From assembly GCF_028369105.1 (NCBI RefSeq), contig NZ_JAQNDO010000001.1, positions 5,300,501-5,364,500 on the forward strand: 64,000 nucleotides of DNA. The letters are read 5' to 3'. This document shows, in pieces, positions 1 to 64,000 of the stretch. Under the pieces are notes generated by a model, which saw nothing but the letters and a program-made list of their open reading frames with translations, searched no databases and was not told where the DNA came from. Made by a program: the position numbers and the translations under genes. Numbering within the stretch: position 1 is the stretch's first letter; every line of letters starts with the position of its first letter. Source of the stretch: Polyangium mundeleinium (GTDB lineage Bacteria > Myxococcota_A > Polyangia > Polyangiales > Polyangiaceae).

Positions 1-1
1 G

Positions 2-391
2 AAGCGGCCGTCGCTCACGATTCAGTTCCATCTTGTCCGCGGCAAGACCATTCGCTCCGCCTCGGTGGACGTTCTCGAGGGCAGTTCCGAGCCCTTCTGG
101 ATGGCGAGGATCCACAGCGACCCGCCGCAGTGCCAAACGCTGCGAGAGGTGACCGAGCTCCTCGGTGCCAACGGCAAGGGCTGGGCGCTGGACCCGACGT
201 CGGTCGATGTGAAGTGCAAGCGCCCGAAGGTGCCTGCCGATGCGATCACGGCGCTTGCGAGGGACTTCCTGGTGGAGGCGCTCGCCGGGGGCGGGGCGAC
301 GGCGAAGAAGAAGGCGCCGGCGAAGAAGGTCGCATCGGCGAAGAAGGTGCCGGCGAAGAAGGCGCCGGCCAAGCGCAGGAGCGGCGCGTAG
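2..391 (+). CDS. C-terminal part of an unrecognised protein with a Lys/Ala-rich tail (partial)
   Basis: The frame is open from base 2 to a TAG stop at 389-391, so the start lies outside the window; a GTG at 65 is an internal candidate but upstream codons look equally coding. The last 35 residues are a basic low-complexity tail built of AKK and PAKK units, like the tails of histone-H1-like bacterial proteins. The preceding part is a small mixed domain with a Cys in QCQTL that I do not recognise. A DNA- or RNA-binding role is only an inference from the tail. It converges with the GMC oxidoreductase gene 130 bp away. Confidence 0.6.
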   Translation, partial: KRPSLTIQFHLVRGKTIRSASVDVLEGSSEPFWMARIHSDPPQCQTLREVTELLGANGKGWALDPTSVDVKCKRPKVPADAITALARDFLVEALAGGGATAKKKAPAKKVASAKKVPAKKAPAKRRSGA

Positions 392-520
392 GGCGGCGCG
401 GGCGTTCGAGGTGGTCGAGGGGGGCGCTCAGGTTGGAGCCGCTCGTCGTGTTGCCGTCCACCTCCTCCGAAACGCCGCGGCCGAGGCAGCGGGGTCCTCG
501 GGGCGCCGCTGGCCGATCGC

Positions 521-2224
521 CTACCCTTTGCCGAGCATCAGCCGCGCGCAGCGGTCTCCGATCATCATCGAGGCCGCGTTCGTATTGCCGGACACGATGG
601 TCGGCATGATCGCCGCGCCCGCGACGCGCAGGCCGGTCACGCCACGCACGCGGAGCTCCGGGTCTACCACCGCGCTCGGATCGACGCCCATCTTGCACGT
701 GCCGACCGGGTGAAAATCGGCCTCGGAGTATTTGCGCAATGCCTCCCTGAGCTGATCGTCCGTGACCACGGTCGGCCCCGGCGTGTGCTCGGCGTCCTCG
801 ACCCAGGCCAGGAGCTCCGGGGTATTGATGATCTGGCGGATCATCTTGTAGCCCTCGAGTTGCGTGGCCCAGTCCTCCGCTGTGCCCAGGAAATTCGGCT
901 CGATGATGGGCGCCTCGCGAGGATCGGCCGAGCGCAGCTTGACGTGGCCACGGCTCGTGGGGTGAAGGTTGATGCAGCCGAGCGCGAGCGCCTCCGATGG
1001 ATAGTCGCTCCAGCCGTAGCGCATATAATACGACTGGACCTCGAACCGAGGCGGACCGTTCACGGCGCCGGGCGCTCCGTTCGTGAAAATCGATACGTCC
1101 ATGGTCGTGATGTGGCTCGGCGCGTTCGGCATCCTGAGCTTCTTGACGACCACCGAGATCAGGTGATCGTGCAGGTTCTGCCCGACGCCGGGCACGTCGG
1201 CGACGTGTTCGATCCCGAGCATTGCGAGCTCGGCGGCGCTCCCGATCCCAGAGAGCATGAGGAGCTGGGGCGTATTGACCGTGCCCGTGCAGAGCACGAC
1301 TTCCCGCCTCGCCCGGACGGCGATCTCGGCGCCATTCACGTCGATGAGGACCTTGTCGACCTTCCGGTTTGCATCGAATGTGATGCGCTTGACGCGCGCC
1401 AGCGTCTTGATCGTCAGGTTGAGATTCGAGAGGAGCGGCTTTACGAACTTCGTGAACGCGTCCTGCCGAGCCCCCGTCTCTACGTCGACGTTGAGCTGCG
1501 TAAACCCGACCCCGTAGGGCGAGGCGCCGTTGTAATCCTGGTTCAGCGGATACCCCAACTTCATGACGGCATCGAGCACGCCCTTGGAGAGCTCATTGTT
1601 CGAGGTAAACTCCGCGGTCGGGCCCATCGGGCCCATGGTGCCGTGGTAGGCGGGATCGCCGGCCAGGTAGGTCTCCAGCGTCATGAACGACGGCAGCACG
1701 CTCTCATAGCCCCAGCCCGTGCACCCCTGGGCAGCCCAGCCATCGAAATCGTCTTTATGGCCGCGCACCCAGACCATCCCGTTGATCGAGCTCGATCCTC
1801 CGAGCACCTTGCCCGCGGAGTAGGACTGCGCCCTGTCCAAGAGCTCGGGCTGCGGTTCGGACTTATAACCCCAATCGACCCCGGAGTCCGGCTGCGTGAG
1901 CTTCCACGATTGAGTGAAATTGCGAATGTCCTCGCGATCGTTGCTGCCGCCTGCCTCGACGAGCAGCACCGTGACGCCCGGCTCCGAGAGTAGGCGCGCG
2001 ACGAGCGGGCACCCGGCAGAGCCGGCGCCGACGACGACGTAATCATAGACCTCGGGGAGCGGCGAGATCGTCTCGTCCACGCTGCAACCGGCGAGAGAGC
2101 GCGCGCCGATCGCGTAGAGCGACGATGCGCCGATGAGTTTGAGGAGATCTCGACGCGAGAGGCCTGCGCGCTCGGCGAATGCGGGCAGATCCGTACACCA
2201 AGGAGCCCTTGAAGGTCGCTTCAT
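521..2224 (-). CDS. GMC-family FAD oxidoreductase, Tat-exported lipoprotein
   Basis: A flavin-dependent alcohol dehydrogenase/oxidase of the glucose-methanol-choline family. The 567-residue product starts with a twin-arginine motif (SRRDLLK, about residues 23-29), a hydrophobic stretch and a possible lipobox ending at Cys47 (SLAGC). The dinucleotide fold follows (GAGSAG, residues 66-71), then the GMC signature GKVLGGSSSINGMVW near residue 140, and near the C-terminus HPVGTCKMG and SGNTNAASMM, which carry the usual catalytic His and the paired Asn position. Length fits the family. Its own start has no obvious Shine-Dalgarno sequence. It lies 221 bp downstream of the copper-monooxygenase-like gene on the same strand but a strong hairpin separates them, so co-transcription is uncertain. 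Substrate is not readable from sequence. Confidence 0.88.
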   Translation of the reverse strand: MKRPSRAPWCTDLPAFAERAGLSRRDLLKLIGASSLYAIGARSLAGCSVDETISPLPEVYDYVVVGAGSAGCPLVARLLSEPGVTVLLVEAGGSNDREDIRNFTQSWKLTQPDSGVDWGYKSEPQPELLDRAQSYSAGKVLGGSSSINGMVWVRGHKDDFDGWAAQGCTGWGYESVLPSFMTLETYLAGDPAYHGTMGPMGPTAEFTSNNELSKGVLDAVMKLGYPLNQDYNGASPYGVGFTQLNVDVETGARQDAFTKFVKPLLSNLNLTIKTLARVKRITFDANRKVDKVLIDVNGAEIAVRARREVVLCTGTVNTPQLLMLSGIGSAAELAMLGIEHVADVPGVGQNLHDHLISVVVKKLRMPNAPSHITTMDVSIFTNGAPGAVNGPPRFEVQSYYMRYGWSDYPSEALALGCINLHPTSRGHVKLRSADPREAPIIEPNFLGTAEDWATQLEGYKMIRQIINTPELLAWVEDAEHTPGPTVVTDDQLREALRKYSEADFHPVGTCKMGVDPSAVVDPELRVRGVTGLRVAGAAIMPTIVSGNTNAASMMIGDRCARLMLGKG

Positions 2225-2405
2225 CGCACCATTTTATCATTTTGCGAACCGGCTGGCACGGGGCAGGGGCGCCCCCTTGCACCGCGCGGTCCCGCTGCAA
2301 CCCGTGCCCGCGATCGAGCGCGGGCAGATTGTCCACGGCGTGCACATGGGCGCGATTCTGCCCGCGGTGCGGCGCGGGCTCGGGTCGCTCGATGGAGGGG
2401 AGGGG

Positions 2406-2435
2406 CCGGATCACGCTCGGGCGAGCGTGATCCGG
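2406..2435 (-). terminator. 14-bp perfect hairpin after the copper-monooxygenase-like gene
   Basis: The arms 2406-2419 and 2422-2435 are exact reverse complements with a 2-base centre. It starts 10 bp past the stop of the leftward gene ending at 2446. There is no T-run on either strand, so it may be a factor-dependent terminator or RNA-stabilising hairpin rather than a textbook intrinsic terminator. Confidence 0.55.
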
Positions 2436-2445
2436 CGGGAAAGGG

Positions 2446-3675
2446 TCACTTCGCGAGGCAGGCGTCGAACTCGGTCTTGCAGACCATCGCCGGATCCTGG
2501 CCCGGGCCGGCTTTCTTGAGGAAGCAACGCAAGGCGTCGGAGAACTCCCGTGAGACCGCGGCGTCGGAGCTCGTCACGCAGGGCGTGATCTCCTTGCCCG
2601 TGCTGAGGGCCTGCTGCACGCAGGCGAACGACTCGGCGCACGTCGCCTTGCCATTGCCCACCCACTCGGCGCCGATGAAGTTCGGCTGGCCGGGGACGTC
2701 GGGCTCGGCGCGGCAGTGCGCCGTCGCCGAATCGGCCGGGTAATACGAGCCGAGGAGCATGCACATCTCGTCCGTCGAGCGCGGGCCCTCGAGGACGTCC
2801 CTTGCCTCCGCGTTCGAGTAGTCACACCAGTAATCGAACCACTCGCCTGCCTTGACCTGGAGCCCCTCGCCAAAATCCTTGACGGTCACGTTCTCCCATT
2901 CGGTGCTCGTATAGAACGGATCCGCCTGCCCGACGATCGACGCGGCATAACCAACGCCGCGCGCGTGCATGTGCGATTGCACGTTCGCGATCGTGATGTC
3001 CTTGTGCACGGGGCAACGCATGCGCGCGCGGCCCTGGGACTGCGCCCCGACGTGGATGAAGGGGTTGTAGAGGAAGAGGATGTCGCCCTCCGTCTTCACC
3101 TCGGCCTCGGGGACCGTGTAGAGGTTCACCCGGACCTCGGGCTCGATGACGTTCATCGAGGCGTTGATGTAATGCGCGTTCATGAGGAGCACGGCGCCCG
3201 GGCGCACCTTCATGGCCACGCCCTCGGGGAAGCGCAGCATGGAGTCGCCGTCGGCGTTCTGCGAGCCGGCGACGAGCTTCTCCACCTCCCAGCCATCGGT
3301 CGCACCGTCGGAGCAGTCGAACACGCCGCTCGTGTCGACCACCGTCCCATCCTCTTTCTGGGTCGGGATGTCGTCGTAGCTCGTCTCGAAGAGCAGGAAG
3401 TGGTGGCTACCCTTCGAGTAGCGCACCTCGTCACGGTTGACGAAGAGCCCCTCCGCGGGTGCCTTCACGAACATGCAATGCTCGCCCTCGGTGCCGGGGT
3501 CGAGCTTCGTGACCATCTTGAACTGCACGCCCTTGCCCGCTTCCGGGGGCGCGAGTAGCTCCTGCCCAGGCTGCCCGGGTTTCGCGGGCTCCGAGTCGCC
3601 ACAGCCCACGAGGGCCGGCAGGGCGAGGGGGAGGGACGGGATGGCGATCTTGAATAAGAAGTTGCGAAGATTCAT
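2446..3675 (-). CDS. Lipoprotein resembling copper type II ascorbate-dependent monooxygenases
   Basis: A 409-residue exported protein. The start chosen is the ATG at 3675 because it begins a clean lipoprotein signal (hydrophobic stretch then LVGC); a longer frame reaches 3732 but adds no signal. The C-terminal half has SHMHARGVGYAA (His-x-His type copper ligand) and MCMLLGSYYP (Met ligand position), as in PHM/DBH-like monooxygenases, and an N-terminal GSHHFLLFE stretch that fits the other copper domain. About ten cysteines suggest disulfides and a location outside the cytoplasm. The last 90 residues are a Cys-containing extension. Many myxobacterial proteins of this kind have no known substrate; the neighbouring oxidoreductase is the only context. 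An alternative is a non-catalytic copper-binding surface protein. Confidence 0.72.
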   Translation of the reverse strand: MNLRNFLFKIAIPSLPLALPALVGCGDSEPAKPGQPGQELLAPPEAGKGVQFKMVTKLDPGTEGEHCMFVKAPAEGLFVNRDEVRYSKGSHHFLLFETSYDDIPTQKEDGTVVDTSGVFDCSDGATDGWEVEKLVAGSQNADGDSMLRFPEGVAMKVRPGAVLLMNAHYINASMNVIEPEVRVNLYTVPEAEVKTEGDILFLYNPFIHVGAQSQGRARMRCPVHKDITIANVQSHMHARGVGYAASIVGQADPFYTSTEWENVTVKDFGEGLQVKAGEWFDYWCDYSNAEARDVLEGPRSTDEMCMLLGSYYPADSATAHCRAEPDVPGQPNFIGAEWVGNGKATCAESFACVQQALSTGKEITPCVTSSDAAVSREFSDALRCFLKKAGPGQDPAMVCKTEFDACLAK

Positions 3676-4033
3676 GGCTGTCCGTGGTCTCCCGGATCGC
3701 GAAGAATTGTTGTCCGAGAGGACGCTTGCCATCTGTTCCCGGTCGCGGTGAAACGTTCATCGGTCTTGCAACTTCGTCGTTTGTCCCGGGTCTCCCAACC
3801 CAGGAGACCGGCGCGGGCTCGGGGTTGGTTGGCGAGGAGCACGGGACCCGCGCCGGTCTTCTTTTCCGGCTGAGGTACTGCCGCGGGCGATGCCACACGC
3901 CATCATCCGCCGCGAGCTCGTAGCGGATAGCGTGCGCGTGCCCGCAGTGCGCGTAGAGCACCGCGTCGCCGTCGACGAGGGCGCGGCGTGGCTCCTCGAC
4001 GTCGTCGTCGGGCTGCCGTTCAGGGCACGCCCG
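3676..4033. other. 358-bp stretch without a confident gene
   Basis: Holds the upstream region of the copper-monooxygenase-like gene, the 13-bp hairpin at 3805-3859, and, next to the LysR stop, a leftward reading frame from 4033 down to about 3860 with coding-like third positions (it contains LYAHCGHAHAIRYELAADDG) but no convincing start or ribosome site. This may be a decayed small gene. Nothing else was seen. Confidence 0.4.
3805..3859 (+). terminator. 13-bp perfect inverted repeat with T-rich right flank
   Basis: Bases 3805-3817 and 3847-3859 are exact reverse complements around a 29-base spacer, followed on the + strand by TCTTTTCC. The T-rich side suggests rightward termination, yet both neighbouring genes run leftward, so it may instead be a repeat or a regulatory hairpin. 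Confidence 0.35.
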
Positions 4034-4948
4034 TCAGTCCTTGCTCAGCGGCCGCGCGATCTGGACGATCTTCTCCCGCGCGAACCTGCACGCCTCGTCG
4101 TCGTCCGTGGCGACCGGCCACAGCAGCTCCATGTACCCGCGCGGGACCTTGAACGGCAGGGGCTTGGTCCGGAGGTGCGGCCTGACGGCGCGGATGTCGG
4201 CGGCGACGATCTCGGGCACCGTCGCCAGCATCGCGGTGCCGTCGATCAGCGCGCCCAGGTTGGAGAAGCTCGCGATCGAGCACCGGATGCTCCGCGTCTT
4301 GCCCAACGAGTCCTCCACGAAGCCGCGCAGGTCCCCGTTGTACGAGACGATGACGTGATCGTGCGCGAAGTAATCGGCCTCCGTCAGCCTGCGCAGGCGC
4401 GCATGGCGCGGGTCGTAGAGGCAGGTGTAGCCGGTCTTCAAAAGCCGCTGCCGGCAAACGTTCGAAGGTAGATCGTCGGCGACCGTGATCGCCGCGTCGA
4501 CGACGCCGCCCGCGAGCGCCGCGCCCACGGTGCGGAACTGCACAGGCACGGCGACCACGCGCATGCGCGGCGCCTCGCGCTCGAGCGCGCGCAAGAGTGG
4601 CGGGAGCAGCCACACCTCGGCTGTGTCGGAGAGCCCGAGGCGGAGGGTGCGCTCGCACGTCTTCGGGTCGAAGGTCGGCGGCGCCAGCGCGGCCTCGATC
4701 AGGGCGCCGAGGTGCGGCTTCAGCGACGCGCGCAGCCGTTCGCCGCGGCTCGTCAGCGCGAGCCCGCGTCCGCTCCGCACGAAGAGCGGCGCGCCGATCG
4801 TCGTGGTCAGGCGCCGGAGCGCGGCGCTCACCGCCGGCTGCGTCAGGTACAGCCGGCTCGCCGCCTCCGTGACGCTGCCCGCCTCGGCGACGACGGCGAA
4901 GACGCGGAGCAGGTTCAGGTCGAGGTCCCTCCCATAAACATCAGGCAT
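4034..4948 (-). CDS. LysR-type transcriptional regulator
   Basis: 304 residues, the usual LysR length. The N-terminus is a winged helix-turn-helix (LNLLRVFAVVAEAGSVTEAA, then LTQPAVSAALRRL, residues about 10-48), followed by the two-lobed substrate-binding domain. The sequence is closest in feel to the NodD/LeuO-like branch. It is divergent from the aldo-keto reductase gene, and the 58-bp gap holds a short palindrome containing a T-N11-A core, the arrangement expected for a LysR protein that controls its divergent neighbour and itself. The effector cannot be told. Confidence 0.92.
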   Translation of the reverse strand: MPDVYGRDLDLNLLRVFAVVAEAGSVTEAASRLYLTQPAVSAALRRLTTTIGAPLFVRSGRGLALTSRGERLRASLKPHLGALIEAALAPPTFDPKTCERTLRLGLSDTAEVWLLPPLLRALEREAPRMRVVAVPVQFRTVGAALAGGVVDAAITVADDLPSNVCRQRLLKTGYTCLYDPRHARLRRLTEADYFAHDHVIVSYNGDLRGFVEDSLGKTRSIRCSIASFSNLGALIDGTAMLATVPEIVAADIRAVRPHLRTKPLPFKVPRGYMELLWPVATDDDEACRFAREKIVQIARPLSKD

Positions 4949-4953
4949 GTCGA

Positions 4954-4969
4954 GAATACATACTATTCA
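4954..4969. promoter_or_regulatory. Candidate LysR operator
   Basis: GAATA-5 nt-TATTC with a T-N11-A core (T4957, A4969), an AT-rich island in the 58-bp gap between the divergent LysR gene and the aldo-keto reductase gene. Shape and place match LysR boxes; no binding data. Confidence 0.5.
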
Positions 4970-5006
4970 TTGGAGCAATGGAACGCGAGTGCCTAGGGTT
5001 GAGGGC

Positions 5007-6014
5007 ATGACGACGACGAACTCCACCAAGCTCGGCAAAACTGGCCCCTCCGTCTTCCCCCTCGCCCTCGGCTGCATGAGCATGGCCGCGGGCAGCCCGT
5101 ACGGCGCGAGCGACGACGCGGAGAGCATCGCGACCATCCACGCGGCGCTCGATCGGGGCGTGAGCCTCCTCGACACCGGCGACTTCTACGGCATGGGCAA
5201 GAACGAGATGCTCGTCGGCCGGGCGATCAAGGACCGGCGCGACAAGGTCGTGCTCAGCGTGAAGTACGGCGGCCTGCGCGCGCCCGACGGCACCTTCCTC
5301 GGTTTCGATACCCGTCCGATGGCGACGAAGAGCTTCCTCGCCCACAGCCTGTCGCGCCTCGGCGTCGACTACATCGACGTCTACCGGCCCGCGCGCCTGG
5401 ACCCGGCGGTCCCGATCGAGGACACGATCGGCGCCATCGCCGACATGGTGAAGGCAGGCCATGTCCGCCACATCGCCCTCTCCGAGGTGGGTGCGGAGAC
5501 GATCCGCCGCGCCGCGAAGGTGCACCCGATCGTGGACCTCCAGATCGAGTACTCGCTCGTGAGCCGCGGCCCCGAGGCGACGATCTTCCCCGCGCTCGCC
5601 GAGCTCGGCATCGCGGTCACCGCGTACGGCGTGCTCTCGCGCGGCCTGCTGGCCGGGAGCAAGCCGGCCGGCGCGGGCGACATGCGGGCCCACATGCCGC
5701 GCTTCTCGGGCGAGAACGCCCGGAAGAACCAGGCTCTCGTCGACGCCCTCGTTCGCCTCGCCCAGAGGCGGGGCGTCACCCCCGCGCAGCTCGCGATCGC
5801 CTGGGTCCGCGCCAAGGGCGCCGCGCAGGGCGTCACGGTGATCCCGACGATGGGCGCGCGCACGCGGAAGCAGCTCGAGGATGCCCTCGCCGGCCTCGAG
5901 ATCGCGCTGGCGCCCTCCGACATCGCCGAGCTCGAGGCCGCCGTCCCCGCGGAGGAGATCGCCGGCACCCGCTACCCCGCGCCCTTGATGGCGACGCTCG
6001 ACAGCGAGAAGTAG
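5007..6014 (+). CDS. Aldo/keto reductase
   Basis: A 335-residue NADPH-dependent (beta/alpha)8-barrel reductase. The ATG at 5007 is preferred over the frame opening at 4947, since the family's beta hairpin (KLGKTGPSVFPLALGCM) starts right after it and the longer form would run over the operator. The catalytic Asp and Tyr sit in LLDTGDFYG and the Lys region in VLSVKYGG. The usual catalytic His position reads YRPARLD, with Ala instead of His; I recall other members of this branch with this change. The NADP-binding end reads TVIPTMGARTRKQLEDAL. Likely controlled by the divergent LysR protein. Confidence 0.88.
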   Translation: MTTTNSTKLGKTGPSVFPLALGCMSMAAGSPYGASDDAESIATIHAALDRGVSLLDTGDFYGMGKNEMLVGRAIKDRRDKVVLSVKYGGLRAPDGTFLGFDTRPMATKSFLAHSLSRLGVDYIDVYRPARLDPAVPIEDTIGAIADMVKAGHVRHIALSEVGAETIRRAAKVHPIVDLQIEYSLVSRGPEATIFPALAELGIAVTAYGVLSRGLLAGSKPAGAGDMRAHMPRFSGENARKNQALVDALVRLAQRRGVTPAQLAIAWVRAKGAAQGVTVIPTMGARTRKQLEDALAGLEIALAPSDIAELEAAVPAEEIAGTRYPAPLMATLDSEK

Positions 6015-6066
6015 GTCGTCGCTCGCGTCATGCCATCGCCCCGGCCTAGCCGGTCCGCTTCTTTCC

Positions 6067-7422
6067 GTGCTTCGTTCACCGCAGCGACCGCGCGTTGTGC
6101 CCGGAAGCCGGGGAGCTTCGCGCTCTTCGGCGGGGGATCGGCTCAACCGGCGGGAGGTGATCGAGCAGATCCGCTGGATCGTGCACGAGCGGCGCCGCTG
6201 GAGTCGGCACGTCTCGAAGTCCCACCTCGCACGTTTGCCGCTCGTCAACATCCAGGCCCGGGACGTGATTGCCTTCGTCGATTGGCTCACGGTGACGCGT
6301 TTGTCCCCGATGGCCTGCCGGGGCATCGGCCGCATTTCGAGGGAGACCGCCACGAAGGTCCTTTCCCTCGTCAAGCTCGCCCTGCGGGATGCCGTCGCCC
6401 AGGGGATGATCCTGCAGAACCCAGCGGTGGATGTGAGGATCCGCAAGCAGGCCAAAACCGAGGAGCCCTGGACCTACCTCCTCCCCGAGGAGCAGCACGC
6501 TCTCTTCACCTGCTCCAAGATCCCGGAAGAACACCGGCTCTGGATGCAGCTCCTGTGCGGCACCGGCCTCCGGCTCGGCGAGTTCAACGCGCTAAAACTC
6601 GCCGATGTGCACCTGGACGACGAAAACCCACACGTCGTGATCCGCCGCGCGAGCAAGGGCGCCACGAAGAGCGGCAAGATCCGGCGCGTGCCCCTCTTCG
6701 GGATGGCGCTCCCCGCCATGCGCCGGTGGCTCGACCTCCTGCCCTCGTGGTGCCCCCGGAACGCGCTCTCGCTGTCGTTCCCTGGTCTGCGAGGGGCTCG
6801 GCGTGGCGTCGGGGTGCTGTTTCAGTTTTCGACCCACAAGGGCGGCAAGGCCGTCAAGGTCAACCCCTGGGACAGCTACCTCGCCGCGGCGGGGATCGTT
6901 CCCGAGAGGCGCCACGACGGCCGGCGGCCGAGGCCGGCGCACGACTTCCGGCACACCTGCGCCGCGTCGCTCGTCTCGGGCTGGTACCCCCTCCAGGAGG
7001 ACGGGACGCCCGTACCAGGAGGCCGCCGCTGGACGCTCGAGGAGCTCAAGGAGCTCCACGGGCACTCCTCGATCACCCTCACACAGCGATACGCCCACCT
7101 CGGCGCGACTGCTCTCAAGGCGGCGGCGAAGGCGACGGGAGGCACCTCCGGCGGAGCTTCCGGTGGGCTACACGTGGGCTACCAGGTTGGAGGTGGGGGG
7201 ACGAAATCCTCAGGGATTTCGCATGCGCGCCCGGCAGGACTCGAACCTGCGACCCGCGGCTTAGAAGGCCGCCGCTCTATCCAGCTGAGCTACGGGCGCT
7301 CGCTTTCGCGTTCGCACGCGAGCATAAACGGTCGCGGGCCGTCTGAAAAGACCGTTCAGACCTCCGCCGAGCGCCGGACCTGTTCGTCGGTCCGACCGAA
7401 GCGGCGCTGGCGGCGCGTGTAG
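6067..7422 (+). CDS. Tyrosine recombinase/integrase, C-terminus running antisense through tRNA-Arg
   Basis: All six catalytic positions of the tyrosine recombinases are visible: Arg in GTGLRLGEFNAL (about residue 168), Lys in RASKGATKSGKIRR, His-x-x-Arg in AHDFRHTCA, His in LHGHSS and Tyr in LTQRYAHLG. A core-binding helical region precedes it, but the N-terminal arm-binding domain of integrative-element integrases is not apparent, and the GTG start at 6067 is weak, so the gene may be 5'-truncated. The frame has no stop before the tRNA and continues through it to 7420-7422; where translation really ends is unclear. An integrase pointing into a tRNA 3' end is the classic layout of an element inserted at a tRNA; I saw no second copy of the tRNA end to mark the far boundary. 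Confidence 0.75.
   Translation: MLRSPQRPRVVPGSRGASRSSAGDRLNRREVIEQIRWIVHERRRWSRHVSKSHLARLPLVNIQARDVIAFVDWLTVTRLSPMACRGIGRISRETATKVLSLVKLALRDAVAQGMILQNPAVDVRIRKQAKTEEPWTYLLPEEQHALFTCSKIPEEHRLWMQLLCGTGLRLGEFNALKLADVHLDDENPHVVIRRASKGATKSGKIRRVPLFGMALPAMRRWLDLLPSWCPRNALSLSFPGLRGARRGVGVLFQFSTHKGGKAVKVNPWDSYLAAAGIVPERRHDGRRPRPAHDFRHTCAASLVSGWYPLQEDGTPVPGGRRWTLEELKELHGHSSITLTQRYAHLGATALKAAAKATGGTSGGASGGLHVGYQVGGGGTKSSGISHARPAGLEPATRGLEGRRSIQLSYGRSLSRSHASINGRGPSEKTVQTSAERRTCSSVRPKRRWRRV
7226..7299 (-). tRNA. tRNA-Arg (anticodon UCU)
   Basis: 74 nt on the minus strand. The acceptor arms GCGCCCG (5' end at 7299) and CGGGCGC (7233-7227) pair fully, followed by a G discriminator at 7226; CCA is not encoded. 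The D-arm GCTCAGCTGGATAGAGC, anticodon loop CTTCTAA and T-arm GGTTCGAGTCC are all canonical. It lies 56 bp downstream of uppS on the same strand and is overlapped antisense by the integrase frame, so its 3' half is the likely attachment site. Confidence 0.96.
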
Positions 7423-8096
7423 AACGCGAGCGCGTCGTCGAGCGTCGCCTCCGAGAAGTCCGGCCAGAGCGTGTCCGTGAAGAAGAGCTCGGCAAACGCG
7501 GCCTCGAACGGCAGGAAATCACTCAGCCGTTGCTCGCCGCCCGTCCGGATCACGAGATCCGCGTCCGGCAGCTCGCTCGTGCTCAGAAAGCGCCGCAGCG
7601 ACTGCGCGTCGATGTCCTCGGGCAGGAGCAACCCCGCGCGCGCCTGCGCCGCCACCGCGCGCATCGCGCTCACCATGTCGCGACGGCCGCCGTAGTTCAG
7701 CGCCAGCGCCAGCGTCATCGACGTCCCGCCCGCCGTGTTCGCGATGAGCCGCTCCGTCGCCTTCCGCGTCGCCGTCGGCACCTCGTCGTCGATGTCGCCC
7801 ACCACGACCACGCGCACCCCGCGCGCCACGAGATCGTCGTGCGCTTCCTCGGCGAAGTCGCGGCAGATGCGCATGAGGTTCCCCACCTCCTCGCCCGGGC
7901 GGCTCCAGTTCGCCGCGCTGAATGCGTAGAGCGTGAGCACCGGGATCTTCCGCTCGTGGCAGGCGCGCACCGCGAGGCGGACCTTGTGCGAGCCGGCCTC
8001 GTGTCCCTTCGTGCGAGGAAGCCCGCGCGACGTGGCCCAGCGGCCGTTGCCGTCGAGGATGATCGCGATGTGCTGAGGGAGCGAGCGTTCGTTCAT
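7356..8096 (-). CDS. uppS: Undecaprenyl diphosphate synthase (isoprenyl transferase)
   Basis: A 246-residue cis-prenyltransferase that extends farnesyl diphosphate with isopentenyl units to make the C55 carrier for cell-wall synthesis. HIAIILDGNGRWA near the N-terminus carries the catalytic Asp (residue 15) and the phosphate-binding Asn/Arg; TLYAFSAANWSRP, ALNYGGRRD, and the C-terminal LVIRTGGEQRLSDFLPFE are the family motifs. ATG at 8096 gives the normal length; the longer in-frame opening to 8609 is the antisense of the histidine kinase gene. It stands alone here, followed by tRNA-Arg. Confidence 0.96.
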   Translation of the reverse strand: MNERSLPQHIAIILDGNGRWATSRGLPRTKGHEAGSHKVRLAVRACHERKIPVLTLYAFSAANWSRPGEEVGNLMRICRDFAEEAHDDLVARGVRVVVVGDIDDEVPTATRKATERLIANTAGGTSMTLALALNYGGRRDMVSAMRAVAAQARAGLLLPEDIDAQSLRRFLSTSELPDADLVIRTGGEQRLSDFLPFEAAFAELFFTDTLWPDFSEATLDDALAFYTRRQRRFGRTDEQVRRSAEV

Positions 8097-8229
8097 GGGG
8101 GGATACCTTCGAGCCGTGCAGCCTGAGGATGCACCATGCAACCACCCACGTCCACGGAACCGCCGTGGTGCATTCGTGGAGCCTCCATGGAGAACTCCCA
8201 CGCGCGAACGGAGGATTGTGTGGATTGTG

Positions 8230-9615
8230 TTACAGAATCTTCGCAGCGGGCAGCGTGATCCGGAAGGAGACCTCGGGCGGGCCGCTCTCGGCGCACTCCG
8301 CGGAGCCGCTGTGGGCCTCGGCGATGGCGCGCACGATCGCGAGGCCGAGGCCCGTGCCGCCGTTCTCCACGCGCGTCGTGACGAAACGGCGGAACAGGCG
8401 GCCGGCGACGTGCGGATGGATGCGGCCGCGGCTCCGGACGGTGAACCGCACTTCGTCGCCTTCGCGTAGGAGCGAAACGTGGATCGCCTCGCTGGGCTCG
8501 CCGTGCGTGGCGGCGTTGTCGAGCAGGTTCTCGAGGGCCCGGGAGAGCCAGAGGGCGCTGCCGCGGACGGTGACGGCGCCATGGGTGGAGACGTGCACGA
8601 TCGCGCCACGCTCGCGGGCCTGCGCCGCGGCGTCCCGGGCGAGTTTGTCGAGATCGACGACGGCGGCGTCCTCGACGCCGCGTGCTTCGATCCGCGCGAG
8701 GTTCAAGAGGTCGCCGAGCAGGGCCTCGATGCGCTGCGTCGCTTGCTGGATGCGGCCGACGAAACGCGCGGCCTCCTCCGGCTCCTCGAGCGCGCCGTCG
8801 GCGAGGACCTCGGCGCTCGCGCGGATGGCCGCGACGGGGTTCTTGAGCTCGTGCGAGAGGTCGGCGGCGAAGGTCTCGACGAAGGGGCGGCCTTCGAGCT
8901 GGCGGCGCATGGAATCGATGGCGCGCGAGAGGCGCTGCACCTCGCGGCCGAACGCCGGGGGCGGCGGCGCGCGTCGCTCGCCCTCGCTGACACGGACGGC
9001 AAAGTCGGTGAGGGCCTCGATGGGCCGGGCAATGGCGCGGCCAATGAGCACGGCGGCCGCCGCGGCGGCGGCTCCGAGCACGAGGCTGATCGCGAGGACC
9101 GTGGGCGCGAAGTCGGTGAGGGTGCGGGTGATGACGAGGGTCGGCTTGACGACCTCGACCTGGCCGACGACGTGGCTCTGCACGAGGATGGGCGCCGTGA
9201 CGAAGACGGTGCCGGGCTCGCCCCGGGCCGGGCCGGCGCGGAAGACGGGGCGGCCCGCGGGATCGAGGAGGGAGAAGTGGAGGGCGTCGGGATCGGCGGA
9301 GCGGGCGATGCGGCCGCCGACGTCGCCGAGGGAAGCGCCGCGGGCATCGAGCTCGCCGCCCACGACGGCGGCGATCGCGGCGGCCTCGTCACGCGCGGCG
9401 TCCTCGGCGAGGAGCGTGGCGCGGGCCTCGATGCGATCGAGGACGAGGAGGCCGAGGCCAAACGCGAACGCGCCGACGATGCCGGCGAGGGCGAGGAAGA
9501 CCTGGAGGCGAATGCTCGTGCCGCGGGTGCGGGCGCGGGCAATGCGCGAGGCGACGTAGGCGACGAGGAGGATGAGGCCAACGGCCGAGGCAGAAGCGAC
9601 GAGGAGGCGAATCAC
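8230..9615 (-). CDS. Membrane sensor histidine kinase
   Basis: 461 residues, starting at the GTG at 9615, which overlaps the stop of the response regulator gene (GTGA), so the two are translationally coupled. Two membrane segments lie near residues 2-20 and 35-57, then an extracytoplasmic sensing region of about 100 residues, another segment near 165-188 and a HAMP-like linker. The H-box LSHELKNP places the phosphorylated His at 255; the N-box reads LENLLDNAATHG and the G-box GGTGLGLAIV. It is the partner of the adjacent regulator; layout resembles CreC-type kinases. Signal unknown. Confidence 0.93.
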   Translation of the reverse strand: MIRLLVASASAVGLILLVAYVASRIARARTRGTSIRLQVFLALAGIVGAFAFGLGLLVLDRIEARATLLAEDAARDEAAAIAAVVGGELDARGASLGDVGGRIARSADPDALHFSLLDPAGRPVFRAGPARGEPGTVFVTAPILVQSHVVGQVEVVKPTLVITRTLTDFAPTVLAISLVLGAAAAAAAVLIGRAIARPIEALTDFAVRVSEGERRAPPPPAFGREVQRLSRAIDSMRRQLEGRPFVETFAADLSHELKNPVAAIRASAEVLADGALEEPEEAARFVGRIQQATQRIEALLGDLLNLARIEARGVEDAAVVDLDKLARDAAAQARERGAIVHVSTHGAVTVRGSALWLSRALENLLDNAATHGEPSEAIHVSLLREGDEVRFTVRSRGRIHPHVAGRLFRRFVTTRVENGGTGLGLAIVRAIAEAHSGSAECAESGPPEVSFRITLPAAKIL

Positions 9616-10397
9616 GGGGCATCCGGGGGGCCCGGCGGAGGCGCCGCGGGCCTGTCGGTGACGCGGTAGCCGACGCCACGCACGGTCTCGATGAAGGCCG
9701 GGTTTCCGCCGGCCGACTCGACCTTGCGGCGAAGGCCTTTTACGTGCGAGTCGATGGTGCGGTCGGAGATGGCGAAGCCGTCGCCCCACACGCGGTCGAT
9801 GAGCTGCGCGCGGGTGAAGACACGGCCGGGCGCCGCGAGCAAGCAAGCGAGGAGGTCGAACTCGACGCGGGTGAGCTCGACCTCGCGGTCGTGGACGTAG
9901 GCCCTGCGGGTGGCCTCGTCGACGGAGAGCGGCTGGGGCGCGGAGGCGGAAGCGGAAGCGGAAGCGTTGGTGGTGACGGGCGCGGGAGCGGGCGTGGGCG
10001 CGGCGGCGGGAGGCGGCGTGGTGCTGAGGGGGGCGGGCGGGGCGACGCGGCGGAGGACGGCGCGGACGCGGGCGACGATTTCGCGGGTGGAGAAGGGTTT
10101 GGTGACGTAGTCGTCGGCGCCGGTTTCGAGGGCGGCGACGCGGTCGGCTTCGTCGTCGCGGCTCGTGAGGACGATGATGGGGGTGCCGAGGCCGCTCCTG
10201 CGGACCTTGCCGATGAGGTCGAAGCCGCTGCCATCGGGGAGCATGAGGTCGAGCAGGACGAGGGAGGCGCCGTCGAGGGAGCGCTCGGCGCCGGCGAGGG
10301 TGCCGGCGAGGGTGACGCCGAAGCCGTCGCGGCGGAGCGCGTACGCGAGGGACTCGGCGATCGCGGGCTCGTCCTCGACGATCAGGATGTGCGGCAT
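9612..10397 (-). CDS. OmpR/PhoB-type response regulator
   Basis: 261 residues. The receiver domain has the acidic pair at residues 8-10, the phosphoacceptor Asp50 in LVLLDLMLPDG, the Thr in VLTSRDD and Lys100 in YVTKPF. A long Pro/Ala/Thr/Ser-rich linker (about residues 117-150) leads to a winged helix with RVEFDLLACLL and TIDSHVKGLRRK. ATG at 10397 begins the receiver; the open frame further upstream is in the repeat region and is not coding. First gene of a two-gene operon with the kinase. No clear Shine-Dalgarno site. Confidence 0.94.
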   Translation of the reverse strand: MPHILIVEDEPAIAESLAYALRRDGFGVTLAGTLAGAERSLDGASLVLLDLMLPDGSGFDLIGKVRRSGLGTPIIVLTSRDDEADRVAALETGADDYVTKPFSTREIVARVRAVLRRVAPPAPLSTTPPPAAAPTPAPAPVTTNASASASASAPQPLSVDEATRRAYVHDREVELTRVEFDLLACLLAAPGRVFTRAQLIDRVWGDGFAISDRTIDSHVKGLRRKVESAGGNPAFIETVRGVGYRVTDRPAAPPPGPPDAP

Positions 10398-10582
10398 GCG
10401 GGGAGGTATCGCGCCGCTCGGGGGCGGGTTCAACAGGGAAGGGCGGGGTCGGGCTCGCGAGGGCGCGACGCCCGCCACGCTGCCAGCGGTGCTCCTTGCC
10501 CTGAGCATGGGTCTCATCTGGGTAGCACCGCGCCCCGGGGCGCCGCCCCGGACCCCGCGGGGGGCTGTCCGCCCCCTCGACC

Positions 10583-10647
10583 CCGGACCAGCGAGGCGCT
10601 GGACCCAGGTTTGAAAACTGCGCGGTGCGCAGTTTTTCAAACAGGCC
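10583..10647 (+). repeat. Stem-loop module, copy 1
   Basis: CCAGCG-AGG-CGCTGG hairpin (10588-10602) followed by a second hairpin with arms TTTGAAAACTGCGC and GCGCAGTTTTTCAAA (10610-10641), ending in CAGGCC. Same architecture as the copies at 11558 and 11701. Confidence 0.7.
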
Positions 10648-10728
10648 GACGAAGGAGCCGGGGGGCCAGCCAAACCCACAACGCGGCTGTCTTGGTCGGC
10701 AGGGTCGTCGCCGGTCTTGAACGGGTCT

Positions 10729-10766
10729 GTTCGATGAGCTGCGCAGAGCGCAGTTCATCGAGCTTT
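10729..10766 (-). repeat. Stem-loop module, copy 2 (opposite orientation, partial)
   Basis: GTTCGATGAGCTGCGC and GCGCAGTTCATCGAGC arms form the second-hairpin part of the module; the CCAGCG hairpin is missing. Confidence 0.6.
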
Positions 10767-10959
10767 CGGTTACAATCGTCGTGCAGCGCGGGGACGACCG
10801 GATCACGGCGAAATACCGGTCCGCGGGGCCCCGCTGCGAGCGGCCGCGGCGGGTCGCGCCGCAAGGACGTGCCCGGGGAAAATGTATCCGAGGAGGCGCC
10901 CGGTCCGTGCAACGGAGGCGCGGGACCCGCGGACGCGCCTTGCGGAAGGGACAATCCCC

Positions 10960-11290
10960 GCGAAAACGGCGAAACGCTCGTTCCCGAAGATCGGAACGCG
11001 CCCCACCCCGCGGCGGTACGTGTTCCCGGAATCGGGAACGTCCCCGGAAGCGGATCCAGGCGCGTTGCACGATGTGGGAAGAACCTCGAGGGCGGCGTCG
11101 CGCTGCGTTCCGAAAAAGGGGAAGGCTCCCGGAAACGAGGCGGGGGGCGTTCCGAAAAAGGGGAACGAGCTGGGAGACGGCTCCGCGCGTGGTCCAGCAA
11201 CGCGGAATCGACCTCGGCGCAGAGGCGAGGGGCGCTCCGACAAAGGGGAATCGGGCTGGCAGCGGATCCGGGCGCGTTGCGAGGAGGTGG
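10960..11290. repeat. Cluster of short degenerate palindromes
   Basis: Several related units with GTTCC and GGAAC arms: GTTCCCGAAGATCGGAAC, GTTCCCGGAATCGGGAAC, two copies of GCGTTCCGAAAAAGGGGAA, and a variant GCGCTCCGACAAAGGGGAA. GCGGATCC(A/G)GGCGCGTTGC also appears twice (about 11051 and 11261). They look like a decayed tandem family. Confidence 0.5.
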
Positions 11291-11373
11291 AGGCGGGGTC
11301 GAAGCGGCGCGGGCCTCGTGCGGGTCGGGCGGCGCTGGGCGCTCGCGTTCCCCGGCGTCGCGGGCCGTCCGCT

Positions 11374-11520
11374 GCGCAGTGGATCGCCGAGCTCGGCGGC
11401 TACACCGGCAAGTCTTCCGGAGGCCCGCCCGGCTCCGTCACCATCAGCCGCGGACGCGAACGACTGGCACCCGCAGCAGAGATGCTCCGGGTGCTCTGGG
11501 AGAACGGGCTTGTTCGATGA
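11374..11520 (+). pseudogene. 3' remnant of an IS4-family transposase
   Basis: The last 47 codons (QWIAELGGYTGKSSGGPPGS onward to ENGLVR and TGA at 11518-11520) are almost identical in protein to the C-terminus of the intact transposase at 32254-33681. Everything upstream of about 11374 is unrelated. No catalytic residue is left. Confidence 0.85.
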
Positions 11521-11557
11521 GACCCGTGCTCAGCACCAGGGGTTGTCCACCCCTGGA

Positions 11558-11624
11558 CCCGGACCAGCGAGGCGCTGGACCCAAGCTCGATGAACTGCGC
11601 GGTGCGCAGTTCATCGAACAGGCC
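11558..11624 (+). repeat. Stem-loop module, copy 3
   Basis: GGACCAGCGAGGCGCTGGACC followed by the hairpin arms TCGATGAACTGCGC and GCGCAGTTCATCGA and ending ACAGGCC. It is preceded by the CCAGGGGT-TGTCC-ACCCCTGG hairpin at 11536-11556, mirrored in copy 1 by a GGGGGC-TGTCC-GCCCCC hairpin. Confidence 0.7.
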
Positions 11625-11700
11625 CGGTGAAGACCAGCAACGACGTTGCCGACCGAGACAGCCGCGCTGCTGGTTCTGCTGGCCCCACGGCTTCTTCATC

Positions 11701-11767
11701 GGCCTGTTTGAAAAACTGCGCACCGCGCAGTTTTCAACCCTGGGTCCAGCGCCTCGCTGGTCCGGGG
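11701..11767 (-). repeat. Stem-loop module, copy 4 (opposite orientation)
   Basis: Near-exact reverse complement of copy 1: CAGGCC side first, arms TTTGAAAAACTGCGC and GCGCAGTTTTCAA, then GGGTCCAGCGCCTCGCTGG. With copy 3 it forms a head-to-head pair about 75 bp apart. Confidence 0.7.
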
Positions 11768-11818
11768 TCGAGGGGGCGGACAGCCCCCCGCGGGGACCGG
11801 GGCGGAGTCCCGGGGCGG

Positions 11819-13984
11819 CTACCGCAACACCTCCGCTCGGATCGGCCGATACGACATCGCGACGCGCCCCACGCCGAGCTGCCCGCCTTCGTCGCGCCCC
11901 CAGCACCACAAATGCTCGTCGTCCGTGAGCGCACACGCGTGCTCGTATCCGACGCCGATCCGCGTCGCCGGTCGCGGCAGCGGCACCGTCTTCACGGCCC
12001 CCGGGTGGTTCATCTCCCAGCAATGGACCTTTCCCGCTTGGATCGCGCAAAACATGTCGTCCGCGCCTGCAATCGCATCTGCTTGCGGGAGACCGTCGAT
12101 CGCGACGGCCGAGGTCGGCCTTATCGTCGGGGTGCCCCGCTCGACGTCCGGCTCGAAGCAGCGCAGCGCGCCGCCGGCCAGGGCGCAGAACGTCGAGGCG
12201 CCGCCGGTCAGGGCCGTCACGCCGGTGAGGCCCGCGATTTTCGTGACCTTGGGGTTCGGCGCTTCCTCGGCGAAATCCTGGTCCGCGTCGAAGCGATGAT
12301 CGTGGAAGCAGGCGACGTGGCGATCGGCGCCCTGGATCACGCACATCGTCTCGGCCGTGGCCTCGATCGAGACCGCGCCCGACACGTGCGGCACCTTTTG
12401 CCAGGTATCGCCGTCATACCCGCCGGCCTCGCCGAGGTAAAACAGACAATGCGCAGCGCCGCCGACGAGGGCGCACACGTTGTTGATACGATCGGTCGCG
12501 AAATCGGTCGCCTTGCCGGGCAAGGCCGGCAGCCGGTCGCTGTCCCAGCGCGACGCCAGGGTGCAATGCTGACGGTTGTCCCGGTCCTTGCAACGGTCGA
12601 CCTTGTTGAAGAACCCGCAACGCACGTCGCCGCCGGGCAGGAGCCCGCACACGGTGACTTGACCCAGGTCCATGGCCACGACCCGGTCGGGAAAGCTCGC
12701 TTTCTGCGGCCATGGCCCCGGGTCGCTGTCGCCGCCCCAGCAGGAGATGTCGCCGCCGGCGAGGATACACGTCTCGCTCGACCCGCCCTGGATGTCCGTC
12801 GCGCCCCGAAAGACGCCGACGTCCACGGGGGTCGCCCGGTGGAGGGGTTTGCCGTCGCCGAGCTGGCCCTCTCGATGGAGGCCCCAGCAAAACACGTCGC
12901 CGTCCGATTCGAGCGCGCAGGTATGGTTGTCCGAGAGCGCGAGATCGATGGCGTCGCTCACGCCCACGACGGGCACGGCGCCGCCCACGAGCGGCGCGTC
13001 CGGATCGATGCCGGTTTCCCCATAATAGGCATGTCCCCAGCACGCCACCCGCCCGCTCGTGTCAATCGCGCAGACGCGCTCGCCCCCCGCCTGCACCCGA
13101 CGCGCGCCGCGCGCGAACGCAGGCATGTCGAGCTCGGGGAGGATGCTCCCCAGGAGATCGGTGCCCAGGCAGAGCGGCGCGCTGTCCGTCTCGAAGCAGG
13201 CGCGTCCCCTCGCGGCCGACACGCGCCGAAACGGCGCCGCGCCCTTTTTCGCGGGAACGGGTACCCACGTCGCCGCCGCGTCCTTCTTCCACGGGAGGTT
13301 TCCCTTGCATTGCGCCGCGCCTCCCTTGCGCGTGACGCATACGTAATCTTCCCCCGGAGCGATCGACGTCACGTCGTTGAGCCCGAGCCGAATCGCCGCG
13401 GTTGGGGAGGTGTTCCCGCTCTCGCCGAGCCACTCTGCGTTGCCCCAGCAGGCTGCGTCCCCGTCGCGCAGAATGGCGCAGCCCACCGTTTCCTGGACGA
13501 CGATCCCCGTCGCGTCCGTGACCCCGGTGATACGCAGCTCGCGTTTCGTGGTCGGATCGGCGTACACCCAGCCTCCCCAGCAGAACACGGCGCCGGATTC
13601 GGTGAGCGCGCACGTGAAGCCGGAGCCGGCCGCGATATCGACCATACGCTCCCCGAGCACGACGTCGGCGACGCGCGTATTCTCGGAGGATCCCGAGGGG
13701 AGATGCGGCTGGTGGAGAAGCCCGACGCAACGGGCCACGCCCTCGGAGCCAAGCACGCAGGTATGGCTGCTTCCCGCGACCACGCGGCGGACCTGACCGA
13801 GCTTCACGGGCGCGAAGGAGACGGCAGGGGAGGCGTTGGCCGCGGGGGCGGCGGTCGCGACGGTCGGCCTGGGCTTCGATGCGGCGGGCGCGGTCGGCAT
13901 CGGGGTTTTTCCGGATGCAGCGGGATGGCTGCACGCGGCGAGCGCGAGGAGGAGCAGGGCCAGGCGGGGGCGGGCGGAGCGCAC
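11819..13984 (-). CDS. RCC1-repeat beta-propeller lipoprotein
   Basis: A 721-residue predicted lipoprotein (GTG start at 13984; lipobox LALAAC near residue 18) with a Pro/Ala/Thr linker and then many RCC1/BLIP-II-like blades, each with the pattern HTC-x-G-x-V-x-CWG, for instance FTCALTESGAVFCWGG and HTCALESDGDVFCWG. Paired cysteines in almost every blade suggest disulfides in the periplasm or on the surface. Such proteins are abundant in myxobacteria and generally bind other proteins; no enzyme motif is visible. The stop lies right at the edge of the repeat block, which may carry its termination signal. Confidence 0.87.
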   Translation of the reverse strand: MRSARPRLALLLLALAACSHPAASGKTPMPTAPAASKPRPTVATAAPAANASPAVSFAPVKLGQVRRVVAGSSHTCVLGSEGVARCVGLLHQPHLPSGSSENTRVADVVLGERMVDIAAGSGFTCALTESGAVFCWGGWVYADPTTKRELRITGVTDATGIVVQETVGCAILRDGDAACWGNAEWLGESGNTSPTAAIRLGLNDVTSIAPGEDYVCVTRKGGAAQCKGNLPWKKDAAATWVPVPAKKGAAPFRRVSAARGRACFETDSAPLCLGTDLLGSILPELDMPAFARGARRVQAGGERVCAIDTSGRVACWGHAYYGETGIDPDAPLVGGAVPVVGVSDAIDLALSDNHTCALESDGDVFCWGLHREGQLGDGKPLHRATPVDVGVFRGATDIQGGSSETCILAGGDISCWGGDSDPGPWPQKASFPDRVVAMDLGQVTVCGLLPGGDVRCGFFNKVDRCKDRDNRQHCTLASRWDSDRLPALPGKATDFATDRINNVCALVGGAAHCLFYLGEAGGYDGDTWQKVPHVSGAVSIEATAETMCVIQGADRHVACFHDHRFDADQDFAEEAPNPKVTKIAGLTGVTALTGGASTFCALAGGALRCFEPDVERGTPTIRPTSAVAIDGLPQADAIAGADDMFCAIQAGKVHCWEMNHPGAVKTVPLPRPATRIGVGYEHACALTDDEHLWCWGRDEGGQLGVGRVAMSYRPIRAEVLR

Positions 13985-14080
13985 GCGGCGACATTACTCA
14001 GCAGGAGGGTGTTTGTCACCCCTTCGTGGAGGCGGGTCCTCTCGCTTCTGTCTTTCGCGCGGCAGGGGGAGAATCGCGGG

Positions 14081-14890
14081 CTACTTCGGCAACAACGCGC
14101 GCATCTGGTCGTAGATGAATCGCGCCGCGCGCTGGGGGTGCAGCCTGTAGATGGCATCCATGAGCCTGGCGTCGGGCCCGACGAGGACGCGGTATGCGTC
14201 GTTTTCGATCCCCTCGAGGATGATCTGCGCGGCCGCGCCGGGCGCCAGCATCTTGGGCACCGGCGCCGCTCCGTCCTTCAGCTGCAGGGTGTCCATCACA
14301 CCCGAGTTTACCGCGATGTTGGTGCCAATCGCTCCCGGGAACACAACCGTGACCTTCACGTTCGTCCCCAGAAGCTCCGAGTTCAAACCCTCCGTCAGGA
14401 GTTTCACGGCCGCCTTCGCGGCCCCGTAAATTGTTTGTCCCGGTACGGGAAGAAATCCTCCCATGCTGGAGATGTTCGTGATGTGCGCCTCCGGGCGTGC
14501 GAGCAGGTGCGGCAGGAACGCCTTGGTCATGTAGAGCGTCCCGAACAGGTTGACGTTCATCACGCGATCGATCGCCGCATAATCGAGGTCCTTCAACCGG
14601 ACGAACGGTTGAATGATGCCCGCATTGTTGATGATGCCGTCGACCGCCCCGAAACGCGAGACGACCCGGGCCGGGAGCGCGTCCACCGCGTCCCGATCCG
14701 TGATGTTCACGATGTAGGTGGAAAGCCTGTCCCGATCTCGCCCTGAAAGCGCGAGGGTCTCTTCGAGGGCAGACGCGTCGATGTCGACGGCGGCGACGCT
14801 CGCGCCCTTCGATAGAAGCCCGAGGCAGAGCCCCCTGCCGATGCCATTTCCGCCGCCGGTCACGACGACGACCTTGTTTCGGACCTTCAT
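14081..14890 (-). CDS. Short-chain dehydrogenase/reductase
   Basis: 269 residues of the classical SDR fold: cofactor loop TGGGNGIG (11-18), Asp at the end of beta-2 favouring NAD(H), NNAG (88-91), and the catalytic Ser141/142, Tyr155 and Lys159 in ISSMGG and IYGAAKAA. A good ribosome site (GAGGAG) precedes the ATG at 14890. It is the third gene of a leftward operon after the Baeyer-Villiger monooxygenase and the propeller lipoprotein (27-bp gap). It probably oxidises a secondary alcohol to the ketone that the monooxygenase uses, or acts on the hydroxy product. Confidence 0.92.
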
Positions 14891-14917
14891 GGTCGTACAC
14901 TCCTCGGAAGGGGAATT

Positions 14918-16594
14918 TCAGGGCGCCGGGACGAATCGATAGAGCGCGCTCTCGATATCCGACGACAGATAGATGGTGCCCGAGCGGCCCACGGCGACCC
15001 CCGTGGGGACGTAGCCCGGCGGCAGGCCCTCGCTCTCGGGCAAACCAATGGGCAGGCCGCTCGCGAGCACGGTGGTGCGCCCCGTGGCCGGATCGATACG
15101 CACGAGTTGCTTGCGGCCCACCTCGGCGACGATCAATCCGCCGTCGGGATGCCGGGCAATGCCCTCGGGCGCCTGAAGATCGCTGGCCACCGTGTGCTTG
15201 AAACCATCCGACAAACGCACCCGGGTCACCCGCCCCGAGCGCACCTCGGTGACGTACACCCCCGGCACCTTCGCCTCCGTGTCTGCCACGAGCCCCACGG
15301 GCCCTTCCAATCCCTCGGTCAGCACCGTGGTCTTTGCAGGCTCGGCCGTATCGATAAGCACGAGCTTGCCCGTCTGGGCCTCCGCGACGAGCAGCGTGCC
15401 ATCGGCGAGCTCGAGCGCGCCTTGGACGCCATTCGTGTTGGGAATCGTCCGCAGGATTTCCCCGGAGGCCCGATCCTGCACCTGCACGCTCCCGAGATAG
15501 GCGCTGCTCAGCACGACGTGTTTCGCGCCCAGGCTCACCTGCATCGGAAAGTTCATTCGGGTGGAGAGGACACGGGTCGTATCGGTGATTTTTCCGTCAC
15601 GCCCTCCCACCCGGCGAAGGGCGTACACATCCGCCACGTACAGGCGCTCGTCCGGATCCTCCGGCGCGACCGCGAGGCCAGAGGGGACGGTCAAGCGCGC
15701 CTCGACGAGGGGCCGGATGGAGCCGTCGGCGGGATTCACGACGCGGATGTCGTTGTCCACCATGTTGGACACGTACACCTGGTCGTCGGGGCCGACCGTC
15801 AGGTTATCGAGTCCGGTGGGCAGACTCGCGACGACTTTCTTTTCTCCCGTGGCGGCCCGGACGCGGACGAGCTCACCGCGCGCCGCGTCGACCACGTAAA
15901 GATTCTCGCGGCGCGCGTCGAAATTGACGGCGGTCGGCATGGCAAAACCCTGCGCCACGACCTCCATGGCGCCTGTGTCCACGTTCAACCGGACGATTTG
16001 CCCCTTGAGCAGGATCGGGCCGTACAGCCGGTCGTCCGTGCCAAACTCGAACCCATTGAGGAAGCCGGGATTGGCGAGGACCTGCCGAGGAGGCTTGTTC
16101 CCGTCCGGATCCACTTCCGACAGCGCATCGACCCCCCGGCCGAGCTGGGTGATGTAGAGCCTGCCGTCGCGGCGGAAGGCCAGCGAGTTGAGGCCCGGCA
16201 GATCCGTGGCAAGGACGTGCGTCTTGCCATCGGGCGTGCGCCGCATCAATCGGCCGGAGAAAAAGCCGGTCCAGTAGATGGATCCATCGGGCCCCAGGGT
16301 CACGTCGTCCGCGCCGCCGAGGGGAGGCCCCACCAGGGTGGATACCGCGCCGCTGTGCAAATCGACGGAATGGACCGACTGGCCGAGCAGATTGCTGGCC
16401 AAAAGGTGCCCATGGCCGTCGAGGGCCAGCCCATGGACGCCCTGGAAGGGCGAGCCCGCCACGACCACCTCTTTGCGATAGGCCCGGGAAGGGCCCTCGG
16501 GAGGCGTCTGTGGCGTGGCCTGGGGAGCCGCGGCCGGGGGCTGGCATCCCAGCAGCATGCAGGCGATCAGGGTTTGGATGGGGAATCGATACAC
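14918..16594 (-). CDS. SMP-30/NHL-like beta-propeller lipoprotein, candidate lactonase
   Basis: 558 residues with a lipobox (ACMLLGC) and then two tandem sets of propeller blades of the SMP-30/strictosidine-synthase/NHL type (repeated [38 protein letters not shown] patterns). The length suggests two six-bladed propellers or one large one. It sits between the Baeyer-Villiger monooxygenase gene (42-bp gap) and the dehydrogenase gene, where a lactone hydrolase would be expected; SMP-30 relatives include lactonases. Metal ligands were not assigned, so a lactonase role is inference; a plain binding propeller is the alternative. Confidence 0.75.
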
Positions 16595-16636
16595 GGGGGA
16601 CCTCCGAGGGGGGCTCAGGCGCTCACGTTTTGCCGA

Positions 16637-18433
16637 TCAGCCACGTGTCACTTCCAGCCCCGCGAGATCGTCGGCCTTGCGCCAGTTGTTCAGGATCTCG
16701 AAGAACTCGAGCGTGCCGCCGTTGTACGCGGCGAAGCGCGCCAGGCTCAGCGCGAGGATGCCCTCGTTGTTGTAGTAGCCGGGCGTGCATTCGGGACCGC
16801 CGAAGGCGATGGGGTTCGTCATGAGGCTGCCCATGATCACCTCCCACCATTGCTGCTGCGCCTGCTCCGTCGGCTCGATGGTCTCGACGCCCTGCTTCAG
16901 GCAACGCTCGACGATGTAGGCGGCGTGCTGCGCCAGCTCGTCGAGGACATGGACGAAGTTGATGGCCCAACCGCTCTGGGTGGGGCTGAAGATCAGGAGG
17001 TTCGGATATCCGCGGGTGAGCATGCCGTGGAGCGTCGTCGGGCCGTCGGCCCAGCTCTCGCGCAAGGACTTGCCGCCGCGCCCGCGGATGTCGAAGCCCA
17101 GCCGGCGGGTGTATTCGCTCGAGACCTCGAAGCCCGTGGAGTAAATCAGGCAATCCACGGGGTATTCCTTGCCGTTCACGACCACGCCGGTGGGCGTGAT
17201 TCGCTCCACGCCCTTGCCGTCGGTATCGACGAGCTCGACGTTCGGGCGGTTGAACGTCTCCAGGTATTCGTCGTGGAAGCAGGGACGCTTGCAGAGCTGG
17301 TTGTAGTAGGGCTTGAGCGCCTCGGCCGCCGCCGAATCCTTGACGATGGAGTCCACCCGCGCGCGGATTTCCTCCATCTTGCGGTAATCGGCGAGCTGGC
17401 GCAGCCCGGCCGCCTCCGCGGGGGTCGTGGCATTGCGGGTCTCGGCGTCGTCGAAGATGTAGGTCCAGCCGTCCTTCACCAGGTCGACGTCCTGCTTTCG
17501 ACCCGAAACGATGGCGGTGAAATTGATCATGCGCTCCCGCTGCCAGCCGGGCGCGAGCGTCTTCGCCCAGGCCTCGTCGGTCGGCTGGTTGTTCCGTTCG
17601 CCGACGCCCGAGGGCGTGCGCTGAAAAACGTACAATTGCTTGGCCGAAGCGCCGAGGTGGGGAATCGCCTGGACTGCGGTCGCTCCCGTCCCGATGATGC
17701 CCACGCGTTTGTCGGCGAGCCGGGTCATGCTGCCCGCGGGGCCGCCGCCGGTATAAGCATAGTCCCACCGGCTCGTATGGAAGCTGTGGCCCTTGAACGT
17801 CTCGATCCCCGGGATGCCGGGCAGCTTCGCCTTGTGGAGGATGCCCCCGGCGATGACCACGAACCGCGCCGCGAGTTTGTCGCCGCGGTTTGTCGTAACC
17901 ATCCAACGCCGTTGCTCTTCGTCCCAGTCCATCTGCTCGACCTCGGTCTGGAACAGCGCCGCCTTGTAGAGGTCGAATTGCCGGCCGATCCGCTGGCAGT
18001 GGGCGAAGATCTCGGTCGCCTTGGCGTACTTCTCCGTCGGGACGTAGCCGGTCTCTTCGAGCAGCGGCATGTAGATGTAGGATTCCACGTCGCAGGCGGC
18101 GCCCGGATAACGGTTCCAGTACCAGGTGCCGCCGAAGTCGCCGCCCTTCTCGACGACGCGGAAGGAATGAACCCCCGCCTGGCGCAGCCGCACCGCCGCC
18201 AGCATGCCGCCGAAGCCACCACCGACGATCAGCACGTCGATCGTCTCGGTCACCGCCGGACGGGTGAAGCCAGGCTCGACGTAGGGATCCTTGTCGAAGT
18301 CCGCGTACACCTTGCTGAGCTCGAGGTACTGGGTGCTGCCGTCGGCGCGCAGCCGCTTCTCGCGCTCGAGCCGGTACTTCTCCTGCAACGCCTCCGGAGA
18401 AAAAGCGGCCTCACCCTTCTTCGTCGCATCCAT
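16637..18433 (-). CDS. Flavin-dependent Baeyer-Villiger monooxygenase
   Basis: 598 residues from the ATG at 18433 (AAAGGA upstream); the open frame to 18646 would overlap the TetR gene and is not used. Two dinucleotide folds are present, GGGFGG (71-76) for FAD and GTGATAVQ (about 244) for NADPH, and between them the type I Baeyer-Villiger fingerprint [11 protein letters not shown] (about 212-222). [20 protein letters not shown] is typical of the cyclohexanone/cyclopentadecanone/phenylacetone monooxygenase group. It inserts oxygen next to a ketone to give an ester or lactone. First gene of a three-gene operon, divergent from a TetR gene with a strong shared operator. Confidence 0.93.
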
Positions 18434-18468
18434 CCGCACACATCCTTTCGACTCGACAGCCACCAACC

Positions 18469-18535
18469 ATGTACACGGCTGTGTACATCTCTGGACATAC
18501 CCCTGTCTTCGGCGTAAGTAAACAGCCGTGTACAT
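18469..18535. promoter_or_regulatory. Operator pair between the BVMO operon and the TetR gene
   Basis: ATGTACACGGCTGTGTACAT (18469-18488) has 8-bp arms around GGCT. A 14-bp copy, ACAGCCGTGTACAT (18522-18535), repeats the left part of it in reverse and runs into the TetR ATG at 18534. Most likely the binding sites of the TetR protein, controlling both directions. Confidence 0.7.
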
Positions 18536-19112
18536 GCCTCGCACCGAGCCCAAGAAGCCGACGCGGCAGCGCGATGCGGATCGCACGCGCTCCGCGATCC
18601 TCGACGCCGCGCGGACCCTGTTCTCGACACGAGGCTTCACGAACACCGGCGTGCGCGAGGTGGCGGAGCTCGCCGGGGTGAACTCCGCGCTCGTCGGCCG
18701 CTACTTCGGCTCGAAAGAGGGGCTGTACCGCGCGACGCTGGAGCGGATCATCGACATCTCCCCGATGCTCCACGGGGATCGGCGCAGCTTCGGCGTGGAC
18801 ATGGTGTCCATCTTCTGCGACACGCAGGACGCCTCGGGCCCGCTGGCGATGATGATCCTCTCGGCGGCCGACCCCGCGGCGCACGCGGCGAGCATCGAGT
18901 TTCTTCAGACGAAGGTGATCGTGCCGCTGGCCGCGTGGCTGGGGCCCCCGAACGCCGAGGAGCGGGCGGCGCGGCTCAACATCCTCTGGACCGGCTTCCT
19001 CACGAGCTGGAAGCTCTTGCCCCTCGAACCGCTCGCCGATGCGCGCATCGCCTCCACGCGCCGATGGCTCGAAGCCGCGACCCAGGCGATCGTCGACGAG
19101 GGCGCGGGCTGA
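18534..19112 (+). CDS. TetR-family regulator of the divergent monooxygenase operon
   Basis: 192 residues (ATG 18534; a GTG two codons earlier at 18528 is possible). The N-terminal helix-turn-helix reads [20 protein letters not shown] then [20 protein letters not shown]. The C-terminal half is an alpha-helical ligand domain of the AcrR type. It is divergent from the Baeyer-Villiger gene and its start codon overlaps an operator half-site, so it probably represses itself and the operon until a ketone or related ligand binds. Confidence 0.92.
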
Positions 19113-19130
19113 GCGAGCGCGGACGCCGCG

Positions 19131-19817
19131 TCAGGGCTGGTTGGGCCAACCGCGGACGAAGGTCGAGAAGAACGGCAATGCATGCATGGAGGGGTGGGGA
19201 TCCACCTGCGTGTCGACGCCGCTCCGCGTGCTGACGAATTCCCCCTCCCACACGACCGCCCCCGACTTCGTATCGACGAGCGACACCCGCCCCGAGAGCG
19301 TGGATTGGACGGTATTGCCGGCCATGTTCCCCCCGCCATGGACGGCCTGCTCGTAATGCAGGCGAGACAGGGCGAAGTAGCGAGCATTCAGGGAGGCCGT
19401 GAGCTCGGCGAGTCGCGTCGGGTCGGTGCCCCCCTCCTCATAGACACGCATGAACTTGGCTTCTTCTTCGAGCGCCCCCTGGAGGGCCTGATCATGCGAG
19501 GCGCTGCTGGCGAGGTGGATGTCTTCGCGCGTTTGGAGGACGGCACGAACGAAGGCGGCCGCCATCAAGGAGCGCTCCTTGGGGCCCACTTTGTCGTCGT
19601 CGAACTTCACGGGCATGACCGCGATTTTGCCGCTCACGAGGTCCTTGGACGTCAACGCAGGATCCACGCGGAGGATCGTGGGTTGCCACGCGCAGCCCGC
19701 GAGGGTGCCGAGCCCGAGGACGGGCATCGAGGCAATAAGCAGCGCAGAGGCCGCACGCTTGAGCCGACCAAGGAATGTCGATGACGGAGCTGGGCGCGCC
19801 GAGCGCATGTCGTTCAC
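19131..19817 (-). CDS. Predicted lipoprotein, function unknown
   Basis: 228 residues from the GTG at 19817, chosen because GGGAGG lies 6 nt upstream; an ATG three codons later is the alternative and a much longer frame to 19913 is unlikely. A basic N-terminus, a hydrophobic stretch and GTLAGC form a lipoprotein signal. The mature part is a single globular domain with VSGKIAVMPVKFDD near its start, then a helical region and a C-terminal beta-rich part (SLVDTKSGAVVWEGEF) like CsgG/TolB-type lipoproteins of unknown role. It converges with the TetR gene (18 bp). Confidence 0.75.
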   Translation of the reverse strand: MNDMRSARPAPSSTFLGRLKRAASALLIASMPVLGLGTLAGCAWQPTILRVDPALTSKDLVSGKIAVMPVKFDDDKVGPKERSLMAAAFVRAVLQTREDIHLASSASHDQALQGALEEEAKFMRVYEEGGTDPTRLAELTASLNARYFALSRLHYEQAVHGGGNMAGNTVQSTLSGRVSLVDTKSGAVVWEGEFVSTRSGVDTQVDPHPSMHALPFFSTFVRGWPNQP

Positions 19818-19865
19818 GAAAAACCCTCCCACTCTCCCGGACCGAGAGTTCGGATGTTGTGTCGT

Positions 19866-19887
19866 CCTGCCAAACGATCTTGGCAGG
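19866..19887 (-). terminator. Weak hairpin between the ATP-grasp and lipoprotein genes
   Basis: CCTGCCAA and TTGGCAGG arms around six bases, 43 bp after the ATP-grasp stop, without a T-run. Confidence 0.3.
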
Positions 19888-19929
19888 AAGGGCAGGAAGG
19901 TGTCAAGCGTCACAGCGGACGACGGACGT

Positions 19930-21147
19930 TCATTCGAGCTCGACGCGCAGAATCTCGACCGCCCGCCGCAGCGCCTGCGCGACCAGATCCGTGTCCTCGT
20001 GCCGCAGCATCACGAATCCCACCCCGTCGTAGGCATTGCCCTGCTGCTGCCCCGGCGTCGGCAGGCGCGCCTCGACCACGAGCGAGCCGATCTCCGCGTT
20101 CGCCTCGGCAATCCCGTGCACCGCCTTCACGCGACCCGTCCCCGCGCCGCGCAGATACGCCGCGCCCACCGCATATTTCCGCTCCGGCACCTCGAATGTG
20201 TCGTCCACCATGAGCTTCGCCCAGGCGCCGTGGAAATCCACGTCGTGCGCGTGCGAGAGCAGCGTCATGAAATGCGCGCCGGGCGGGCGCGCGCCGATCT
20301 CCGAGACGGCCACGCTGCCGTCCGGCCGCTGAAACCATTCCATGTGCGTCAGGCCCGTCGTGAGCCCGAGCGCGCGGACCGCGTTTTCGCCCGTCTCCCG
20401 GATCGACGCGTACGCCGGCACGTCCACGTGCCGCGGCGACAGGACGCACCATTGCATCCATGGATTTTCCATCACCGTGAGCGGCGACGGCCAGTACTTC
20501 GAGATCGAATACCACACCATCCGGCCGTTCACCGTCACCGCGTCGAGCGAATGCTCCTCGCCCCGCAAAAACTCCTCGAACAGGACGGGGCCGCCCTCGG
20601 CGGCCATCCGCGCGAGGTACGCGTCGAGGTCGCCCTGCGTCTCCAGGCGGAACGTGTCCACGGAGCAAGCCCCGGCCGGGGGCTTGACGACGACCGGGAG
20701 GCCGACGTCGGCGAGGAAGTCGAGGGCCTCTTCGCGGCGGTGGGCGAGGCGGTGGCGCGCGCAGGGGACGCCTTTGCTCTCGAAGATGGTCTTCATCACG
20801 GCCTTGTCGCGGAAGTTCCGCGCGACCTCGGGCGACATGCCCGGCAGTCCGAGCGCGGCGCGGACCTCGGCGAGCGGCTCCTGGAGCGGCTCGAGCGAGC
20901 CGATGAGGCGATCGATGGGCCCCATCTGCTCCGCGATCCCCTGGACACCCTCGGCGATCTGACGCGCATCGAAGGCGTTTTGCACCTGCCAGTGGCCGGC
21001 GAGGCGATCCTTGATCGAGGGCGGGAGCTTGTCCGCCGGATCCTGGGCGAGGACGCCCAGGCGAACCCCGGGCACGTTCGCGGTTCCGGAGACGAACTTG
21101 AGGGCGCCCTCCGTGACGAACGGCAGGACGAAGACCACGTTGCGCAT
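19930..21147 (-). CDS. ATP-grasp ligase-like protein
   Basis: 405 residues from the ATG at 21147 (MRNVVFVLPF). The middle and C-terminal parts carry ATP-grasp features: LPVVVKPPAGACSVDTF (ATP-binding Lys and loop), GGPVLFEEFLRGEEHSLD, the Mg-binding stretch MEWFQRPDGSVAVSEIGARP with Glu and the conserved Arg/Pro, as in carbamoyl-phosphate-synthase-like ligases. The N-terminal part is a pre-ATP-grasp Rossmann-like domain (MGPIDRLIGSLEPLQEP). It should join an acid to an amine through an acyl-phosphate. No peptide or cofactor genes adjoin; it is divergent from the CBM48-nuclease gene. Confidence 0.85.
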   Translation of the reverse strand: MRNVVFVLPFVTEGALKFVSGTANVPGVRLGVLAQDPADKLPPSIKDRLAGHWQVQNAFDARQIAEGVQGIAEQMGPIDRLIGSLEPLQEPLAEVRAALGLPGMSPEVARNFRDKAVMKTIFESKGVPCARHRLAHRREEALDFLADVGLPVVVKPPAGACSVDTFRLETQGDLDAYLARMAAEGGPVLFEEFLRGEEHSLDAVTVNGRMVWYSISKYWPSPLTVMENPWMQWCVLSPRHVDVPAYASIRETGENAVRALGLTTGLTHMEWFQRPDGSVAVSEIGARPPGAHFMTLLSHAHDVDFHGAWAKLMVDDTFEVPERKYAVGAAYLRGAGTGRVKAVHGIAEANAEIGSLVVEARLPTPGQQQGNAYDGVGFVMLRHEDTDLVAQALRRAVEILRVELE

Positions 21148-21221
21148 GGCCGGCAGACTACAGGCGAGAAGGCCGCCCCGGAAATCCTTTTGACACGCCC
21201 CTCGCGCAAGCATAACCGAAG

Positions 21222-22358
21222 GTGGCGATGACCCGCCCCGAGGTGGTTTCTTCTCCCGGCTCTAGCGTGGCGCACGATGGCTCCGTGTCCTTCGTCTACC
21301 GCGACGAACGCGCTTCCCGCGTGCTCGTGGCCGGCGATTTCACCGGCTGGGGCAAGGACCCGATTCCGCTCGTGAAGCGCGAAGGCACGGATCTGTGGGT
21401 CCTCACGACGCGGCCGCTGCCGCGCGGGCTGCACGCGTACAAGCTCGTCGTGGATGGCCGGTGGACCGCGGACCCGGCAAACCCGCTCGACGTCGACGAC
21501 GGGCTCGGGGGGCGGAACTCGGCGTTCGTCGTGGGAGGGCGTGAGCTCGGTGATCCCGCGGCGATCCGCGTGCTCTCGCTGAACCTGCACACCTACCAGG
21601 AGCGCGGCCTGCAGGACGGCGCGGTGGTGAACGATTCGATCCCGAAGATCGAGCGGATCGCGTTCGGCGTGGCGGCGATGGGGCTCGACGTGCTGCTCTT
21701 GCAGGAGGTCGGCGAGCACGTGTCGAACCCGGCCGAGCCGAACGCCGGGCGGATCTTGCAGGAGCACCTCGAGCGGTTCACGCGGCGGCGCTGGGAGCAC
21801 GTGTGGCGAGAGGCCCACATCGGGTTCGACGTGTACCACGAGGGGCTGTCGATCCTGTCGTCGGGCCCGATCGAGGACGTGACGGTCTTGCAGCTCAGTG
21901 AAGGTCCGCTCGCCCGCATCGCGCTGCTCGCGCGGACGACTGTCAAAGAGACCAAAATCCGGGTGGGGACGACCCACGTGTCGTGGGGATCGGACGGCGG
22001 AGCGCAGGTCGCGCGTCTGCTCGCCGAGGCCGCCCGGTTGCCGGGGGGTGATCACGCCGCGACGCTCTTGGCAGGGGATCTCAATGGAAGCCCCGAGGAC
22101 CGGCAGGTCGCGCTCTTCGTGGAGCGTGGATATACCGACGTGGGAATGGCCACGCGCAACGTGTGGCCCACGTTCGGGGAGAAGACGCTGACGAGCCGGA
22201 TCGATTACCAGATGCTCCGGGCCACGGCGGGCCGGCGCGCGGCGCGTATCGAGGCGTTCGTCCGGGTGTTCGACGGCGCCGGGCCCGAGGATGGGCTGCA
22301 CCCGCGCGTGAGTGATCACGCGGGGATCGTGGGCGCGTATCGCTGGGACATGGGATAG
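21222..22358 (+). CDS. CBM48-like domain fused to an endonuclease/exonuclease/phosphatase domain
   Basis: 378 residues (GTG 21222; ATG 21228 is equally possible). Residues about 20-105 form an isoamylase-N/AMPK-type glycogen-binding domain: VSFVYRDERASRVLVAGDFT, GWGKDPIPL, HAYKLVVDGRWTADPANP. From about 114 an EEP-fold hydrolase follows: IRVLSLNLHTYQ, LDVLLLQEVGE (metal Glu), VGTTHVSWG, LLAGDLNGSPED (Asp and Asn), and SDHAGIVGAY (final Asp-His). No signal peptide, so cytoplasmic. All core catalytic residues are present. Substrate could be a nucleic acid, a phosphoinositide-like or a sugar-phosphate ester; the glycogen-type domain hints at polysaccharide binding. Confidence 0.82.
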   Translation: MAMTRPEVVSSPGSSVAHDGSVSFVYRDERASRVLVAGDFTGWGKDPIPLVKREGTDLWVLTTRPLPRGLHAYKLVVDGRWTADPANPLDVDDGLGGRNSAFVVGGRELGDPAAIRVLSLNLHTYQERGLQDGAVVNDSIPKIERIAFGVAAMGLDVLLLQEVGEHVSNPAEPNAGRILQEHLERFTRRRWEHVWREAHIGFDVYHEGLSILSSGPIEDVTVLQLSEGPLARIALLARTTVKETKIRVGTTHVSWGSDGGAQVARLLAEAARLPGGDHAATLLAGDLNGSPEDRQVALFVERGYTDVGMATRNVWPTFGEKTLTSRIDYQMLRATAGRRAARIEAFVRVFDGAGPEDGLHPRVSDHAGIVGAYRWDMG

Positions 22359-22472
22359 GTCAGCGCGCGTCGTGGTCTGGCCTGCCAAGCCGCGCACGAG
22401 GTCCCCTCGGATTTTTTCGCACCTTGCGCTTGCTCTCGGATACGTTGGGCTCGGAGAGGAGAGGGTACGGTC

Positions 22473-23456
22473 GTGAAAAACGCAATTGGGGTTCGTCGCA
22501 AGGCATCACGTTTCGTTGCGTTAGGACTCGCTTTCGGCGGCCTCTCGGTCGCCCTTCCGGCGCGCGCGGAAAATGCCCCGGCGGAGGCGCCGCCCGCTGC
22601 ACCGGAGGCCGCGCCGGCGAAAAAGACCCCGGCGCCGTACTCCTTGCCCTTCATGCTCCGGCCCGTGACCGCGGGGAACGTGGTTCGTCTCGACACGGCG
22701 CTCGCGTTCTCGACGACGAAGACCACGGTCCCGGTGCTCCTGTCCGGCAGCTACAAGATCCTGCCGAACCTCGCGGCCATCGTACGGCTCGGTATGATTC
22801 ACAGCGAGACGAAGGGGCCCGAGGGCACGAAGGCCACGTCGTTCATCAACCCCGCGATCGGCGCGCTCTACTCGATTCCGATCGGCGAGTCGTGGAAAGC
22901 GGGCCTCTTCGCCGCTACGACGATCCCCGTGGGCACGGGCGGCGGCGACAAACCCGACGCGGCGACACGCACGGCGAACCTGGACGGGATTTATGCGCGG
23001 GCCTCGATGGACAACGCGCTCTTCCAGATCAACTACATGACCCCGATCGTCGGCGCGGGCATCGGCTACATCGCGAACGGGATCACGCTGCAGGCCGAGG
23101 TGACGCTCCTCCAGCTCCTCCGCGTGCGTGGCGCCACGCTCGACAAGGACGCGGCGCGGACGAACCTCACCGCGGGCCTGCATTTCGGCTGGTTCGTCAT
23201 TCCGCAGCTCTCGATCGGCACCGAGCTGCGTTACCAGTTGTGGGTCTCGAACGGGACGATCGAGAAGGGCCCGGATCCCACGCGGATCGACAACTGGACG
23301 CTCGGCTTCGGCCCGCGCGGGCACATCAAGCTGAACGACAAGATGTGGCTACGTCCTGGCGTCTCCCTGACGATGGGCCTCGATCTGCCGACCGGATTCG
23401 CCTCGGGCGGCCTCGAGTACAAGATCGTGCAGATCGACGTGCCGTTCGTCTTTTAG
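22473..23456 (+). CDS. Predicted outer-membrane beta-barrel protein
   Basis: 327 residues from the GTG at 22473. A signal peptide ends near ALPARAEN, followed by a Pro/Ala-rich linker of about 20 residues, then repeated amphipathic strands (VVRLDTALAFSTTKTTVPVL, SIGTELRYQLWVSNG, LRPGVSLTMGLDLPTG) and a C-terminal Phe (DVPFVF), the usual outer-membrane insertion signal. It has the look of transporter or porin-type barrels but no defined family. Its TAG stop overlaps by 4 bp the TAA stop of the convergent gene. Confidence 0.78.
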   Translation: MKNAIGVRRKASRFVALGLAFGGLSVALPARAENAPAEAPPAAPEAAPAKKTPAPYSLPFMLRPVTAGNVVRLDTALAFSTTKTTVPVLLSGSYKILPNLAAIVRLGMIHSETKGPEGTKATSFINPAIGALYSIPIGESWKAGLFAATTIPVGTGGGDKPDAATRTANLDGIYARASMDNALFQINYMTPIVGAGIGYIANGITLQAEVTLLQLLRVRGATLDKDAARTNLTAGLHFGWFVIPQLSIGTELRYQLWVSNGTIEKGPDPTRIDNWTLGFGPRGHIKLNDKMWLRPGVSLTMGLDLPTGFASGGLEYKIVQIDVPFVF

Positions 23457-24043
23457 CCGAGGGCCGCGTGCAGCACCTCGCGCGTCGCGCCGAGCAAGCG
23501 ATGGTAATGCTCGGGCACGGGGCGCAGGCCCGCCATGAACATCACGAGGCCGCCGGGGCGTATCTCCAGGTGCCCCTGAAACCCCCAGCTCGCGAGCATG
23601 GAGCGCAGGCGCGGCGGGAACGCGGCGGCGGCCTCGGCGGGCGAGGCGGCGAAGGTCGTGACGTGCTGATCCCAAAGGCTGTCGCCGATCTCGACCTTCG
23701 GCGGCGGCGCGCTTTCGAGGTAAGCGACGCGCGTGACGAAGTGCTCGCCGACCCGCATGGCCGCGCGGCGCACGAGGTGCGGGTGCGTCGCGTACGCGAA
23801 GATGGTTCGTTCGAGGGGCTCGGTGTCGAGGTCCGTGGCGTACCAGGGCTCGACGAGCACATACGGGCCGTGGGGCGTCTGGCGCGTGACCGCGTGGAGG
23901 TACTGGCCCGGGGGCGCGATGTTGTCGTGCGGCTCCCACGGGCGGAACCAGCTCTCCCCGGGGAAAGGGTTCCACGTGAAGCCATTCGCGTACGCCCACG
24001 CGCCGATACGCTCCGCGCTGAAGGATCTCTGAGGGCCCGACAC
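23453..24043 (-). CDS. Conserved-looking protein of unknown function
   Basis: 196 residues, no signal peptide or membrane segment. Aromatic- and Pro-rich start (FTWNPFPGESWFRPWEPHDN), a HAVTRQ stretch, and a C-terminal helical part. I do not recognise it. The long open frame that continues upstream past 24043 is antisense to the next gene. The start at 24043 is not supported by a clear ribosome site. Tail-to-tail overlap with the beta-barrel gene. Confidence 0.6.
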   Translation of the reverse strand: MSGPQRSFSAERIGAWAYANGFTWNPFPGESWFRPWEPHDNIAPPGQYLHAVTRQTPHGPYVLVEPWYATDLDTEPLERTIFAYATHPHLVRRAAMRVGEHFVTRVAYLESAPPPKVEIGDSLWDQHVTTFAASPAEAAAAFPPRLRSMLASWGFQGHLEIRPGGLVMFMAGLRPVPEHYHRLLGATREVLHAALG

Positions 24044-24142
24044 GCGGCGAGAGCGTAATCCGGGAGGGTCTGCGAAGCAAAGGCCGAAGAGGACGGGCTC
24101 GCGAAACGCGGCGGGGGAGGGTATCCTCGCCCGCGGGACGGC

Positions 24143-25168
24143 ATGACACGGATCGCGCCTCTGGCGACGTCACACGCAGGGGATCGCCTGGTCGACGGGA
24201 TGCGGGTGTTCGCCTTGCCCCCGCCGGAAATCGGGGACGTACGTTCGGTCGGGAGCACCGTGCAGGCCGGCGAGAAGCCGGTGACGCTCTCGCTGCGCGT
24301 CGCGCGGACGTCCGTGCTCGTGGCGTTCGCCGCGGTCGCCGTGGGCGTGGTCTCGCTCGTGCCCATCGGCATCCTGGTATGGCTGCTGCGGCAGGGGTTC
24401 GGCCTCGGCTCTCCTTGGACGGAGTCGATCTCGTACGTGTTCGTCGCGATCGCGGCCGCCGCGGGGGCCTGGTTCGCGGCGCCGATCGCGTGGGAGGTGA
24501 ATGGGCCGACCGCGTCGTGCACGTACGTCGGGAAGGACGGGCTCGCGCAGCACACGTGGGGGGATCCGCTGCCGCGCGTGGTGCTCCGTTTCGAGGACGC
24601 GCGCGCGCTCGTGAAGGTCGTGCGCGTCCGCAAAAAAGGGGAGACGAACCGCGTCGAATTCGACCTGCGCTGGATGGGGCGCCGGAGCGTCGGCGCGGCG
24701 TTCCGGATCCACGGTCATTACGACGGGGAGACGCCGCGCGCGGGCGCGCAGCCGGAGCACCAGCCGTATCTCTTCGCCGTGGCGGCCGAGCGAGCCTGGA
24801 ACGACTGGCTCCTTCGAAAGGCGCGCGAGGATGTGGAAGCACACGGCGCGATCGAGATCGGGCGAGATGCGCGGGATCCCTCGCGGCGCGCGCGGATCGG
24901 GCTCGGGTTCATTGATCTTTTCGACGGCGAACGCGTGGAACGGTGGAGTGCGATCGAGGTGGACGAGATCGAGGTGAAAGGCGGGACGGTCGTGATCCGC
25001 AGGATCGATCCGATGCGGGGAAAGCGCTCGATCGAGCGCCGCTATCCGGGCAGCGCGCCGGGTGCGATGGATAACGAGAGCTTCTTTCCGATCGTGCTTC
25101 GCGAGATTGCGGGATTGCCCATGGAACAACACGAGCCGGGCCTGGGAGAGAGGCGCGCGGTGGGGTAG
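24143..25168 (+). CDS. Two-helix membrane protein, function unknown
   Basis: 341 residues. Two predicted membrane helices near residues 55-80 (SVLVAFAAVAVGVVSLVPIG) and 95-115, after a cytoplasmic N-terminus, then a large soluble part rich in beta strands (VEFDLRWMGRRS, IEVKGGTVVIRR). No catalytic motif seen. Starts at the ATG 24143 without a visible ribosome site. The gene stands alone between a leftward unknown gene and the PAS-STAS gene. Confidence 0.7.
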   Translation: MTRIAPLATSHAGDRLVDGMRVFALPPPEIGDVRSVGSTVQAGEKPVTLSLRVARTSVLVAFAAVAVGVVSLVPIGILVWLLRQGFGLGSPWTESISYVFVAIAAAAGAWFAAPIAWEVNGPTASCTYVGKDGLAQHTWGDPLPRVVLRFEDARALVKVVRVRKKGETNRVEFDLRWMGRRSVGAAFRIHGHYDGETPRAGAQPEHQPYLFAVAAERAWNDWLLRKAREDVEAHGAIEIGRDARDPSRRARIGLGFIDLFDGERVERWSAIEVDEIEVKGGTVVIRRIDPMRGKRSIERRYPGSAPGAMDNESFFPIVLREIAGLPMEQHEPGLGERRAVG

Positions 25169-25237
25169 ACACCGCGCTGTTTCCGTCTTAGACGAGGTCC
25201 CCCAGCGACGTCACGCGTCGTCTGCGACGCCCGACCC

Positions 25238-26371
25238 ATGAAGCTTCACGAACGGCTCGCCGCCCTGGAATCCTCCCCCGTCCCGACCTGGGTGTTCGAT
25301 CTCGACTTTTTCCGCCAGCGCTGGGCGAACAAACCTGCCCTCGAGCTTTGGCGCGCGAGCACTCCGGAGGAGCTCTACGGCCGCGATTACTCCGATATGT
25401 CGGAGTCGACGCGAGCGCGGATGCGCGGGTACATCGACGGATTCCGCGTGGGGCGGACGGCTGAGGAGGAATGGACGCTGTATCCGAAGGGCGAGCCCGT
25501 GACGGTGAAGCTCTTCATGACGGGTGTGCCGCTCGACGACGACCGGACGGGCGTGCTGATCCAAGGGTTCGTCAAGGAGAAGGCGCCGAGCCCGGATCTC
25601 GTGCGCAGCATCGAGGCGCTGCGGCACACGTCCGTGATGGTGACGCTGCTCGACATGGCAGGGGAGATTGTCCTGCAAAACCCTGCGGCGCAACGGGCGT
25701 TCGGGGCTTCGGCGCCATTTCATGCGCGCTTCCCGGACGACGTCGTTCCGGAGACATTGCTCGCTGCGGCGCGGGCCGGGGAGGTGTTTTCGCTGGAGAC
25801 GGCCGTGCGCACGGAAGCGGGCGAGCGCTGGCACGCGGTCGAGGCGCGTACGCTGCCGGATCCGGCGACGGGACAGACGGTGATCCTCGTGCACCACACC
25901 GACGAGACGGCGCGGCGCGGGGCGGAGCGGCGGGCGGCCGAGGAGGGGCAGCTCGCGGAGGCGCTCCGGGGGACGCTCGCGCTCGTGGAGCGGCAGAAGC
26001 AGGAGATCCTGGCCCTCACGGCGCCAGTGCTCGAAGTCTCGTCCCGCACGATTGCGCTGCCGATCATCGGGGCGCTCGATGCGGCGCGCGCGGCGGAGAT
26101 GGAAGGCCGGATCCTCGGGGCCGTTTCGGCGCGCGGCGCCGAGCACGTGATCCTGGATCTGACCGGCGCCGATGCGCTCACGGCGGAGACGGCCGAGCAG
26201 GTGGCGCGCCTCGGACATGCGATTCGTCTGCTCGGGGCGCGGCCGATCGCCACGGGCATCACGTCGAAGCTCGCGCGGACGTTGGTCCATGCCAATGTGG
26301 ACCTCGGCGGGATCCTCTTGCTCCGGAGCCTGCGCGACGGAATCGAGGCGGCGCGGCGCGAGCGGACGTAA
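25238..26371 (+). CDS. PAS-STAS protein, RsbR/stressosome-like
   Basis: 377 residues, cytoplasmic. Two PAS-like domains (about 10-110 and 125-230; WVFDLDFFRQRWANKPALEL and VTLLDMAGEIVLQNPAAQRA), a short coiled coil (EEGQLAEALRGTLALVERQK), and a C-terminal STAS domain (about 265-370) with VILDLTGADALTAETAEQ and PIATGITSKLARTLV. In RsbR-type proteins a Thr in the first loop is phosphorylated; here that position aligns with Ala by eye, while the second Thr (ARTLV) is kept. No kinase or phosphatase partner gene is adjacent. It probably senses a ligand through PAS and signals through STAS contacts. Confidence 0.85.
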   Translation: MKLHERLAALESSPVPTWVFDLDFFRQRWANKPALELWRASTPEELYGRDYSDMSESTRARMRGYIDGFRVGRTAEEEWTLYPKGEPVTVKLFMTGVPLDDDRTGVLIQGFVKEKAPSPDLVRSIEALRHTSVMVTLLDMAGEIVLQNPAAQRAFGASAPFHARFPDDVVPETLLAAARAGEVFSLETAVRTEAGERWHAVEARTLPDPATGQTVILVHHTDETARRGAERRAAEEGQLAEALRGTLALVERQKQEILALTAPVLEVSSRTIALPIIGALDAARAAEMEGRILGAVSARGAEHVILDLTGADALTAETAEQVARLGHAIRLLGARPIATGITSKLARTLVHANVDLGGILLLRSLRDGIEAARRERT

Positions 26372-26586
26372 AATCGCTTCCCGGGCAAAAGCTTGGGGCG
26401 GGGGGACTGGCCGACGCACCATGCCCGCATGATATTGGTGACTGTTGCGTAGGGAGCAGGTTTTCGGCGCGAAACGCTGGGTACGGGCGCGCCGAAGGAC
26501 CTTAGGACCCCGTGGGGGCACGTCCGGGACAAACCGCGTACCGCGATTGGACCGGGCGCACCTCCGCGGAGGGGGCGGGGACAGTC

Positions 26587-27786
26587 ATGAAGCGTAACAT
26601 GCATGGGTTTTTCACGGTTGCTCTGGCGCTCGTGCTGGGGGTGGGCTGCGGTGAAACCCCGGTCTCCGAAATGGGAGAGGCGGAGTCCCTCGGGGAAAAC
26701 GAGGAGGCGCTCACCAATTGCTCGGTCGATGCCGCGAAGGAGCTCTTCATCACGGATCTTTCGGTGATCCAGGACGATCGGGCCCGCGGATTCGGAAAGT
26801 GGTCGTTCGGGTACGCGGTCCAGGAAATGGCGAAGGGCCACGACGAGCAGGAGTTCATCAAGAGATTCATGGAATCGTGGCTCACCGATCAGACCGTCGA
26901 TGGGCTCACGATCAAGGCGCGCCCGCGGATGGAGGAGCTCGTGCTCGCGCCCTGGCGGGCGAAGAGCGCGGGCGGCAAGACGTACGAGCTCGACAAGGCG
27001 CCGATGTCCCTGCTCGCCATCGTGTACCGGCTCGATCTGCGCAAGCGGCAGAGCGTGGGCGTGGGCGTGGGCGAGGGGCGGCTCGTCTACCAGGTGCACG
27101 GGCCCGACGGGCGTGCGCTGCCGTTCACCATGATCTTCGAATACAAGCTGCCGGCGACCCGAGGCCAGACGGCGGAGTCGTGGGCGCGCGAGTTCCACGC
27201 GCTCGGGGCGCTGCCGTTCGGGCCCGATTACAACACGAAGCTCGAAGCGCTGACCGAGAAATTCGTGAGCGCGAAATCGTGGCAAGGGCTGCCCGCGGGC
27301 AGCGTGCTGAACCAGCTCCGGACGAACGAGATCGCGCTGACCTCTGGCGACGCGACGCCCCTGTGGGAGCTGCGGCAATTCGAGATCGACACGCGCGGCA
27401 GGCTCTTGCCGGCGAGCGTGGGCTTGACGCCGGACCTCGTCCACAACAAGACGCCGCTCCTCACCGAATTCGTGAAGCAGAACGAGCGCAAGATCCTGGA
27501 CGGGACATACAAGGTGGGGCCCCGGTTCAAAGGCCAGCCCTTCAACGGTGGATCGGCCCGTGTGCCGACGAACACCTTCCTATGGGAGATCCCCGACGTG
27601 GCCGAGAACATTCGGCAGAAGTTCTCGATCGGGACGTGCAATGGTTGTCACGCGGGCGAGACGACCACGAACTTCCTTCACGTGTCGCGGAGCCGCACCG
27701 GCCCGGAGACGCGCATCTCGGATTTCATCCTGCAAAAGGAGCTGCCGTTCCGCGTGCAGGAGATGAAGACGCTCGCCTGCGAGTGA
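26587..27786 (+). CDS. Lipoprotein with a single c-type haem motif
   Basis: 399 residues from the ATG at 26587. Signal with lipobox VLGVGC (Cys about residue 19). The N-terminal three quarters is an unrecognised domain (WSFGYAVQEMAKGH). One CNGCH at residues 351-355 fits covalent haem attachment, and HAGETTTNFLHVSRSR follows; this fragment is seen at the C-terminus of many myxobacterial exported proteins of unknown role. The 215 bp upstream (26372-26586) hold nothing I can identify. It converges on the MYXO-CTERM gene with a terminator between. Confidence 0.8.
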   Translation: MKRNMHGFFTVALALVLGVGCGETPVSEMGEAESLGENEEALTNCSVDAAKELFITDLSVIQDDRARGFGKWSFGYAVQEMAKGHDEQEFIKRFMESWLTDQTVDGLTIKARPRMEELVLAPWRAKSAGGKTYELDKAPMSLLAIVYRLDLRKRQSVGVGVGEGRLVYQVHGPDGRALPFTMIFEYKLPATRGQTAESWAREFHALGALPFGPDYNTKLEALTEKFVSAKSWQGLPAGSVLNQLRTNEIALTSGDATPLWELRQFEIDTRGRLLPASVGLTPDLVHNKTPLLTEFVKQNERKILDGTYKVGPRFKGQPFNGGSARVPTNTFLWEIPDVAENIRQKFSIGTCNGCHAGETTTNFLHVSRSRTGPETRISDFILQKELPFRVQEMKTLACE

Positions 27787-27811
27787 TGCGGACCCCTGCG
27801 TGAAGCCGGGA

Positions 27812-27837
27812 GGGCCGGGGCGTCTCGTCCCCGGCCC
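27812..27837. terminator. GC-rich bidirectional hairpin between convergent genes
   Basis: GGGCCGGGG (27812-27820) and CCCCGGCCC (27829-27837) pair fully with an 8-base loop, placed midway between the stops at 27786 and 27854. No T-run. Confidence 0.55.
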
Positions 27838-27853
27838 GCGTCGGCCCTCGGGG

Positions 27854-29059
27854 TTAGCGGCGGCGGCGGCGCGCGCCGAGCCCACCCAAGGCGGCGAGCG
27901 TCGCGAGGCCGAGCCAGCCGGGAATGGTTTCGTTGGTGCCGGCGGCGCGGCACTGGCAGGTGATGACGCCGCGAACGGCGCCATTGCCGTCGTCGTCGTC
28001 GGGGCCGGCTCCGCCGGCGCTCGCGTTCCCGCCTGCGTCTCCGCCTGCGCCGCCATTGCCGCCGCCGTTGTCGCCGCCGTTGCCGCTGCCGCCTGCGCCG
28101 CCGCTGCCGCCTGCGCCGCCGCTTCCGCTTCCGCCTGCGCCACCGCTTCCGCCTGCGCCACCGCTTCCGCCGACCGCGCCGTTGCACGTGGTGACGTGGG
28201 TCGGGCGTTTGGCTTCACAATCCGTGGGGGAGGCGCAATCGGGATCGGAGAGCGCGGGCGGGCTCGTGCCTCCGCCGATATCGCCGGGGTTCGGGTAGGC
28301 CGGCGTGATCGTCTCCCACTGGCTATTGAATTCCATGAACCCGTAGACCTTCTCCTGGTACGGCGCGGCGCCGCCCACGGACGGCTTCCACACGCCGCGG
28401 TTCGGGTCGTAGTTCGGGTTGTTCGGGTTGTTCACGTAGGCGAGGCCATTGTAGGCCCACGTGGCCGTGTACCAGTGCTCGACGACCTTGGGCTGGTTGT
28501 CGCCGACGCAGTTCGTCGCCTTCCATTTCGCCGCGAGAATGCGGGTGCTCGTGGCGAGGTTGTAGAACGGATCGGAGGCCACGCGCTCGCGGTCGAAATC
28601 CGGGTTTTCCCCGACGTGCATGCCGCTCGTGACCTGGCCGATGCCATAACCACAATCGAAGGAGATGATCGTGCGTGATTCGCCGCCGACCTGATCCGCC
28701 GGCAGCGTGGGGACGCAGAACTGGCGCCAGCCGGACTCGACCTTCGTGAGGGCCTTCAGCAATTCGCAAGGGAACCGCGCGGGGACGGATTGGTAAGGCT
28801 CGGGTTTGCCGCAGCCCTGGCCGATGTTGGTGACGGAGGGGCCGTCATTCCCCCAGGCCGCGGGGCCCTGCGAGACGAGGTCGAAGATGACGTTCCATTC
28901 GTCGTTCGTGGGGTTCGTCCCGGCCACGGCCTCGATGGCGCAGTCGTGATCGTTCGAGGGGCTCGACGCGGTGTAGGAGGGGCAATAAGCGGCGGCACCG
29001 CCGCTCGCGGCGAGGAGGGCGAGCGAGGCGGCGGCGGCGAGGGGAAGCTTGGGGCTCAA
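27854..29059 (-). CDS. MYXO-CTERM exported protein with lysozyme/transglycosylase-like domain
   Basis: 401 residues. Start TTG at 29059: GGGAGG stands 7 nt before it and the codon overlaps the upstream gene's TGA (TTGA), so translation is coupled. A signal peptide ends about residue 24. Residues about 97-240 resemble a soluble lytic transglycosylase fold: CELLKALTKVESGW (Glu108 candidate catalytic), SFDCGYGIGQVTSGM, and AYNGLAYVNNPNNPNY. Then a GGSGGAGG spacer of roughly 70 residues and a C-terminal sorting signal: Cys-containing CQCRAAG, a hydrophobic helix (GWLGLATLAALGGLGA) and RRRRR, the MYXO-CTERM pattern. It is probably anchored on the cell surface and cuts or binds peptidoglycan. Confidence 0.85.
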   Translation of the reverse strand: MSPKLPLAAAASLALLAASGGAAAYCPSYTASSPSNDHDCAIEAVAGTNPTNDEWNVIFDLVSQGPAAWGNDGPSVTNIGQGCGKPEPYQSVPARFPCELLKALTKVESGWRQFCVPTLPADQVGGESRTIISFDCGYGIGQVTSGMHVGENPDFDRERVASDPFYNLATSTRILAAKWKATNCVGDNQPKVVEHWYTATWAYNGLAYVNNPNNPNYDPNRGVWKPSVGGAAPYQEKVYGFMEFNSQWETITPAYPNPGDIGGGTSPPALSDPDCASPTDCEAKRPTHVTTCNGAVGGSGGAGGSGGAGGSGSGGAGGSGGAGGSGNGGDNGGGNGGAGGDAGGNASAGGAGPDDDDGNGAVRGVITCQCRAAGTNETIPGWLGLATLAALGGLGARRRRR

Positions 29060-30177
29060 AGCGCACCTCCCTTCTCGGCGTAAAACCCGGCCACGGCCGC
29101 GCGGCTCCCGCGGGGCGCGGGGAGGACGGCGGCGGCGCCGGTCTCCGTGTCGACGAGGAAAGGCACGGAGAGCGCGCTCGGCTGCGTGTGCAGGGCGGCG
29201 ATCCAGCGGGAATCGGCGGTCGTGGCGGCAACGAGGTCGACGCCGGGGCCGAGGGGGCCTGCAATCCGCGTCTCGGCGTCGAGCGTGGAGAGGCCGCGGC
29301 CCGGCGGATTGTAAAGGACGCCGCCGCTCGGGAGGACCGCGGGGGCGAGGTTCATGCTGGGGCTCGAAAAGAGCCGGCGCGCGCGGCCCGAGGCGAGGTC
29401 GATCTCGTCGACGACCCAGGTGCGGCTGTTCGTCTCGTGGCGCCCCTGGAAGACGAGCTTTTTCCCGCCGGCGTCGATGGCAAAATCGCGGGCGAAGGGC
29501 GGGAGGTTGTCGACGATGGAGCGCACCGCGCCGCTGTCGGGATCTACGGCGACGATATCGGCGTGATCGGGCAGGACGCGATAAAGAACGATCTCTTTGC
29601 CGGCCGCGCCCGCGAGGAAAAGGAGGTGGCCGTGTTCGGCGTGGACGGGGCGGGTTTTTCCGGTCGCGAGGTCGACCTCGTCGACGGTGAGGGGATCGAC
29701 GCGCAATTGGCCCTCGATTTCGGTGCCGGCGCGGCCGCGGGAGACGAAGACGCGGCCGGCGGGGGTGACGAGGGGGCGGCTCGCGTGGACGACCCCGGCG
29801 ACGAGCGCCTCGGGCGGCGCGTGGGGCTCTAGGCGGAAGAGCGAGGCATTAAAGGAGGTGTCGCGCGTGGGCGTGGTATCGGCCGTGGCGAGGATGTACG
29901 GCGTGCCCGGGACGACGGCGGCGCGCACGGCGGCGTCGGGCAGGTGCGCGAACGTGGCGACGGGAGCGGGATCCGCCCCTCCGCCGGCCTGGACGAGATA
30001 AAGCGAGGTATGCTCGGCGCCCGGGAACGTGGCCAGGACGGCCACGCGAGGCCCCCGGACTTCGGGCGGCGCTGCGGCGTGCGCAGGCGTCGCGCCCTCG
30101 GGTCCGGCGGCAGCGAATGCGAGTGCGACCGCGACGCACGAGGCGCCGAGGCCGAGGAGGAGCTTTCGCGTGAACAT
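29056..30177 (-). CDS. Exported WD40/TolB-like beta-propeller protein
   Basis: 373 residues from the ATG at 30177. Signal peptide (LLLGLGASCVAVALAFAAAG, cleavage near AHAAAP). The rest is a run of TolB/WD40-like blades such as GKEIVLYRVLPDHADIVAVD, ARDFAIDAGGKKLVFQG and RTWVVDEIDLASGRARRLFS. No enzyme motif. Second gene in the leftward CapA-like, propeller, transglycosylase-like run: 26 bp after CapA-like gene and overlapping the MYXO-CTERM gene by 4 bp. Likely a periplasmic binding or scaffold protein. The open frame extending to 31383 is antisense debris. Confidence 0.78.
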   Translation of the reverse strand: MFTRKLLLGLGASCVAVALAFAAAGPEGATPAHAAAPPEVRGPRVAVLATFPGAEHTSLYLVQAGGGADPAPVATFAHLPDAAVRAAVVPGTPYILATADTTPTRDTSFNASLFRLEPHAPPEALVAGVVHASRPLVTPAGRVFVSRGRAGTEIEGQLRVDPLTVDEVDLATGKTRPVHAEHGHLLFLAGAAGKEIVLYRVLPDHADIVAVDPDSGAVRSIVDNLPPFARDFAIDAGGKKLVFQGRHETNSRTWVVDEIDLASGRARRLFSSPSMNLAPAVLPSGGVLYNPPGRGLSTLDAETRIAGPLGPGVDLVAATTADSRWIAALHTQPSALSVPFLVDTETGAAAVLPAPRGSRAAVAGFYAEKGGAL

Positions 30178-30203
30178 GGAGGAAGGGTAATGCCCGGCGG
30201 GGA

Positions 30204-31436
30204 CTACGGAAAGTTCGGTGCGAGGGAATCTGAGGACGTCGGTGTTTTGGCGCTGGGAGGCGGCGCAACGGGTGCGCATCCGTCCTCGCCGGCGGGGCCG
30301 AGGGACGCGCCCCCGACGCGGCGCGACAGGGCCTGGAATCGACCAAAAAAGTGGGATTCGTAGGTCTTGCGCCGCGGATCGCGGGCGAGGGGGATCGGTT
30401 CGATGCCGTGAATGCGGAACGGGCACGCGAAGAGGCGGGGAGGGGCGCCTTTTTCGAGCTCGATTTTCACGGCGAGGCCCATCTCGGTCCACGGGTGGCC
30501 GCTGTGCATGCGCATGAGCAGGTTGCCGAGGCTGTAGACGATGGGCTTTCCGGCGTGGAACGCGACGCCTTGCACGACGTGCGGGTGGTGGCCGAGGAAG
30601 GCGTCGGCGCCCGCGTCGATGACGGCCTCGGCGAGGGCGCGCGTGCCGGGGAGCGGATCTTCGCGGTACTCCTCGCCGCCGTGATGACTGACGAAAATCC
30701 CATCGATGTCGCGCTGCGCGCGGAGCGCCCGCACGGCGCGGACGAGGGCCTCGCGATCGGCACCGGCGACGTGGGCGCGGCCCGGGTGCTTGGAAAGGGC
30801 GCCCTGGTTCCAGACGTCGGTGACCGCGAGGAAGGCCAGGCGAAACCCGCGCCGCGTGACGATGGCGGGTTCGAAGGCCTTTTCGAGGGTCGCGCCCGTG
30901 CCCGCGTGCAGGACGGAGACACGATCGAGGTGATCGAGCGTCTCCAGCATGGCCGATTTGCCGTAATCCCAGGCGTGGTTGTTCGCCGTCGAGACGACGT
31001 CGATTCCGGCGCGCGCGAGGACGTCGGCCGAGGCGGGAGGGCCATTGAAGACGAGGTTGTTCTCGGGGGAGACGGTCTCGTTTCCCTGATCGCTGATGGG
31101 CCCCTCCAGATTGACGAACCGCACGTCCGCCGCGCGCAGGAGGTGGTCCATCGGGGCGAACAGGGCGCGATCCGGCTCGCGCAGGAGGATCTGGCCGACG
31201 AGGCGGCCGAAGCTCACGTCGCCCGCGGCGAATACGGTGACGAATGCAGGGGTTTTCGTCGATGCATCCGGCGCCGCGGCGTCGCTCGGGTCCTCGTCCC
31301 CGGCATCCGGGAGCTCCGGGGCGGGCGCCGCGGGCGCCGGGGCGGGCGCGAGATTCGTGGTGTCCGCGCGATCGTTCCCACATGCGGCGACGGCCACGAC
31401 GAGCGCGAGGGGAGCGGTGACTCGATGCGGAGCCAT
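30204..31436 (-). CDS. CapA-family metallophosphoesterase-like lipoprotein
   Basis: 410 residues with a lipoprotein signal (ALVVAVAAC), an Ala/Pro/Asp-rich linker (to about 60), then a CapA/PgsA poly-gamma-glutamate-synthesis-type domain: AAGDVSFGRLVGQIL, NLEGPISDQG, STANNHAWDYGKSAM, VSHHGGEEYRE and GHHPHVVQGV. These carry the Asp, Asn-His and His-His metal ligands of the calcineurin-like fold. In other bacteria CapA helps make or attach gamma-glutamate polymers, but no ligase genes (CapB/CapC) are nearby, so a phosphoesterase or envelope polymer role is more open. It is 34 bp downstream of the IS-split gene and probably shared a transcript with it. Confidence 0.86.
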   Translation of the reverse strand: MAPHRVTAPLALVVAVAACGNDRADTTNLAPAPAPAAPAPELPDAGDEDPSDAAAPDASTKTPAFVTVFAAGDVSFGRLVGQILLREPDRALFAPMDHLLRAADVRFVNLEGPISDQGNETVSPENNLVFNGPPASADVLARAGIDVVSTANNHAWDYGKSAMLETLDHLDRVSVLHAGTGATLEKAFEPAIVTRRGFRLAFLAVTDVWNQGALSKHPGRAHVAGADREALVRAVRALRAQRDIDGIFVSHHGGEEYREDPLPGTRALAEAVIDAGADAFLGHHPHVVQGVAFHAGKPIVYSLGNLLMRMHSGHPWTEMGLAVKIELEKGAPPRLFACPFRIHGIEPIPLARDPRRKTYESHFFGRFQALSRRVGGASLGPAGEDGCAPVAPPPSAKTPTSSDSLAPNFP

Positions 31437-31470
31437 GCGGAGGATTCCTCCGGGTAGCGCGTCGCCGAGC

Positions 31471-32232
31471 CTAGCGCCAGAGGCGCGAGACGACGATCCC
31501 GAGCTCGGCGAACACGACGAGGGTGGCGCATTGCAAGATGAACCGGTTCGTCGAAGAGTTCGGCTTCCCGCGCACCATTCGATGGAGAACGGCCATCATC
31601 GGCAGGCTCAGGAAGATCCCCGCGAAAAAACCGACCCAGAGCGGCTCACAACATTCCGGGCCCGCGCTGCACACGAGGTCCGAGCCTTCCCCGTCCGATA
31701 CGACACAGTGGCTCGGCGCGAGGCCGAACACGACCAGCGGGGTCCCGATGAGGCCAACGAAGCCAACGACGCAGCCGGCCGTGGACGCCGCGGCCTGCTG
31801 ATCCACCGGGGGCGCCTCGCCGCTCGCCCGGATCGGAGGCAAGGACGCGGCGAGGCGGGCGAGGGCGTCGACGATACGCGCGCCGCGCTCCTGATCGGGC
31901 GCGGGCTGGGTAAACTCGACGAGATCGAGCGAGATCTCGCCGGCGCTCGTTTCGTCGATGCGGACCGAATGACACTTGTCGCGGAGGAGCGAGAGGATCG
32001 CGGCGCGGGCGTCGGGCGAGGCGAGGATGGCGCGGACGAGATCATCGTTGATCAACGTATCAATGAAGACCTCGTCGTCGAAGGAGGGGTCGCCGGTCTG
32101 GATCTCGTGATCCACGCCGCTCTTCTTGCCCTCACGATTCGACGTGGTCTCTTTGCGGAGCAGGAGGCGCATGGGCCTCGGGACGAGCAGAGGCCCTTCA
32201 CGGCGGCCATTGCGATACCCCGCCGGGACGAC
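31471..32232 (-). pseudogene. 3' part of an IS-split gene: two-helix membrane protein
   Basis: The 3' fragment of a gene cut by the IS at 32241-33744. An internal ATG at 32172 gives a 233-residue frame, but joining the 5' fragment at the target duplication restores one continuous frame through 20 further codons with no stop. The protein has a helical N-terminal region (FDDEVFIDTLINDDLVRAIL), a region SVRIDETSAGEISLDLVEFT, and two membrane helices near the end (STAGCVVGFVGLIGTPLVVF and LWVGFFAGIFLSLPMMAVLH), then a third short one. Unrecognised family. The fragment could still be translated from 32172. Confidence 0.7.
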
Positions 32233-32240
32233 GCGTGGCG
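32233..32240. repeat. Target duplication, left copy
   Basis: GCGTGGCG, repeated at 33746-33753 on the other side of the IS; with the next base out (C versus G) it is a 9-bp duplication with one mismatch. Confidence 0.75.
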
Positions 32241-32259
32241 CTGAGCACTGGTCTCATCT
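32241..32259 (+). repeat. IS terminal inverted repeat, left
   Basis: CTGAGCACTGGTCTCATCT; overlaps the last codons of the transposase gene, whose stop is at 32254-32256. Confidence 0.85.
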
Positions 32260-33681
32260 CACGAGCCCATTCTCCCTGAGGACCCGCAGCATCTCTGCTG
32301 CGGGGGCCAGGCGCTCCAGGCCGCGGCTGATGGTGACGGAGCCGGGGGGACCTCCGGAAGACTTGCCTGTGTAGCCGCCGAGCTCGGCGATCCACTGCAC
32401 GGCGAGCGCGATGGGCGGGATCCCATCGGGGATCTGCTCGTTCTTCTTCTTCCGTTTCCGCTTGAGCAGCACCAAGGCCTCGACCTCGTATGTCGCGAGC
32501 TCTTCGGTCGCTGGCAGGTCCGGTTGGGTGCGCGCGAGGTGCTTGAGACGTTCGGTGCGTGTGGCGATGGCTGCGAGCATGCTGCCCCAGATTTTGACTT
32601 GTTGGGTCCCTTGAAGTTGCGTGGACTCGACGTTGCACTGGCCCGTCTTCCACGTCCGGAAAAAGTCCTCGATGCGCCAGCGCTGGCTGTAACCATGGGC
32701 GACCAGCAACGCATCCTCGAGCGTTTGCACGGGGTGGTTGGTGTACAGCAGCCAATCGATGCGAGGCTCGCCCGCGGGCACGCTGCTGGTCTCGAGGACG
32801 CGCACGGCATACAGCGGCAACGCGCGCCAACGCTTGTTCCACCCGTCTCGAAGCGACAGCGTGACAGCCGCGACATGCGCGCTCATCCGCGCCATTCGCT
32901 CCGTGCGACCCGGTGCGGCCGAGATCCAAAGGGAAAAGGAGCCCTTTCGGGCGCTCGGGCGCGCCAACTCGTCGAACACGTATCGGCTCGCACCCGTCTC
33001 CGACATGAGCCGGCGGTTTGCCTTGCCCCGCACGGTGAACCAGTGCCCGCTCGTCGAGAGGTGAAGCAAAAGCTGCCAGGCATCAGCCTCCCGGTCGAGC
33101 TGGTACCAGGCACAACAACCCGACGCCGCCATGGCGAGCCGCTCGGACGTCTCGGTGATCACGTTGGCCCAGTGGCCGAGCTCCTTTTCGTGCAGCTTGC
33201 GCTTGGCGCTGTCTTCTTTCTGCTTCTGCTCTCGCGCCCACCACTGCATCGACGTCAAGCCGCAGGGCACCCCCTGCGCGTCGACGGCGAGACCGCAAAC
33301 GACCTTCAGCCCGCGGGTGCCTCGACCATGCGTGCCGACCGCGCCGAAGTCCTTGCTGCGGTTGTGATCCGTGAGCGTCAGGCTGGTGGCATCGATGGCG
33401 ACGAAGACGAACATCTCCTTGGCGCAACGGCGCGCGGTGGCAAGACCGGTGGCCTCGAGGATGGCCCCTACGTCGATGTGTCGGCTCTCCAGGAAGTCGT
33501 ACGCTCCCTGCCTGTGGGCATCGACTTGGAAGACTTCACTCACCTTTCCCGACGGATACAGCACCGCCTGCGCGGCCATGCGCGTCAGCCGCCGGGTCCG
33601 GCGCGGGTCTCCAAGGTCCGCATGCCCAAACTCCTCCGCCGCCCACGCTTCCGCCGACGAGGCTGTCTCTGCATCCAACAT
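32254..33681 (-). CDS. IS4-family transposase
   Basis: 475 residues from the ATG at 33681 (GAGGGGGAG upstream). The N-terminus (EFGHADLGDPRRTRRLTRMA) matches the end-binding region of Tn5-type transposases. The DDE triad is visible: Asp in FVAIDATSLTLTD, Asp in CAWYQLDREADAW, and Glu in the Y-R-E-K-like stretch SQRWRIEDFFRTWKTG. The C-terminal dimerisation part ends VSITSRG-like (SVTISRGLERLAPA). All catalytic residues are intact, so it should be active. Its 5' leader folds into a hairpin that covers the ribosome site. Confidence 0.94.
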   Translation of the reverse strand: MLDAETASSAEAWAAEEFGHADLGDPRRTRRLTRMAAQAVLYPSGKVSEVFQVDAHRQGAYDFLESRHIDVGAILEATGLATARRCAKEMFVFVAIDATSLTLTDHNRSKDFGAVGTHGRGTRGLKVVCGLAVDAQGVPCGLTSMQWWAREQKQKEDSAKRKLHEKELGHWANVITETSERLAMAASGCCAWYQLDREADAWQLLLHLSTSGHWFTVRGKANRRLMSETGASRYVFDELARPSARKGSFSLWISAAPGRTERMARMSAHVAAVTLSLRDGWNKRWRALPLYAVRVLETSSVPAGEPRIDWLLYTNHPVQTLEDALLVAHGYSQRWRIEDFFRTWKTGQCNVESTQLQGTQQVKIWGSMLAAIATRTERLKHLARTQPDLPATEELATYEVEALVLLKRKRKKKNEQIPDGIPPIALAVQWIAELGGYTGKSSGGPPGSVTISRGLERLAPAAEMLRVLRENGLVR

Positions 33682-33683
33682 CT

Positions 33684-33709
33684 CCCCCTCTAAATGTCGT
33701 CAGAGGGGG
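33684..33709 (-). promoter_or_regulatory. Leader hairpin masking the transposase ribosome site
   Basis: CCCCCTCT (33684-33691) and AGAGGGGG (33702-33709) form an 8-bp stem on the transposase mRNA, and the Shine-Dalgarno stretch lies inside it. IS10 and IS50 are known to block transposase translation from outside transcripts with such a hairpin. Confidence 0.6.
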
Positions 33710-33725
33710 CGAATGTACCGATGGA

Positions 33726-33744
33726 AGATGGAACCAATGCTCAG
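33726..33744 (-). repeat. IS terminal inverted repeat, right
   Basis: Read inward CTGAGCATTGGTTCCATCT; lies 45 bp upstream of the transposase start. Confidence 0.85.
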
Positions 33745-33745
33745 G

Positions 33746-33753
33746 GCGTGGCG
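33746..33753. repeat. Target duplication, right copy
   Basis: GCGTGGCG, identical to 32233-32240. Confidence 0.75.
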
Positions 33754-33937
33754 TGGATCCGTGCTCCGAAAGGGCGGTCTTCACGTCGAGGGAGTCGGTC
33801 GAGCCGGGACTGAAGCGGACGTGGATGGTCCGGCCCTCCTCCTTGACGATGTCGAACGCGTTCGTGTCGTCCGAGACCCCGGCGAGGGCGCGGAGCTGCT
33901 CGACGAGGGTCTTGTGGGAGGGATCGATCGGGGTCAC
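33746..33937 (-). pseudogene. 5' part of the IS-split gene
   Basis: 64 intact codons from the ATG at 33937 (MTPIDPSHKTLVEQLRALAG) to Arg64, where the IS begins. Removing the IS and one duplicate leads straight into the frame at 32232 and gives a 317-residue protein. Beyond 33745 the open frame continues into IS sequence and has no meaning. The N-terminal part is a small alpha/beta domain (IVKEEGRTIHVRFSPGSTDS). Confidence 0.7.
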
Positions 33938-34083
33938 GTGGTATGTTTTACAGGGGTCGGGCGAGGGATTTCAACGATGGGCGCGCGGGCGGGCGCGGCC
34001 TTTCGCGGCATCGCTCGTGCAGACATGGCAGCGGTGAGCAAGACGGTCCCCGGGGGGCCGATTGCATTCGTCAGGAAGGGAGA

Positions 34084-34644
34084 ATGACCATGGCCGTGCT
34101 CTCGACGTCCGCCTGGGTGCTGCATGATCTCGGCCTCGCCGCCGGCTTCGGCGGCCCGCTCTTCGGCAAGCTCGCGCTTTCACGCGCGGTCCAGGACATC
34201 GGCTCCGAGGAGGAGCGAGGACAGGTCCTGCACGACGCATGGAGCAACTACAACGTGGTGACCGAGGCGAGCCTGGGCGTCGCGGCGCTGACCTGGTTCA
34301 TCGGCCGCGCGGCGATCTCGGGGCGATCGATCGACAAGGAGACACGCGGGCTCGTCCTCGCGAAGGACATCCTGCTCGGCGCCGCCGTCCTCACGGGCGC
34401 GGCGAACATCCTGAGCGGTCAAGAGCTCGGCAAGCAGGCCCCGGAAGGCGCGGTGCCCGTGCAATCGGGGAGCGAGCCGTCAGCCCGGACGCCCGAGAAG
34501 GCGAGGGGGCTCCTGCGGTGGTTGAACGTGATGGGCCCGATCAACCTGGCGTGCACGGCGGGCGTCATTGGCATCACCGCCATTCTGGCGATGAAGTCGG
34601 GGCAGTCGACGAAGTGGAGCTTCCTCTCGCGGCTCCTGCCCTGA
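34084..34644 (+). CDS. Small four-helix membrane protein, function unknown
   Basis: 186 residues. Start ATG 34084 has GGAAGGGAG just upstream. Predicted membrane segments lie near residues 10-30, 55-75, 95-115 and 150-175 (WVLHDLGLAAGFGGPLFGKL, ASLGVAALTWFIGRAAI, DILLGAAVLTGAANILSG, PINLACTAGVIGITAILAM). The length and pattern recall small DUF-type integral membrane proteins; none recognised. It ends at a strong bidirectional terminator and faces the S9 peptidase gene. Confidence 0.78.
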   Translation: MTMAVLSTSAWVLHDLGLAAGFGGPLFGKLALSRAVQDIGSEEERGQVLHDAWSNYNVVTEASLGVAALTWFIGRAAISGRSIDKETRGLVLAKDILLGAAVLTGAANILSGQELGKQAPEGAVPVQSGSEPSARTPEKARGLLRWLNVMGPINLACTAGVIGITAILAMKSGQSTKWSFLSRLLP

Positions 34645-34671
34645 ACGGACGCTCGTCCGGATTCGAAAAAA

Positions 34672-34712
34672 AAACGCGGCGCGCGCGGCTCTCGGCCCCG
34701 GGCGCCGCGTTT
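34672..34712. terminator. Strong bidirectional intrinsic terminator
   Basis: AAACGCGGCGC (34672-34682) pairs with GCGCCGCGTTT (34702-34712). On the + strand TTTCTTTT follows; on the minus strand the other side is a run of nine T. It serves the membrane protein gene and the kinase-to-peptidase operon. Confidence 0.9.
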
Positions 34713-34722
34713 CTTTTGGGTA

Positions 34723-36759
34723 TCAGGGAGCGGCCTTGGCCTTCACGTGTTTGTCGAGGAACTGGATCATCGCGGGGAACGCGACGAGGCGGTTCTTGCG
34801 TTTGGCGATGCCGTGGCCCTCGTCCTCGAAGGTCATGAGCTCGACGGGCAAGCCGCGTTTCTTGACGGCCTCGGCGATCTGGCGCGCCTCGCCGATGGGG
34901 ACGCGAGGATCACGGGTGCCGTGCACGACCATGAGCGGGGCCTTGATGCGGTCGACCTTGTGGATGGGGCTCACGCGGTCGAGGAAGGCGCCGTCCTTCG
35001 CCAGCGATCCGTATTCGGCTTCGCGCAGGGCCCGGCGATAAGGCGCGGTTTGCTTGAGGAAGGTGCGGAAATTGGCGATGCCCACGATGTCGACGCCGGC
35101 CGCCCATTGATCGGGGTAGAGCGTGAGCCCGGCGAGGACCATGTATCCCCCATAGCTGCCGCCCATGAGCGCGATCCGCGTGGGATCGACGTCGGGGCGG
35201 GCCGCGATGAACTTGCCGACCTCGGAGAGATCCCGGACCGAGTCCTCGCGTTTCTCCTTGTCGTCGAGGTGGGAGAACGATTTGCCGTAGCCCGTCGAGC
35301 CGCGCACGTTCGGGGCTGCCACTGCATACCCGGCGAGCACGAGCGATTGCACGAGCGGGTTGAAGTTGGGCTGGGCCTGTCCCTCGGGGCCGCCGTGCAC
35401 GGAGATCACGACGGGCCGCTTCTCGCCGGCCGCAGGTGCCATCTGGTAATAAAAAAACGAGACGGCGCGGCCGTCGGAGGTCTTCATCGTGACGAGCTCC
35501 GGCGGGACGAGCTTCGACGTGTCGATGCCCGCATGGTGGCTTTTCGTCGCGCGCGCGACCGCGGCGGTTGCGACGTCGACGCGATAGACCTCGGTCGGGA
35601 GGTTCGGGCGTTCGAGGCCGACGAAGGCCGCGTCGCCGGTTGGGGCGAGGTTCACGCTCGTCACCACGCCGCCGAGGTCGGCCTTCTTCTTCGAGACGAC
35701 CTTCCGCTTCGCGTCGAGCGTGACGACGTGCACCTCCTCCACGCCGTCGACGTTCACCGTGAGCGCGACGATGTCCTCGGGCTGGGAAGCCTCGGCCTTG
35801 GGGCTCGTGTACGCGGGGACGGTGACGTCCTGCACGTCGTGATCGAGTTCGAAGATCGGGGTGATCTTGCCAGTGGCGACGTCGAGCGCCACGAGCGAGA
35901 GGAACTCGCGGCCGCGATCGGTGAGCACGAGCAAGGACTTGCCGTCGCGTGTGAAGCGCGGGGCGCCCCAGCGCTCGTCGCCCTTGTGCTTGGTGAGGAG
36001 TTTTTTCGTGCCGCTCTTCGCGTCGACGAGCCAGAGGTCCTGATCGAAGCCGGAGCGGACCTCGATGACGACGACACGATCGCCGTCGAAATCGGCGACG
36101 GCGTGGCTGCCCGAGAGCTCGGCGATGGGCTTCTTGCCGAACGAATCTTTCTTCGCGGGCAGCGCCTCGACGTAGAGGTCCATGTCCTTGCCGTTGCGTG
36201 CGTTCGAGGTGAACGCGAAGCGCTTGCCGGCGTCGTCGAAGACGGGGAGCGTGTGCTTGACCTTGGGCGCGTCCGTGAGCGCCTGCGTGGCCTCGGGCTT
36301 GTCGCCGGCCGCGAGGTCGAGCCAGTGGATCTGATCGTTCTCGTCGCCGCCCTTGTCCTTGAGGAACACGGCCGCCGCGCCGCCCGGCGCGATGCGCAAA
36401 TCCGAGACGCGATCCGGGAACTTGGTGAGCTGCACCGGAGCCTGCGGCTCGGCCGTGGGGGCCGCGTCGAGCGAGGCCGAGAAGATCTGCATCGTGCCCG
36501 GAGCATCCGAGAGGAACAGGAATTTTTCGCGGCCGATCGCGCGGGGGGCCGTCGCGCGGTGCACGTCGAGGAGCTGTTCGAGCGTGATGCCCGACGAGGG
36601 AGCGGCCTCGGCAGGAGGCGCGGGCGTCGTCCCCGGCGAAGGCCCGAACGTGGGAGGGACGAGGGCGGCCGGGGGGACCGGCACGGGCTTCGGCGGCTCC
36701 GGCGAGGCGCAGGAGGCGAGGCCCGTGGCGACGAGGAGGGCGAGTCGCGGAAGGCGCAT
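34723..36759 (-). CDS. S9 prolyl-oligopeptidase-family lipoprotein peptidase
   Basis: 678 residues from the ATG at 36759. Lipoprotein signal (LLVATGLASC), a Pro-rich linker, a seven-bladed propeller (about 85-420, with LSDAPGTMQIFSASLDA and RFTRDGKSLLVLTDRG blades), and a C-terminal alpha/beta-hydrolase: VVISVHGGPEGQ, GSTGYGKSF, GGSYGGYMVL with the catalytic Ser near 532, VVHGTRDPRVP with the Asp, and DEGHGIAKRKN with the His. It cleaves peptides, probably in the periplasm. Last gene of the kinase operon (28 bp after the TPR/PEGA gene). Confidence 0.93.
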   Translation of the reverse strand: MRLPRLALLVATGLASCASPEPPKPVPVPPAALVPPTFGPSPGTTPAPPAEAAPSSGITLEQLLDVHRATAPRAIGREKFLFLSDAPGTMQIFSASLDAAPTAEPQAPVQLTKFPDRVSDLRIAPGGAAAVFLKDKGGDENDQIHWLDLAAGDKPEATQALTDAPKVKHTLPVFDDAGKRFAFTSNARNGKDMDLYVEALPAKKDSFGKKPIAELSGSHAVADFDGDRVVVIEVRSGFDQDLWLVDAKSGTKKLLTKHKGDERWGAPRFTRDGKSLLVLTDRGREFLSLVALDVATGKITPIFELDHDVQDVTVPAYTSPKAEASQPEDIVALTVNVDGVEEVHVVTLDAKRKVVSKKKADLGGVVTSVNLAPTGDAAFVGLERPNLPTEVYRVDVATAAVARATKSHHAGIDTSKLVPPELVTMKTSDGRAVSFFYYQMAPAAGEKRPVVISVHGGPEGQAQPNFNPLVQSLVLAGYAVAAPNVRGSTGYGKSFSHLDDKEKREDSVRDLSEVGKFIAARPDVDPTRIALMGGSYGGYMVLAGLTLYPDQWAAGVDIVGIANFRTFLKQTAPYRRALREAEYGSLAKDGAFLDRVSPIHKVDRIKAPLMVVHGTRDPRVPIGEARQIAEAVKKRGLPVELMTFEDEGHGIAKRKNRLVAFPAMIQFLDKHVKAKAAP

Positions 36760-36787
36760 GCGCGCGATGCTACCAGACGCGGCGCGA

Positions 36788-37744
36788 TCAGAAACGGCCG
36801 ACGAGGCCGATCCCGGTCGGCGAGACGAACGGCCGCACCGAGACCTCGGAGGAATCGGCAGGCGGGTCGGGCGGCTTGCCGAGGAGCAACATCGCGAGCC
36901 CCGCGCCCGCGGCAAGGACGCCCGCGCTGCCGACGATGTCTCCGGCGAGCGCGAACCTGCGCGCCTGCGCGGCCTCGGGCCCGTCCTGCACGGGGGCGTC
37001 TGCGGCCTTTTGAACACCAATCAATCCGACCGTGAGGCCCGACGCGAGAGCGACGGCGCCGCCGGCGAGGAGGAAGATCGGCACGATGGGCTGCTCGGGC
37101 GGGATCGGCGGTGTGCCGCCGCCGGGCGGTTTCACGGGGCCGGGGCCGGGTCCCTTCGGGCCGAGCGGCACGAGCGTCACCGTGATGGCCTTCTGTTCGC
37201 CCTCGCCGACCTTGGCCCGCGTCGTGGCCTCGCGGTAGCCCTGGGCGCGCACGACGATCGTGTGCTCGCCCGGATCGACGATGCGCGGCAAGCCGAGCGC
37301 TGCCTGCGGGACCTCGGCGCCGTCGACGCGCATGCTGAGCGCGGGCGGCGCGGCGGGGGCGATGTGGATGTCGAGCCGACCGACGCGCAGCTCGAGCGCG
37401 GCGATGGCGTCACGCGCGGGCTGCTCGTACGGCTTGTTGGCCGCGTTCTGCAGATCCGCCTCGACGAGGAAGGCGCGGAAGCTCTCGAGGGCGTCGACGA
37501 GGCGGCCGATCTCGCGGTTCGCGACGCCGAGGCTGTAGAGGGTGAGCGGCGCGCGCCTGAGGGCGAGTGAGCGCATGTATCGCTCGCGCGCCTCGGCCCA
37601 GCGGCCCTCCTGCGCGAGCTTGGCGCCGTCGCGGAAGAGCTCACGCGCGAGGGCGACGTCCGCAGGGCTCTGCGCATGCGCGAGCCCATGGCTCCAGAGC
37701 ATCGCGGCGAGGACGAGGGAGGAGACGAAGCGCCTCGGGATCAC
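36788..37744 (-). CDS. TPR/PEGA-domain exported protein with C-terminal membrane helices
   Basis: 318 residues from the GTG at 37744, two bases after the kelch gene's stop. Signal peptide ends near AHAQS. Tetratricopeptide-like helices (ARELFRDGAKLAQEGRWAEA, LTLYSLGVANREIGRLVDAL) lead to a PEGA domain (LRVGRLDIHIAPAAPPALSM, GEHTIVVRAQGYREATTRAK), a Pro/Gly linker, and two membrane helices (IFLLAGGAVALASGLTVGLI; AGDIVGSAGVLAAGAGLAML). This layout is common next to myxobacterial Ser/Thr kinases. Probably an envelope scaffold for the operon. Confidence 0.82.
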   Translation of the reverse strand: MIPRRFVSSLVLAAMLWSHGLAHAQSPADVALARELFRDGAKLAQEGRWAEARERYMRSLALRRAPLTLYSLGVANREIGRLVDALESFRAFLVEADLQNAANKPYEQPARDAIAALELRVGRLDIHIAPAAPPALSMRVDGAEVPQAALGLPRIVDPGEHTIVVRAQGYREATTRAKVGEGEQKAITVTLVPLGPKGPGPGPVKPPGGGTPPIPPEQPIVPIFLLAGGAVALASGLTVGLIGVQKAADAPVQDGPEAAQARRFALAGDIVGSAGVLAAGAGLAMLLLGKPPDPPADSSEVSVRPFVSPTGIGLVGRF

Positions 37745-37746
37745 GG

Positions 37747-39291
37747 TCAAGGACGGTAGCGCTCCCCCGCGGTGATCAAGGTGCCGTTGTCGAGCCCGCT
37801 CCAGAGGAGGATCTCCTCGCCGGTCCAGACGGCGACGCCGTACTCGTGATCGGCCATCGAGGGCCAGGGCGGGATCGCGCTCCACGACGCGTTCGTGACG
37901 TCGTACGCGTGGCCGTCGAGCGCGATCTTCTGCGTCGTGTCGAGGCCGCCGGCGAGGACAGCGCGGGTGCCAGCGTAGCCCGCGACGCCGGTCCGGCCCA
38001 TCGGCGCGGAGCGCTTTCCGTTCGCGGTCGTGGAGGTCCACACGTTGCTCATCGGGTCGTAGATCGCAGCGTCTTCGAAGGCTGCGCCGGCCACGTCGCG
38101 CCCGCCGTGCACGAGCATCGTGCCGTTCATCCACACGGTGAACGCATCATACCGCGCGGTGGGCGCGTTCTGCGTGGAAAGGCTGCGCCACTTGTTCATC
38201 ACGGGATCGTAGCCAAAACTCTCGTTCGACGCGCCGGCGGCGAAGGGGCGGCCGCCGAAGAGGAGCATCTCCGTGCCGGACCAGACCCAGCCGGTGTTCG
38301 TCCGCGCGTTCGGCGCGCTGGCGGTGCTCATCGAGCTCCACTTGTTCATGGCGGGGTCGTAGAGCGCGCCGCCCGCGATGGGCGAGCCGCCGCTGCTGCC
38401 GCCCCAGATGAGCACGCGGCTGCCCGTGGAGAACGCGACGGGCGCGCGCCGGCCGATGGGCGCGATGCCGACGTCGCTCCACGTGTCGGTCGCGAGATCG
38501 TAGAGCTTGCCTGTGTTCAGCGCGGTGGAGCCGTTCGCGGGGCCGCCGCCCCAGACGAGGACACGCTCGCCGGTCCACACCGCGACGGCGTCGACGCGCG
38601 GCTCGGGCGCGCCCATGCCGCTCACGGCCGTCCACGCGTCCGTCTTCGGATCGTAGAGCGCGCCGTCGCCGAGCGCGCCCTGCGCGTTCTGGCCACCCCA
38701 CACGAAGAGCTTCGTGCCCGCCCACGCGGCCGCGGCGCGTTGCCGGGGCGCGGGCGCGTTCATGGTGGTCATCTCCACCCAGCCGGGCTGACAGACCCCG
38801 CCCGCACACGCGTGCCCCGCGAGGCAGTCCTTGAAACACGTGCCGCAGTGCTGCGGGTTCGAATCCAGGATCGCGCAGACCTCGCCGCAGGCCTGCGTCT
38901 CCCCGCCACACTGGAGGACACACGTGTTGCCGAGGCACTCGTGATCCGCGGGGCAGTCCGCGGTCTCGCAGCACGCCGCGCAGCCCGTATCTTCGCAGCA
39001 GCGCTCGCCGGCCGCACACGCCTGCCCGCAGCCTCCGCAGTGCTCGACGTTCGTCGTGACATCGACGCACGCGTCGGCGCAACACGCCTCGCTCGCGCTG
39101 CACGAGTTGTTGCACGGCGGAGCGCCGCCGCCCCCATCGTTTCCGCTGCCGCCCGTGCCCGTGGCCGCGGCCCCGCCAACGTTTTCGAGGGGTTTGCCCG
39201 CGAGCTCCGACTCGGCGAGCAGCGAGCACGCAACGGGCGTGATCAGCAGGGGAAGAAGGAGGAGCGTGAGCGGCGTGCCACGAGCGTTCAT
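37747..39291 (-). CDS. Kelch-repeat lipoprotein with Cys-rich N-terminal region
   Basis: 514 residues from the ATG at 39291, 4 bp after the kinase stop. Lipobox LLITPVAC, a GG/TG linker, then a Cys-rich segment (about 45-155) of repeated EHCGGCGQAC and QHCGTCFKDC units typical of myxobacterial surface proteins. The rest is a kelch propeller: RAAAAWAGTKLFVWGGQNAQ, VAVWTGERVLVWGGG, GWVWSGTEMLLFGGR, each with the Gly-Gly and aromatic positions. Likely displayed on the outer surface and involved in binding. Second gene of the kinase operon. Confidence 0.87.
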   Translation of the reverse strand: MNARGTPLTLLLLPLLITPVACSLLAESELAGKPLENVGGAAATGTGGSGNDGGGGAPPCNNSCSASEACCADACVDVTTNVEHCGGCGQACAAGERCCEDTGCAACCETADCPADHECLGNTCVLQCGGETQACGEVCAILDSNPQHCGTCFKDCLAGHACAGGVCQPGWVEMTTMNAPAPRQRAAAAWAGTKLFVWGGQNAQGALGDGALYDPKTDAWTAVSGMGAPEPRVDAVAVWTGERVLVWGGGPANGSTALNTGKLYDLATDTWSDVGIAPIGRRAPVAFSTGSRVLIWGGSSGGSPIAGGALYDPAMNKWSSMSTASAPNARTNTGWVWSGTEMLLFGGRPFAAGASNESFGYDPVMNKWRSLSTQNAPTARYDAFTVWMNGTMLVHGGRDVAGAAFEDAAIYDPMSNVWTSTTANGKRSAPMGRTGVAGYAGTRAVLAGGLDTTQKIALDGHAYDVTNASWSAIPPWPSMADHEYGVAVWTGEEILLWSGLDNGTLITAGERYRP

Positions 39292-39295
39292 GAGC

Positions 39296-40978
39296 TCAGA
39301 AATTGGGTTCGGTGGGGACAGGCATGTTCGGACCCGGCCCCTTCTTGCCGCCGAGGGGCTTCGTGACGTTCGGCGCGTTCGTGCCCGGCGCGACCGGCTG
39401 CGCGGAGGCATCGCTGCTCGCGCTCGACGCAGGCGCGGCGCTCGGATGCGGCGCCGCGGAGGGCATCGCGGGGAGGATCGCGGGCTTCGTGTTGGCCTCG
39501 CTCGGCAGCGGCGCGGTCAGGGCCGCGGGCGCGCGCGCGCTCGCCTCGGTCTGCGTGGACGTGTCTCCCTGGAGATACATCCACGCTCCCGCCGAGGCTG
39601 CGCCGACCGCGAGCGCGAGCGGCCCGATCCAGAGCGCGGGCGAGCGTCGCTCGGGCGGGCGCGTGCTCGTCGTCGGCGAGGGGACGCTCGAAGGAGGGCG
39701 GACGGGACCACTCGTCTCGGCGTCGCCCTCCGCGCTCTGCGTCGCGGGATCGGCCGCCTCGCCGTCGACGTTCGACGGCAAGCGCAGCGGAGCGATCTCG
39801 CGCTCGGAGATCATGCGCGGCCGCGGCGACGAGGGCTGCAGGGCGGACATCGGCGGCCTATCGGAGAGCGGCCGATGCTCCTCGGGTTCGAGCCAGTGGG
39901 CGCGGAGCGAGTTGCCCGCGGCGTCGGTCTCCACGCCGTGGCTCTGCGCCCACGCCGCGAGCGCGGCGCCGAGCTCGCGCATCGACTGCCAGCGATCGTC
40001 GGCCTCTTTCATGAGGCCTCGTTGCACGATCGACCAGAGCTCCTCGTCGTCGATCTCGTGCTCGGACCAGGGCTCCGGTTCGCGCAGCAGGATCGCGCTG
40101 AGCAGCGCGTTGTAGTTCCCGCCGTCGTAGGGCTTCAGGCCCGTCGTGACCTCGTAGAGCATCACGCAGAACGCCCAGATGTCGGTGCGATGATCGACGT
40201 CGCTGCGGCCACACGCTTGCTCGGGCGACATGTAGTGCGGGCTGCCGAGGATCACGCCGGCTTGCGTCGTCGTGCGCACGACCTCCTCGTGGTGCAGCTT
40301 CGCGATGCCGAAGTCGACGATTTTGGGCACCACGGCGCCGCGATCGTCGGTCACGAGCAGGACGTTGTCGGGCTTGAGATCACGATGGACGATGCCCTTC
40401 GCGTGCGCGGCCGCGAGCGCGCTCGCGACGGGCAGGAGCGTGCGCACGGCGGCCGCGGGCGAGAGCCTACGCCGGCGCGAGATGGTTTGCCCGAGCGACT
40501 CGCCGTGCAGGACCTCCATCACGATGAAGGGGTCCTTCTGCTCCGTCGTGCCGAAGTCGAACACGCGCACGATCGAGGGATGCCCGATGCGCGCCGCGGC
40601 CCGCGCTTCTTGCAGGAGGCGCTGCGACGCCTCGGCCGTGGCGAAGTCGCGGCGGATGAGCTTGACGGCGACGTCGATGTCGAGCGTGAGGTTTTTCGCG
40701 AGCCACACCGCGCCCATGCCGCCCTCGCCGAGGACCTTCGACAGCCGGTACTTGCCGGCGATCACGTCACCAGCGAGGTAACTCGTGGCGGGCGACGCCT
40801 CGCTCGGCGTGGAGCGCGGCGGCGTGGAGCGTGGCATTCCGGATCGGGGCGCGTCCTGCGTGTCGGCCATGGCTCGCGCCTCCGCCTCCGAGGGCGCGGG
40901 GTTCTCCGCTGCGCCCGTGATCGCGGCAGCGCTCGGCGATCGAGCGGACGCGGGCGGGTGTTGGGACGAAGGCGGCAT
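39296..40978 (-). CDS. Hanks-type Ser/Thr protein kinase with one membrane helix
   Basis: 560 residues. After a Ser/Pro-rich N-terminus the kinase domain (about 73-335) shows GKYRLSKVLGEGGMGAVWLA, VAVKLIRRD, HRDLKPDN, KIVDFGIAK and SPHYMSPEQA, all active-site positions intact. A Pro/Ser-rich juxtamembrane region follows, one helix near residues 443-466 (ALWIGPLALAVGAASAGAWM), and a Pro/Ala/Ser-rich extracytoplasmic tail without a defined sensor. It heads a four-gene leftward operon with kelch, TPR/PEGA and S9 peptidase genes (gaps 4, 2 and 28 bp). The in-frame extension to 41425 is not coding. Confidence 0.93.
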   Translation of the reverse strand: MPPSSQHPPASARSPSAAAITGAAENPAPSEAEARAMADTQDAPRSGMPRSTPPRSTPSEASPATSYLAGDVIAGKYRLSKVLGEGGMGAVWLAKNLTLDIDVAVKLIRRDFATAEASQRLLQEARAAARIGHPSIVRVFDFGTTEQKDPFIVMEVLHGESLGQTISRRRRLSPAAAVRTLLPVASALAAAHAKGIVHRDLKPDNVLLVTDDRGAVVPKIVDFGIAKLHHEEVVRTTTQAGVILGSPHYMSPEQACGRSDVDHRTDIWAFCVMLYEVTTGLKPYDGGNYNALLSAILLREPEPWSEHEIDDEELWSIVQRGLMKEADDRWQSMRELGAALAAWAQSHGVETDAAGNSLRAHWLEPEEHRPLSDRPPMSALQPSSPRPRMISEREIAPLRLPSNVDGEAADPATQSAEGDAETSGPVRPPSSVPSPTTSTRPPERRSPALWIGPLALAVGAASAGAWMYLQGDTSTQTEASARAPAALTAPLPSEANTKPAILPAMPSAAPHPSAAPASSASSDASAQPVAPGTNAPNVTKPLGGKKGPGPNMPVPTEPNF

Positions 40979-41151
40979 GAGGAAGCGAAGGGTACGCCCG
41001 AGCCGGGCACGCGAATCCAGCCGAACTATACCGCTCCCGCCGGACTCTCCACAACCCTCGCCGAGGTCCGGCTCTACGGACTCTCCCAAAGGGCCCGGGA
41101 AGGCGCTGAAATTCCGCCCTGGCGGCAGGGGGCGGCGTGCGTCCGGCGCGC

Positions 41152-42072
41152 TCAAGGTCGCAGCCGATCGAGCAAACCGACGAGCGAGGCCAGCGCGAAC
41201 GCAAGGCCGAGGGCGTAAAGCGCGAAGAAGGTGGCCGGCACCGTGGCCTCGAGCCCCGAGAAGCCGAAGCGCTTCTTGCCGCGTGGCGCGTAGAGCCCCT
41301 CCCACTCGCGCGTGAAGACACGGTAGCTGCCGACGAAGCGCCGCCGCTCCATGCGCCGGAGCTGCCGGTAGCGCCAGTCGACGAGGGCTTCGTACTGGAG
41401 GATCGTGCGCTTCCAGAGGCGGCACGCGAGCATGCCGATCAAGAAGAGCGGGATCGTCACGAACGCGAGGCGCGTGCCCGTGAGCGCGAGGTCCTTGATC
41501 AGGAAGGCGACGACCGCCGAGAGGCCCGCGTTCACCGTGAGGAACGTCTGCGTCGTGCCGCGCCTGCGCTCGACGAGGCGCTCGGTGCTGTCGAAGAGCA
41601 GGCGGTACTCGTCGAAGGCGTCCGTACGCACCGGCGCGTGCGATGCGTCCACCTCGGCGAGGATCTCGTGTACGACGTGGCGCTCGACGTCCTCGGCCGA
41701 ACCCTCGTCGAGCTCCGCGAGGTCCCCGCGCGCGGGCAGGATGTCGGCGCGCAGATCGACGAACGGGGCGAGCGCGGGCCGATCGATGGCGACGAGCAGG
41801 AGCTTGTCGGTCACCTTCACGAGCGCGGGGAGGAGCTCCTCGGGCGCGCCGATCTTTCCGGCGGCGAAGCTACGATCGACGAAGAGGACGATCGCGGCGG
41901 CGGACTTTGCGGCGCGGCTGAACGAACGGGCGGGATCGGCGCTGTCGTCCTCTTCGGGCCAGCGCTTCACGCGGAGGCCGCGCTCTTCGAGGCGCTCGGT
42001 GATGCGGGAGGCGCGGCCGTCCTGGCTCGGGGCAGCGACGACGAGGACCTCGGCCGGCGATGCGTCGTGCAT
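41152..42072 (-). CDS. TIR-like domain fused to a multi-helix membrane domain (RipA/SLATT-like)
   Basis: 306 residues from the ATG at 42072; another ATG at 42087 and a long frame to 42201 are possible. Residues about 7-115 have the TIR/Rossmann pattern: AEVLVVAAPS, a helix ITERLEERGLRVKRWPE, AAAIVLFVDRSFAAGKIG, then PEEL (Glu78/79) in the place of the catalytic Glu of NAD-cleaving TIR domains. A helical segment with DEYRLLFDSTERLVERRRGT leads to helices near 176-193, 201-219 and 279-301, with LQYEALVDWRYRQLRRMERR between. That half recalls RipA-type and SLATT membrane proteins. The gene stands alone. A membrane effector role in defence is inference; the TIR call is by pattern only. Confidence 0.6.
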   Translation of the reverse strand: MHDASPAEVLVVAAPSQDGRASRITERLEERGLRVKRWPEEDDSADPARSFSRAAKSAAAIVLFVDRSFAAGKIGAPEELLPALVKVTDKLLLVAIDRPALAPFVDLRADILPARGDLAELDEGSAEDVERHVVHEILAEVDASHAPVRTDAFDEYRLLFDSTERLVERRRGTTQTFLTVNAGLSAVVAFLIKDLALTGTRLAFVTIPLFLIGMLACRLWKRTILQYEALVDWRYRQLRRMERRRFVGSYRVFTREWEGLYAPRGKKRFGFSGLEATVPATFFALYALGLAFALASLVGLLDRLRP

Positions 42073-42273
42073 GATGGCTCGGCGCATCAAACCAAGAGAT
42101 CGCACGTTTGAAAAGCATTGAATCGTCGTCCCGCGGCGGCGAGGGCAGATGACGGGCGTCCACCGTTCGGATATCGTGTTTCTTCCGAGAAGGCGGGCCA
42201 CCCGCGCGTGGTGGCCCGGACGCCGTCGGTGCCGGGAGCGAGCCGGCTTTCTTATTTTTCAGGAGGACGAACG

Positions 42274-43356
42274 ATGAGCGGTTGGACGATGCGCGGCGCG
42301 CTCGTGGGGGCGACGATGGTGGCGTTCGCGGCGATCGGTATCGCCTCGTGTGCCCTGACGGATTACCAGCCCCCGACCGCGAATACCGGCTCGTCGACCG
42401 GCGGCGAAGGCGGAACGGGCAGCACGGGCGGAATGGGCGGGCGCGGGGGGACGGGCGGCGTGCCAGCAGGGCCCGGGGGCGCGGGAGGAGGCAGCGGCGG
42501 GGCGTGCGACGAGCCCAACCAATGCCTTCCGGGCGTGCCCTTCAAGGACGGCTGGACCGGGCCTTACTGGGGCAAGCCGACCACGTGGAACGAGAACGCG
42601 GGGGCATGCCCCAACGGCAAACTCCCCGAGATTTTGTACGCGGATCCTGCCAAGGCCGAATGCCTGCCGTGTGAGTGCACGATCAACCCTGGAGCCACGT
42701 GTGTCGGCGCGGTGCTGTCGTGCTGGGCGAACGGCTGTGATATGGGCACGCCCGCGAACTTCGATAAAGGGTGCATCTCGGGCGAGAGCATGCCGGGCGT
42801 CACGCTGCTCGGGACGTCCTATTGTCGGGCGACAGGTACTTATCAGGTCACGACGGTGAATGGCCAGAAGACCTGCACGGCGTCGGGGGGCACCCTCGTG
42901 AATGACAACCACTGGGAGACGAACGTACACCTTTGCCCGATCGAGGCCACCTTCGCCTGCACCGACGGCGGCGCGTGCGTGACCGTGCCCACTGGCAAGT
43001 ACAGCGATTACGCGTGCATCAAGAAGGCCGGCGCGGAGGCCGCCTGTCCTTCGGGCTGGGATTCCCTGCCGAAGGTGGCGTACGCTCAGTTCGACGATCA
43101 GCGTTTTTGCCCGGGCTGCGGCTGCGTCGCGAGCGAATTGCATTGTGATTCCTCGAATGCGTTCAAGAAGGCGGGGATCAATTGCAGCGGGGCGGGGAGC
43201 CCCATCGGGAACTGCGCCTCGTTCAACGCGCTCGAAGCGGCGAACATCGTGCCTCCGAAGGTGACGGCCGGCGAGGGGCTTTGCCCGGCGGCCCAGCCCA
43301 AAGGCGAGGTGCATGCGAGCGAACCCACCACGATCTGCTGTCACAAGTTCTTCTGA
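42274..43356 (+). CDS. Cys-rich lipoprotein with Gly-rich linker, function unknown
   Basis: 360 residues; ATG 42274 has a perfect AGGAGG 8 nt upstream. Signal and lipobox (IGIASC), a GGTG/GGAG linker (about 40-78), then a domain with some 20 cysteines, including LPCECTINPGATC, SCWANGCD and RFCPGCGCVASELHC. The cysteine spacing suggests a disulfide-knotted surface domain common in myxobacteria. No enzyme motif. It converges on SelO with a 22-bp gap. Confidence 0.83.
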   Translation: MSGWTMRGALVGATMVAFAAIGIASCALTDYQPPTANTGSSTGGEGGTGSTGGMGGRGGTGGVPAGPGGAGGGSGGACDEPNQCLPGVPFKDGWTGPYWGKPTTWNENAGACPNGKLPEILYADPAKAECLPCECTINPGATCVGAVLSCWANGCDMGTPANFDKGCISGESMPGVTLLGTSYCRATGTYQVTTVNGQKTCTASGGTLVNDNHWETNVHLCPIEATFACTDGGACVTVPTGKYSDYACIKKAGAEAACPSGWDSLPKVAYAQFDDQRFCPGCGCVASELHCDSSNAFKKAGINCSGAGSPIGNCASFNALEAANIVPPKVTAGEGLCPAAQPKGEVHASEPTTICCHKFF

Positions 43357-43378
43357 CGACGCCGAGCAGCCCCGACCC

Positions 43379-44875
43379 TCACCCCGCCGGCGCCTTCGCG
43401 CCGAGCGCCTCTCCCATGCGACGGATCTCCGCCACCTTCTCCTCGAACGGCGCCCAGTCCTCGTGTGCGTCGATCGCGTGCCAGAGCGATTCGATCTCGT
43501 CGATGAGCAACGAGCACGGGGCATCGCCCTGGAAATATGGGTGCGAGAGCGCGTCGGGGCGGGCGGGCGTGTAGAGCTCGAACAAGCTCCGCAGCGCGTC
43601 GAATCGTTCTCCTTGGTAAAACCTCGACGCCTCGCTCGCCCGCGCGCGCGCCTCGCTCTGGACACCGCCGTACCAGTCGAAGAAGAATCGATCGAAGGGG
43701 ACCTGGCTGTCTTCGAGGAACAGCTCGATGGCCTCGGCGAGGCTCGCGTCGACATCCGGATCCGAGGGCGAGAGGCCCATCCGCGCGAGGAACGCGGCCG
43801 CGCGCGCCTCGCGCAGCGCCGGTTCGAATGCGCGCACGGCGGGGGCGAAGGCGGCCGAGGGGGAGACGAGGCGCAAGGCATCGGCGAGGCGCGTCAGGTT
43901 GAGCGCCACCGCGCGCGGCTGCTGCCCGAAGGCATACAGGCCGGTGTGATCGAAATAGGCCGCGATGAACGAGGGGTCGTGCGTGGGCAGGAAGCGATAC
44001 GGCCCATAATCGAAGCTCTCGCCCGTGATGTTCATGTTGTCGCTGTTCAAGACGCCGTGGACGAACCCCGCGGCGGTCCACGCGGCGACGAGCCGGGCCG
44101 AGCGCCGCGCCACGGCCTCGACGAACCGGACCGCCGGATCCGGGCCTCCGGCAGCCTCGGGCACGTAATGGGTGATGCAAAAATCGAGCAATTGGGACAA
44201 ACGCGCGACGTCGCGGTGGTAGGCGTGCCGCTGGAACGTGCCGAAGCGGATATGGCCATGCGAGAGGCGGACGAGGAGGGACGAGCGGGTGGGGGAGGGT
44301 TCGTCGCCCCGGAACAAGGCCTCGTGCGTCTCGAACAGGGAAAACGCCTTCGACGTCGGCACGGAGAGCGCTTCGAGCATCTCCGCGGCGAGCACCTCGC
44401 GCACGCCGCCCTTCAGCGTGAGCCGCCCGTCCCCGCCGCGCGAATACGGCGTCGTCCCGCTGCCCTTCGTGCCGAAATCGAGGAGCCTTCCGTCCTCGGG
44501 ATCCTCGAGCTGGGCCAGGAGAAACCCGCGGCCGTCGCCGAGGTACGGGTTGTACACGTCGAACTGATGTCCGTGGTAGCGCAAGGCGAGCGGCGCGGGC
44601 AGGTTCGCCGGCAGGGGCTCGAGGCGACCGAAATGGCGGTCCCATTCCTCCGCGTCGAGCTCGCCGAGGCCGAGGCGGCTGGCCCAGCGCTGGTTGCGAA
44701 AGCGAAGCGTGCGGGTCGTGAATCGCGCCGCCGTGACGACGTCGGCGAAGCCGTCGCCGAGCAAGGAGATGCGGGGCGCGGGGCGGTAGCGGGGGGTGAT
44801 CGGCATGGGCACGGGGGCTTGGGGGCGTAGCTCGGCTTGTCCGAGCGTAGCCCCAATCGGGAAACGGGGAGTCAT
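43379..44875 (-). CDS. selO: SelO-family protein adenylyltransferase (pseudokinase fold)
   Basis: 498 residues, close to the bacterial SelO/YdiU length. Family motifs: RYHGHQFDVYNPYLGDGRG, DFGTKGSGTTPYSRGGDGRL, AEMLEALSVPTSKA, and GFVHGVLNSDNMNITGESFD with the metal-binding Asn and Asp, then YGPYRFL. SelO transfers AMP to Ser, Thr or Tyr of target proteins and is tied to redox stress. The C-terminus has neither a selenocysteine codon nor the Cys-x-x-Cys-like end of some members. The adjacent M17 aminopeptidase gene is divergent. Confidence 0.93.
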   Translation of the reverse strand: MTPRFPIGATLGQAELRPQAPVPMPITPRYRPAPRISLLGDGFADVVTAARFTTRTLRFRNQRWASRLGLGELDAEEWDRHFGRLEPLPANLPAPLALRYHGHQFDVYNPYLGDGRGFLLAQLEDPEDGRLLDFGTKGSGTTPYSRGGDGRLTLKGGVREVLAAEMLEALSVPTSKAFSLFETHEALFRGDEPSPTRSSLLVRLSHGHIRFGTFQRHAYHRDVARLSQLLDFCITHYVPEAAGGPDPAVRFVEAVARRSARLVAAWTAAGFVHGVLNSDNMNITGESFDYGPYRFLPTHDPSFIAAYFDHTGLYAFGQQPRAVALNLTRLADALRLVSPSAAFAPAVRAFEPALREARAAAFLARMGLSPSDPDVDASLAEAIELFLEDSQVPFDRFFFDWYGGVQSEARARASEASRFYQGERFDALRSLFELYTPARPDALSHPYFQGDAPCSLLIDEIESLWHAIDAHEDWAPFEEKVAEIRRMGEALGAKAPAG

Positions 44876-44974
44876 CTAAAGCACCTCGGGGCCGCTGGCC
44901 AGCGCAAGCGTGCCGTCTGAACCATGACGCCCTCGGTTGCGGCGGCCGGGCGGCTTCCCTTAGGATGTGCCCCG

Positions 44975-46525
44975 ATGTCCTCCTACGATCCACCGTTGCT
45001 CCTCGGTCAACCCGAGGAGGCGCTCGCCCAAAGCTCCCTCGAAGGTTTGCCCTTTGATGCCCTGGTCCTCGTCGCGCCCTCGCCGATGAGCTCGCGCGCG
45101 ACGCTCACGGGCCCCGTGTCCGCGGCGCTCGCGTGCGCGCTCAAGGCCGACGCGGCGCTCGATCGAGGCCCGCGGCCTCCCGCGGTGATCGCGGCGCCGG
45201 CGCTGCCGGGGGGGCGGCTCGTGGTGGTGCCGATGGGCGCGCTTGGCGAGGACACGGACGACGTGCGCAGCGTGGCGGAGGCCGTGGCCGCAGGGACGAG
45301 CCGCGCGGTGGATGCGGGCGCGACGCGGCCACTCGTGTGGGTGCAAGCGCCTTCGGGGCCACGGTTTGCCCGCGCGCGGGAGGTCGCGGCGCTCGCGGCG
45401 CTCGGCAGCCAGTGGGCGCCGGTGGAGGCGCGGGAGGCGAGCAAGGCGCCGCGCACGGCCGAGGCCGTGGGCGTGGTGGGCCTCGACGAGGCGCGGGCAC
45501 GGTCGCTTTCGGCGATCGATCACGGACGCGCGCTCTGCCGTGACATCGCGGGCACGGAGCCGGAGCGCATGGCGCCGCGCCGGATCGCCGAGCTTTGCGA
45601 GATCGCGTTTCGCGGCACGGGCGTGCGTGTCGAGGTGGAGCACGACGTGTCGGGGTATCCGCTGCTCGCAGCGGTGGCGCGGGCGTCGATGGGAGTCGAG
45701 CGTCATCGGCCGTGCGTGGTGCGGCTCTCGTACACGCCCGAGGCGCCGGCGTCGCGGACGCTCGTGCTCGTGGGCAAGGGCGTGACGTACGACACGGGGG
45801 GCGCGGATTTGAAGACGGACGGGCACATGGCCGGGATGTCGCGCGACAAGGGCGGCGCGGGCGCGGTCGCGGGGCTCGTGCTGGCGGCTTCGCTGCTCAA
45901 GGTGCCGGTGCGCGTGGTGGGGTTGCTCGGGCTCGTGCGGAACAGCGTGGGCGACGAGTCGTTCGTGAGCGACGAGATCATCCGCGCGCGTTCGGGCGTG
46001 CGGGTGCGCATCGGGAACACGGACGCGGAGGGGCGGCTCGTGCTGGCCGATCTCTTGGCCGAGGCAAAGACGATCGCGGAGCGCGCGTCCTCGCCGACGT
46101 TGTTCTCGGTCGCGACGCTCACGGGCCACGTGTACCGCGCGTTCGGGCCGTACGTCGGCGCGATCGGCAATGGCCCGGCGCAACGTGCGGGGACGCTCGA
46201 TCTCCTGGATCGGCTGGGCGAGGCGTGGGGCGAGCCGGTGGAGAAGTCGAGGCCGCGGCGGGAGGATTATTCGTTCGTGGCACCGCGATCGAGCGCGGAG
46301 GACGTCGTCAGCTCGAACCGATTGGCGTCGGTGAACACGCCGCGCGGGCATCAATTCCCGTTTGCGTTCCTCGATATCGCGTCGGGCCTGCGGGGCGATC
46401 GGATCCCGTTCGTGCACCTCGATATCGGGGGCGTGGTGGTGGATCCGCCGGATTGGCAATTTGGGCGGCCGACCGGGAGCCCCGTGGCGATGCTCACGGC
46501 GCTTTTGGGGCAGCCGGCGGAGTAG
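44975..46525 (+). CDS. M17 leucyl aminopeptidase family protein
   Basis: 516 residues from the ATG at 44975; the frame reaches back to 44924 but the later start keeps clear of the SelO promoter region. The C-terminal catalytic domain shows LVGKGVTYDTGGADLK (Lys and Asp metal ligands), SRDKGGAGAVAG (Asp) and GNTDAEGRLVLADLL (Asp-x-Glu and catalytic Arg), plus VATLTGHVYRAFG. The N-terminal part is less conserved. A cytoplasmic two-zinc enzyme that removes N-terminal residues. No signal peptide. Confidence 0.93.
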   Translation: MSSYDPPLLLGQPEEALAQSSLEGLPFDALVLVAPSPMSSRATLTGPVSAALACALKADAALDRGPRPPAVIAAPALPGGRLVVVPMGALGEDTDDVRSVAEAVAAGTSRAVDAGATRPLVWVQAPSGPRFARAREVAALAALGSQWAPVEAREASKAPRTAEAVGVVGLDEARARSLSAIDHGRALCRDIAGTEPERMAPRRIAELCEIAFRGTGVRVEVEHDVSGYPLLAAVARASMGVERHRPCVVRLSYTPEAPASRTLVLVGKGVTYDTGGADLKTDGHMAGMSRDKGGAGAVAGLVLAASLLKVPVRVVGLLGLVRNSVGDESFVSDEIIRARSGVRVRIGNTDAEGRLVLADLLAEAKTIAERASSPTLFSVATLTGHVYRAFGPYVGAIGNGPAQRAGTLDLLDRLGEAWGEPVEKSRPRREDYSFVAPRSSAEDVVSSNRLASVNTPRGHQFPFAFLDIASGLRGDRIPFVHLDIGGVVVDPPDWQFGRPTGSPVAMLTALLGQPAE

Positions 46526-46555
46526 GGCAGACGAACTCCCTCGTCGAACGAGCGC

Positions 46556-47473
46556 TCACGGCTCGTCGGGCGCCGCGGAGAGCGGGCGCTGCCGTAACAT
46601 CTCGGCGAGCAGGTCGCGAAACGCGGTCACCTTGCGTGGCACGTGCTTCCGGCCCGGATGCATCAGATAGACCGTCCCCGTGGTGACGACCCACTGCGGC
46701 AGGACGCGGACCAGGGTGCCTGCGGCGACGTCGGCGTCCGCGGCGAACGACGGGAGCGTCCCGATCCCCGCGCCCTGCTTCAACACCTCGCGCAGAAAGG
46801 ACATGTCGTCGCTCGCCACGCGCGTGCGCACATCCACGGCGGTCCGGGATCCCGGCTGCGTGAGGTACACGGGGGATGTCCCGACGAACCCGACCCAATC
46901 AAACGACGCGAGCTCCTCCGGCGTGCGAGGCGCGCCTCGTCGGGCGACGTACGCGGGGGACGCGTAAAGCCGGAGGTTGATGGTGCCGACTTTCCTCGCG
47001 ATGAGCGGCGAATCCCGCAAAGGCCCGACGAACACCCGAAGCGCGAGGTCGAACCCTTCCGCCGCGAGATCCACCAGCTTGTTGGTCAGGTGCACCTCCA
47101 CCTGGGTGCTCGGATACCGCGTCGTGAACCGCGTGACGGCCTCCGCGAGGACGGCGGCGCCGAGATCCACGGTCGTGGTCACGCGGAGCAGACCCGACGG
47201 GGCCTTTTCGCGCTCCGGCAGATCCGAGAGGGAGAGCTCGAGCGCCGCGAGCGAAGGCGCCACGCGATCATAAAGGGCCGCGCTCGCCGTGGTCGGCGAC
47301 ACTTTTCGCGTCGTCCGGTGAAACAGGAGGATCCCGAGCGATTCTTCCAGCGCCGCGACAGCGCGGCTCACGGTCGAGCGAGGCACCCCGAGCCGCGCGG
47401 CGGCGTTCGAAAAGCTGCCCGTGTCGTGCACGGCGATGAAGGCGCGGACGAGGTTCAGATCGATTGTTGCCAT
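46556..47473 (-). CDS. LysR-type transcriptional regulator
   Basis: 305 residues from the ATG at 47473. Winged helix-turn-helix at the N-terminus (LNLVRAFIAVHDTGSFSNAA, VPRSTVSRAVAALEE), then a typical ligand domain with HLTNKLVDLAAEGFDLALR, the pattern of the AaeR/DmlR-like branch. Divergent from the NmrA-like gene, with a T-N11-A palindrome between. Probably senses a quinone- or aldehyde-like stress ligand, going by its partner. Confidence 0.92.
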   Translation of the reverse strand: MATIDLNLVRAFIAVHDTGSFSNAAARLGVPRSTVSRAVAALEESLGILLFHRTTRKVSPTTASAALYDRVAPSLAALELSLSDLPEREKAPSGLLRVTTTVDLGAAVLAEAVTRFTTRYPSTQVEVHLTNKLVDLAAEGFDLALRVFVGPLRDSPLIARKVGTINLRLYASPAYVARRGAPRTPEELASFDWVGFVGTSPVYLTQPGSRTAVDVRTRVASDDMSFLREVLKQGAGIGTLPSFAADADVAAGTLVRVLPQWVVTTGTVYLMHPGRKHVPRKVTAFRDLLAEMLRQRPLSAAPDEP

Positions 47474-47491
47474 CTTGCACCACAGACGCTC

Positions 47492-47507
47492 GACAATGAG
47501 GATTGTC
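47492..47507. promoter_or_regulatory. Candidate LysR operator
   Basis: GACAATGAGGATTGTC has perfect 6-bp arms and, with the next bases, a T-N11-A core (T47497, A47509). It lies between the divergent LysR and NmrA-like genes. Confidence 0.55.
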
Positions 47508-47556
47508 CACAACCTAGCACGAGTTTAGATTCGGGGGGTCTTTCAAGGAGGAGAGC

Positions 47557-48450
47557 ATGTCGAATCAAGCGTTTCTCGTGACGGGTGCCTCGGGCCACCT
47601 CGGCCGGCGCGTGCTCGAGCTTCTGCTCGCTCAGGGCGTGGGACCGATCGTCGCGACCACACGAACGCCCGACGCGCTGAAGGAGTTCGCCGCGAAGGGG
47701 ATCGAAATCCGACGCGCCGATTTCGAGGACGAAAAGGGCCTCGCCGATGCTTTTCAGGGCGTGGGCCGCGCGCTGCTCATCAGCACCGACGCCCTCGATC
47801 GTCCCGGTCGCCGCCTCGCCCAGCACGCCGCCGCGCTGCGCGCGTTCGAGGCGTCTGGCGTGACACACGTCGTCTATACATCGCTCACGAACCCACGCGC
47901 TGGCTCGCCCATCCTCATTGCAGGGGACCATCGCGAGACCGAGGCTGCGCTCGCGGCCTCGCGCCTCGATTTCACGATCCTGCGCAACAACCTCTACACC
48001 GACCTGCTCCTTCAATCGCTTCCGCAGGCGATTGCTGCGGGACAGCTCGTCGATGCGCGCGGCGAAGGCGCGATCGGGCTGGTCACGCGCGAAGACTGCG
48101 CGCGCGCGGCGGCCGCTGCCCTGGCCGGGGCCGCCGCGGGGCGGCGTACGCTCGATGTGACGGGGCCTGCGGTGGTGACGAGCGCAGAGATCGCAGCGAT
48201 CGCGAGCGAGCTCTCGGGCCGCACGGTGCAGCACGTGTCCGTGACGCCGGACGCGCTCGAAGCTGGGCTCGTGCAGCACGGCCTCCCGTCGGGCGTGGCC
48301 AAGGTGCTCGTCTCGTTCGACGTCGCCGCGCAGAAAGGCGAGCTCGCGGTGGCAACGAGCGTGGTGAAGGATTTGACCGGCCACGCGCCGCAATCCGTCG
48401 CCGCGTTCCTCGAAGCGCACCGCGCGGCTCTCGTGCCTGCACGGAGCTGA
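47557..48450 (+). CDS. NmrA-like NAD(P)H-binding oxidoreductase (QorB-type)
   Basis: 297 residues; AAGGAGGAG stands 5-6 nt before the ATG. Rossmann motif VTGASGHLGRRVLEL (8-22), then VGRALLISTDALDRPGRR and THVVYTSLTNPRAG, and a C-terminal domain as in quinone oxidoreductase 2 (DFTILRNNLYTDLLL). No Tyr-x-x-x-Lys pair, as usual in the atypical NmrA branch. It probably reduces quinones or serves as a redox sensor. Likely under the divergent LysR protein. Confidence 0.9.
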   Translation: MSNQAFLVTGASGHLGRRVLELLLAQGVGPIVATTRTPDALKEFAAKGIEIRRADFEDEKGLADAFQGVGRALLISTDALDRPGRRLAQHAAALRAFEASGVTHVVYTSLTNPRAGSPILIAGDHRETEAALAASRLDFTILRNNLYTDLLLQSLPQAIAAGQLVDARGEGAIGLVTREDCARAAAAALAGAAAGRRTLDVTGPAVVTSAEIAAIASELSGRTVQHVSVTPDALEAGLVQHGLPSGVAKVLVSFDVAAQKGELAVATSVVKDLTGHAPQSVAAFLEAHRAALVPARS

Positions 48451-48580
48451 ACTCCCGCGACCCGGCCGCCCCCGGACCAGGGCGGCAATCACGAGGGTCG
48501 TCTGCATGAGGACGCAGGCCTGGGCGTTCGCGTAAAAAAGAGCTTGTGTCCGGGCGCCCACTAGGCCATCTCTCGGCCCC

Positions 48581-48970
48581 ATGTGGCGGATCTTCCTGGC
48601 AGCCGCGATGTTCCTGGCGCTGAACGGGTGCGGCAACGAGTGCAGCTTCAAGGAACAATGCAATGGCAACGTACTGGAGATCTGCGGCGAAGGACCGGAC
48701 CAGGTCGTCAACCGGAAGGTGAGCAGTACGCCCTGCGAGGCGCCCAACGAGGTTTGCGTCGAACCCACGGAAGGCATGGCCTATTGCGCGCGCGCGCCGC
48801 AAACCACGTGCGACGACACCTTCGACGGCGCGTGCGACGGCACGGTCCGGCTGATGTGCAGTCCGAAGCTCATCAACCCCGAGGGGGCTCCCCGCTTCGT
48901 GGTGGCGTTCGACTGCGCGGACTCGAACCAGACATGCGTCGACGAGGGAATGACGGCACGCTGCGAATAG
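48581..48970 (+). CDS. Small Cys-rich lipoprotein
   Basis: 129 residues. The signal ends in LALNGC (lipobox). The mature part has about ten cysteines (ECSFKEQCNGNVLEICGEGP, TTCDDTFDGACDGT), a spacing reminiscent of EGF-like or myxobacterial Cys-rich repeats. It is preceded by 130 bp with nothing recognisable. Function unknown. Confidence 0.78.
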   Translation: MWRIFLAAAMFLALNGCGNECSFKEQCNGNVLEICGEGPDQVVNRKVSSTPCEAPNEVCVEPTEGMAYCARAPQTTCDDTFDGACDGTVRLMCSPKLINPEGAPRFVVAFDCADSNQTCVDEGMTARCE

Positions 48971-49103
48971 GCCACGGCCCCGAAGCTCCCGAAGGCTCGA
49001 CCCTCACGCGGTCGGCATGGACGTTCTGGATACGCGTGGAAGGCTCGGCATTCCCGCGCGGATCGTAGAGCGCCCGCGCCTGCGCGGAGAGCGGACCGGA
49101 AGA

Positions 49104-50231
49104 TCAGCGTGTCCCGTAATGGAACACGCCGCTCGGGATCGCGAGGTTCGTCGCCGCGACCCACGCCTCGGCGCCGGCCTCCTTCTTCGCAAAATCGACC
49201 ACCAGAGACTGCACCTCGAGCCCTTCGAGCGCGAGGTTCTCGAAGGTGCGCCCCGCGTCCTCGGAGCGCCATATTCCTTCGCCCCAGGTCCCGAGCCATA
49301 CCCGCCGGCCGTCGCGTGGATCCACCGCGAGGACACGAATGTCGCGCATTGGCACCTGGCGCTCTTCCAGGCGTCTGCCCGCTTCGCTCACGAAGAGCCG
49401 CGACGACATGAACCCGCCTTGCACCACGTAATAAGAGCCTCCGCCCGCGAAGACCGAGGGGGCCGGCAGATCGAGGGGCCCGCGATCCTGAAAACGTTTT
49501 CCCCCGTCCTCACTCACGAAGACATGCGCGCCCACGGCCACGACGCGGTCTCCATCCGTGGCGACGCCGGTGATGGAGACGCCGTCGATCACCTTGCTCT
49601 GGTGTCCGCTGCGCTCCACGCGTACGAGCGCGCGGGGATGAGCGACGAACAACGCATCATCGAGCGCGGCGCCGTCGGGCCCCCGCGTGCCCTCCCCCCA
49701 CCCGAGCGGGATTTTTTCGAGGGAGGCCCCGTCGTAGCCCCACGCAAATTGGCCCTCGACGTCGACAAACCACGCCCGATGCGCGCCCGCGCCGATCACG
49801 TGCACCGGGATATCGATGCCGGGGACCGGGACGAACGCGCCGTCCTTTCCGAGCGAAAACACGTCTCTGCCCCCCACGGCGAGCAGCGGCCCCTGCTCGG
49901 CGCGAACCAGCGCAAGATTGTTCCATTCGTCGGTGCCGGCGATTCGTTGCCACGCGCCGTAGCGCGGCGACACGAGGTGAACGACGGACAGGGCGAGAAG
50001 GGACACGTGGAGGAGCGCGAGGCTCGCGACGGCGCCGCGCCGCACCTTCGGCGACGTCGATTCGGGCAGGAGGCTTCCGAACGCCGTCAGATCGAGGAGG
50101 AGGCCCAGCACCGACAAGAGGACGGTCGCCGCGTACATCCCATGCGCGAAGGCGATGGGCGGGAAGACGAGGAGGAACACCGACCACGCGGCGACCTTCA
50201 CCAGCGTAACGAAACGCGCGACCGAGAGCAC
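49104..50231 (-). CDS. Membrane-anchored BNR/sortilin-like propeller protein
   Basis: 375 residues (GTG 50231). Three membrane helices are predicted in the first 90 residues (AAWSVFLLVFPPIAFAHGMY, ATVLLSVLGLLLDLTAFGSL, ASLALLHVSLLALSVVHLVS). From about residue 110 the protein is a beta-propeller with Asp-box-like turns: VFVSEDGGKRFQDRG, LFVSEAGRRLEERQ, IWRSEDAGRTFENLA. This layout suggests an extracytoplasmic sensor or binding propeller on a membrane anchor. It follows the lipoprotein gene at 50286-50909 by 54 bp. Confidence 0.78.
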   Translation of the reverse strand: MLSVARFVTLVKVAAWSVFLLVFPPIAFAHGMYAATVLLSVLGLLLDLTAFGSLLPESTSPKVRRGAVASLALLHVSLLALSVVHLVSPRYGAWQRIAGTDEWNNLALVRAEQGPLLAVGGRDVFSLGKDGAFVPVPGIDIPVHVIGAGAHRAWFVDVEGQFAWGYDGASLEKIPLGWGEGTRGPDGAALDDALFVAHPRALVRVERSGHQSKVIDGVSITGVATDGDRVVAVGAHVFVSEDGGKRFQDRGPLDLPAPSVFAGGGSYYVVQGGFMSSRLFVSEAGRRLEERQVPMRDIRVLAVDPRDGRRVWLGTWGEGIWRSEDAGRTFENLALEGLEVQSLVVDFAKKEAGAEAWVAATNLAIPSGVFHYGTR

Positions 50232-50285
50232 ACGCGACTTCTAGCAGTCCACGCGGGCTCGGCGGACGACAAAGTGGCGTTTTTT

Positions 50286-50909
50286 TTACGAGCCCTCGGC
50301 GGAGGAGGAGGGCGCCTCGCCCCGGCGGTCCACGACGAGCGGGTAGATGATTTTCGAGGTCTGCTGGCCGCGCGCGGTGCAATTCGCCGGGCGCGGGGGG
50401 CGGAAGAACGGCGGGCCCTTCGTGGGCGGCGGCTCTTCGGGACACACGACGTCGCTGCCGACCTCGAATGGCTCGAACGTCGTCGCCCCGAGCACGGCGG
50501 CGAAACAGGCATCGATGCTCGGATCGGCGCGCGTCGTGAGGTCGTTCCGATCGGCCGTCACGGCCTCGATCGTCCCTCGCTCGGGGACGATGCGGGCGAC
50601 CATGTACACGTGTTCCCCCGGGCGCACGCAGGCGCAGGCCACGTCGTAGAGCGGGTTCATGAACCGACCGGCGTACGCGGCGGGCAGCCGGAGCACGCTC
50701 GCGCCGATCTCGTGAGGCGTCCACCGGAAGGGGCAACCGGCCGTCGAGACCGGCGCGCGTGGCATCACGGGCGGGGAAGGGTCTTCGGCGGGGGAGGGCG
50801 CCGAGGAGACCGCCGGCGGAGGCTCGACCGCTGGCGGGCGCGTTGGGCTGCAAGCGAGCCCGAGGGCCGGGAGCATCATCGAAGCGGCGCGGGCGAGGAC
50901 ACGAACCAT
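50286..50909 (-). CDS. Lipoprotein, function unknown
   Basis: 207 residues from the ATG at 50909. Lipobox ALGLAC, then a long Pro/Ala/Ser linker (to about 55). The mature domain (CPFRWTPHEIGASVLRLPAA, DVACACVRPGEHVYMVARIV, DPSIDACFAAVLGATTFEPF) ends in a conserved-looking Cys-Pro-Glu-Glu-Pro stretch; the pattern recalls TonB/energy-transduction-like C-terminal domains found in other myxobacterial lipoproteins, without certainty. The frame extending to 51362 is not coding. Confidence 0.7.
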   Translation of the reverse strand: MVRVLARAASMMLPALGLACSPTRPPAVEPPPAVSSAPSPAEDPSPPVMPRAPVSTAGCPFRWTPHEIGASVLRLPAAYAGRFMNPLYDVACACVRPGEHVYMVARIVPERGTIEAVTADRNDLTTRADPSIDACFAAVLGATTFEPFEVGSDVVCPEEPPPTKGPPFFRPPRPANCTARGQQTSKIIYPLVVDRRGEAPSSSAEGS

Positions 50910-50996
50910 GGGGGCATGGAGGCCGCGGGGCGCGCGGAGTTCCCGCGCGTGCTTGCGACGTGCACGTCGGGTCCTCAGATCCAGCGCGGAGGTCGT

Positions 50997-51275
50997 ATGA
51001 ACAGGAAGGGGCCGTTCGCCTTCGTTGTGGCCCTGGTCGCCGTGGTCGAGCTCGGTTCCTCCGCCGCCGCGCAAGATACGAACACGACTGGCCCGGGCGC
51101 CGCCTCGGGCGAAGGCGCCGAGCCGCCGGGCTGCGTCTACCAGCGCGTGCTGACGAAGTGTTACGTGCGCGTAAAATTCTGCAACGAGCTGTACCTCTGT
51201 CCCGACGGAAAGGAATGGTGGCACGGCTGGAGAGAATGCGGCACCTGCCCGGGAAGCTCTGAACCGAGACGGTAG
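50997..51275 (+). CDS. Small secreted protein with six cysteines
   Basis: 92 residues; GGAGG stands 3-4 nt before the ATG at 50997. Signal peptide (FAFVVALVAVVELGSSAAAQ), a Gly/Ala/Thr-rich spacer, then a compact core with six Cys (GCVYQRVLTKCYVRVKFCNE, then LYLCPDG and ECGTC). The size and spacing suggest a disulfide-stabilised mini-protein. Divergent from the lipoprotein gene; not recognised. Confidence 0.65.
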   Translation: MNRKGPFAFVVALVAVVELGSSAAAQDTNTTGPGAASGEGAEPPGCVYQRVLTKCYVRVKFCNELYLCPDGKEWWHGWRECGTCPGSSEPRR

Positions 51276-51303
51276 GTGCGGGGAGGTGTGATAAGGTCCG
51301 GCG

Positions 51304-51819
51304 GTGACCTCGTTCGTCCTGCGTCCGGCGCGCGTCGAAGACATTCCGTTGCTCGGGGCCATCGAGCGCGCCGCGGACGAGCGTTATCGGGCGACTCGCT
51401 ATGCGTCGTTCCTGGACGGGGAGACCATCCCGCTCGACGCTGCGCAGCGGGCCGTCGCGGCCGGGCGCATCACGGTCGCCGAGGTGGACGGCGAGGTCGT
51501 CGGCTGGCTCTTCGTCACGCGTTTGGGCGCGGAGCTCTGCCTCGGGCAGGTGAGCGTGCTCCCCTCGCACGGACGACTCGGGATGGGCACGGCGCTCTTG
51601 CGGGATCTCATCGAACGGGCGCGCGCGGCGGGTGAGCGGACCCTCGTGCTGAACACGCAATCGGATGTCGCGTGGAACATGCCCTGGTACACGCGCCACG
51701 GGTTCGTCGTCGTCCCGCCGGAAGAATGGTCCCCGGAGATGCGCGCCGCGACCGAGGCGCAACACGAAATGGGCATCGACTGGGAACTCCGGGTTCACAT
51801 GCGCCTCACGCTCGCGTGA
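51304..51819 (+). CDS. GNAT-family N-acetyltransferase
   Basis: 171 residues (GTG 51304, 28 bp after the previous stop). FVLRPARVEDIPLL is the usual GNAT beginning, GQVSVLPSHGRLGMGTALL is the acetyl-CoA-binding motif A (R-x-x-G-x-G), and WNMPWYTRHGFVVV is motif B. Transfers acetyl from acetyl-CoA to an amine; substrate unknown. Confidence 0.9.
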   Translation: MTSFVLRPARVEDIPLLGAIERAADERYRATRYASFLDGETIPLDAAQRAVAAGRITVAEVDGEVVGWLFVTRLGAELCLGQVSVLPSHGRLGMGTALLRDLIERARAAGERTLVLNTQSDVAWNMPWYTRHGFVVVPPEEWSPEMRAATEAQHEMGIDWELRVHMRLTLA

Positions 51820-51898
51820 CGGCCTTCGCCGACGGCGTGATCGAGGGCGTCGAGGACGCCGCCCGCGCCGCCTTCGACCGGCCGAGGGCGCGGGGAAA

Positions 51899-52870
51899 AT
51901 GTTTGTCCTTGACCCCGCGGACGAACCGACCTACCGGGCGCTCGTGCCCTCGTTGCTCCACGAAGCGCTCGTCGAGTTGTTCCGCAATCGGCCCGTGCTG
52001 GCTGCGGAGCTGCTCGCCGAGGCGCTCTCCGTGCCGCTGCCGCGCTTCACCGAGGCCCGCATCGAGGCGGCCGACCTGACGGACATCGTGCCACGGGAAA
52101 GGAGGGCTGATCTCCTCGTGCTCCTGCTCGAAGAGCGGCCGGTCCTCGTCATCCTCGTCGAGGTGCAGCTGCAGTGGGACCCCGACAAACCGTTCGTCTG
52201 GCCGGCCTACGTCGCCGGGGCGAGGGCGCGTTACCGCTGCCCGGCTTGCCTGCTGGTCGTGACCCCCGACGCGACGCTCGCGTCTCGCCTGGCCAAACCC
52301 ATCGAGCTGGGACCGGGACGAGGATCCGTCGTGCCGCTCGTGCTCGGCCCGCAGGGGGTTCCCGTGGTGACGGACCTCGCGGAGGCGGCGAGGCGGCCCG
52401 AGCTGGCCGTGCTCTCGGCGCTGGCGCACGGACAAACGGAGGTCGCGCTCGACGTGGCGGTGGCGGCGCTCGCGGCGACCACCGGGGTCGAGGACAACGA
52501 GCGGAAGGCGCTGTACGCGGATCTCGTGCTATTTTCGGTAGGCGAGGCTGCGCGCAAGGCGCTGGAGAGGCTGGTGGCCATGCGAAATTATGAGTATCAG
52601 AGCGAGTTCGGCCGGGAGATGGTCGCCAAGGGCCGCGAGGAAGGCCGCGAGGAAGGCCGCGAGCAAGGCCGTGAGCAAGGCCGCGCGGAGGGGCTTCGAC
52701 CGCTCGTGCACATGGTCGAGCGCCGGCTCGGTCGCGCGATGACCTCGGCCGAGCGCTCGTCCCTCGTGGAGCTGCTCCGCAAGCAGGGCCCGGACCGGGT
52801 TGGAGACGCCGTGCTCGATCTGTCGCCGGCCGAGCTCGCGACCTGGATCGGGGCTGCAAGCGAGCACTGA
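51899..52870 (+). CDS. Rpn/YhgA-like PD-(D/E)XK-family protein
   Basis: 323 residues from the ATG at 51899 (the open frame to 51665 overlaps the acetyltransferase). FVLDPADEPTYRALVPSLLH opens the protein; RRADLLVLLLEERPVLVILV then EVQLQWD gives the Asp and Glu-x-Gln core of the PD-(D/E)XK fold seen in Rpn recombination-promoting nucleases. Residues about 243-264 are tandem Gly-Arg-Glu-(Glu/Gln) units encoded by 12-bp repeats. Myxobacterial genomes carry many paralogues. Its role in the cell is not known; nuclease activity is by family only. Confidence 0.82.
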   Translation: MFVLDPADEPTYRALVPSLLHEALVELFRNRPVLAAELLAEALSVPLPRFTEARIEAADLTDIVPRERRADLLVLLLEERPVLVILVEVQLQWDPDKPFVWPAYVAGARARYRCPACLLVVTPDATLASRLAKPIELGPGRGSVVPLVLGPQGVPVVTDLAEAARRPELAVLSALAHGQTEVALDVAVAALAATTGVEDNERKALYADLVLFSVGEAARKALERLVAMRNYEYQSEFGREMVAKGREEGREEGREQGREQGRAEGLRPLVHMVERRLGRAMTSAERSSLVELLRKQGPDRVGDAVLDLSPAELATWIGAASEH

Positions 52871-52925
52871 CACAGGCAGATCCCTTGCGGCAGCGCGTGG
52901 CCGAGAGCACGTTTTTGGCGTTGTC

Positions 52926-52953
52926 GGAAACTGAGGAAACCAGTACAGTTTCC
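52926..52953. promoter_or_regulatory. Inverted repeat upstream of the P450 gene, candidate TetR operator
   Basis: GGAAACTG (52926-52933) and CAGTTTCC (52946-52953) are exact reverse complements, with a further GGAAAC at 52935-52940. It ends 21 bp before the P450 ATG. Confidence 0.6.
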
Positions 52954-52974
52954 TTGGTTCCCACGGAGGCCACG

Positions 52975-54306
52975 ATGCACACCCTGCCTGCCGGTCCCCG
53001 CTTCCCTGCGCTCCAGGCGCTCAAGCTCGCTCGGGACACGAAGCGTTTTTTCCTCGATGCCGTCGGTCGATACGGTGACCCGTTCACGCTCCCGCTTCCT
53101 CCGGGGGACGTCGTCGTCACGGGGGATCCCGAGGGGATCCGGGAGATCTTCACTGCGGATCCCTCCCTGTTCACCCCATACGCGGTCCTTCCGCTCGAAC
53201 CGGTGGTTGGCCGGCATTCCGTGCTCCTGCTCGACGGCGCGCCCCACCGCCGCGAGCGCAAGCTGCTCACCCCGCCTTTCCATGGCGATCGCATGCGCGC
53301 CTATGGCGATCTCATGGCGGCCATCACGCTTCGCAAGGCGGCCGAGCTCTCGGCGGACGCGAAGTTCAAGGCGCAAGATCTCACCCAGGAGATTTCGCTC
53401 GAAGTCATCATCGAGACCGTCTTCGGGGTGCGGGACCCTGCGCGCGTGGCGCTCTTCCGTGAGGTGATTGTCGGCTATATCGAGGCGTACACGCCGCCGC
53501 TCATGATGATCGAGCCCCTGCGCCGCTCCTTTGGCGGCCTCGGGCCCTGGGCGCGTTTCCAGCGTTTTACCGAGCGTTTCCACGCCCTCCTCGCCGAGGA
53601 GATCGAGGCCCGGCGCAAGAGTGGCGAGGTCCGCGACGACATCTTGAGCCTCCTGCTCTCCGTGCGCGACGAGGAGGGAAGGCCCATGTCGAACGAGGAG
53701 ATCGACGACGAATTGCGCACCATGTTGATCGCCGGCCACGAGACCACGGCCATTGGCATGGCCTGGGCGCTCGATGGGATCCACAGGAACTCGCGCATCC
53801 GGGACCGGCTCCTCTCCGAAATCCGCGAGCTCGGCCCGGCCCCGTCGCCCGAGGCGCTCGTGAAATTGCCTTATCTCTCGGCCGTCTGCGACGAGGCGCT
53901 CCGGCTGCATCCCGTGGTCGGCATGGTCTCGCGCAAGCTCCTCGCGCCGTTCACGTTCCGCGGCGTCGAGCTCCCGCCCGGGGCCTCCGTGATGGCGGCG
54001 ATCGTGCTCGCGCATCACAACCCCGCCGTGTACCCGGACGCCGACGTGTTTCGGCCCGAGCGATTCCTGGAGCGCAAATTCACGCCGTTCGAGTATCTCC
54101 CGTTCGGCGGCGGCGCGCGGCGTTGCCTCGGGGCGGCATTCGCGCTCTACGAAATGAAGATCGTGCTCGGGACGCTGCTCTCGGCGCACCGCTTCCAGGT
54201 GCTCTCCGCCGAGCCGCCGCGCGTCGTGCGCCGCAACGTGACCCTGGGTCCGTCCGAGGGCGCGCCGCTCCGGTACCTCGGGCCTGTGCAGCGGGCCGTC
54301 GCGTGA
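52975..54306 (+). CDS. Cytochrome P450 monooxygenase
   Basis: 443 residues from the ATG at 52975 (CGGAGG upstream). I-helix AGHETT (253-258), Glu307-x-x-Arg310 in EALRLHP, PERFLERKFTPFEYLPFGGG, and haem loop with Cys384 in FGGGARRCLG. The length, lack of a membrane anchor and the PERF motif fit a soluble bacterial class I P450 of the type seen next to TetR genes (CYP110-like in feel). Reductase and ferredoxin partners are not in the window. Its stop overlaps the TetR start (GTGA), so both are made from one mRNA and the TetR protein probably limits the P450 level. Confidence 0.95.
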   Translation: MHTLPAGPRFPALQALKLARDTKRFFLDAVGRYGDPFTLPLPPGDVVVTGDPEGIREIFTADPSLFTPYAVLPLEPVVGRHSVLLLDGAPHRRERKLLTPPFHGDRMRAYGDLMAAITLRKAAELSADAKFKAQDLTQEISLEVIIETVFGVRDPARVALFREVIVGYIEAYTPPLMMIEPLRRSFGGLGPWARFQRFTERFHALLAEEIEARRKSGEVRDDILSLLLSVRDEEGRPMSNEEIDDELRTMLIAGHETTAIGMAWALDGIHRNSRIRDRLLSEIRELGPAPSPEALVKLPYLSAVCDEALRLHPVVGMVSRKLLAPFTFRGVELPPGASVMAAIVLAHHNPAVYPDADVFRPERFLERKFTPFEYLPFGGGARRCLGAAFALYEMKIVLGTLLSAHRFQVLSAEPPRVVRRNVTLGPSEGAPLRYLGPVQRAVA

Positions 54307-54914
54307 CGGCCGAGGCGGAGGCGCGCAGCCGCATCCTCGCCGCCGCGCGACGGCTCTTTTTCGCGCACGGGTTCGGCCGCGTCACGATGGACGAGATCGC
54401 CTCCGAGCTCGCCATGAGCAAAAAAACGCTCTACCGCCATTTCGCGAGCAAAGAGGTGCTCTGCGAGGCCGTCATCGACGCCACGTTCACCACGATCGAC
54501 GTCGAGCTCGCGGCCGTGCTCGACGACGCGGCGCTCGGCTTCGAGGACAAACTCGAGCGCTTCATGCGGCTCGTCGCGGGCGGCTACGAATCCGCGCGTG
54601 GTCCGCTCCTCACCGATCTGCAGCGCGACGCGCCTTCGTTATGGGCGCGCGTCGATCAATGGCGAAGCAAGGTCGTCCACACGCGCACGCGCGCGCTCTT
54701 CGCCGCGGGCAAACGCGCGGGGGTCTTCCGGCCCGACGTGCCCGAGGACTTCGTCGTCCGCATCGTCATCAACAACGTGCAGAACATCCTCCGCCCCGAC
54801 GTCCTCGCCGCGCTCGGGATGAGCTTTCCCGAGGCGTTCGCCCATTGCAAGACGCTGCTCCTCGACGGGATCCGCGCCAGACCCGAGGGCGGCGCGCGCA
54901 GCGCGGCCCCTTGA
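54303..54914 (+). CDS. TetR-family regulator coupled to the P450 gene
   Basis: 203 residues from the GTG at 54303, sharing GTGA with the P450 stop. Helix-turn-helix: ILAAARRLFFAHGFGRVTMD and ELAMSKKTLYRHFASKEVLC. The C-terminal domain is of the TetR/AcrR type. Translational coupling and the palindrome before the P450 gene suggest autorepression of the pair. Its stop faces the CoA ligase stop 9 bp away. Confidence 0.93.
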   Translation: MTAEAEARSRILAAARRLFFAHGFGRVTMDEIASELAMSKKTLYRHFASKEVLCEAVIDATFTTIDVELAAVLDDAALGFEDKLERFMRLVAGGYESARGPLLTDLQRDAPSLWARVDQWRSKVVHTRTRALFAAGKRAGVFRPDVPEDFVVRIVINNVQNILRPDVLAALGMSFPEAFAHCKTLLLDGIRARPEGGARSAAP

Positions 54915-54923
54915 ATCGTCTTC

Positions 54924-56495
54924 TCACCCCTCGCGCAACTTGAACCGCTGGATCTTCCCCGTCGCCGTCTTCGGCAGCTCGCGCACGAACTCGATCCAGC
55001 GCGGGTACTTGTAGGGCGCGAGCCGCCCCTTCACGAAATCTTTCAGCGCGTCCGCGAGCGCCGGCGAAGCTTCGTCCGGCCGCTTCAGCACGACGAACGC
55101 CTTCGGCTTGACGAGCTTGGCCTCGTCGGTGTGGCCCACGACGGCGGCTTCGAGCACGGCCTCATGGGCCGTGAGGGCGCTCTCGACCTCGAACGGCGAG
55201 ACCCATATCCCCGACACCTTCAGCATGTCGTCGCTGCGCCCTGCGTACGTAAAATATCCTTCCACGTCGCGCACGTACCGGTCGCCCGTGCGGGTCCAGG
55301 CGCCGTGGAACGTGTCGAGGCTCTTTTGCCGCTGGTTCCAGTACGAAACGCAGCTCGACGGCCCGCGCACCCACAGGGAGCCGTCTTCGCCGTCGGGCAC
55401 GGGCTCGCCCGCGTCGTCGACGAGTTTTACGTCGTAGCCGGCGACGGGGCGTCCCGAGGTCCCGTACCGCACGTCCCCGGGCCGATTGCTCATGAAAATG
55501 TGCAACATCTCCGTGGAGCCGATCCCGTCGAGGATGTGCGCCCCGAAGCGCTCGAACCATGTCTCGCCGATCTCCTTGGGCAAGGCCTCGCCCGCGGAGA
55601 CGCAGACGCGGAGGCGATTCGAGCCGGTCTCGCGGTTGTTCTTGGGATCGGCGAGGATCGAGGCGTAGAGCGTGGGGACGCCGTAGAAGATGGTGGGACG
55701 TTGTTCGCGGAGCACGCGCATCACGGTATCGGGCGTCGCCCGGTCGGGCTGGTAGACGGCCGTGGCGCCGACGTGAAAGGGAAAGGTGATCCCATTGCCG
55801 AGGCCGTACGCGAAAAACGATTTCGCCGCCGAGAAAACCACGTCGCCCGGCTCGATCCCGAGGACACGCTCGCCATAAAGCACGGCGGTCTGCTGCAGGT
55901 GGGAATGCAGGTGCACCGCGCCTTTCGGCCGACCGGTCGATCCGGACGAGTACAACCAGAAAGCCACGTCGTCCGGCGTCGTCGGCGCGGCTGCGAGCGT
56001 GGGCTCGGCGGCGCGGAGGAGCTCACCCAGGTGCGCATGCCTCCCGGGGCTCGCGCCTGCGTCGCCGACGAGCACGACGTGCTCGAGGAAACGCGCCTTT
56101 TCGAGGATCGACGCGAATTTCGGAGAAAGCGGCGACGATAGAACGAGCACGCGGGCGCGGCTGTCCTCGAGCAGGTACGCGTAATCGTCGGGCTGGAGCA
56201 GCGTGTTCACGGGCACCGGGACGGCGCCGATCTTCATCGCTCCGAAGAAGACGGTTGGGAAATCACGGCCATCGAGCAGGCAAAGGAGGACCCGCTCCTC
56301 CATCCGGACGCCGAGCCCGCGGAGCGCGTTTCCCGCTCGGTTCACGCGCTCGGCGAGCTCCGCATACGTGACGGCGCCCTCGTGGTCGATGACGGCGATC
56401 CTCTCGCCGCGCCCCTCGGCGAGGTGCCGATCGATGAAATGGCCGGCAGCGTTGTACACGCGGGGCAAGGCGAGGGCAGGGGAGGGCGCGGACAT
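54924..56495 (-). CDS. Benzoate-CoA ligase family enzyme
   Basis: 523 residues from the ATG at 56495. Adenylate-forming enzyme: YSSGSTGRPKGAVHLHSH (ATP loop, about 175-190), IFYGVPTLYASIL, VSAGEALPKEIGETW, DGIGSTEMLHIFMSN, TGDRYVRDVEGYFTYAGRSD, and the C-terminal Lys in PKTATGKIQRFKLREG. The VSAGEALP and EMLHIFMSNRPG stretches fit benzoate/4-hydroxybenzoate-CoA ligases. It activates an aromatic acid to its CoA thioester using ATP. No other aromatic-degradation genes adjoin. The gap to the divergent peptidase gene holds a strong inverted repeat. Confidence 0.92.
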   Translation of the reverse strand: MSAPSPALALPRVYNAAGHFIDRHLAEGRGERIAVIDHEGAVTYAELAERVNRAGNALRGLGVRMEERVLLCLLDGRDFPTVFFGAMKIGAVPVPVNTLLQPDDYAYLLEDSRARVLVLSSPLSPKFASILEKARFLEHVVLVGDAGASPGRHAHLGELLRAAEPTLAAAPTTPDDVAFWLYSSGSTGRPKGAVHLHSHLQQTAVLYGERVLGIEPGDVVFSAAKSFFAYGLGNGITFPFHVGATAVYQPDRATPDTVMRVLREQRPTIFYGVPTLYASILADPKNNRETGSNRLRVCVSAGEALPKEIGETWFERFGAHILDGIGSTEMLHIFMSNRPGDVRYGTSGRPVAGYDVKLVDDAGEPVPDGEDGSLWVRGPSSCVSYWNQRQKSLDTFHGAWTRTGDRYVRDVEGYFTYAGRSDDMLKVSGIWVSPFEVESALTAHEAVLEAAVVGHTDEAKLVKPKAFVVLKRPDEASPALADALKDFVKGRLAPYKYPRWIEFVRELPKTATGKIQRFKLREG

Positions 56496-56576
56496 CGTGC
56501 CGGGAGCGTACCACAGGACGCGCCATGCCTGCGCGTCGATTTGTGCGCCGCGTCGGAACCGCACCACCGCCCTCGA

Positions 56577-56626
56577 TTGCACGAATCGCGCGACGACATC
56601 GGCGTTGGCTTGCGCAATTCGTGCAA
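56577..56626. promoter_or_regulatory. Inverted repeat in the CoA-ligase/peptidase gap
   Basis: TTGCACGAAT (56577-56586) and ATTCGTGCAA (56617-56626) are perfect reverse complements 30 nt apart, and TTGCGCAATTCGTGCAA (56610-56626) is a near-palindrome itself. It lies 82 bp upstream of the ligase start; a likely operator, regulator not in the window. Confidence 0.55.
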
Positions 56627-56737
56627 GCCGGTTGCTCGACACGTGCACGTGGACCGCGTGTCTCCCGCGCGTAGGGCGTTTCGCCGAGGTGCGGCGCGGC
56701 GTGGGGCCAGGCACGGCGATTGCCAAAATGAAAAAGC

Positions 56738-58195
56738 ATGAACATGCGGCAAATTCGTAACTTTCCCGTGACTTCGATCTTCCTCGCTCTCGGCGTCGCC
56801 GCGTGCGGCACCGGCGAGGGCTCTGCTCTGGACGAGCCTGTCGCCGCTGCGCAGGCGGCCGTGACCGACGAGGTCCTCGCTGAGCTCAACGGGATCCCTG
56901 GGCTCACGGTGGTCAGTGAGAACCCCTCGACCATCCCGGGCACGCGCTTCTTCGTGCTCCGATTCGAGCAGCCCGTGGACCACCATGACCCGGACGGCCC
57001 GCGCTTCACACAGAAGATCGCCCTCCTGCATCGCTCCTTCGACGCGCCCACGTCGTTCCTCCCCAGCGGGTATGCCGTGAACACGCGGAGGGCGATCGAG
57101 GGCAAAGTCACGGCCATGCTCCAGGCCAATCAGCTCTACGCCGAGCATCGCTACTACGGCGAATCCGTGCCCGCGGGCCCGACGTACGAGCACCTCGACA
57201 TCGAGCAGTCCGCCGGCGATCACCACCGGATCGTGCAGGCGTTCAGGCCCGTCTATACAGGCCGCTGGATCTCCGGCGCCAGCAGCAAGGGCGGCATGAC
57301 CTCGATCTATCATCGCTACTACTACCCGGACGACGTCGACGGCACGGTCGCGTTCGTGTCGCCGTCCACCTATTCGCCGAGCGATCCGCGGTACGTCACG
57401 TTCATCCGCAACGTGGGGGACGCGGCGATGCGGTCGAGGCTCATCGCCTATCAGCGCGCCCTTCTGGCGCGGCGTGACCATATCGTGCCGATGATGGTGG
57501 CGGAGCTGGGCGAGGACTGGGGCCTCACGTTCGATATCGTGGGGGCCGACCGCGCCTTCGAATTCGGCGTCCTCGAAGCCTCGTTTTTCTACTGGCAGTT
57601 TTGCCCCGTGCAATTCTGCGAGCCTCATCTCCCGGCGCCGGACGCGAGCGACGAGGAGCTGCTCTCCTTCTACATCAACTACCTCGGCGCCCCGTTCAAC
57701 TACGACGACGAGACCATCAACGTGCACTATGGGCCCTATTTCTACCAGTCGGCCACCCAGCTCGGCCACCCGCGCTTCGACGAGGCCCCCTTGCGGGATC
57801 TGCTGCGGTATCCGGGGCAGGACAGGGCGGAAAACCTCACGCCCGTGCCGGTGACGATCCCCTTCGATTACGGTCTCATGCCGTTGATCGAAGCGCGGAC
57901 GTGGGCGCATGGCAAGCGGATGCTCTTCATTTATGGGGAGAACGATCCTTGGAGCACGAGCCCGTTTGATGTCCGAGCGAAGAACGACGCATTCCGGTAC
58001 TTCGTGCCCGACGGGCACCACGGCGTGGGGATCGAAGACCTACCCGAGGAGGAACGATTGCACGCGATGAGCCGCATCTTCGATTGGGCCGACATGCCCT
58101 TCGACCCGTCGGCCGCCCGGACGGCCGCGCCGCTCGCGCCGGAAGTCGCGGACGACGAGGCCCCGGGGGCACGCTTCCGCCTGCCGCTGCGCTGA
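56738..58195 (+). CDS. S37 (PS-10)-type serine peptidase, lipoprotein
   Basis: 485 residues. ATG 56738 is used; a second at 56744 is possible. Lipobox ALGVAAC (Cys about 23). FVLRFEQPVDHHDPDGPRF, QLYAEHRYYGESVP, GRWISGASSKGGMTSIYH (catalytic Ser near 183), GENDPWSTSPFD (Asp) and PDGHHGVGIEDLP (His) match the Streptomyces tripeptidyl-aminopeptidase PS-10 family. It probably trims peptides outside the cytoplasm, useful for a predator. Divergent from the CoA ligase. Confidence 0.87.
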   Translation: MNMRQIRNFPVTSIFLALGVAACGTGEGSALDEPVAAAQAAVTDEVLAELNGIPGLTVVSENPSTIPGTRFFVLRFEQPVDHHDPDGPRFTQKIALLHRSFDAPTSFLPSGYAVNTRRAIEGKVTAMLQANQLYAEHRYYGESVPAGPTYEHLDIEQSAGDHHRIVQAFRPVYTGRWISGASSKGGMTSIYHRYYYPDDVDGTVAFVSPSTYSPSDPRYVTFIRNVGDAAMRSRLIAYQRALLARRDHIVPMMVAELGEDWGLTFDIVGADRAFEFGVLEASFFYWQFCPVQFCEPHLPAPDASDEELLSFYINYLGAPFNYDDETINVHYGPYFYQSATQLGHPRFDEAPLRDLLRYPGQDRAENLTPVPVTIPFDYGLMPLIEARTWAHGKRMLFIYGENDPWSTSPFDVRAKNDAFRYFVPDGHHGVGIEDLPEEERLHAMSRIFDWADMPFDPSAARTAAPLAPEVADDEAPGARFRLPLR

Positions 58196-58240
58196 TTCGC
58201 ATACGCTTGCGTTCGCGCCTGCGCGGGGCGATCCTCGGCC

Positions 58241-59590
58241 ATGGCCTCGCAAAGCGCCCCCGATCCCGTCGACGCGTGGCTGCCGTTGCCGCGCCTCCTC
58301 GCGTATGGCCTCCAGCACGTACTCGCCATGTACGCCGGTGCCGTCGCGGTGCCGCTCATCGTCGCCGGCGCCCTCGGCCTCTCGCGGGAGGAGCTCGTGT
58401 ATCTCATCAGCGCCGACCTCTTCACCTGCGGCCTCGCGACGCTCGTGCAAACCGTGGGGTTTCCCGGCTTCGGCGTGCGTCTGCCGGTCATCCAGGGGTG
58501 TACGTTCGCCGCCGTCGGCCCGATGATCCTCATTGGCAAGACGGGCGGATTGCCCTCCGTGTACGGCGCCGTCATCGCGGCCGGCGCGCTGACCTTGCTC
58601 GTCGCGCCCTTCTTCGCGCGATTGCTCCGGTTTTTCCCGCCGGTCGTGACGGGCAGCATCATCACGCTCATCGGCATTTCCTTGTTGCCCGTCGCGGTGC
58701 GCTGGGCGGGCGGCGGGGACCCGTCGTCCCCCGATTTCGGCGCGCCGGCCGCGCTCGGGCTCGCGTTCACCACGTTCGCGCTGGTTCTCCTTTACAAACG
58801 CGTGCTCAGAGGCTTCTGGCAGGGCGTGGCTGTGCTCCTCGGGCTCGTGTCGGGCACCGTGATCTCGGCGGCGCTCGGCATGTTCGATCTCGCGGGCGTG
58901 CGCGAGGCGCGCTGGATCGCGGTGACCACGCCCTTCGCGTTCGGGCTGCCGCATTTCGAGCCGGGGGCGGTGGCGTCGATGGCCCTCGTCATGCTGGTCG
59001 TCATGGTGGAATCGACGGGGGACTTCGTGGCGCTCGGCGTGCTCACGGGCAGGCCCTTGACGCCCGAGGCGCTCGCGCGGGGCTTACGCGCCGACGGCTT
59101 GTCCACGATGCTGGGCGGCGTGCTGAATGCGTTTCCGTACACCGCGTATGCGCAGAACGTGGGCCTCGTGGCGCTCTCGCGTGTGCGCAGCCGCTGGGTC
59201 GTCGCGGCGGCGGGCGTGATCCTCGTCGTGCTTGGCCTCTTGCCGAAGCTCGCGGCGCTCGTCGCCGCGATTCCGGCGCCCGTGCTCGGCGGGGCGGGGC
59301 TGCTCATGTTCGGGCAGGTGGCCGCGAGCGGGCTGCGTACGCTGTCGCGGGTCGATTTCGACAGCGAGCGGGGGCGCATGAACGGGCTCATCGTCGCGGC
59401 GACCCTCGCGGTGGGCCTCATTCCGCTCGGCGCTCCGAATTTCTGGCGGAGTTTGCCCCCATGGCTCCAGGTGATCCTGCAAAGCGGCATCACCGCCGGC
59501 AGCGTGACCGGCATCCTCCTCCACGCGGTGTTTGCCCGCGGGCGCGAGCCTTCAAAACACGCCGCTCACACCGATCCCGGGAGCCCGTAA
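58241..59590 (+). CDS. NCS2-family xanthine/uracil permease
   Basis: 449 residues with about 12-14 membrane segments. VIQGCTFAAVGPMILIG, VESTGDFVALG (TM8 acidic residue) and NAFPYTAYAQNVGLVALSRV (the NAT signature QN-x-G-x4-[T]-[RKG] with Ser for Thr) place it in the purine branch of nucleobase:cation symporters (uric acid/xanthine). Imports purine bases with protons or Na+. No purine catabolism genes adjoin. Its 3' end overlaps the convergent gene by 39 bp. Confidence 0.94.
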   Translation: MASQSAPDPVDAWLPLPRLLAYGLQHVLAMYAGAVAVPLIVAGALGLSREELVYLISADLFTCGLATLVQTVGFPGFGVRLPVIQGCTFAAVGPMILIGKTGGLPSVYGAVIAAGALTLLVAPFFARLLRFFPPVVTGSIITLIGISLLPVAVRWAGGGDPSSPDFGAPAALGLAFTTFALVLLYKRVLRGFWQGVAVLLGLVSGTVISAALGMFDLAGVREARWIAVTTPFAFGLPHFEPGAVASMALVMLVVMVESTGDFVALGVLTGRPLTPEALARGLRADGLSTMLGGVLNAFPYTAYAQNVGLVALSRVRSRWVVAAAGVILVVLGLLPKLAALVAAIPAPVLGGAGLLMFGQVAASGLRTLSRVDFDSERGRMNGLIVAATLAVGLIPLGAPNFWRSLPPWLQVILQSGITAGSVTGILLHAVFARGREPSKHAAHTDPGSP

Positions 59591-60373
59591 AACTCCATCG
59601 CTGACCAGGGTCGGCCCGAAATGCAATCGCGGGGCAAACCCGCCCCGGGCCACCTCCGCGTCGGTCTTCGTGTCGTCCGTGTCGTCCTCTCGCGCGCGCA
59701 CGATCGCCGTGGCGAGCGTGATCCCGCCGTGCACGAACAATGCGCCCGACCACGCCGTCAGCGCTGTCCATGCACCGCGATCCCGGCCCGCGGGATCGAA
59801 AAGCTGCGCGGCGCCCACGAGGATCGTCGGCGTCGTCCCCAGCATTTCGAGGATCCCGAACGCCACGGGCGGCGTCCTGTTCTCGTGGAACAATGCGCTC
59901 ACCGCGCCCGTGGTGAACGCGAGATTCGCGCCGAGCGCCCAGGACACGCCATACACCGTCCCCCGATCCGTGCTCGGCGCGGCGAGCGACCAGATCCCGT
60001 GCGCGCTCATGGCCCCGGTCCACGCGGCGGGAACGAGGAACACGGCGGCGACGAGGTTGGAGTCGATGCCGTCAACGTGCGACCGCACGAGGAGCCCGTT
60101 GAGCAGGAGCGCCGACGGCGTCATGAGTGCGCTCTCCGCAATCGACCAGCCGAGCGCCGGGGGCTCGCCTTGCGACACGATCGCGGCGTCGTGAATCGTG
60201 AAGACCGTGCCGGTGACGAGGATCGCCGTCCCGGTAAAGAAGATCGTCGCGAGACCGTCTGCGAGATCGCGGTAGGAGTCGGCGCGCGCCTCCGGGGCCG
60301 TGGTGAAGGTGAGGGCGGCGGCCGAGAGCGCGACACAGGTCCTCGCGAAGGTTCGGCGTCGGAGCGAGATCAT
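59552..60373 (-). CDS. Multi-helix membrane protein, function unknown
   Basis: 273 residues. A signal-like N-terminus (CVALSAAALTFTTAPEARAD) then about six hydrophobic segments (LATIFFTGTAILVTGTVFTI, AAVFLVPAAWTGAMSAHGIW, GVSWALGANLAFTTGAVSAL). The C-terminal 40 residues are soluble. Not recognised. It lies 18 bp downstream of the LysR gene on the same strand, so they may share a transcript. Confidence 0.72.
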   Translation of the reverse strand: MISLRRRTFARTCVALSAAALTFTTAPEARADSYRDLADGLATIFFTGTAILVTGTVFTIHDAAIVSQGEPPALGWSIAESALMTPSALLLNGLLVRSHVDGIDSNLVAAVFLVPAAWTGAMSAHGIWSLAAPSTDRGTVYGVSWALGANLAFTTGAVSALFHENRTPPVAFGILEMLGTTPTILVGAAQLFDPAGRDRGAWTALTAWSGALFVHGGITLATAIVRAREDDTDDTKTDAEVARGGFAPRLHFGPTLVSDGVLRAPGIGVSGVF

Positions 60374-60391
60374 CGTTTCCCCCTATTCGAA

Positions 60392-61279
60392 TTACAAGCC
60401 CAGTTTTCCGAGGAATGGCTCGAGCAGATCGAGCATCGCTTTGATGCGCGGGATTTCGGACAGGACGGCCGGCACGACCACACGGAACCCGAGCTCGCGG
60501 CCCACGATGTCGGGCAGGACCGGGACGATCGTGCCCTCGGGCAGCCCCTCGTCCGGGATCCCGGGGTCGGGCAGGAGCGCGATTCCGTGCCCCGCGAGCG
60601 CGAACTGACGGATCACGTGAATGTCTTGGGCCGTGACGAGGGGCGAGACCGGGAACGTGCCGCCGCGGAGCAGAGGCCAGGAGCGCCCGTCGTCGCCCGG
60701 GCTCTCCCACGCGAGCAGATCGTGCCGCGAAAGCTCCTCGACGGATCGTGGTGTCCCGCGCCGGGCCAGGTATTCACGCGACGCGACCAGCCACACGCGG
60801 GTGCGCATGAGCTCGCGTGAGACCCACGGCCCCGCGGGGCTCGTTTCGCCGAAATGAAAGGCGAGGTCCACGCTCTCCATGAGCCCCGCGATCGGATCGT
60901 CGCTGAAATGGAGCCGGAAGGCGAGGCGTGGGTGCTTGCGCGCGATGCCGAGCACGTGAATGAGGACGTGCGGGGGCAAGCCCACGGGCAAGAGGACACG
61001 AAGCACGCCGGCCGGCTCGGATCCCGCCTCCCGGACCGATTGCAAGAGCGCGTTCGACTCCTGCACCATGAGCCGCCCGCGCGCCGCCAGGAGTTTTCCG
61101 GCTTCGGTGAGGCTGACGCCGTCCCGCGTCCGATCCACGAGCAGCACGCCGGCGCGTGCTTCGAGCTGATCGATCCTGCGGCGCAACGTGGCGCGGGGCA
61201 TGCGGAGGGACGTCGCCGCGGCCAGGAACGAGCCAGCCTCGGCCACTGCGAGAAAGGCTCGGAGCTCTTCGAGGTCCAT
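60392..61279 (-). CDS. LysR-type transcriptional regulator
   Basis: 295 residues from the ATG at 61279. N-terminal DLEELRAFLAVAEAGSFLAA, MPRATLRRRIDQLEA is a winged helix-turn-helix; the ligand domain has GVLRVLLPVGLPPHVLIHVL and LAGHGIALLPDPG. Divergent from the flavin oxidase gene (78-bp gap), so it probably controls the oxidase/PhlG-like pair. Long open frames running past the start on both strands are shadows. Confidence 0.92.
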   Translation of the reverse strand: MDLEELRAFLAVAEAGSFLAAATSLRMPRATLRRRIDQLEARAGVLLVDRTRDGVSLTEAGKLLAARGRLMVQESNALLQSVREAGSEPAGVLRVLLPVGLPPHVLIHVLGIARKHPRLAFRLHFSDDPIAGLMESVDLAFHFGETSPAGPWVSRELMRTRVWLVASREYLARRGTPRSVEELSRHDLLAWESPGDDGRSWPLLRGGTFPVSPLVTAQDIHVIRQFALAGHGIALLPDPGIPDEGLPEGTIVPVLPDIVGRELGFRVVVPAVLSEIPRIKAMLDLLEPFLGKLGL

Positions 61280-61306
61280 GGGGATAGTCGTTTTCTGAGC
61301 ACCGGG

Positions 61307-61322
61307 TGGCCGAGATTGGCCA
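61307..61322. promoter_or_regulatory. Weak inverted repeat in the LysR/oxidase gap
   Basis: TGGCC and GGCCA arms around six bases, 36 bp before the oxidase ATG. Candidate LysR site. Confidence 0.3.
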
Positions 61323-61357
61323 TGCGCCCGCCGCTCGGCCGAGCTTACCATCGAACG

Positions 61358-62707
61358 ATGTTGACCAGCCATCTCGATGTGCCGCACGAGGGACGAACCT
61401 TCCGGCGCGGCGCTCCCGGTTATGAAGAGCGTCGGCGGGCCACGATGTGGAATGCGCGTGTGCCCGATCGATATCCGGAGGTGATCGTGCAAGCGAAGAC
61501 CGAGCGCGACGTCGTCGCCGCCGTGAAGCTCGCGCGGCGCGAGGGCCTGCGGATGGGCGTCCGCTCGGGGGGCCATAGCTGGGCGGGCAATCACCTGCGG
61601 GACGGCGGGCTCTTGCTCGACGTCTCCGGCCTCGACGAGGTCACGATCGACCGGAAGGCGAGGCGCGCGACCACGGGGCCGGGCCGCGCCGGCAACGAGC
61701 TCGCCGAGATGCTCGGGCGGCAGTCGCTGTTTTTCCCCACGGGACATTGCAAGGGCGTGTGCGTCGGGGGGTATCTGCTCCAGGGCGGCTTCGGCTGGCA
61801 CGGCCGCGCGCTCGGCCCGGCGTGCATGAGCGTGATCGGTCTCGATCTCGTGACCGCCGACGGCGAGCGGGTGTACGCGAGCGCCGAGGAGAACGCCGAT
61901 CTTTATTGGGCCGCGCGTGGCTCGGGCCCCGGGTTCTTCTGCGTCGTGACGCGCTTTCACCTGCGCGTGTACGAAAAGCCCGAGGTCACGGGGTTCGCGT
62001 TCCAGAGTTTTCCCATGTCCCGGATGGAAGAGGTCTTCCGCTGGGCGCGGGCCGTAGGGCCCTCCGTGTCCGCCGCGGTCGAGCTGCAGCTCGTCATGAC
62101 GCGCAATGCGACCGGCGTGGGCGGGCCGGGCATCGAGGTCTTTGCGCCCGTCTTCGCGGGCACCGCGCGCGAGACGTTCGACGCGCTCGCCTTCATGAAC
62201 GAGAGCGCCCTCGGACGCAGCGCCGCGCTCAAGGCCGACTTCATCCCCGCGACGCTGCCGCTCCTCTACAGCGCCGTCATGCACCATTACCCGGACGATC
62301 ATCGGTATGCGGTCGACAACATGTGGACCCACGCCCCCATCGACGATCTGCTCCCGGGCCTGCGCAAGATCGCCGAGACACTCCCGCCGCCGCCCTCGCA
62401 CGTGCTCTGGTTGAACTGGGCGCCGCCGCCGGATCGACCCGACATGGCGTTTTCGGTGGAGGACGACATCTACATCGCCCTGTATGCAGGGTGGAAACGC
62501 GAAAAGGACGACGACCTCTACGCGCCCTGGGCCGGGGATCGCATGCGGGAGATGCAACCTCTCGCGAGCGGCTGCCAGCTCGCCGACGAGAACCTCGGAA
62601 AACGGCCGGCGCGGTTCGTCACGTCGGAAAACCTCGCGCGGCTCGATCAGATCCGAGGAGACCGCGATCCGAAACACACCTTTCACGCCTGGATGGGACG
62701 ACCATGA
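61358..62707 (+). CDS. BBE-like FAD-linked oxidase, probably bicovalent flavin
   Basis: 449 residues from the ATG at 61358. The PCMH FAD-binding domain shows VRSGGHSWAG with His73 (8-alpha-histidyl FAD site of berberine-bridge-like oxidases) and PTGHCKGVCVGGYLLQGGFG with Cys131 in the place of the 6-S-cysteinyl link. The substrate domain ends with the BBE-type C-terminus DPKHTFHAWMG. No signal peptide. Such enzymes oxidise alcohols, sugars or phenolic alkaloids with O2. Its stop and the next start share ATGA, so it is translated together with the PhlG-like gene. Confidence 0.92.
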   Translation: MLTSHLDVPHEGRTFRRGAPGYEERRRATMWNARVPDRYPEVIVQAKTERDVVAAVKLARREGLRMGVRSGGHSWAGNHLRDGGLLLDVSGLDEVTIDRKARRATTGPGRAGNELAEMLGRQSLFFPTGHCKGVCVGGYLLQGGFGWHGRALGPACMSVIGLDLVTADGERVYASAEENADLYWAARGSGPGFFCVVTRFHLRVYEKPEVTGFAFQSFPMSRMEEVFRWARAVGPSVSAAVELQLVMTRNATGVGGPGIEVFAPVFAGTARETFDALAFMNESALGRSAALKADFIPATLPLLYSAVMHHYPDDHRYAVDNMWTHAPIDDLLPGLRKIAETLPPPPSHVLWLNWAPPPDRPDMAFSVEDDIYIALYAGWKREKDDDLYAPWAGDRMREMQPLASGCQLADENLGKRPARFVTSENLARLDQIRGDRDPKHTFHAWMGRP

Positions 62708-63543
62708 GCCACCCGATTCCGTCGCGCCCGCTCCACCTCGGCATGCAGGAGGGCGAGCTCAGCAACAAGCCCTATGCAGCCTTCTGGAATCCGCGTGTCG
62801 CGCCGCTCGTGGAGCATGCGCGGGAGGCGCTTCTTTGTGGCCCGCTCGCCGCGCCCTTGCTCCCCGATCTCAAAGGCGCGCCGCGGCTCCTCGACGCGGG
62901 GGATCACGAGGTCGAGAATGGACTCGGCGTTCGCGACGACGGCGCGCTCTTCCTCGCGGTGCGCACCGCGATGCCCGACGTGTCGCCGGCCATGGTCGAT
63001 TGGTGGTTCGGCTGGCATGGCAAAGAGCCACAACGTTACAAACTCTGGCATCCCCGCGCGCACGTGCATGCGTGCTGGGGAGACGCGGATCCGCCGGGCG
63101 CCGAGGGGCGCGCGCGGTACGTCGGCCGCGTCTCGTTCGTCGACGAGTACATCGGCAGCCGATTGCAGCAGGTGACGATCCGGTTCGTCCGGCCCGCGGA
63201 GCTCGGATTCGACGAGGCGGCGCTCGCGGATCCCGCGCAGGCCACCGTGGTCTGCGCGCGCATCGGCCTGCTCGGGCTGCCCGTGGAGGCCGGCTGGCTC
63301 GTGCATCACGTCCGCCGTGTCCCGGGGGGCGCCGAAATGCGCTCCCGCTTCTGGCTCGGCGGGCCCCACGGCGTCGTGCGGGCGCCGGGGTTCGTCGGCG
63401 CCGTCGTGTCGCGAATCGCGCGGCGCGTGGCGGCGCCGAGCCTGGAAGAAGCCCGCGCGCTCCTCGTGCATTGCTCCCAGGAAATGTCGCACCTCGCCTC
63501 GTTCCTCCCGAAGCTCCACGCCGAGCTCCACGAAATGCCCTGA
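62704..63543 (+). CDS. PhlG-like hydrolase (2,4-diacetylphloroglucinol hydrolase family)
   Basis: 279 residues; ATGA overlap with the oxidase. VDWWFGWHGKEPQRYKLWHP (99-117) is the characteristic stretch of PhlG, and the His/Glu set H116, E148, H202, H256 and E260 (HCSQE) is spaced as expected for its zinc site. PhlG cleaves a C-C bond in diacetylphloroglucinol to release acetate. With the oxidase and LysR gene it may form a small unit that degrades an acylated phenolic compound. The real substrate is not known. Confidence 0.84.
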   Translation: MSHPIPSRPLHLGMQEGELSNKPYAAFWNPRVAPLVEHAREALLCGPLAAPLLPDLKGAPRLLDAGDHEVENGLGVRDDGALFLAVRTAMPDVSPAMVDWWFGWHGKEPQRYKLWHPRAHVHACWGDADPPGAEGRARYVGRVSFVDEYIGSRLQQVTIRFVRPAELGFDEAALADPAQATVVCARIGLLGLPVEAGWLVHHVRRVPGGAEMRSRFWLGGPHGVVRAPGFVGAVVSRIARRVAAPSLEEARALLVHCSQEMSHLASFLPKLHAELHEMP

Positions 63544-63561
63544 TCCCACAGCCGTTTCGAC

Positions 63562-63581
63562 GATGTCCACGCGTGGACATC
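63562..63581. promoter_or_regulatory. Perfect 20-bp palindrome
   Basis: GATGTCCACGCGTGGACATC equals its own reverse complement, and a further GGACATC half lies at 63607-63613. It lies between the PhlG-like stop and the next start; could be an operator for the next gene or an end hairpin. Confidence 0.5.
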
Positions 63582-63674
63582 CCATGGCGAACCGTGGCCA
63601 TTGTAGGGACATCGAGCGGAGCTACCTTCGATTCGTGAGGCGCTGACGCCGCCTCGTCGACCTTCGGAGGCACC

Positions 63675-64000
63675 GTGAACCACCGCCACGACCACTTCAG
63701 GACCTTCTTCTTGCGATTGATGGGATTCGCGCTCGTGTTCCTCGGGCACACGACGATCGCGCGGGCCACCGTCGTCACGCCGACGGACGATACCCACGTG
63801 AACCTCGACGGATCGGGACCGCACGGCAGCTCGACCGAGCTCGTCGTCAAGCTGTCGCGGAACACCAGCACGGACCAGTCGTACAACTCCGTGGCGACCG
63901 TCATGCGGTTCCAGATCAACCCGACGGACAAGGCCACGGACGCGGCGCTTTACCTCGACCTCGCCAGGTTCGACGAGGCGCTCTCCTGCGATTTCCGGAT
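63675..64000 (+). CDS. Exported protein with DNRLRE/CBM96-like domain (partial)
   Basis: Open from the GTG at 63675, with GGAGG 6 nt before it, to the window end (108 codons). Signal peptide: basic MNHRHDHFRTFF, hydrophobic core LMGFALVFLGHTTIARA. The mature start VVTPTDDTHVNLDGSGPHG and VATVMRFQIN match the opening strands of the DNRLRE/CBM96 sandwich found in myxobacterial surface proteins. The rest lies outside. Confidence 0.7.
   Translation, partial: MNHRHDHFRTFFLRLMGFALVFLGHTTIARATVVTPTDDTHVNLDGSGPHGSSTELVVKLSRNTSTDQSYNSVATVMRFQINPTDKATDAALYLDLARFDEALSCDFR

Follow-up and report, generated by a model that had tools for sequence, protein, structure and literature searches.

The palindromic repeats at 10501 to 11819 of the window (the whole stretch of 64,000 nucleotides of the Polyangium mundeleinium genome analyzed here) most probably form the interior of short, nonautonomous, MITE-like transposons that are moved by a Tn5-type transposase of the IS4 family, with the insertion sequence (IS) itself nesting in their hairpins. 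Judged by sequence, the near-identical ends and the 9-bp target duplications found both in the repeat units and in an IS resident in the window mark the units as MITE-like elements and not as RAYT-driven REPs.

The first-pass annotation had described a three-hairpin module in four copies, arranged as two head-to-head pairs within inverted blocks of about 240 bp. The modules were confirmed at the locus (Table 1), including 32- and 33-nt repeats, and the blocks proved to be inverted copies, with 235-nt arms (10531-10765 and 11583-11817) that are 90% complementary. The inverted pairing also stood, but not the copy count: of the truncated left block's second module a single hairpin is left, giving three full modules plus a remnant. 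A covariance model scored 91 to 99 bits at 10533-10646, 11502-11623, and 11702-11815 and 41 bits at 10725-10851. Four ACTGCGC-type hairpins occur at the locus (at 10617, 10738 with its first base changed, 11594, and 11715), flanked by TTTGAAAA or TCGATGA and paired on both sides, although the last lacks one T in its 3' arm. Folding of the 11534-11819 unit gave z scores of -15.2 under RNA parameters and -13.0 under DNA parameters, a stability equaled by 0 of 200 shuffles.

Table 1. Features of the nested locus and of the intact IS (positions in the window)
Feature	Positions	Strand	Basis or remark
Left TIR (CTGAGCATGGGTCTCATC) of the 1033-bp TIR-to-TIR composite	10501-10518	+	Matches 16/18 of the intact IS's right end
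Truncated subfamily-A unit (profile positions 306 to 74)	10534-10765	-	Covariance model, 98.8 bits (10533-10646)
Hairpin, GGGGGGC-TGTCC-GCCCCC type	10559-10576		Sequence
Hairpin CCAGCG-AGG-CGCTGG (IS target type)	10588-10602		Sequence
Hairpin TTTGAAAACTGCGC-GGT-GCGCAGTTTTTCAAA	10610-10641		Sequence
Hairpin TCGATGAGCTGCGC-AGA-GCGCAGTTCATCGA, remnant of the left block's second module	10730-10762		Sequence; 41 bits with the model
Cargo of the composite	10815-11320		Whole or part found at three other genome places (L009, L010, L016)
C-terminal transposase remnant (IS4 family, Tn5 type)	11368-11520	+	92% identity to residues 426-475 of the intact transposase; DNA 87-88%
Right TIR of the composite (CTGAGCACGGGTCTCATC on the - strand)	11516-11533	-	Sequence
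Subfamily-A unit, two head-to-head modules, without outermost left hairpin	11534-11819	+	Also in P. fumosum (G003)
Hairpin CCAGGGG-TTGTCCA-CCCCTGG, abutted by the IS-derived right end	11536-11556		Sequence
Hairpin CCAGCG-AGG-CGCTGG	11564-11578		Sequence
Hairpin TCGATGAACTGCGC-GGT-GCGCAGTTCATCGA	11587-11617		Sequence
Hairpin TTTGAAAAACTGCGC-ACC-GCGCAGTTTTCAA, 3' arm without one T	11707-11737		Sequence
Hairpin CCAGCG-CCT-CGCTGG (IS target type)	11746-11760		Sequence
Hairpin GGGGGC-GGACA-GCCCCC	11772-11788		Sequence
Outermost hairpin CCGGGGC-GGA-GTCCCGG, one G.T	11797-11813		Sequence
Intact 1504-bp IS, Tn5-type IS4 family, candidate transposase source	32241-33744	-	475-aa transposase (32254-33681); domain matches

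The locus is a nest, composed of the unit shared with P. fumosum and an abutting 1033-bp composite (10501-11533), and the flank-to-flank match at the orthologous place in P. fumosum holds one unit only. The shared unit would be the older part. The TIR-bounded composite, in which cargo separates a left end of MITE type from an IS right end, lies against one of its hairpins; the target duplication of this composite matches at 4 of 9 positions.

As the first-pass annotation had proposed, the repeats belong to a genome-wide family of palindromes in inverted pairs, and the module is neither unique to this locus nor without compensatory changes: the P. mundeleinium genome (G000) has 220 copies of the ACTGCGC-NNN-GCGCAGT motif, and stems have changed on both sides. 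Five other Polyangium genomes hold 56 to 599 motif copies each (fewest in G001, most in G002, 241 in G004); a search of 177 further genomes of the order found 1 or 2 copies in each of 6 and none in the remaining 171. One hairpin listing holds 92 of the 220, those with GGA/TCC loops, and some copy counts are to be read as "at least," being scored on the best 12 or 38 candidates per genome. The conserved unit of ∼300 bp consists of two head-to-head modules and falls into subfamilies A and B, whose centers differ; 87 of the 88 units listed were aligned. Empty sites in another species were found for 8 of 164 junctions among the loci in hand, the junction being resolved in 7 of the 8; among the 164 are public records, in which the same unit may appear again, and 2 of 10 pairs were unreadable in the junction comparison. 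Several units at matching places are in opposite orientation or nearer to copies of their own genome. Own-genome copies were closer than matching-place copies in 10/10 and 12/12 cases for G002/G005 and in 0/26 and 0/12 for G000/G003b; concerted evolution is not claimed, because independent insertion into the same gap may be the cause. GC skew, taken from 15 samples, agreed with an origin near dnaA and was too noisy to place a terminus.

The ends of the best preserved copies carry the MITE signature. Eight elements with a module interior run from TIR to TIR (L043, L092, L095, L150, L351, L354, L355, and the window composite), complete copies being 354 to 365 bp long and longer forms carrying cargo. 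The best preserved have 18-bp inverted repeats at both ends, with an end sequence (CTGAGCATGGGTCTCATC) nearly the same as those of the intact IS (CTGAGCACTGGTCTCATC and CTGAGCATTGGTTCCATC). The open reading frames considered here come from a mechanical listing. Target duplications of the same length as those of the IS are perfect (9/9) in three of the eight, namely, L043 (1011 bp, subfamily A, with cargo), L092 (365 bp, A), and L355 (354 bp, B), and reach 8/9 in L351 (361 bp, A), while the other four, the window composite included, show 6/9 or worse. A TIR matching at 13 or more of 18 positions was found at 31 of 205 A-unit ends, at none in shuffled flanks or in 205 windows 200 bp farther out, and at 5 of 28 B-unit ends, so that most copies, taken alone, would fail to qualify by their TIRs. 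In addition, an inward CTGAG tip occurs at 48 of the 205 ends; distant windows average 2.75, and the wrong orientation gives 4. Had TIRs diverged like unpaired core columns, ∼194 should still be recognizable, or ∼58 had they changed as fast as the most variable third, yet 174 ends lack one although the hairpins persist. Outside the genus, G027 has elements of 279 and 358 bp that share these ends and have 9/9 duplications but a different interior, which also folds.

The candidate source of the transposase is the intact IS, present in four nearly identical copies in the P. mundeleinium genome. Its transposase matches NF033590 (IS4_3) at 254.6 bits (cutoff, 160) and PF14706, PF01609, and PF02281 above their cutoffs, with Tnp_DNA_bind and Dimer_Tnp_Tn5 among the domain matches, and its target duplication is 9 bp, being perfect at L253, L254, and L274, 8/9 at the window copy (L047), and 4/9 at L046. 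Both features are those of Tn5/IS50-type members of the IS4 family, for which duplications of about 10 bp are outlined in PMC2266710, although the subgroup is placed by domain matches and the Polyangium IS strongly prefers palindromic modules. With ends counted as distinct by their outer 30 bases and identical ones merged, 17 of 19 right ends (16 of 18 without the window's own) and 5 of 7 left ends of the IS lie inside modules, compared with 10 of 2,000 random 60-mers. In G000, G002, and G003, the IS favors the palindromic hairpins of modules as insertion sites, and such entry would let elements nest. MITE ends differ from IS ends in that just 6 of 58 fall inside modules; the older copies may therefore have been moved by something other than the present IS. 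G004 gave no transposase match despite its 241 hairpins, G001 and G005 gave transposase remnants alone (63 to 73% identity), and more distant relatives of the transposase turned up in 14 module-free genomes outside the genus. A transposase of this type would mobilize the units in trans, acting on the ends CTGAGCA...GGTYYCATC observed together with the 9-bp duplications.

That the arm variants keep pairing had been taken in the first-pass annotation as selection for structure; the pairing held up, through changes on both sides across 87 units, but selection for RNA structure gained no support, wobble pairs being nearly absent. In five of the eight helices (47 pairs; helices misaligned by MAFFT were excluded), 99.5% of 4,080 cells are paired, and both sides have changed in 18 of the 47 pairs (147 cells), compared with 6.2 pairs and 38.4 cells in shuffles and at most 4 and 14 in slid structures. 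The cells comprise 4,057 Watson-Crick pairs, 3 G.T, and 13 A.C, and this scarcity of wobble hints that constraint or repair works on the DNA itself. Upkeep of the stems probably acts there, by gene conversion or template-directed correction among hairpin arms and copies, by selection on the DNA palindrome, or by both. It is quite possible, if somewhat less than even, that no selection is needed and that pairing is restored as the DNA replicates, through template switching or cruciform-directed correction, a mechanism described in PMC8794818 in outline. The rarity of G.T intermediates and the multibase switches that alter both arms jointly agree with such correction, but common ancestry of the copies inflates the both-side counts, which are cells and not events; the measure of further pair types shows no excess (23 versus 23.1 in shuffles); 10 of the 13 A.C cells sit in one column and may be a single inherited event; and the mutation itself is deduced by comparing sequences.

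A check on location relative to gene ends, suggested in the first-pass annotation, placed units at a median of 17 bp from a gene 3' end and revealed enrichment between convergent genes, where 27 of 56 units lie, as against 23 of the 96 gaps taken as background (P = 0.004 by Fisher's test). In this test, 56 of 87 units were scored (26 were too far from a called gene and 5 had none), with genes from a simple caller that places start sites unreliably. Small gaps beside gene 3' ends hold many of the copies, and insertions there are probably of little harm. The same placement would also fit exaptation, in which an inserted core is kept by host selection because it serves, say, as an insulator or a two-way terminator between convergent genes, and is immobilized once its TIRs are lost. 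We consider this unlikely. Cores do persist while TIRs are lost faster than even unpaired core columns change, and two of the three pairs compared between G000 and G003 differ in loops, spacers, and the center, with one compensated stem change; but the third pair, that of the window unit, shows several single stem changes, whole cores show no more conservation than the 800 bp on their flanks where these can be aligned, units turn over between species, and the U-tracts of the arms vary (TCGATGA and TGGAAGA variants). A terminator as sole function was rejected on this U-tract variability and on a scan of the locus that found 2 terminators where 0.9 were expected. A related reading, which we regard as doubtful, is that of a safe harbor: the element would carry self-renewing palindromes, kept perfect by arm-to-arm correction or selection and preferred by the transposase, so that new insertions would pile up within old ones, in gene-free gaps of the chromosome half opposite dnaA, and emptied cores would lose their ends and persist as domesticated hairpins.

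The kinship with REP/BIME/REPIN families suggested in the first-pass annotation, in which single-stranded hairpins are the substrate of a RAYT (a Y1 tyrosine transposase) that copies the palindromes, was not borne out and is very improbable. As in the REP/BIME/RAYT systems outlined in PMC2817692, the palindromes are numerous (tens to hundreds per genome), arranged in inverted pairs, species specific, and marked by compensated changes; their enrichment between convergent genes and the 174 of 205 ends without a recognizable TIR would also suit this origin. However, a Y1_Tnp search, made to look for a RAYT-like transposase, gave no match in G000, G002, or G004, and its matches elsewhere (one in G003, two in G001, and one in G005, at the level of the Y1 domain) do not track copy number, G002 having 599 hairpins without Y1 and G001 56 with two. 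Moreover, none of 87 units has a GTAG head within its outer 60 bases (18 contain GTAG somewhere on one strand or the other), the unit is ∼300 bp and not ∼20 to 40 nt, and TIRs with 9-bp duplications are typical of a DDE transposase. A REP/RAYT origin is thus largely refuted for P. mundeleinium by the absence of Y1_Tnp matches and by hairpin numbers that do not follow Y1. A family of structured noncoding RNA genes is hardly credible, since, for all the stem covariation and fold z scores of -13.8 and -15.2, Rfam 15 gave nothing above the gathering score at 10000-12400 (best E value 0.1, 24.1 bits against a cutoff of 100, on which a known RNA family was rejected), a scan for sigma-70-type promoters found no promoter-like site, wobble pairs are avoided, the A and B centers differ, and the G027 elements have another interior.

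Like other bacterial MITEs, then, the Polyangium units are short, abundant, polymorphic between species, and equipped with the TIRs and duplications of a resident IS; they differ in an interior of about eight hairpins with conserved pairing that is itself an IS insertion site and in the loss of recognizable TIRs from most copies. Insertion at a palindrome axis has a parallel in ISRm22, an IS4-family member whose copies, in the account outlined in PMC1525189, all lie at the axis of GC-rich palindromes, with 6-bp duplications in REPs. In Polyangium, a CCAGGC-CGT-GCCTGG hairpin is entered at its axis, the duplication is 9 bp, and, unlike in that account, the target palindromes sit within elements that bear IS-type ends. 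By title or abstract, our literature search found no paper describing these Polyangium elements.

The units connect MITEs, REP-like palindromes, and palindrome-targeting ISs, which are usually handled separately. With tens to hundreds of copies in six related genomes that offer both shared and empty sites, they provide a natural case for the origin and upkeep of long perfect hairpins. If their pairing is kept by DNA repair and not by RNA function, covariation alone would be no proof of a functional RNA, a caveat that bears on structure-based RNA discovery.

The repeat family in the window, whose ~300-bp units each consist of two hairpin modules arranged head to head and fall into subfamilies A and B, works like a MITE (a short nonautonomous element with ends similar to those of an insertion sequence [IS]), and the testable MITE features were present in its best copies. 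The best preserved copies had CTGAGCATGGGTCTCATC and its inverse, an 18-bp terminal inverted repeat (TIR), a few bases beyond the last hairpin on either side of the unit, and complete elements of both subfamilies carried perfect 9-bp target duplications (see the table). TIRs agreeing at ≥13 of 18 positions were recognized at 31 of 205 subfamily A ends (none in shuffles or in the 205 windows placed 200 bp farther out) and at 5 of 28 subfamily B ends. The inward CTGAG tip occurred at 48 of 205 ends; distant windows gave a mean of 2.75, and 4 ends had the tip pointing the wrong way. The number of recognizable TIRs predicted from unpaired core columns was ~194 of 205, and ~58 from the most variable third, well above that observed; either the ends have been trimmed or selected against, or else the cores have been kept or homogenized. 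The first-pass annotation had likened the modules to REP/BIME or REPIN families. The resemblance holds, yet the family does not conform to REPs in RAYT, head, or unit size, on which grounds REP membership was rejected.

The window also contains the candidate partner of these elements, an intact IS with a transposase of the IS4 family, Tn5 type, and ends CTGAGCATTGGTTCCATC and CTGAGCACTGGTCTCATC. Its duplications were 9/9 in L253, L254, and a copy from another Polyangium genome (L274 in G002), 8/9 in the window copy, and 4/9 in L046. The L046 copy (2386-3889) lay within a module whose two flanks are not adjacent, about 26 bp being absent when it is compared with other units, consistent with an adjacent deletion. 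Among the other Polyangium genomes, transposase matches were at best 67% in G001, 63 to 73% in G005, 84% over the full length (fragments of 94 to 95%) in G002, and fragments of 90 to 100%, mostly at contig ends, in G003; none was found in G004. Many G003 contigs (L293 to L308) terminate within the IS, such assembly breaks marking IS copies. More distant matches came from 14 genomes outside Polyangium, and the exact IS-type end pattern occurred 8 to 61 times per genome of the genus and in 4 of 177 genomes outside it. One of these four (G027, from another genus) contained elements of 279 and 358 bp that combine these ends with 9/9 duplications and interiors different from the Polyangium modules, which fold strongly (DNA z of −5.8 and −8.9, paired TIRs included); a third element, of 345 bp, was without duplication. 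Two of the duplications in this genome have ACGGTCG at the end.

Coordinates of the elements in the window and at the loci compared
Locus	Positions	Length	Feature	Target duplication
Window	32241-33744	1504 bp	Intact IS, one of four nearly identical copies	
Window	11534-11819		Unit shared with G003; outermost left hairpin missing in window	
Window	10501-11533	1033 bp	TIR-bounded composite; abuts second hairpin of 11534-11819 unit	
Window	10815-11320		Cargo of composite; repeated GTTCC...GGAAC palindromes	
L043		1011 bp	Subfamily A with cargo	Perfect, 9 bp
L092		365 bp	Subfamily A	Perfect, 9 bp
L355		354 bp	Subfamily B	Perfect, 9 bp
L351		361 bp	Subfamily A	8/9
L095, L150, L354, window composite			Both ends present	6/9 or less
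L337 (G027)	473-830		Same terminal repeats, unrelated hairpin-rich interior	
L340 (G027)	461-739		Same terminal repeats, unrelated hairpin-rich interior	
L338 (G027)	496-840		Same terminal repeats, unrelated hairpin-rich interior	

IS right ends (distinct by their outer 30 bases) were inside a module in 17 of 19 cases, or 16 of 18 excluding the window's own, which was sampled because of its module, and so were 5 of 7 left ends; only 10 of 2,000 random 60-mers matched a module. The target sequence duplicated by the IS, GGCACGGCC or GGCCGTGCC, extends across the loop of the CCAGGC-CGT-GCCTGG hairpin. IS elements with palindromes as insertion sites are known, one of them of the IS4 family (ISRm22), with 6-bp duplications and insertion at the palindrome axis (PMC1525189). 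MITE ends were inside modules in just 6 of 58 cases, an argument against the present IS having moved every older copy. At L348:438, an IS-type end adjoins a module target (GGACCAGGCACGGCC) and is followed by DNA unlike the IS; the element there is one-ended, rearranged, or of another kind.

Both the inverted arms and the hairpins previously described in the window were confirmed in its sequence, as was the presence of the modules, with three rather than four copies complete by the covariance model. Alignment of 30 units from the same genome delimited a unit of ~310 bp with sharp edges; eight main hairpins per unit lie four on either side of a variable center, the two sides being inverted copies. 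In subfamily B, the ACTGCGC hairpins are 145 to 152 bp apart versus about 121 bp, and the center also differs. Folding gave RNA z of −13.8 and −15.2 for two units and DNA z of −13.0 for the window unit, and 99.5% of 4,080 stem cells were paired across five of the eight helices in 87 units from six genomes. Both-side changes affected 18 of 47 pairs (6.2 in shuffles; ≤4 in slid structures) as well as 147 cells (38.4 in shuffles; ≤14 in slid structures), counts that are inflated because the unit copies are related and that do not equal independent events; further pair types showed no excess (23 versus 23.1 in shuffles). Conservation was 0.920 in stem columns versus 0.775 in unpaired columns. Between P. 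mundeleinium and G003, two of three unit pairs differed in loops, spacers, and center, the one exception being a compensated change in a stem (CCAGCC/GGCTGG became CCAGCG/CGCTGG), and the third, the window unit, additionally had several single stem changes on either side. Whole cores were 82 to 95% identical in this comparison versus 88 to 96% for alignable flanks, and thus not more conserved. Selection at the RNA level is expected to favor wobble (G·T) over A·C. Stem mismatches comprised 3 G·T cells, 13 A·C cells (10 in one column), and 7 others; that G·T was not favored points to stem pairing maintained by DNA-level correction, through template switching (PMC8794818), or by selection for a DNA palindrome.

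Only one unit lies in G003 between the same neighboring sequences as in the window. The window composite contains a truncated MITE, cargo, and the right end of the IS together with approximately the last 150 bp of a transposase gene; its flanking 9-mers match at only 4/9, so that later changes or a junction deletion must be assumed. The cargo is found again at three further genomic sites (L009, L010, and L016), with no module detected at the L016 copy. A second cargo type, a ~21-bp tandem repeat (GGAGGTACGAGGCCGTGCCTT), was seen in longer elements (L042 to L046, e.g., L043:1756-2350), and unit profile positions 113 to 161 were present on both sides of it in L043 to L046.

Among the loci compared, an empty site in another species was found for 8 of 164 junctions, and the junction could be read in seven of these; the insertions at L153 and L228 are read as sitting between trinucleotides, putative stop codons of two convergent genes. 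Of the 56 units scored, 27 were in convergent, 20 in codirectional, and 9 in divergent gaps; among background gaps, 23 of 96 were convergent (P = 0.004). On the main contig, 60 of 66 loci, derived from 92 hairpins with a GGA/TCC loop, were in the chromosome half opposite dnaA, this subset being concentrated at 2.6 to 10.2 Mb with a circular mean of 6.3 Mb, the point opposite dnaA being at 5.0 Mb; such placement may be common to mobile elements as a whole.

The genome consists of two contigs, the window occupying positions 5,300,501 to 5,364,500 of the 13.24-Mb main one, and BLAST with the window segment returned 105 matches within the genome. The exact hairpin ACTGCGC-NNN-GCGCAGT occurred 220 times in this genome (reversed-pattern control, 0) and 56, 599, 347, 241, and 499 times in G001 to G005, respectively; it was absent from 171 of 177 other genomes of the order, the remaining 6 holding 1 or 2. 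Among 97 genomes searched, the module covariance model (copy counts being the best 38 per genome at most) matched only the six genomes of the genus, in agreement with strong BLAST matches in 6 of 59 genomes; four further genomes had BLAST matches of 41.9 to 45.5 bits only. The carriers are assigned to Polyangium since, in a pattern scan of named genomes, the 80 stretches listed of at least 120 were all from P. fumosum or Polyangium sp. 15x6, 6x1, and y55x31. A literature search of titles and abstracts returned no MITE of comparable design, with an interior that is a paired hairpin array and into which the matching IS also inserts by preference.
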